Source of the DNA: a virus | Virus record (IMG/VR): IMGVR_UViG_3300037189_030076 | Location: 1 to 24,315 of that record | Direction: 5' to 3' (one strand) | DNA: 24,315 bases | Shown: one piece after another, positions 1 through 24,315 of the stretch | How the letters are laid out: the number at the start of each line of letters is the position of its first letter | Position numbering within the stretch: position 1 is the first letter of the stretch | Translations under genes and position numbers: made by a program | The notes under the pieces: generated by a model | The model's database searches: none | The model's input: only the letters and a program-made list of their open reading frames with translations | Told to the model about the DNA's origin: nothing

Positions 1-1511
1 ACATCCACAGCTATGATGTAGTTAAGGCAATGGAAGAGGTTATTAAAAATCCAAAACCTGGATCAGTTTATAATCTAGGGGGAGGTAGAGAAAATAGTGT
101 TTCCATGCTAGAGGCAATTTCAATTGCGGAGGAATTATCTGGTAAAAAACTTTCGTGGGAATATGTTGACGAAAATAGAGTTGGAGATCATATTTGTTAC
201 ATTAGTGATCTTTCTCTTTTTAAACAGGATTATCCGGACTGGAAAATAACAAAATCTGTTAAAAGAATTATTGCCGAAATTATAGGATCCAATTTTAATG
301 GTCAAACGACTGAAAGATATTTTCCTGGCGATGGTGGGGATGATTACTTTGAAAACTACGCTTCTCCGATTGAAAAATTATGCAAGGGAAAGGTTATTGA
401 TATTGGATGTGGTCATGGATATCTTACTTCCAGAATATCGAATAATTCTAATGTTGAACATGTAATAGGAACAGACAGAGATAATGGATACAAAGAAGAA
501 ACCAAAAAAGCTTCTTACAGAATAATAAACACAGAAGATTTAATTCAGGAGAAATCAGATGGATTTGATACTATAGTTTGTACTGAACACATGGAGCATC
601 TATCAGCAGATCTTCAGATGAATCTTGTGGAATGGATCTCTAAAAATCTTAACACTGATGGATTATTTTTAGGATCAATGCCACATCACGACGACCCTAA
701 AAACCCTTGTCCTTATCACATAAAGACACGTTCTCATGATGAATGGAATTCTATACTAAATCAATATTTTACTGATGTTCAAGTTTATAAATTTGATGAC
801 GAAAGTTATTGGTGGACTGCTAAAAAAAATAAGATGGATAAAATATTAATAGCAATAGCAAGCTGCGAAAGGGATGCTTATAACGGTTTTAACGATGCTG
901 TAAGAAATACCTGGCTAAAAGATAAAAACGTTGATTACAAATTCTTTCGAGGAGTAGGTACCCCAACAGAAAAACCTGACGAGGTTCTATTAGACTGTAA
1001 GGATGACTATTTAAGTCTGCCTGAAAAAACGATGGAAATTGTAAAATGGGCAATGAGGAATGAATACGATTACATCTTTAAATGTGATACAGATACCTAT
1101 GTTGTTTTAGACAAGTTATTAAATTCCAATTTTAAGGACTATGATTACATTGGACACTTTAACGGTGAACTAGGAAAATCTAATTTAATCTATAATAGTT
1201 TATATACATGGGCTAGCGGAGGAAGTGGCTATTTTATCTCCCGTAAAGCTGCCTGGAAAATTATAGCGGAGGGATCCACTGCTAAAGCAATGTGTCCTAA
1301 TTTGAAAATTCCATGTGAAGATCTTTGGATGGGTCAAGTGTTAGGTCCTTTTATAGAATCCGGAGATTTAAAAGCTGCTAGTGATTCTAAATATGGATGG
1401 GGATACAATGAAGATTTTTCTACCGACTATACTTCACATTATTGTTCAGAGGGGAAGAAAAGAAAATTTGACGTGAGTTGGATGCATAAGCATCACGAAA
1501 AGAATTCCTAA
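1..1511 (+). CDS. Epimerase-methyltransferase-glycosyltransferase fusion (5' partial)
   Basis: The reading frame is open from nt 3, so the gene starts upstream; the ATG at nt 30 is internal. Three domains follow one another without a stop. (a) nt 3 to about 285 is the C-terminal end of an extended SDR nucleotide-sugar epimerase, closest in pattern to CDP-tyvelose/paratose 2-epimerases (IHSYDVV, YNLGGGRENS, VDENRVGDHICYISDLS). (b) nt 300-830 is a class I SAM-dependent methyltransferase with the glycine-rich motif VIDIGCGHG (residues 122-130 counted from the Met at nt 30) and CTEHMEHL as the post-beta-4 motif. (c) nt 834-1511 is a GT31-like (galactosyltransferase/Fringe type) domain with VRNTWL, DDYLSLPEKT, the metal/nucleotide-sugar-binding DTD at residues 353-355 in KCDTDTYV, ASGGSGYFIS and CEDLWMG. 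The family matches are pattern recognition. The inferred job is making and attaching a modified, perhaps methylated, sugar to a virion, DNA or host-surface target. A Met at nt 834 could start the last domain alone. Confidence 0.85.
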   Translation, partial: IHSYDVVKAMEEVIKNPKPGSVYNLGGGRENSVSMLEAISIAEELSGKKLSWEYVDENRVGDHICYISDLSLFKQDYPDWKITKSVKRIIAEIIGSNFNGQTTERYFPGDGGDDYFENYASPIEKLCKGKVIDIGCGHGYLTSRISNNSNVEHVIGTDRDNGYKEETKKASYRIINTEDLIQEKSDGFDTIVCTEHMEHLSADLQMNLVEWISKNLNTDGLFLGSMPHHDDPKNPCPYHIKTRSHDEWNSILNQYFTDVQVYKFDDESYWWTAKKNKMDKILIAIASCERDAYNGFNDAVRNTWLKDKNVDYKFFRGVGTPTEKPDEVLLDCKDDYLSLPEKTMEIVKWAMRNEYDYIFKCDTDTYVVLDKLLNSNFKDYDYIGHFNGELGKSNLIYNSLYTWASGGSGYFISRKAAWKIIAEGSTAKAMCPNLKIPCEDLWMGQVLGPFIESGDLKAASDSKYGWGYNEDFSTDYTSHYCSEGKKRKFDVSWMHKHHEKNS

Positions 1512-1513
1512 AA

Positions 1514-2089
1514 TTATTTCTTTTTCTTTCTGTTTGCTTTAGCCCTTTGATAAAGCTTTTTATCGTGCATTTTGGTGGTTTTTCCCCCTGTCACAAAAGA
1601 ATTAACCCTTGCCATTGCCCATTGCTGAGGTGTGGTTCCTGGAATATGTCCAGTTTTCCAAGCTGCATACCCTTTTCTCCAAACTTGTTTAAGAATTCCT
1701 AAAGGAAATCCTGTTTTATCAGATTTGTTCTTGAGAGCTTTATGTACCGGACTAGAAATTTGATCAACAGATTCGTCTAAAGATTCTATGCTTTCGTCAG
1801 CTAATTCTGTGAATGCCTCTAAGAAAAGAATTTCTGCCTGATTATTGAATTCGACAAATTCCTCAAATTCCATAATATGCTTACTTTCGCCGAACATTTT
1901 TTTGTATTTGTTTGTGTATTTACTAGTCTTAGTGTCTACCGGTTTACCTACTCCAGCTTTACGTGATTTATAATCCGCATCCCAAGGACCGTATGCAGAA
2001 GAATCATCATCAGCCTTTTTGCCATGCTTTTTGATCTCTCTCTTCATGACGTTAGGATTCTTAGTTAGATATTTTTTAGGTAATTTCAT
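1514..2089 (-). CDS. DUF5824-like domain protein
   Basis: A 191-aa basic protein. Its C-terminal third (about residues 115-170) contains HKALKNKSDKTGFPLGILK, RKGYAAWKTGH and GTTPQQWAMARVNSF, the pattern of the phage-associated DUF5824 family, whose function is unknown. The N-terminal part has a YGPWDADYKSRKAG segment and a KYTNKYKKMFGE segment (residues 57-68). An acidic middle (residues 72-110) links the two, and the tail is Lys-rich. The start ATG overlaps the stop of the upstream minus-strand gene by one base (TAATG), so translation is probably coupled. The gene converges on the fusion enzyme with 2 nt between stops. A role in the head or in DNA binding is possible from the charge pattern but is not shown. 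Confidence 0.7.
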   Translation of the reverse strand: MKLPKKYLTKNPNVMKREIKKHGKKADDDSSAYGPWDADYKSRKAGVGKPVDTKTSKYTNKYKKMFGESKHIMEFEEFVEFNNQAEILFLEAFTELADESIESLDESVDQISSPVHKALKNKSDKTGFPLGILKQVWRKGYAAWKTGHIPGTTPQQWAMARVNSFVTGGKTTKMHDKKLYQRAKANRKKKK

Positions 2090-2322
2090 TATTTTTTTGT
2101 TGTAGAAACTTTTTGTCCGGCGTTTAATAGATCATCTACTGTCTTAACATCATATCTGGTTTGCCCTGGAACTCCCCATTGATTTTGATCTCCCCATTTA
2201 ATAAAATCATTATGAGTAACATGATCCCCTGATTTATAAGAGAATTCATGATTACCCTCTTTTGCTGAGGACTTTGCAAAATCGTCCATTGAACTGATGT
2301 TTTTGTAACCGTATTTTTCCAT
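2089..2322 (-). CDS. Small hypothetical protein
   Basis: A 77-aa product of no family I recognise. It is polar, with two Trp (HNDFIKWGDQNQWGVPG, about residues 37-53) and a short predicted helix near the C-terminus (DVKTVDDLLNAG). No signal peptide, membrane segment or Cys is present. It is the first gene of the minus-strand pair and ends in a one-base TAATG overlap with the DUF5824-like gene. A TATATAAA box lies 5 nt ahead of its ATG on the minus strand, with no Shine-Dalgarno sequence. Coding status rests on the tight coupling with the next gene and on the open frame between two regulatory sites. Confidence 0.65.
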   Translation of the reverse strand: MEKYGYKNISSMDDFAKSSAKEGNHEFSYKSGDHVTHNDFIKWGDQNQWGVPGQTRYDVKTVDDLLNAGQKVSTTKK

Positions 2323-2327
2323 ATTGC

Positions 2328-2336
2328 TTTATATAT
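2328..2336 (-). promoter_or_regulatory. Late-promoter-like box ATATATAAA (minus strand)
   Basis: On the minus strand this reads ATATATAAA and sits 5 nt ahead of the ATG at 2322. It resembles the T4 late promoter core TATAAATA and recurs ahead of the genes at 4149 and 18760. If used as a -10-type element, transcription would start at or next to the ATG, giving a nearly leaderless mRNA. An AT-rich leader without promoter function is the alternative. Confidence 0.35.
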
Positions 2337-2346
2337 TCATAAAACC

Positions 2347-2392
2347 CTGAAATAAATCCGACAAATCCGGTATAATCTATTGCATAGTGCAA
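2347..2392 (+). promoter_or_regulatory. Putative promoter with operator-like palindrome
   Basis: A TATAAT hexamer lies at 2371-2376 with a weak -35-like CTGAAA at 2347-2352 (18-bp spacer). A perfect 5-bp inverted repeat, TTGCA-TAG-TGCAA, lies at 2380-2392, about where transcription would begin. Two copies of AAATCCG with a 9-bp period precede the box (2354-2360 and 2363-2369). It drives the plus-strand small-gene cluster if real. The -35 match is poor. Confidence 0.35.
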
Positions 2393-2407
2393 AACCATAT
2401 TATTGGT

Positions 2408-3028
2408 ATGTTTAAAAAGTTTAAGAAAATAATAGATATTATGATGGATAAAGACCTTTCGGAGCTAAAGGAGGATTATAGTCAATTCTCCTATCAGTGG
2501 ATAAAAGGGGAAAACATCTCCCAGGTTCAACATTACAAGGACCTTGTTAGCGAAAATGGTAAGACCTACGTTCTTTTTACTGATGGTAATAGAATGTCTA
2601 CGGATTTACTAGAAGAATTTATGATTAGGGTTGAAAAAGGATATGAAGAGGTTAGTTTAGATACTTCCCATCAAGAAAACGAGACCCAAAATATTTCTAA
2701 GTCTTCAGTTAAACCAAGAGAATCCGAACAGAAAAAATCCATAGTAATAGAGGAAAATCCTATTTTTTCTTTGCTCTCAAAGCAGAAAGAAAATTGGGTG
2801 GATGTAGATCTTAAACTTAGTATTAATCTTCCCCCAAAAAGTCTTTGGGATATTCTAATTTCTTCCTTCGATGATGCAGAAAAGGATATCTTAGAGTTTG
2901 TCACCAAGGACTTAGATATCGAGGTTGTTCGTCAATCTTTAAGGGAATCTATAAAAGAGATATATAAAAAACAAAAAAACCCCACACCAGTAAAAAATGT
3001 CAGATCCCAAGATTCTATTTCAGAATGA
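2408..3028 (+). CDS. Hypothetical acidic protein
   Basis: A 206-aa product from the ATG at 2408. An in-frame GTG at 2387 would add seven residues (MQNHIIG), but it lies in the palindrome and the ATG gives the typical MFKKFKK phage-type N-terminus. The protein has an N-terminal half with YSQFSYQWIKGENISQVQHYKDLV and a compact ENGKTYVLFTDGNRM strand pair. A Ser/Glu/Lys-rich linker follows (about residues 90-120), then a helical C-terminal region (SLWDILISSFDDAEKDILEF). No known family is recognised. Its last 32 nt overlap the start of the Nudix gene in another frame. Confidence 0.65.
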   Translation: MFKKFKKIIDIMMDKDLSELKEDYSQFSYQWIKGENISQVQHYKDLVSENGKTYVLFTDGNRMSTDLLEEFMIRVEKGYEEVSLDTSHQENETQNISKSSVKPRESEQKKSIVIEENPIFSLLSKQKENWVDVDLKLSINLPPKSLWDILISSFDDAEKDILEFVTKDLDIEVVRQSLRESIKEIYKKQKNPTPVKNVRSQDSISE

Positions 3029-3515
3029 TTACATAGAGGTTATTGAGAATAATGACAGAGTTGGAATAAAACAAAAAAATCCCTCTGTGATGATTCTTCC
3101 TTATACCTTAGATGAATCAGGAAATCCTAAAAAATTGGGATTAATAGCAGAGCCATCTGCTGTGAAAGAAACCCAAATTTCTTATACAATTATTACAGGA
3201 TCACCTGAAGAATCTGATGTAGACATTCTAGCAACAGCAAAAAGAGAGCTTACTGAAGAATCTGGCTATACTGTAGATGATATTGAAAAATGGGACTATC
3301 TAGGCAATATCAACGGATCTAAAATGGTAGTTAATGGCAATCCTGCCTTCGGAGTAAACATCACAGGAATCGAAAGAGGTGAAAAAACTGGAGATGGATC
3401 AGAGACCGAAAAAAATACAAAATTCTCATTAGTTTCCGTTTCGGAAGCAATTAATCACGACGATGCACTAATATCCTGTTTATTTTTAAAATTATTTCAA
3501 AACAAGATAATTTAA
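2997..3515 (+). CDS. Nudix hydrolase-like protein
   Basis: A 172-aa protein carrying the core of a Nudix box, RELTEESGY (R83, E84, E87, E88, G90). In this family that core coordinates Mg2+ and removes nucleoside diphosphate-linked groups. The upstream part of the box is less regular: the expected Gly and first Glu fall in GSPEESDVD with shifted spacing. Flanking strands fit the fold (VGIKQKNPSVMILPY before the box, WDYLGNINGS after it). The substrate could be an oxidised or modified nucleotide, a nucleotide sugar, NAD or an RNA cap; the sequence does not decide. The ATG lies 32 nt inside the preceding gene with an A-rich stretch in front and no Shine-Dalgarno sequence. Confidence 0.8.
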   Translation: MSDPKILFQNDYIEVIENNDRVGIKQKNPSVMILPYTLDESGNPKKLGLIAEPSAVKETQISYTIITGSPEESDVDILATAKRELTEESGYTVDDIEKWDYLGNINGSKMVVNGNPAFGVNITGIERGEKTGDGSETEKNTKFSLVSVSEAINHDDALISCLFLKLFQNKII

Positions 3516-3518
3516 TTT

Positions 3519-3773
3519 ATGAATTTACCATCCAGGAAGGAAAGAAAGGCTCTTGCCAAAGCGTTTGGGTTAGTTAAGAAAAAAGAATCGTTTAAGGAGA
3601 GAATGGAGAGAATTACAAGGGCACAAGAGCTCGGAAAACAAATTCATCTCCAGCACCTGCAAAACATGGAAAACCAACGCAGAGAGGAAGAAGAAGCCAA
3701 AGAAAAAGAACAAACAAGCTGGGAACAGCAAGAATTGAAAAAAACAATCAGTGAGTCTAACCCCGAGGAATAA
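3519..3773 (+). CDS. Small highly charged helical protein
   Basis: An 84-aa protein starting 3 nt after the Nudix stop. It is almost entirely Lys/Arg/Glu/Gln and predicted alpha-helical: a basic N-terminus (PSRKERKALAKAFGLVKKK), then a long heptad-like stretch (about residues 25-70) that becomes strongly acidic (RREEEEAKEKE). This suggests a coiled coil or RNA/protein-binding helix. No family is recognised. Its end overlaps the next reading frame by 23 nt. Confidence 0.65.
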   Translation: MNLPSRKERKALAKAFGLVKKKESFKERMERITRAQELGKQIHLQHLQNMENQRREEEEAKEKEQTSWEQQELKKTISESNPEE

Positions 3774-4095
3774 AAAACCTACCCTTAATATTCTTTTAAC
3801 TCATCTTTCCCTCCGAGAAATTAAAAAGATATTTCCCGAGAAAGAAAAGCTGTTTTATATGGATGTTTCTAAAATTATTACCGAATCTTTCGGGGAACAG
3901 GATAGTTTAAGCGATGTTCAGTATTGGATCTTAAACCAGATGATAATCAAAAAAATTGAAGGATTTGTGTCATCTAAAGCCGAAAAAATCTTAGTTACTA
4001 TTAAGGAACCTAACAAAAATAGTATTAAATCCTTCAAAGAATTACTCAGAGATCATAAAATTACCCCGGTTCTAGTGGAAATCCTGAATTCCTAA
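3751..4095 (+). CDS. Hypothetical protein (GTG start)
   Basis: A 114-aa product of unknown family with alternating helices and strands (LREIKKIFPEKEKLFYMDVSKIITESF, then KILVTIKEPNKN, then ITPVLVEIL), which would suit a small alpha/beta fold. The only early start is GTG at 3751, inside the 3' end of the preceding gene; the first in-frame ATG (in LFYMDVS, near 3859) would lose about a third of the protein. The stop at 4093-4095 is the first base pair of a long hairpin ahead of the tail operon. This is probably the last gene of the small-gene cluster. Confidence 0.55.
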   Translation: MSLTPRNKKPTLNILLTHLSLREIKKIFPEKEKLFYMDVSKIITESFGEQDSLSDVQYWILNQMIIKKIEGFVSSKAEKILVTIKEPNKNSIKSFKELLRDHKITPVLVEILNS

Positions 4096-4138
4096 TTTAT
4101 TTGGTTTATCTTTTTTAGAATATATAAATCAAATAATT
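4094..4138 (+). promoter_or_regulatory. Hairpin with late-promoter-like TATATAAAT ahead of tail operon
   Basis: Bases 4094-4109 pair with 4124-4138: 15 pairs with one bulged T (4098) and one G.U pair (4104/4129), and a loop at 4110-4123. The TATATAAAT box (4121-4129) straddles loop and 3' arm. No U-tract follows, so it is not a simple terminator. The box resembles the T4 late promoter core; start of transcription would be near 4134-4136, leaving a leader of about 15 nt before the ATG at 4149. Confidence 0.5.
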
Positions 4139-4148
4139 GGATAGTTCC

Positions 4149-6002
4149 ATGTCTTTTCCAAATTTCGATTTTGTTACATCTTTAAGGAATAATTCTCTGA
4201 ATAGCTTTCAGGGGATCAATACACCAGTAAACACTACTAGTAAGTATGTGGACAAAGCTATTGATAAAACCTCGGAGATTGATCGTAATATCTATAGAAC
4301 AGTTTCCGACACAGAGTATGGTGTTTTTGAAAACGTTAACGAAGCCAAGAGTACACTGCCAGGATCTCTATTCTATGAAGCACAAACCTCGGAAGATGGA
4401 AGATCTGGACTTTTTAATTATTATGTTATAGGGGATGCAAGATCTGCAGAGGGTGGAGCTAAATTTAGCTACATCAAATCTGAGACCTATCAAATGAATA
4501 GGATGGTAACCCCAGAGGTTAGCAGAAATCCTACCGCTCACAATATCATTGAAAAAACCACAGCGAATAGTGCTTATCTAGATCCTAAAAGTAGGTACGT
4601 TTCTCAGCCTTATAATGTAAAAGACTTTATTTTTTGTAAGCATTACGGGATCATTCCGAATAACAGAATGATTACTCTTAGAAGATTTCCGCACCCAATC
4701 ATGGATAATTTAAGGGTTCCTACCCCGGGACCAAGACCTGAATTAGTATCCAAGGACGGAAAAACATCAGTGCAGGAGGTAGGTAGTCAGGGAATTACCC
4801 GTGGTGATATGGAAAGAGTTGGGGTGGGTCTTCCAGTAGCTCAAGCTGTTACTTTCTTTGGGGAGGGGACTAGCAATAATCTATCGGAAATACTAAGTAT
4901 TGATTCTGGTTTGAACTGGAAGGACAATACGCAATTAACCATGCTTAATGCACAAGGAAACGATAGAGGATTTTTGGATAGCTCTATCGGAAAATATCTT
5001 CAGGGGGTTGCTGGCGATGATGTGATGAAAAATGCTCAAGGCATCAGTAATGCTATAGGAACATTTACGGATCCAGAAAATGTGGAGCAAAGAATTAAAA
5101 GAACATTCTTTGATAAACTAACTTCAGGCGATGGTCCTCTAAGTAAGAAGATTTTTGTCGATGTTAACACTGTGAATCAGATGTACACTAGAGCGGTTGG
5201 ATTTGAAGGTGGTAAATCACCTATATCTCTAACCTTCACGTATTCATTAACCAGTGTTGGAACAGTGAATAGTAGAATGCTTTTTATAGATCTTCTGGCT
5301 AATCTTTTGACCATCGGTACAGATTATGGTAAATTCTTAACACCTCAACTTTTAGTAAATTCCAATAAGCAGGGCATAGGATTTCCAATGGGCTCTGCAG
5401 GTTATGTTAAATCTTTACTCCAGCCGGTTGAATTTCTAAATGATATGCTTGACATTAACTGGAGTTCTATGATGCAGGCTAAGAAGCAAACTTTAGAAGA
5501 TAGAGTTAAAAAAGCAAAAAGCGAATTGGAAGGATTAAAAAAAGGAACAAAACTTCCTAAGGATGGGGTAGTTTATAAAACCCTAACAGCCCTACTATCG
5601 GATCAACTACTAACTCAGTTAAAATACGAACCAATTATGCTTTCTGGCTATCCAACAGGCGAATGGCACATGGTGGTAGGTAATCCTTTAAATCCCATAG
5701 CTATGATAGGTAATCTTATTTGCTCGGGAGTTAAGATAAAGCTAAATAGTGTTTTAGGACCAGACGATTTTCCTACGGAAATGACTGCAACTTACACACT
5801 CAAGCCAGCTAGACAAAAACATAGAGGAGATTTTGAAAGTATGTTTAATCGAGGAAATGGTAGACTCTATCTTGGTAAAGTTAACTACTCCGACGAAAGT
5901 AAAAATGCTAATATTACTGCTCAGTCTAAACAGGACATCACGCAGGTTGATCTTAGCGATGCTAAAAATGGAGGTAGCTTGGCTAATCCTTTTGATTATT
6001 AA
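4149..6002 (+). CDS. Tail-tube-initiator/baseplate structural protein
   Basis: A 617-aa protein from the ATG at 4149; an in-frame TTG at 4137 (adding MDSS) overlaps the hairpin and is less likely. It is first in the baseplate operon. The C-terminal third (GEWHMVVGNPLNPIAMIG, then TEMTATYTLKPARQKHRGD) has the strand-rich pattern of tube-like or tube-initiating baseplate proteins such as T4 gp48/gp54; the central FTYSLTSVGTVNSRMLFIDLL also fits. The N-terminal 120 residues are polar and probably extended. A helical Lys-rich insertion (MQAKKQTLEDRVKKAKSELE) lies before the C-terminal part. The exact T4 counterpart cannot be fixed by eye; virion structural role is inferred from context and size. 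Confidence 0.65.
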   Translation: MSFPNFDFVTSLRNNSLNSFQGINTPVNTTSKYVDKAIDKTSEIDRNIYRTVSDTEYGVFENVNEAKSTLPGSLFYEAQTSEDGRSGLFNYYVIGDARSAEGGAKFSYIKSETYQMNRMVTPEVSRNPTAHNIIEKTTANSAYLDPKSRYVSQPYNVKDFIFCKHYGIIPNNRMITLRRFPHPIMDNLRVPTPGPRPELVSKDGKTSVQEVGSQGITRGDMERVGVGLPVAQAVTFFGEGTSNNLSEILSIDSGLNWKDNTQLTMLNAQGNDRGFLDSSIGKYLQGVAGDDVMKNAQGISNAIGTFTDPENVEQRIKRTFFDKLTSGDGPLSKKIFVDVNTVNQMYTRAVGFEGGKSPISLTFTYSLTSVGTVNSRMLFIDLLANLLTIGTDYGKFLTPQLLVNSNKQGIGFPMGSAGYVKSLLQPVEFLNDMLDINWSSMMQAKKQTLEDRVKKAKSELEGLKKGTKLPKDGVVYKTLTALLSDQLLTQLKYEPIMLSGYPTGEWHMVVGNPLNPIAMIGNLICSGVKIKLNSVLGPDDFPTEMTATYTLKPARQKHRGDFESMFNRGNGRLYLGKVNYSDESKNANITAQSKQDITQVDLSDAKNGGSLANPFDY

Positions 6003-6014
6003 TAAACTTTAATT

Positions 6015-6602
6015 ATGCTACAGATAGACATTTTAGAAAATAAAAAAACAAGTATTGTTAACGGGGAAGAGATATTAGATCTTAGCACTGTCTCAATTAA
6101 CAATGATGTTAAAATAGGATTTTCTCGCTTAATCATGACTACCGAGGAACATATCATGAGACCGGATCTTGTTTCTGCTATGTACTGCGGGAATCAAAAT
6201 AACATGGGAACCCTTCTAAAAGTAAATTCAATTTCAAATCCTTTTTCCATCGACAGCAATGAAGTTCTTTTTATTCCTGATAGCGACACAATAAATAAAC
6301 TACCAAAAAAACAAACGCCAGAACAACAGGATGATATTAGAAAGTCTTTTAGAAAAAAATTACAAGAAAGAATTTCAAAGGTTTCTGAGCAGAGAAAAGA
6401 GTATTTAAATTCAGTTAATATTAGTCAAGCTGCTGTTTTACCTCCTAATGTTTCTCCGGAGGGAGCCGAACAATTTAAAGTTGAAAATGGAAAATTAATA
6501 TTTGGTTCGGATATTGGAGTATGTAGAACTAAAATACAGCAAAACAAATCGGTTGCAACCATAAAATCAAGATTTGCTCAAAGACAAATTTTTGAATCAT
6601 GA
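6015..6602 (+). CDS. gp53/LysM-like baseplate protein
   Basis: A 195-aa protein. Residues 48-90 (MRPDLVSAMYCGNQNNMG, then ISNPFSIDSNEVLFIPD) follow the pattern of T4 gp53 and other LysM-like baseplate proteins, in which 'RPDLLS..LYG..' is followed by 'I.NPF.I..GD.L.IP'. The N-terminal 45 residues are beta-rich, and the rest is helical and Lys/Gln-rich (KSFRKKLQERISKVSEQRKE). In contractile systems this protein links wedges or sits by the hub. It is coupled to the following hub gene by an ATGA overlap (6599-6602), which supports stoichiometric production with the hub. Confidence 0.6.
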   Translation: MLQIDILENKKTSIVNGEEILDLSTVSINNDVKIGFSRLIMTTEEHIMRPDLVSAMYCGNQNNMGTLLKVNSISNPFSIDSNEVLFIPDSDTINKLPKKQTPEQQDDIRKSFRKKLQERISKVSEQRKEYLNSVNISQAAVLPPNVSPEGAEQFKVENGKLIFGSDIGVCRTKIQQNKSVATIKSRFAQRQIFES

Positions 6603-8122
6603 TAGACAGTAAAAAAACAATTTTACAATACGAAAAAGAAACAATAGTTCTTGATGAACTGTCTATCTCTGATGATATGAACGCAGGGGTTAAATCCTCT
6701 GTGGATGCATCTCAGAATAGAGAGGAAACAACCAACGGATACGGAATTCCTTTAATTAAAATAAATTCATATCAGGTAGTTAATTTAATTTATTTTAAAC
6801 TTGATATGACAAGTAAAATTCCCACTTTAATTTTCAGATTCGTTCCTGAAGATGAAGTTTTTTTATTTACATCATACCCAAAAGATGGAGATTTAGTGTC
6901 CCTTTTTATTAGATCATCCTCTCAATTATACAAGCCTATTAGAATGGATCTGTTAATTACAGATGTTTTGAATACATTTCCTATTGCAGGGAGTGGAGGA
7001 TTTCCTATTGACGACAGAGCAAATGCTAACGATTCTCATTTTACCATTAAGGCGCAAATGAGAATTCCTGGATTATTTGAGCATGTTTCAAAATCTTTCA
7101 AAGACAAAACCTCGTATGAAGTTATGAGAGAGGTTGCTAAGGAACTTGGTTTAGGATTTGCATCCAACGAGAAGGGAACTAATGATAAGATGAATTGGCT
7201 GTGTCCATATAAGACCTACTATAAATTCTTAGATGATGTATGTAACTCTTCTTGGCAAGGCGAGGAAGACTTTTTTGATTGGTGGATTGATCATAACTAT
7301 ATTTTAAATTTTGTTAATCTAAGAAAACAATTATTAGAAAAAAGTGTTGATGATCAAATGGTTCTTCAATCTGTTAGTGATGGGCAAGGATTACCTGGTG
7401 GAATTGACAGCAATACTAAACCGGGTGAAGTCGATCTTCCTTTGTTTATTACCAACGATGCTTTCTACAGAACTTATTCTTTTTTCATTACTGCATACTC
7501 CGTTAAAAATGCATCAGGAAGTATTTCTAATAGTTTTGGATACACGAGGGATCTTCAGTTTTATGATACTAAATTAGTAAGTGATAGACCTATCAATAAG
7601 TATGTTAAATATGAAACTGAATATGTGACTGAAAAAAATTTAGGACCTGGCAGTATTATTTTTAAGGGAAGGGTAAACGAGGAAGTATATAAGAAAGAGA
7701 AGAAAAGAATTTGGGTAGGAACACAATACGGTGAGAATCAACACCAAAATTTACAGCAGGCTTTAATTCAGAACAGGATTAATAGATATGAAAATTTTAA
7801 GGTTTATCTAGAGACACAAATGCATTCTTTTATTCCCTGGATTTATCGAGGACAAACCGTACCAACTAGGATAGTACATGCTAATGCATCTCAAGCTAAA
7901 ATGGCATCTCAAGAAGAGGGAGGCGGACAACCTTATGATTCTAAACAACACGAGGTTGGTGCAAAAGTGGACAATAAGTTTCTAAGTGGCGTTTATATGG
8001 TTATGGGATCATATATTGAGTATATAAACAATAAAATAGTTCAATCATTTGTTTTAGGTAAAAGAGAATGGATGATTAACGACGGTAGAGGATCAGATCC
8101 CGACCCATTAGTTAAAAATTAA
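6599..8122 (+). CDS. Baseplate hub protein (gp27/gpD-like)
   Basis: A 507-aa protein. The region TSYEVMREVAKELGLGFASN (from residue 171) followed by W200-L-C-P-YKTYYKFLDDVCNSSW matches the conserved helix-turn of phage late-control D/gp27-type hub proteins, which form the trimeric ring between tail tube and spike. The beta-rich N-terminal domain (LIYFKLDMTS through DGDLVSLFIRS) fits the first tube-like barrel, and a second barrel lies around residues 330-500 (GPGSIIFKGRV, HSFIPWIYRGQTV, SGVYMVMGSYIEYIN). It is preceded by the gp53-like gene with a 4-nt overlap; 2 nt separate it from the next gene. The spike gene lies one gene further on, as expected for a hub-spike module. Confidence 0.7.
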   Translation: MIDSKKTILQYEKETIVLDELSISDDMNAGVKSSVDASQNREETTNGYGIPLIKINSYQVVNLIYFKLDMTSKIPTLIFRFVPEDEVFLFTSYPKDGDLVSLFIRSSSQLYKPIRMDLLITDVLNTFPIAGSGGFPIDDRANANDSHFTIKAQMRIPGLFEHVSKSFKDKTSYEVMREVAKELGLGFASNEKGTNDKMNWLCPYKTYYKFLDDVCNSSWQGEEDFFDWWIDHNYILNFVNLRKQLLEKSVDDQMVLQSVSDGQGLPGGIDSNTKPGEVDLPLFITNDAFYRTYSFFITAYSVKNASGSISNSFGYTRDLQFYDTKLVSDRPINKYVKYETEYVTEKNLGPGSIIFKGRVNEEVYKKEKKRIWVGTQYGENQHQNLQQALIQNRINRYENFKVYLETQMHSFIPWIYRGQTVPTRIVHANASQAKMASQEEGGGQPYDSKQHEVGAKVDNKFLSGVYMVMGSYIEYINNKIVQSFVLGKREWMINDGRGSDPDPLVKN

Positions 8123-8124
8123 AA

Positions 8125-10185
8125 ATGGCTAACTTTTTAAATGAGATAAAAGACAATTTAAGCAGCGTAGCTGATCCGAATCAGATTTTTAATAAAGGAA
8201 TCGATAGGGGAAGAACTACGTTCTTAAAAGGACTTAAAACAACCTCCTCTGGTCAAAAAGAGGATCCAACGTATACTGGGTTTAGAATTATGTTTGATAT
8301 GGGTTACGGTGGTTTGGTTGACCCTGAATCTTATTTACCAATTAGTCCTCTTTTCTCTGAGGGAAGTAGCCAAATAGTTGGTCCGGTAAAAGGAATGAAA
8401 ACCCCAGAGCCAATTCCTAGAGACTTTTTTAATCTGTCCCAAAATAAAATCAGAAATTTTCCCAACTACACAGCGGATATGCAATACATGACTGCTGAAG
8501 CATATTTAAGGGAAAGAAGAAGTTTAGAAGAGAATGGATTAGGAGGAACAACAAGGGATGCTTCTGGAAGGGTTATACCTTTAGATGCTAATAACTTTAG
8601 TGGTTCCGGAGTATCCCACAGAGCGGATGCTTTGGCTGGATTTAGAAATTTATTGTTTAGTATAAACGAAAAAAGTCCATGGTTCATTAAAAGCATTGAT
8701 GGATTAGACGGAGTTCTAAAAAATCTGATTCCTAGGCAGGTAGGTCAAGGTGGATCATATAGAGAACAAAGATCTGGAGTTCTAACATTTAACTGTATGG
8801 ATTCAATAGATCTAAGGGTTAACGCCATGGCGGATTTATACAGAAAGGCCACATATGATTATCAATATCAAAGAGAAACCCTTCCATCTAACCTGAGAAA
8901 ATTCAGAATGTGGATTATTGTCACAGAAATAAGACAAGTTGATCTTCAAAGAAATCTTGCTGATGTTTTAAATCCTTTTAACCTTCCCGGTGTAAGAGGA
9001 ATAGCAGAAACAATCAGAGATATTGGACAGGGAACAGGATTACTCGATGGTGGAGCTAATCAATCTAAAAATCCCGGGAAAGATTTGGAATCTTTTGTTA
9101 AGTCGTTTGAAAAACTTACCCCATATATTTTAATGTACCAATTAGATCTTTGTGAGTTTAATTTTGATGAATCATATCCTTTTACTTCTTTGAACAATGC
9201 TGACAATAGAAATGCAGTAGAAAACAAATTCAAGGTACATGTAGGAAATATAAGAGAATATAAACTTCAGTATAACATTCTTTCTGATCTACTGAAAAAT
9301 GAATCTTCTTTTGCCCCTATATTAGTTCAGGACAGCTGGAACATGGCAGGTTCAAAGATTCTGTTAAAGGGTGTCAATTTAAACAACAACACAAATCTTT
9401 TCAGAAAACTTGCTAACAACTTTATTAATAACTCTGTTGCTTCTGTTGTTCAACAACAGGTTTCCCCGATAGTAACCCAACAGATTTTAGGTAATGCATA
9501 CGGATTTAATGTCGCAGATGCTGTTAGGTCTCTAAATTCTGTCCAAGATCTAGTTACTGGAATAAAAACGATAAAAGCTCCTTTCCAAGATAATAAACCT
9601 CAATCCAAAGGATTTGGCGGGCCAACTGAAAGAAATTATCCAGGAATTAAAGAAGATGTTTATCCAGGGGTACCTGCTCCCGCTCCATCAAATTTAGGAA
9701 ACCAATATCCTACCCCTTCACAAGGTGCAGGATTAGGAAATAGCGACGTGTATCCAAGTAATCCAGGAAGTGACCTAGGATTACCATCCAGAATGTATGA
9801 GACTATTAAACAGGATGAGTATCGTAGTGTTGGCGGAGATCTTGACAATAAAGATTTGGGTGTTCCTGATAGGACTTATCCCACAATTTCTGACGATATT
9901 TACAAAAACAGTCCAGGTTCTGATCTAGGACTTCCTAAGAGGGTTTACGGAACAATAAAGGAAGATAGCTATACTGAAGTACCTGGAAAAGATCTAGGAG
10001 CTCCTGATAGAACCTATCCAATAACTACAGGTGATACTTACGAGAATAATCCGGGGAAAGATCTTGGACTTCCTGATAGAACATATCCGGTAAACAAAGA
10101 TGATGTTTATGGAAATATTCCCGGATCAGACCTTGGTGTTCCTAAAAGAACGTATCCGACTATAGACGAAAACGTCTATAAATAA
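8125..10185 (+). CDS. Tube-associated structural protein with C-terminal 23-aa repeats
   Basis: A 686-aa protein. Residues 200-400 contain TFNCMDSIDLRVNAMADLYRKATYDYQYQRETLPSNLRKF and a later YILMYQLDLCEFNFDES plus KFKVHVGNIREYKLQYNIL, a pattern I associate with tube-like or tube-initiator virion proteins. From residue 505 the composition changes to Pro/Gly/Tyr/Asp, and from 549 to the end there are six tandem units starting at 549, 576, 599, 622, 645 and 668. Consensus: [SK]-D-L-G-x-P-x-R-x-Y-x-T-I-x-x-D-x-Y-x-x-x-P-G; units two to five are exactly 23 residues. The gene lies between hub and spike. Function of the tail is unknown; an extended arm around hub or spike is an inference. ATG context is TTAAAAATGGCT without a Shine-Dalgarno sequence. 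Confidence 0.7.
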   Translation: MANFLNEIKDNLSSVADPNQIFNKGIDRGRTTFLKGLKTTSSGQKEDPTYTGFRIMFDMGYGGLVDPESYLPISPLFSEGSSQIVGPVKGMKTPEPIPRDFFNLSQNKIRNFPNYTADMQYMTAEAYLRERRSLEENGLGGTTRDASGRVIPLDANNFSGSGVSHRADALAGFRNLLFSINEKSPWFIKSIDGLDGVLKNLIPRQVGQGGSYREQRSGVLTFNCMDSIDLRVNAMADLYRKATYDYQYQRETLPSNLRKFRMWIIVTEIRQVDLQRNLADVLNPFNLPGVRGIAETIRDIGQGTGLLDGGANQSKNPGKDLESFVKSFEKLTPYILMYQLDLCEFNFDESYPFTSLNNADNRNAVENKFKVHVGNIREYKLQYNILSDLLKNESSFAPILVQDSWNMAGSKILLKGVNLNNNTNLFRKLANNFINNSVASVVQQQVSPIVTQQILGNAYGFNVADAVRSLNSVQDLVTGIKTIKAPFQDNKPQSKGFGGPTERNYPGIKEDVYPGVPAPAPSNLGNQYPTPSQGAGLGNSDVYPSNPGSDLGLPSRMYETIKQDEYRSVGGDLDNKDLGVPDRTYPTISDDIYKNSPGSDLGLPKRVYGTIKEDSYTEVPGKDLGAPDRTYPITTGDTYENNPGKDLGLPDRTYPVNKDDVYGNIPGSDLGVPKRTYPTIDENVYK
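9769..10182 (+). repeat. In-frame 69-bp (23-aa) tandem repeats
   Basis: Six copies encode [SK]DLGxPxRxYxTIxxDxYxxxPG. The first has four extra residues and the last ends at the stop after 19. The copies differ at many synonymous positions (for example GATCTAGGACTTCCT against GACCTTGGTGTTCCT), so they are old and kept at protein level. Confidence 0.85.
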
Positions 10186-10196
10186 GGCATTTTAAA

Positions 10197-10223
10197 TTCG
10201 GGATACATAAAGTAAAATCCGAG
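10197..10223 (+). promoter_or_regulatory. Weak hairpin with ATACATAAA box ahead of spike gene
   Basis: Bases 10198-10204 pair with 10217-10222 (six pairs, one bulged G at 10202; a G.U pair extends it at 10197/10223). The loop and 5' arm hold ATACATAAA (10203-10211), one mismatch from the ATATATAAA boxes elsewhere in the window. It lies in the 40-nt gap before the spike ATG at 10226, one of the few true intergenic gaps in this operon. The evidence is weak on its own. Confidence 0.3.
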
Positions 10224-10225
10224 CT

Positions 10226-11011
10226 ATGCCTTTAGATAATTTACAGGAATCTAATATAGAAAGATCCCAACATTTTCTTGGTGTTATAATTGACAATAAA
10301 GATCCAGAATTTCGTGCTAGATGCAAGGTTAGAGTTTTTGGTGTATATGACGATATAGCAGACGAGAACCTTCCTTGGGCTTTCCAGCGATTTGATATTT
10401 CATTCGGAGATAGCGGAGGATCAGGTAGAGTTAGTATTCCTAAAGTGGGCGGAATAGTTCATGTTCAATTTAATAACGGAAATTATTATGCTCCTGAATA
10501 CAAAGCAGTCCAGGAATTATCCACAGATCTTATTAATGAAATAAAAACATCTTATGAAGGTGCTCATTCCTTAGTCTATGATGGAATAGAGAAGTTAAAA
10601 ATATACTATACTGTAGCTAAAGGACTTGTTATAGATTTAAAGGAATCTACAATCATAATATCTAATGATAACTCCATAACAGTTACCCATGCAGGTCAGA
10701 CTGCAACTTTAGAATTTAGAGGGGGAAAAATAACAGAGTATGCAAATTCTGAAATAGAAAGCACAGCAGTAACTAGAATTAAGCAAAGCAGTAACGAAGT
10801 TTGGGCGGATGGTAAAGTTACAAAAATTGGACACGTTCCAGTCTATTCTGCAGTTCTTGCCGAGCCTCTCTGGATGTTTTTGAAGCAGCTTGCAGCAGCA
10901 GTAGATGCTAAGGTTCCTTCCTGTCCAGGATGTATGACAACATTAGCAGAAAGTTATGAACAATTATCAACATCAAGTGTCATCAAGCTAACAAAGGAGA
11001 ATGGACAATAA
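10226..11011 (+). CDS. Central spike protein (gp5/gpV-like, OB fold plus beta-helix)
   Basis: A 261-aa protein. The N-terminal OB-fold domain (about residues 15-80: HFLGVIIDNKDPEFRARCKVRVFG, LPWAF, IPKVGGIVHVQFNNGN) is the hallmark of gp5/gpV/VgrG-type spikes. Residues 110-205 are repeated short strands (LVIDLKESTIIISNDNSITVTH, EFRGGKITEYANSEI) consistent with the triple beta-helix needle. Unlike T4 gp5 there is no lysozyme domain between the OB fold and the needle. The C-terminus is unusual: instead of ending in the needle it continues into a helical segment (PLWMFLKQLAAAVDAKVP) with a C-P-G-C motif (C233, C236). The last 11 nt overlap the next gene. Confidence 0.8.
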   Translation: MPLDNLQESNIERSQHFLGVIIDNKDPEFRARCKVRVFGVYDDIADENLPWAFQRFDISFGDSGGSGRVSIPKVGGIVHVQFNNGNYYAPEYKAVQELSTDLINEIKTSYEGAHSLVYDGIEKLKIYYTVAKGLVIDLKESTIIISNDNSITVTHAGQTATLEFRGGKITEYANSEIESTAVTRIKQSSNEVWADGKVTKIGHVPVYSAVLAEPLWMFLKQLAAAVDAKVPSCPGCMTTLAESYEQLSTSSVIKLTKENGQ

Positions 11012-14000
11012 TTTAGAAAAAATACAATTACTCGTTGATAGTTTAAATCGGGGTGAAATAACTCCGGAAGAACTTGCTTCTAAAATAAACCCTGGGCAAG
11101 ATCCTTTACCCAGCGATGATGAAATCATAGCCATCGGTGAAGAAATTAATAAATCTTTAGAGCCAGAGCCATTAATCCTTAATGATGATGAGATCAACGA
11201 TTTTCTTTGTCAGTATGAGGGTGAAGAATTAGGAAATAGAATTCTTTGGGGATGCTTGGATAAATTAGGACTAACCAGAGATATTAACGATGCTCCTGAT
11301 TTTTCAAGTAATGATTCTTTTGATTCTTTTTTTGAGAAGAAAAATCTAAGTGATAGATTACAAAGAGCGAAAGAGATGCTATCTGACAATCTTGATCTGG
11401 ATGTGGTGGGAATTAAATTTAAAAAAGCTAATCTAAAAATTAGAAATTTTAAAATCGCTGGATTTAGTCTTCCTTTAAATATTATAACACACTTAGGTAA
11501 ACCCCTTTTCTTTCATATTGCACCTCCTAAGCTTTCCTTAGCTAAAATTCTTGAAATACTAAAGATTAGAGCTAAGAGCAAAAAAACTAAAGATTGCGAA
11601 AAGAAGCTACAGAAAACCATGATAGATGAGGACGAACTCATCAAAGATTTAGAAGACTTATTGGACCAAGAAAAAGATTATAACGACTTAGGGGAAATCG
11701 TAGAAGATCTTTTTTGCGAGCCAGAAATACCAATTAATCCGGAGACTGGAGATCCCCTTTTTACAAAAAATGATTTAAATAAATTCTTAAAAGAAATTTG
11801 TGAGCCTGATCCTGAACCAGATCCAATAGAAAATTTAGAAACTCCTTCTATAGAAGACATCTCTGATCAAATAAATTCTTGTTTAAAACAGACCAAGTCT
11901 ATTTTTAATGATATTAGAGAAAAGAATGAACAAAAATCTAGATTACAAAAGGCGGAAAAAGAATTAGAAGAAATATTATTCCATTATAAAATAGTAAAAA
12001 ATTATTATGATGGACTTTATGATCAATTTCAGAAGAAGCAAGCAGCAGGAAAGAAAGGAAACCCTCTGCTATTAACTGCTCCCCTGGTAATGAATTCTGC
12101 TGCTGCTAATAATTTCATGAATGCTTTAAAATCATTCTCGTCTAGATTTAAAGAATCTAAAAGAAACGAGATAGCTTTATTGTCTGGTTATGTAGGTGTT
12201 TCTTTTTCCTTACAATTTCCCCATGGGCTAGGAAAAGATGTTCCGTATGAGCAGGTAAAAATGGACATTAAAAACGATTTGTTATCCCAGGATTATCAGA
12301 AAGTTGATATTACTAAACTGCAATTAGGAATGGAATTTTCTAAAAGCGGAGTTTTATCTGGAGAGGATACAAAATTTCTTAAAGACTTTAAAAGCTTTAT
12401 TATAGTAAAAGATGAAAATCCCAAAAATGATAAGGACTATTTTAATTTTGTCGGTGATATAGAAAACACAACAAAACCAAAATCTCAAATATTAAAAGAT
12501 ATTGATAAAGACCATGGGTTTTTGTATTCTAATCTAATAGAGATTTCAGCTAGTCCGTGGCTTTTCTTTACCAAAGAGGAAAGAGGTGATAATGACGCAA
12601 GAAAATCTTCGGGCATAAAACCAGCAAATACTGACAACGAAGGAAATCCTAATAAAGAATTTGAATCATTCTGGCAGGATTATAAAACCTCTTGGGACAA
12701 GAAGTACAATTCAAAGAAAGAAGAAATAGAGAAAAAAATCACAGAGATAAAAAAGATCTCTGATGTTTTTGTTGAGAGACTGGCTGATTACTATTTCACT
12801 GTAAATTTAAGTTCTTCTGCCAATAATCTTGCTATGCTTAAAGATGCTTCCGAAGGGATATCTAAGAGGGTTACTTCAATAGAAAACTCCTTACTTGATA
12901 TTGCGGAAAAGATTACTAAATTAGACCAAGAAAATTCTGCAGATTCCCTCCAATCAAAAGCCGGAGCAATATCTTGTGCAAATCCACCCCAGAAAGCTCC
13001 TTGTCCTAGTGATTGCTGTGGACCTGCAGGACAGAGCATTAATATAAGTAAAACCTGTACGTTCCCAGGATCTCCTGACTGTCCCAATTTATTTACTGTT
13101 TGTTATTGGAAAGAATTTTGTAAGAATCTAAATAAAGTTGGACTTCTACCACTTCCTGCTGGATTACCTCCAATAGAAAATCCTGCTGGATTTTTACCAG
13201 ATCTAGGATTGAAATATTGGCCAGTTGGGTATTTACCTCCTTCTTTCATTCCCCTTCCTCCTCCAATAGTTAATCCACTCGATGGGCTTCCTTTTATCAG
13301 AATTCCTATGCCTATGGTATGGACAAAGGTTGATCCGATAGTTATCCCGATAGGAATAGGGGTAATTGTTATCTTTATTCCATTTATTGGAGGGTTCATG
13401 CCTAGTCCTCTAGTTTATTTTCATGACTTTTTAACAGGGAATAATATTTTTCTTTTAGGAATGAGAGGATTTAGATTCATCCCTAGAAAATCCGATCCTA
13501 TTGCAAGGGATCCTCTAGAAAATTACAAGAAGATGCTTTCTAGAGGAATTCCTAATTTTCTTTTCCCTTTCTCTAATCTGGGAAAAGACGATGTTGATTC
13601 ACCAAATAGAATTATTAAAGAAATAAAAGACAATCTGGATAAGAGACTTGCTAATTATAAAAAACCTCCTAACATGGAGAAAATTAGAAAGGTACAAGAT
13701 AAGATTACAAAAAAGAAAGAGGAGGCTAATGCAAAAATACTGGAGAAAAAAAGAAGAGCTGCATTAGATGGAGGAGATGTTAAAAAAGAAAAAGAAGAAC
13801 TTGAGAAATATTTAAAATCTATAGATAAGGAAAAATTAGAAGCCGTTAAAGAATGTATTGAAGAATATCTTACTGGAGCAGTAGATCTTCCTGATATTCC
13901 TTTTCCAAAAAAATCAAAAAATCTAATAGCTGAAATTCCATCTTCTATAAAAGGTTTACAGGATATTGCTAACAAGAAAAAGCTAGGAGTTATTCCTGCT

Positions 14001-15329
14001 GTTACTCCAATCCTGAAAAAAATAAATTTACACTCAAATATATTGAGATCGATTGATAATGTTAAATTCCCTGTTTCTAGTGAATTGAGTGATATTAATA
14101 AAGGACTTTCAAAAGATTCTAAAATTGTTGCAAAATTTGATACTAAATTGAAGGACATATCAAAAGATCCTGAATCCATGAAGAAAATATCAAATCTTAT
14201 TTCCAGTGGGGTAAAAGATGCTTTTAATGGTAAAAAATCCCCTGTATCAAGTAAAAGCCTTTCTTCATTTAAAGCTAATATAAATCCAGCTCCTAGGATA
14301 GCAGGGGCAGGTGTTCCTCTTCCTAGTTCATTAGAGGAAATTCCAAATCCAATAGTACAGTCATTAAAGAGCTACGTATCTAGCAACATAGCTGTTAAGC
14401 CGGATCAATTAGATGATGCAATTAAAAATTTATCGATTGGAGAGAATAAGGTTCTGAGACAGAAGGATATTAAAATGCTTACGAAAAATGTTTTAAATAA
14501 AACTCTTTCTGGATTTCCCGGAATTGATCTGAAAAATTTTGTAATTCCTGATCCTGCTAGCATGACAAGTATGACTAAAGCATTTTCAAATCTTGCTTCT
14601 TCTTTGGATCTGCCTAAGATTCCTCCTAAAAAAAGTGCTTTACCTTCTGCCCCTTTATTACCTGGAGGAATACCCCAAATAATTATACCCGGGAAAGCTG
14701 TTGGTAAATTTTTGGTTGATGGATTAATGTCAAGCTTAGATCCGTCGACCTTTAATAATTTATTACCCGGAGGACTTGAAAATTTTGAGTCATTGACAGA
14801 AAACGATTTAAAAGCTGTTTCCGATAACTTAATTAAAAATTTCACGAGGAAAGCTAAAATACCTGTGGTTGAAAATCTTCCAAAGATTCCAATCCCGTCT
14901 AGATCTCAGGATTACATAGAATTCACAATGAATTTTTTACCGACCCATCCTATTTCTGATATAGCATTCACTGCTCTTTGGACAAAATTTAAAGCCCCAC
15001 CAAGAATACCCATTCCTAGCGGATTCTTAGCAGAATACCTAAAAGTCCAGGATGCAATATTTTCTAAAATCCCGTGGCCAGTAATAGTTGTGCTGGGAAG
15101 AAATGTCGTTAATCTTTTAAATCCCCTCTGGAACAAGGAAGATATTCCCCGTTGGGATCGGATGTCTCTAAGAAATCCTTTTTATGTTATTTTCTTAGAC
15201 GAATTCTTAAGATCCGCTACTGATATATCAGGAGGATTTAAATTCTTTGCCGGTGCAGGAAAATTATTTTATCCTTTGCCAGATTCTGAAATTAATTTGG
15301 GGTTTGGTACTAAAATATCCATAAGTTAA
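11001..15329 (+). CDS. Giant Pro/Cys-rich virion protein, probable baseplate component
   Basis: A 1442-aa protein, the longest complete gene here. It starts inside the spike gene with AAAGGAG just ahead of the ATG, one of the few Shine-Dalgarno-like sequences in the window. In order: an acidic N-terminus (1-110); Lys-rich helices (about 185-235); coiled-coil-like stretches (about 295-345 and 560-650); a cluster of eight Cys in residues 659-707 (CANPPQKAPC, DCC, CTFPGSPDC, VCYWKEFC); a Pro-rich stretch; a hydrophobic segment (about 778-803, IVIPIGIGVIVIFIPFIGG); a charged helix (about 890-955); then a Pro/Lys/Ser-rich C-terminal half. I do not recognise a named family. Length and hydrophobic segment raise tape-measure or membrane-contact roles. 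The position after the spike, rather than before the hub, argues for a baseplate protein. Confidence 0.65.
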   Translation: MDNNLEKIQLLVDSLNRGEITPEELASKINPGQDPLPSDDEIIAIGEEINKSLEPEPLILNDDEINDFLCQYEGEELGNRILWGCLDKLGLTRDINDAPDFSSNDSFDSFFEKKNLSDRLQRAKEMLSDNLDLDVVGIKFKKANLKIRNFKIAGFSLPLNIITHLGKPLFFHIAPPKLSLAKILEILKIRAKSKKTKDCEKKLQKTMIDEDELIKDLEDLLDQEKDYNDLGEIVEDLFCEPEIPINPETGDPLFTKNDLNKFLKEICEPDPEPDPIENLETPSIEDISDQINSCLKQTKSIFNDIREKNEQKSRLQKAEKELEEILFHYKIVKNYYDGLYDQFQKKQAAGKKGNPLLLTAPLVMNSAAANNFMNALKSFSSRFKESKRNEIALLSGYVGVSFSLQFPHGLGKDVPYEQVKMDIKNDLLSQDYQKVDITKLQLGMEFSKSGVLSGEDTKFLKDFKSFIIVKDENPKNDKDYFNFVGDIENTTKPKSQILKDIDKDHGFLYSNLIEISASPWLFFTKEERGDNDARKSSGIKPANTDNEGNPNKEFESFWQDYKTSWDKKYNSKKEEIEKKITEIKKISDVFVERLADYYFTVNLSSSANNLAMLKDASEGISKRVTSIENSLLDIAEKITKLDQENSADSLQSKAGAISCANPPQKAPCPSDCCGPAGQSINISKTCTFPGSPDCPNLFTVCYWKEFCKNLNKVGLLPLPAGLPPIENPAGFLPDLGLKYWPVGYLPPSFIPLPPPIVNPLDGLPFIRIPMPMVWTKVDPIVIPIGIGVIVIFIPFIGGFMPSPLVYFHDFLTGNNIFLLGMRGFRFIPRKSDPIARDPLENYKKMLSRGIPNFLFPFSNLGKDDVDSPNRIIKEIKDNLDKRLANYKKPPNMEKIRKVQDKITKKKEEANAKILEKKRRAALDGGDVKKEKEELEKYLKSIDKEKLEAVKECIEEYLTGAVDLPDIPFPKKSKNLIAEIPSSIKGLQDIANKKKLGVIPAVTPILKKINLHSNILRSIDNVKFPVSSELSDINKGLSKDSKIVAKFDTKLKDISKDPESMKKISNLISSGVKDAFNGKKSPVSSKSLSSFKANINPAPRIAGAGVPLPSSLEEIPNPIVQSLKSYVSSNIAVKPDQLDDAIKNLSIGENKVLRQKDIKMLTKNVLNKTLSGFPGIDLKNFVIPDPASMTSMTKAFSNLASSLDLPKIPPKKSALPSAPLLPGGIPQIIIPGKAVGKFLVDGLMSSLDPSTFNNLLPGGLENFESLTENDLKAVSDNLIKNFTRKAKIPVVENLPKIPIPSRSQDYIEFTMNFLPTHPISDIAFTALWTKFKAPPRIPIPSGFLAEYLKVQDAIFSKIPWPVIVVLGRNVVNLLNPLWNKEDIPRWDRMSLRNPFYVIFLDEFLRSATDISGGFKFFAGAGKLFYPLPDSEINLGFGTKISIS

Positions 15330-15352
15330 AACTCATTTTTAAAATAAAAAAA

Positions 15353-15378
15353 ATGGCTAAAAAAAATGGCTAAAAAAA
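15353..15378 (+). repeat. Tandem 13-bp duplication of the S1-like gene start
   Basis: ATGGCTAAAAAAA occurs twice in perfect tandem (15353-15365, 15366-15378). The second ATG opens the S1-like gene. The first ATG is +1 out of frame and gives only M-A-K-K-N-G before a TAA at 15371. The first ATG can also pair in a 7-bp AT stem (15334-15340 with 15349-15355). Confidence 0.85.
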
Positions 15379-16490
15379 GACACTACACAAGGGATGAGTA
15401 TTCTCCCGAAGACAGAGCTCTCATGGACGAGCTTTATGAAGGACATTACCAGAAGAATTTTGCTTCTAAATCGATAGAAATGACAAGTAAGGAACTTGAA
15501 GAAAACCAAGTTCTTAGAGTCAGAATATCGACTATAACAGGGAATCGAGCTATGGGAGAGACCAGTGTTGGTCAATCCGTTTCGATTGACCTTACTAAGG
15601 AAGAGAAAGCTATAAAAAGATTAGGATTTCCACCTATTGAAGTTACACTTGGTTGTGAACTTGATGTGGTAGTTTTTTCTGACAAGAGCGGATCCTATAA
15701 CGGATCATTAGCTGCTGGCTATGAAAATGCTCTTAAATCAGATTTACTAAAATCTATTAAGGACGAAGCTGCTGCTTATGCCTGCAGAATTGAATCTACC
15801 TGTCCTGGAGGATTTATGGTAAACCTTTCTGGAATTAAGTGTTTCCTTCCTGGCTCTCTTGCCGCTGCAAACAGAATTATAGATTTTCAATCGTTCGTGG
15901 GTAAAACCATTAACGTGATGATCGAAACGTATGACGAAAGAAGAGATATTTTCGTTGTTTCTTTCAAGAAATACCTAAAGCATATCATCGATAGAAAAGT
16001 TGAAGAACTTTCTCTAACCCATGAATATACAGGAACTGTTACAGGAACATCTACTGCAGGAGTGTTTGTCGAGTGGGACGAGTACTACACTGGATTAATT
16101 CCTGCTGAAGAATTCGAATCTGCTGGAAAAAGCATGGGCATAGATCCAGGTGGATCAGTTTCTTTCTATGTTTCTGATTTTAGAAATCCTACCCGAATCG
16201 TTCTGAGATTAACCGCTCCAGAAGGGAAAGATAGAGACCTTCAGGAATTAAAAGACGTTTCTTTATCGGAAGACAGGGAAAATAAAATATATAGAGGTGC
16301 AGTGTCTAAAGTTAAGAATTTTGGAGTTTTTGTTAAGCTCGAAAATAACATCGTTGGACTTGTAGAAAAGGACTGGTTAGCTAAGAATCCTAAGGAGTAT
16401 GAGGTTGGATCTGAAATCAACTGTACGATTATGGAGGTCGAGCTACAGAGTTCTAAACTCTATCTAAAAGAAAAAATTGAAAATACTTGA
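15366..16490 (+). CDS. Ribosomal protein S1-like RNA-binding protein
   Basis: A 374-aa protein with three S1-type OB domains after a basic N-terminus (MAKKRHYTR) and a short linker. S1-a, about residues 137-200, has PGGFMVNLSGIKCFLPGSL and FVVSFKKYL, closely following the second repeat of bacterial bS1 (KGGFTVELNGIRAFLPGSL in E. coli, quoted from memory). S1-b, about 219-288, has YTGTVTGTSTAGVFVEW and GLIPAEEF. S1-c, 307-372, has YRGAVSKVKNFGVFVKLENNIVGLV and a closing LYLKEK. It is shorter than cellular bS1 (four to six domains). The family binds single-stranded A/U-rich RNA and brings mRNA to the 30S subunit. The inferred role is promoting translation of SD-less phage mRNA, or competing with host bS1. 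It overlaps the next gene by 14 nt. Confidence 0.85.
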   Translation: MAKKRHYTRDEYSPEDRALMDELYEGHYQKNFASKSIEMTSKELEENQVLRVRISTITGNRAMGETSVGQSVSIDLTKEEKAIKRLGFPPIEVTLGCELDVVVFSDKSGSYNGSLAAGYENALKSDLLKSIKDEAAAYACRIESTCPGGFMVNLSGIKCFLPGSLAAANRIIDFQSFVGKTINVMIETYDERRDIFVVSFKKYLKHIIDRKVEELSLTHEYTGTVTGTSTAGVFVEWDEYYTGLIPAEEFESAGKSMGIDPGGSVSFYVSDFRNPTRIVLRLTAPEGKDRDLQELKDVSLSEDRENKIYRGAVSKVKNFGVFVKLENNIVGLVEKDWLAKNPKEYEVGSEINCTIMEVELQSSKLYLKEKIENT

Positions 16491-17934
16491 TCAAAACTTC
16501 TTCTACGCTTCTAAAATCGGATTTGAATTCGAGTTCATGTCCTCTTTTAGAAGGGACGAAATAGCCGAAAAACTTGGGGAAAATTTAGGGAAAAAGATAA
16601 AGGTATTCAGGAAATACCACTCTAAATTTTCCCCAACTCGTGACATTTATAAGCTAGAACCTGACTTTTCTGGTGGTTTAAAGATGGTAGAACTCGTAAC
16701 TGGCCCGATGGATTATTACGAGGCTATTCCAGTTTTAATCAGAATTCTAAAGTGGATAGACGAGAACGGGTACACTAATGATAAATGTGCCTTACAGTTT
16801 AGTATTAGCTTTGAGCGAGACAAATACCCAAATCTTACAGAATTTAAAAATCTAAATCCCTTGAAATTTGTTCTAGGATTTGATGAGGAATTCATTTGGA
16901 ATAAATTTCCTGAAAGAAGAGGATCTTTATATGCAAAGTCGATCAAGAGAGTTACCCCCTCAAATAAGTTTGTTAGAAATTTTAAAAATCCATTAGGGGA
17001 TAAAAACTCATATTCTGTTTTTGTCGAGAAGAATATGGGGGTTAATCTAACTAAGCTTAAGGAAGGTTATATCGAAATAAGATACATGGGTGGAACTGAT
17101 TATCAGAAAAAATACACTGAGATCAAAGAAATTATTGATTATGTGATAGAATACTCATTCAGATGCCTTTTAGAGAATGATACCCTAAATCAAAAAGAAA
17201 CTGCCACTCTAAGCGAGTTAATTTCTAAAGCTCATAGAGAAGCTGAAACGTTTATTGACGCCGAATCCTTTATGAGGAATTATCCAGATTTCCACATTAC
17301 TGTTGATTTAAGGGAAGACCTACAAATTATAAAGACATATTTCCATGAATTAAAGGACGTTCTTTATAATTTAATAGTTGATAATCAGATAACAACAGGA
17401 TTCCTAAATTATGATACACAGATTGCTAGATATCAGTTAAAGGACGCAGAAACTAAATCTGCTAATATTATTAAGAATCTAGACCTGATAGAATGTAAAT
17501 TAGAAGGAAATATTGCTAAATGTAGGCTTTTTGGATGCGAAATTAAGAATTGTCAAATCGAAGATTCAAACTTTGTAATGAATAACGACATTTTCGATTC
17601 CAAAATGACTGATTGTGATCTTGGATTTTCCAATAAAATTAGCAATAGCTATATAGATTCCAAAGACAGAGAGATTGGATGTGAGGTTACAGGAGGGGTT
17701 ATTAGATCTGGATATGTTACTTCCACTGCAATTATATCCCCAGAAACTGAGGTTATCAGTAGTACTGGTGATGCTAAAGGCAAAGGTAAGGGTAAAGGGG
17801 ATAAAATGGTTAAAACCGAGGTTTTCCCTGATAGAAACGAGGATAGCTTCTTATCTGGTAGAGAAAGATTCACAAACCTAAATGATAAGCTTCCTTCATA
17901 TTCTGCAAATAGATATTTAAATAAGAACATTTAA
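16477..17934 (+). CDS. Amidoligase-like protein with C-terminal beta-helix-like region
   Basis: A 485-aa protein resembling the Amidoligase_2 family (glutamine-synthetase-fold COOH-NH2 ligases). It has IGFEFEF (E17, E19), KLEPDFSGGLKMVELVTGPM (D63, E72), CALQFSIS (104-111) and YIEIRYMGGTDY (198-209). Q107/S109 stand where relatives usually carry His, so activity is uncertain. The start must be TTG at 16477: an in-frame stop lies at 16465-16467, and the first ATG (Met21) falls after the conserved GFEFEF. Residues 331-395 alternate short hydrophobic/Cys/Asn steps (LIECKLEGNIAKCRLFGCEIKNCQ), like a pentapeptide or beta-helix region, followed by a GKGKGKGKGD stretch (about 434-442) and a polar tail. 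It overlaps the S1-like gene by 14 nt and ends 1 nt before the next ATG. Substrate unknown. Confidence 0.6.
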   Translation: MKILDQNFFYASKIGFEFEFMSSFRRDEIAEKLGENLGKKIKVFRKYHSKFSPTRDIYKLEPDFSGGLKMVELVTGPMDYYEAIPVLIRILKWIDENGYTNDKCALQFSISFERDKYPNLTEFKNLNPLKFVLGFDEEFIWNKFPERRGSLYAKSIKRVTPSNKFVRNFKNPLGDKNSYSVFVEKNMGVNLTKLKEGYIEIRYMGGTDYQKKYTEIKEIIDYVIEYSFRCLLENDTLNQKETATLSELISKAHREAETFIDAESFMRNYPDFHITVDLREDLQIIKTYFHELKDVLYNLIVDNQITTGFLNYDTQIARYQLKDAETKSANIIKNLDLIECKLEGNIAKCRLFGCEIKNCQIEDSNFVMNNDIFDSKMTDCDLGFSNKISNSYIDSKDREIGCEVTGGVIRSGYVTSTAIISPETEVISSTGDAKGKGKGKGDKMVKTEVFPDRNEDSFLSGRERFTNLNDKLPSYSANRYLNKNI

Positions 17935-17935
17935 A

Positions 17936-18709
17936 ATGGCCATAACTACTGAACAAGAATTAATACAGGAAGTGAAAGATGATCTTTCTCATTCCTGTGC
18001 TCTTCCATATGCTTTGAATGACGGAGAGATAAAAAGAATTATTAAAAGAGCTAAAGCTTACTTTTATGATAATTATCAATACGCAGTTGAAGATAGAATT
18101 TTTGTTCTAGGGAAGGAATTATTTAGCCACGCTTCTTTTAGAGCCACCAGACAGATTCAGTTACCAGAATGTATAGTTAGCGTTTATGATGTCAGAGAAA
18201 TCGGTGGAGCTGGTATAGTAGGTACACCAGATAGAGACTTCGGAGACTCTAAATTATTAGGCTCTGAATTAATGCTAAGTCCCTTTGTAGGGGATAACCT
18301 AGTGTATAGGACAGTTTTATACTCCTTTTTTGACCTTGCGAAAGCTTACCTATTAGAAACATTCGCATTCAATTATAACAAAAATACGAAGAAGCTAACC
18401 ATCCTAGGACGTGATCCTAGCCGTACCACAACAACTGGATTAACTGTAGGAGGGAAGGATGTTGGGGTTAGAGCATACGTTGCTATCCCCGAGGAGAATC
18501 TTTATTCCGACGAACTTTTCGTTAGATACTGTCTAGCTGAAGCAAAAATCAATATAGGCAGATTACTCGGAACATTTGGCTATCAATTACCAGGAGGGGT
18601 CACCATAAATGCCAGTGCTATTTCAGCCCAGGGAACTGCAGAAAGAACCGAGGTAATGGATATGATCAAAAGCGAAAACACCCCAAGTTACTTTTTACAG
18701 TGGAATTAA
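17936..18709 (+). CDS. Virion structural protein (neck/baseplate type, unassigned)
   Basis: A 257-aa protein. The N-terminus is helical (ELIQEVKDDLSH, DGEIKRIIKRAKAYFYDNYQYAVED), followed by a strand region QIQLPECIVSVYDVREIG and a conserved-looking C-terminus (LFVRYCLAEAKINIGRLLGTFGYQLPGGVTINASAIS, TPSYFLQWN). I associate this arrangement with structural proteins of large myoviruses, and the length is near that of T4 neck protein gp14, but no firm family assignment is possible. It starts 1 nt after the amidoligase stop in a TTAAAATGG context and is followed by a 50-nt gap with a hairpin before gp25. Confidence 0.55.
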   Translation: MAITTEQELIQEVKDDLSHSCALPYALNDGEIKRIIKRAKAYFYDNYQYAVEDRIFVLGKELFSHASFRATRQIQLPECIVSVYDVREIGGAGIVGTPDRDFGDSKLLGSELMLSPFVGDNLVYRTVLYSFFDLAKAYLLETFAFNYNKNTKKLTILGRDPSRTTTTGLTVGGKDVGVRAYVAIPEENLYSDELFVRYCLAEAKINIGRLLGTFGYQLPGGVTINASAISAQGTAERTEVMDMIKSENTPSYFLQWN

Positions 18710-18720
18710 TAGGGATAAAT

Positions 18721-18758
18721 ATCTTCTAGATATATTTTCTAAATATATAAAGGAAGAT
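18721..18758 (+). promoter_or_regulatory. Hairpin covering late-promoter-like box and RBS of gp25-like gene
   Basis: Inner stem: 18730-18737 pairs perfectly with 18741-18748 (8 bp, TCT loop). Outer stem: ATCTTC 18721-18726 pairs with GAAGAT 18753-18758. The 3' side holds ATATATAAA (18743-18751) and the Shine-Dalgarno-like AAGGAAG (18750-18756), directly ahead of the ATG at 18760. A read-through transcript would bury the ribosome site; a transcript begun at the box would not form the stem. The layout parallels T4 late genes such as e and soc. Confidence 0.5.
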
Positions 18759-18759
18759 A

Positions 18760-19131
18760 ATGATCAAAATAACAGACATATATCCCAGAAATCCCGAAGA
18801 TCCCCTGTATGTTCCTAACAAACTGGAGACTGACGATGTAGTAGAATCTACTATAGGGATGATAAAACAGATTATGCTAACAAAGCCTGGATCTGTTTTA
18901 GGAGATCCATTTTTTGGTATAGATCTGGAATCTTTGGTATTTGATTTTGAGGTTTCTCAATCGGAGCTGGAAGATGCTATAGAGTTACAACTTTATACCT
19001 ATTGTCCATTCGCTAGGGATATTCTTAAGGTCAGCTTTAATCTTGGGTTTTTCCAAGGGGAGACAAAAGATTCTTGTATTATAGAATTTGCCATCAAGGG
19101 AAACCCGGTTTTAGGAATAAAGGTAATTTAA
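18760..19131 (+). CDS. Baseplate wedge protein gp25-like (GPW/gp25 family)
   Basis: A 123-aa protein, the usual length of the family (T4 gp25 is about 130). Residues 30-62 (STIGMIKQIMLTKPGSVLGDPFFGIDLESLVFD) match the diagnostic 'I..lL.T.pGer...P.FG..l' stretch; in T4 gp25 and its relatives this protein nucleates sheath assembly at the baseplate and lies in the wedge core with gp6 and gp7. It has an unusually good Shine-Dalgarno sequence, AAGGAAG, for this window. One nucleotide separates it from the gp6-like gene, giving the classic gp25-gp6 order. Confidence 0.85.
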   Translation: MIKITDIYPRNPEDPLYVPNKLETDDVVESTIGMIKQIMLTKPGSVLGDPFFGIDLESLVFDFEVSQSELEDAIELQLYTYCPFARDILKVSFNLGFFQGETKDSCIIEFAIKGNPVLGIKVI

Positions 19132-19132
19132 A

Positions 19133-20866
19133 ATGGATTTATTTAAAAAGAACAGAGCGAAAATACAGGACCTGGTACAGGACTCGCTTACTTTGATCCA
19201 AAGAAGATATAACCAAGCGAATCAGCTTTTTACTGTTGCTTCTGCTTGGGGACAAATCCTATTTGTACTTCAAAACCTTTCCCAATTAATCCTGTTTTTT
19301 ATTGAGGATTCCATAACGGAGCTTGATATCAAGAAAGCTACCAGGGAAAGTTCAATCTATGGACTAGCAGCTTTAACTGGACACAATGCCTCCAGAAGCA
19401 GCTCAGCAAGAGGCCAAGTAGATATTTCATGGAATGGAACGGACTCTACCACAGTAGGTGGTGGTGCAATTCTTATCCCAAAATATGCAAGTATTAAATT
19501 TCAAAACGCAGGGATTAGCTACGTTCTAAATTTAACCCAAGATTATGTGAGAATTAATCTTAATTCAACCTCAAAGGTTTCTTGTGAAGTAATTGAAGGT
19601 AGTATTAGAGCTGCATTATTCACAGGGACGGGAGAGGTTTTACAGAGCTATAATGTCTCAGACAGGGTTACTTCCGCAATAGATAATTTTGAGGTTAATG
19701 TTTTTGTAAACAGTGAAGCATGGAAAATATACGATTCTTTATATGATATACCATTTAACCAAAAAGGATGCTTAGTTAAAACTGGAATCAATAACGGGAT
19801 AGATGTTATATTCGGAAACAAAAATTTTGGTAGAATACCTGAACCAGGATCAACCATTGAAGTGAGATATTTAGAAACCTCTGGAATTCTTGGGAACATT
19901 AATTCATTAGAGGCAGGAAAAATTCCATTCGAGTTTGAAGACGAAGGAACAGATTCGTTCGGCAACACAATCTCATTAAAGGAATATTTAACAGTTACCT
20001 GTACGGTTGCTCCTCAACTTGGAACAAACAGAGAATCTATTGAATTGACTAGAATTTTAGCTCCTAAGACCTCGAGATCTTATGTTTTAGCTAATCCCGA
20101 TAGTTATATTACATTCTTTGAAAAATTTGGAACATTCTCTATCATAGAGGCATTTTCAACTTTCGATGACGATTATTTAGACGATGATAATATAATTTAC
20201 GTGTTATTGGTTCCGGATATTACCAAAAAACTAAAAACAAACGAAACGTATTTTGATATTAAAGAGACTGAATTTAAGTTAACAGAATTTCAAAAAAATA
20301 GACTTTTAAATTCCATAGAAGAGAGTGGGCAAAAAATAGTAACTACCGAGGTAAAAATTCTTGAACCTAAAATTTCTCGTTATGTTATTAATATTCTGAT
20401 AACAATGTTTGAGGGTAATGATCCAGATACAGTTAGAGGACAAATTATTGATGCAATGAGTAATTATTTTATTAACATCAGAAGAAGAGATAAAATCCCT
20501 AGATCTGATTTAATTTCAATTGTGGAGTCTATAACAGGTGTTGATTCCGTTACTATTTTCTTCGTTTCAGAAAAGAATGAAAAATACGCTTTAAGTGTAG
20601 CAGATTTAGCAGAGACAGATCCTAAGAAAAATATAGTCTTAGGATTAGATGACTTTGGTGATATTCTTTTTGATAAAGACGAGATTGTAATAGTAACGGG
20701 GGGATGGACAGATAGAGCTGGTCTTTTTTATGACAAAGGAGCAGATCTGAATAAGCTTTCTTCTATAAATATAGACATCAGAAAGATCGTTCCAGTAACT
20801 TATAATACTGAAATAAATCATAAAAATAAGCAATTGCTTAAAAACTCAAATAGTAATACCCTATAA
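19133..20866 (+). CDS. Baseplate wedge protein gp6/J-like
   Basis: A 577-aa protein, close to the 660 aa of T4 gp6. It has helical N-terminal residues 1-70, then TRESSIYGLAALTGHNASRSSSARGQV (70-96), typical of the start of the J-like core in which 'A.R......Ga...G' precedes the beta domain. A long beta-rich middle (IEVRYLETSGILGNINS) follows, then the C-terminal alpha/beta region RGQIIDAMSNYFINIRRRDKIPRSDLISIVESITGVDSV, the usual gp6/J dimerisation-type module. Products of this family form the iris ring that triggers sheath contraction. The TAATG overlap at 20864-20868 couples it to the next gene. Confidence 0.8.
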   Translation: MDLFKKNRAKIQDLVQDSLTLIQRRYNQANQLFTVASAWGQILFVLQNLSQLILFFIEDSITELDIKKATRESSIYGLAALTGHNASRSSSARGQVDISWNGTDSTTVGGGAILIPKYASIKFQNAGISYVLNLTQDYVRINLNSTSKVSCEVIEGSIRAALFTGTGEVLQSYNVSDRVTSAIDNFEVNVFVNSEAWKIYDSLYDIPFNQKGCLVKTGINNGIDVIFGNKNFGRIPEPGSTIEVRYLETSGILGNINSLEAGKIPFEFEDEGTDSFGNTISLKEYLTVTCTVAPQLGTNRESIELTRILAPKTSRSYVLANPDSYITFFEKFGTFSIIEAFSTFDDDYLDDDNIIYVLLVPDITKKLKTNETYFDIKETEFKLTEFQKNRLLNSIEESGQKIVTTEVKILEPKISRYVINILITMFEGNDPDTVRGQIIDAMSNYFINIRRRDKIPRSDLISIVESITGVDSVTIFFVSEKNEKYALSVADLAETDPKKNIVLGLDDFGDILFDKDEIVIVTGGWTDRAGLFYDKGADLNKLSSINIDIRKIVPVTYNTEINHKNKQLLKNSNSNTL

Positions 20867-21120
20867 TGTTTAACACAGGAAGAAAAAGTTATTATGACTA
20901 CATAAACTCGACTCAAGACAGAAGAACTAACGTGGGTTTTGACTACGAGGGAAAGATCTTTGAAAAAACTCTTTCATCGGTTACTTTGGGTGGAGATAAC
21001 AACAGAAAATCCATTTTAAAATCTATAGAAAAAGTAGTTTACGCTCTTGTTGAAAAAACTAAAGACATTAAAAACTTTTTTAATTATCGCGTTCCTAAGA
21101 ATAATAAGTATGTTAGATAA
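20866..21120 (+). CDS. Small protein between the gp6- and gp7-like genes
   Basis: An 84-aa basic protein of unknown family: YYDYINSTQDRRTNVGFDYEGKIFEKTLSSVTLGG, then a helix (KSILKSIEKVVYALVEKTKDIKNFFNY). It is joined by one-base TAATG overlaps to both neighbours, so it is almost certainly translated with them. Position suggests a small wedge-associated protein or an assembly helper. Confidence 0.7.
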   Translation: MFNTGRKSYYDYINSTQDRRTNVGFDYEGKIFEKTLSSVTLGGDNNRKSILKSIEKVVYALVEKTKDIKNFFNYRVPKNNKYVR

Positions 21121-24100
21121 TGAATTACAAGAATCTTTTATTCTTTAATAAATCTGGTAGCCAAACAAATTTAATTTGGAACGGTAATTTCTGGGAAGCA
21201 AGACTTCTTCTTCCTAAGGTTTCTGTTGGTCTTTTTGAGATTGAACATTTTTTTATTATTGAAAAATTCAATGATGCTCAGGGTAATGTAATTTATGGTT
21301 ATCCACACATTACACCTGAGGTGTCTTCAAATAGCTCGGGGTCTGGTGTTTACGGAACATTCAAGAGCGGAAGTAATGTTATTTATACTGACGTAACCCC
21401 GCTTGCTGATTATGTAGGTGCTAAACTTTTTTGTGATCAATTTCCAACAGGAAATACCATCGTTTCGGTAGATCCCTCTTTAAAGTCCATAACCTTACAG
21501 AATAACTCGACTGTTACTGCCAGTGGTGTTCCTTTGTTCTTTAATCTTTGGAGATCTTCATTTGAAACAACAAGAAATGTTTTAGATTTTGATGCTTTCG
21601 ATTCTTTTGATGCTAAGATAGTTTCAGGAAAGGATTACATTACTACAAATATAGATCTTTCCGCTATTTCAGAAAGCGAGGAAGAACTTATGATATTAGG
21701 AGATGGAATTCCAAAAGATGCCAGGATTACTAGTATCAGTGGAAAAAACATTTATCTAAACAAAATATGCACACAAAGTCTAGATAGTACCAAGGTATTT
21801 GTCTATCCGGTTGAGGAAAAAAATGATGTATCTGGTTACATTTATCAATATGAGCTACTAGAGGATTCCACATTAGATGCTCCTGTTTTAAACTCATTAC
21901 AAACAGCTTATTTTAAAATTGGATATGATTCTTCAGAGACAACAGTTAATGATGTAAGGGTAAGTAATTCTGTTGATTCATCTAGCGTTTCTATTAATCT
22001 TGCTATAAATTCTATCGAAGAAGGAATCTTCGGGAGAACTTTAGTAATAGAGGATCTCTCATTAGGGTACCCAAAGATAGTTGCAAGAATAGAAATTCAT
22101 GGAGAAACTGAGGGAGAAGACGAGAGATATAAAACATTACTAAGCAACTTCGGGAGAAGATTAAACGCAGAGGATACTTACGTCTTAAGAGACTCAGATC
22201 CTAAAGAGCCTTTAACTGATTATGAAATTTTAAATGTAAAGAGAAAGGAGCTTCTTTTAGAAGGACATGAGATTTTTCCTTATGTGGGGTCTTACAAAGG
22301 TCTTATAAATGCTATTAGATTTTTTGGATATCAAGATTTAAGAGTTAAGGAGTATTGGCTAAATATTAAAAAATCTCAAAATTCTAAAAGCGCTTTAGAA
22401 GAAAATCAAGCAGTACTTGATTCAATAGGATCTCAAACTCAAAGTCAAAGTACTCTGATTGCAAGTTTACTTGATGATGAAAATTCAGACAAGTATAAGC
22501 AAGTAGAAATATACGGAAAAAAAGACGACGGTACATACGGATTAAAATCTCCGATTGAAAAATTATTTCCTTCGTCTAGTTTTAAGAAGACAGCGTTATT
22601 TGGATTATTCTATGACATTAATAAAGTTGTAGAAAATAGATATGATCAATTTGATTATCCCATAGTAGAGAATGCTTTTGTTTTTTCTCCAGATGAAGTT
22701 CTGATTAAGTTATTTGGACTTAAAGAGAAACTTAAAAAAGAATATCTTCCTCTAAATGCTAGAATCATAGACATTACAGGAGAGGGTGTTTATTTCACTG
22801 TTTACAAAACAAGAGGATGGGTTGATAATTTAAAGATAGATCAATTAGATCAGGGTTTAGATATAGATCTTTCTTTTAGCCCAGACTTTGGGTACATTGA
22901 GGATTTAAGATATTTTAATCTTAGACCTAATGACAGTGTGCCTACAGTTCCTTATGTTGGCCCAGATCCTTTCACCTACACATATTCAACATATGGAAAT
23001 TTAACACTTCCGTCTAGTGATAATCCGCCTATCAGTGGAAGAAATTCTAAAAAGCTTGCAGATGCTATTTCTAATTTTTATAAGGAGAGAAATACTTCAG
23101 GCTTACCTAAATTAAATCTAGGTGATAATCAAAAATATAGAAAGCTTTTTGATGGACAGGATTACGAAATACCTTCTGGGTTTCCAACTGTAATTGAGAT
23201 AACTTCTTTTAATCTTTCTTGGGACGAGCTAAACAATAAATGGGAGGGATTAGATAGAAACGTTTCTACCTATTCAACAACCCTGGCTTCTGTTTCAGAT
23301 TTAACTGGATATACAGGAAACAATCTTATTTCTTCATCTGTTAATCACACCTTTGATAATGGATTAAAATTCGGAGAGCTTTTCGATGTTACCCTACCGG
23401 CTAGCATAACATATTTAATAGCTTCTACTGGTAGGGTTCAACTTAAGTTTACTTCCAATGACGATAGCAATTACAGCTTCTTAACGGAGGTTCAAACCTA
23501 TAGCCAATCAACCGGAATTTCCAATCTTAAACTTCTTTGGGTCAAAGAAACCCCAATTGTTTTAGATGATTGGAAGGTTGAGATAGTAAATTTGTTTTCC
23601 CAGAATTTAGATTTTGAATATTATGATTACTCGTTTAATCCTGATGGATTTTACGCCTGGGATAATCTAAGATTTGCTGGTTTTTATGAAGTTGAGTGGA
23701 CTATAACAAAGAAGGACGATAGACCCTATAAATACGAGTTTAGAGGCAAAATAAGCGACTATTACAAAATTCCAATCATATTACCTTATTCGGGAATATA
23801 CTCCGTTAAATGCAGAGTATGGGATGGTTTTAACGACATCTGTTCTGTTCACTACGAAAACTCAATCGAGGTAAAAACTAGGGATCTAGAAGTTGCAAAC
23901 GTTGCTAGATATAGAGAGTCCGAAGTTTACACTTGGGAAAACGTTTCTAAGTCTTGGGAGGATCATAGCTCTCTTTGGGTTTTCCCGATTGAAAAAAATG
24001 AAGGGAGTGACAAAAAAACCAGTAAAGATATATTAACCCCTGCTGAATATGGAAATCAGTTTAACGAGGGTCAAGAATGTAAGGTTTTAAAACATTTTGG

Positions 24101-24315
24101 TGAAGTTATAGGATCTGCTCCTTTAAAGTTTGGATTACAGAAAATGATTCTTAGCGGATTTACTAGTACATATCCAGGAGGAGGAATTGGTCCGGTTTTA
24201 GTTACCATAAACTCTTCGTATCTTCCTCATTCTTTTATTGAAGGGGAAAAGATAACATTAATAGATAATTACAATGTAACCGGAAATCTTTCTGGCCAGT
24301 ATAACATATTCAATG
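21120..24315 (+). CDS. Large baseplate wedge protein, gp7/gpI-like (3' partial)
   Basis: The frame is open from the ATG at 21120 (MNYKNLLFFNKSG) to the window end, giving at least 1065 residues with no stop. The position right after the gp6-like gene and the size suggest a counterpart of T4 gp7 (about 1030 aa). Residues 375-415 (LLLEGHEIFPYVGSYKG, LINAIRFFGYQDLRVKEYW) match the short helix-turn of P2 gpI/gp7-type wedge proteins in which a 'KGT..gi..al..fGy' pattern contacts gp6/J. A second motif, EYLPLNARIIDITGEG, follows around residue 540. Farther on there is a beta-sandwich, Ig/PKD-like stretch (FYEVEWTITKKDDRP, IPIILPYSGIYSVKCRVWDGFND). The T4 gp7 correspondence is by context plus local motifs, not by full alignment. 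Confidence 0.7.
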   Translation, partial: MNYKNLLFFNKSGSQTNLIWNGNFWEARLLLPKVSVGLFEIEHFFIIEKFNDAQGNVIYGYPHITPEVSSNSSGSGVYGTFKSGSNVIYTDVTPLADYVGAKLFCDQFPTGNTIVSVDPSLKSITLQNNSTVTASGVPLFFNLWRSSFETTRNVLDFDAFDSFDAKIVSGKDYITTNIDLSAISESEEELMILGDGIPKDARITSISGKNIYLNKICTQSLDSTKVFVYPVEEKNDVSGYIYQYELLEDSTLDAPVLNSLQTAYFKIGYDSSETTVNDVRVSNSVDSSSVSINLAINSIEEGIFGRTLVIEDLSLGYPKIVARIEIHGETEGEDERYKTLLSNFGRRLNAEDTYVLRDSDPKEPLTDYEILNVKRKELLLEGHEIFPYVGSYKGLINAIRFFGYQDLRVKEYWLNIKKSQNSKSALEENQAVLDSIGSQTQSQSTLIASLLDDENSDKYKQVEIYGKKDDGTYGLKSPIEKLFPSSSFKKTALFGLFYDINKVVENRYDQFDYPIVENAFVFSPDEVLIKLFGLKEKLKKEYLPLNARIIDITGEGVYFTVYKTRGWVDNLKIDQLDQGLDIDLSFSPDFGYIEDLRYFNLRPNDSVPTVPYVGPDPFTYTYSTYGNLTLPSSDNPPISGRNSKKLADAISNFYKERNTSGLPKLNLGDNQKYRKLFDGQDYEIPSGFPTVIEITSFNLSWDELNNKWEGLDRNVSTYSTTLASVSDLTGYTGNNLISSSVNHTFDNGLKFGELFDVTLPASITYLIASTGRVQLKFTSNDDSNYSFLTEVQTYSQSTGISNLKLLWVKETPIVLDDWKVEIVNLFSQNLDFEYYDYSFNPDGFYAWDNLRFAGFYEVEWTITKKDDRPYKYEFRGKISDYYKIPIILPYSGIYSVKCRVWDGFNDICSVHYENSIEVKTRDLEVANVARYRESEVYTWENVSKSWEDHSSLWVFPIEKNEGSDKKTSKDILTPAEYGNQFNEGQECKVLKHFGEVIGSAPLKFGLQKMILSGFTSTYPGGGIGPVLVTINSSYLPHSFIEGEKITLIDNYNVTGNLSGQYNIFN

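Follow-up and report, generated by a model that had tools for sequence, protein, structure and literature searches.

The start of the virus sequence analyzed here most probably encodes two enzymes rather than one. We give a probability of approximately 80% to a reading in which two genes lie at the 3′ end of a glycan-modification locus: an SDR-methyltransferase fusion and a separate GT31-like transferase gene that begins at nucleotide (nt) 834. The window is the whole virus record of 24,315 bases, and the record holds no sequence upstream of it. Alignment with a close relative indicates that the continuity of methyltransferase and transferase in the window hinges on the length of one tract of eight A residues. 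A single base of a poly-A tract is enough to give two phage glycan genes the look of a novel tripartite enzyme, and such fusions should therefore be checked against relatives before they are reported.

Three domains lie in one open frame

Frame 3 is uninterrupted from nt 3 to a stop codon at nt 1509 to 1511 (502 amino acids, with the 5′ end cut by the contig edge). As the preliminary description stated, an SDR tail, a class I methyltransferase, and a GT31-like transferase are present in this single frame (nt 3 to 1511), with the motifs YNLGGGRENS (nt 69 to 98), VIDIGCGHG (nt 393 to 419), and KCDTDTYV (nt 1080 to 1103). The 5′-truncated SDR part (nt 3 to 299) comprises ~97 residues of extended-SDR, nucleotide-sugar epimerase/dehydratase-like sequence and is recognized through its relatives; it is 58% identical to a stand-alone phage SDR in locus L004. 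Fused to it in frame is a class I SAM methyltransferase domain of the Methyltransf_23/UbiG-like kind (nt 297 to 830), which scores 43.0 bits with PF13489 (cutoff, 27) and carries VIDIGCGHG as SAM-binding motif I. The domain resembles Methyltransf_23/UbiG-like enzymes in this motif and in its score over the Pfam cutoff; it differs from UbiG in scoring 38 versus 103 bits, far under the equivalog cutoff, and in being joined to an SDR. The GT31-like (Galactosyl_T, PF01762) GT-A glycosyltransferase domain (225 amino acids) occupies nt 834 to 1511.

A one-base difference in a poly-A tract marks the methyltransferase/transferase junction

The only close relative in the collections searched is IMGVR_UViG_3300021963_000109 (referred to here as L003; overlapping copies exist), with 95% protein identity. 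Single-sequence and DNA-pattern searches of viral contigs found no close copies of the transferase or the junction other than in this contig, and a tblastn search of 50,697 phage records found no homologues of the transferase. The full 24.3 kb of the window aligns with L003 at 84% nucleotide identity. In L003, the SDR-methyltransferase ORF ends with WWTAKKK at a TAA stop codon, and the transferase has its own ATG (L003:1105), separated from that stop by one base and in a different frame. The DNA alignment, otherwise gapless throughout the region, sets GCT-A8-TAAGATG in the window against GCTAAAAAGAAATAAGATG in L003. Hence, the A8 homopolymer at the methyltransferase/transferase junction (nt 822 to 829) has a 9-nt counterpart in L003 (AAAAAGAAA), which is followed by the in-frame TAA. 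No other uncompensated indel in coding sequence occurs across the 24.3-kb alignment, where the remaining indels are a compensated pair (1 and 4 nt), in-frame ones, and one between genes. We propose that the 502-amino-acid frame arises because the junction A tract is one base shorter than that of L003, and that the missing base either was lost naturally by replication slippage or is an error of the consensus. If the deletion is genuine, a fused protein and reinitiation at ATG834 would both be possible.

The preliminary description had read the frame as a single polypeptide with three activities. The three domain calls are correct, but the single polypeptide is mostly unsupported, with a stop codon between methyltransferase and transferase in L003 and the Met at nt 834 as a probable independent start. 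That description had also named the circumstances that would undo it, namely, a missed stop or frameshift between the domains in raw reads, or an independent gene from the Met at nt 834 with the rest degraded. The stop and the separate transferase start in L003 are such a circumstance for the third domain. Neither half is degraded. Pairwise dN/dS ratios against L003 are 0.016 for the SDR tail, 0.082 for the methyltransferase, and 0.035 for the transferase; hence, no domain is decaying and degradation of either half is ruled out. By this pairwise measure, purifying selection is strong on both sides of the junction. We also rejected −1 ribosomal frameshifting because, judging from the junction alignment, joining the L003 genes would require a +1 shift or the loss of one base.

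The transferase has a probable start codon at nt 834

The separate GT31-like gene probably starts with the ATG at nt 834 to 836. Transferase homologues in L067 (52% identity) and in L182 and L183 (36 to 37% identity) start at the equivalent Met (MKILIAILSC or MKVLIAVLSC), with no methyltransferase or SDR preceding them. Fusion of the transferase to an SDR-methyltransferase is missing from these three loci and from L003. Gene starts in the window mostly lack a Shine-Dalgarno sequence, and 80% have A at −3. An A-rich start type is expected, since the structural relatives of the phage are Tenacibaculum, Flavobacterium, and Lak phages. The ATG at nt 834 lies in such an A-rich, Bacteroidota-type context, without a Shine-Dalgarno sequence and with A at −3, −6, and −12; A at these positions favors initiation in Flavobacterium (PMC6847099). 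Given this context and the Flavobacterium-type relatives, the poly-A tract probably doubles as the slippery site and the transferase start signal.

SDR fusions recur in phage glycan loci

The SDR-methyltransferase fusion is common to the window and the L003 contig, without an indel; going by these two independent contigs, it is real. It is also unusual: members of this SDR family, common in both phages and bacteria, are normally stand-alone proteins, to judge from the ORFs compared. We compared 86 viral and 80 bacterial SDR ORFs (counts that include duplicate loci) and found C-terminal fusions to the SDR nowhere except in the L003 contig (along with the window), L067, and L040. At L067:4998-6605 the SDR is fused C terminally to an FkbM methyltransferase, and at L040:2154-4091 it is fused to a GT11 fucosyltransferase-like domain. 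Both share with the window the SDR family, the fusion point at the SDR C terminus, and the kind of locus; they differ in the partner domain and in having no third domain. L004 and the 634-kb phage LR745206 encode the SDR on its own, with a GT11 gene next and a methyltransferase gene after that. From the fusions in L067 and L040 and the separate downstream genes in L004 and LR745206, fusion of the SDR to whichever glycan enzyme sits downstream therefore seems to recur. That one SDR family in phages is repeatedly joined to varied methyl- and glycosyltransferases remains a useful finding if the window holds two genes.

A working three-domain enzyme is unlikely

An alternative reading is that true loss of one base from the poly-A tract at the junction has created a genuine SDR-methyltransferase-GT31-like enzyme that works as one chain. 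We consider this unlikely. Taken as it stands, the window sequence carries the fusion in an open frame with every domain intact and conserved, and consensus indel errors are uncommon in A8 tracts of assembled contigs. Fusions of two glycan enzymes recur in the loci of such phages (SDR-FkbM, SDR-GT11, and GT31-GT2), and the ancestral separation of the genes would be drawn from one close relative and distant transferase homologues. However, that one close relative keeps the two genes apart, and no further three-domain fusion was found among the 166 SDR ORFs or the transferase relatives. Moreover, the chain would have hardly any linker, with only about five residues between a methyltransferase strand (residues 269 to 275) and a transferase strand (residues 281 to 287). 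The full-length structural model is of low confidence (pTM, 0.47), too poor for judgment of domain packing or assembly.

We regard as very unlikely a slippage switch, in which the tract would shift between 8 and 9 A residues during transcription or replication and yield both fused and separate forms. The A8 tract ranks with the longest homopolymers in the window, no other of that length lies within an open coding frame, and both frames remain under purifying selection. In Blochmannia, poly-A frameshifts are described in genes that are not decaying, and transcriptional slippage possibly corrects them (PMC3017870), a precedent that counts for such a switch. However, that survey took tracts of 9 or more (PMC3017870), and eight is short; the L003 tract is broken by a G, so slippage is not conserved; and A-rich sequence is expected at this position anyway as a start signal. 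It is improbable that this phage produces a genuine SDR-methyltransferase-GT31-like enzyme with three domains, perhaps alongside the separate proteins in a ratio set by slippage. If it did, a controlled ratio of fused to separate enzymes would give tunable glycan decoration.

The SDR family lacks the canonical catalytic tyrosine

The window carries only the last ~97 residues of the SDR, and the Rossmann fold and active site lie outside it; the active site is described here from longer relatives. The closest solved sequence is CDP-tyvelose 2-epimerase (RfbE/TyvE; PDB 1orr and 9rl0), which the longer L003 SDR matches with an E value of 2.8e-16 and a phage homologue in L012 matches in a full-length alignment with an E value of 4.5e-33. 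The likeness includes conservation of STNKVYGD and of the C-terminal sugar-nucleotide region. Full-length homologues have the NAD-binding TGxxGxxG motif as VTGSxGLIG and the triad Thr/Ser in STNKVYG, both beyond the truncated window copy. In CDP-tyvelose 2-epimerase, Tyr164 of YxxxK serves as the general base (PMC13098431). In contrast, the phage and bacterial homologues, some of them fused to a methyltransferase or glycosyltransferase, have Phe at this position (HSxFGxSK). The substitution is present in 166 of 166 homologous SDR ORFs, including that of L003, at a site outside the truncated SDR of the window. The "2-epimerase" label of the preliminary description is therefore insecure, and that the protein epimerizes a sugar is unproven. 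Given the conserved Phe, the SDR may rely on a different base or have another mode of action, and epimerase activity is putative. All matches to NCBIfam SDR models fell under their cutoffs (e.g., galE, 100 versus 262), no tyvelose-epimerase model matched, and a literature search found nothing direct on a nucleotide-sugar SDR with a Tyr-to-Phe change. The chemistry of an SDR family without the canonical catalytic tyrosine is a testable question. This altered-active-site family is widespread in phages and bacteria (L003:3-566 and 165 others, in loci L003 to L173), and its members retain the Lys and STNKVYG.

The transferase is GT31-like by fold

The transferase matches Galactosyl_T (PF01762) with 33.1 bits (cutoff, 23), a match that covers residues 50 to 98 only. 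An AlphaFold model of the protein (pLDDT, 73) has its best PDB matches to human B3GNT2, B3GalT5, fly C1GalT1, and Manic Fringe. The top 33 matches are all β-1,3-glycosyltransferases or chondroitin synthases, with E values down to 5e-11 and a TM score of ~0.57. We conclude that the GT31-like assignment made in the preliminary description is supported by the predicted fold. The phage protein shares with the GT31/Galactosyl_T enzymes (B3GNT2, B3GalT5, C1GalT1, and Fringe) a GT-A fold, a DxD motif, GGxGYxxS, and EDxWxG. It differs from them in its ~20% identity, its minimal 225-amino-acid domain, and its being encoded by a phage. The metal-binding DxD, present as D-T-D in KCDTDTYV, is invariant in the window, L003, and L067.

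Among the viral matches of the transferase are a "Fringe-like" protein from Myoviridae and proteins of giant viruses. PF01762 matched 6 of 6 phage or virus records (G000, G001, G002, G404, G405, and W01); these were picked for holding relatives, so the count shows that the search works and not how frequent the family is in phages. The same model had no matches in 395 sampled Bacteroidota genomes; the presence of GT31-like transferases in phages, despite this negative result, is a further useful finding. A literature search found nothing direct on a phage GT31. In two of the distant homologues, the GT31-like domain is N terminal to a GT2 domain (L182:3998-5386 and L183:3998-5401), forming a GT31-GT2 fusion. 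These two proteins have CFCD or CFPD in place of DxD, and metal binding by them may differ or be lost.

Glycan decoration is a plausible role for the locus

The phage is contractile tailed, and its host is probably a member of the Bacteroidota. Its identity was assigned from baseplate genes in the window and from relatives among Tenacibaculum, Lak, and huge phages, with Flavobacterium phages among the structural relatives. SDR homologues sit in clusters with GT11, GT25, DXD-sugar-transferase, and FkbM genes. Of the general roles proposed earlier, glycan decoration is plausible from these neighboring genes in relatives, whereas DNA hypermodification is without support here. With two genes at the 3′ end of the locus, the SDR domain would transform a nucleotide sugar, and the attached methyltransferase would methylate that sugar or the glycan receiving it. 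The GT31-like enzyme would add a UDP-sugar, probably in a β-1,3 linkage, via a DxD-bound metal. We infer that the products decorate part of the phage virion or the surface of the infected cell.

Two further proteins in the window drew our attention by eye. The C terminus of a 686-amino-acid protein (nt 9640 to 10185) appears to consist of a degenerate repeat of ~24 to 25 residues (GSDLGLPxRxYxTIxxDxY). A protein encoded between tail genes (nt 15366 to 16490), for which there was no PHROG match, resembles repeated S1-type RNA-binding domains.
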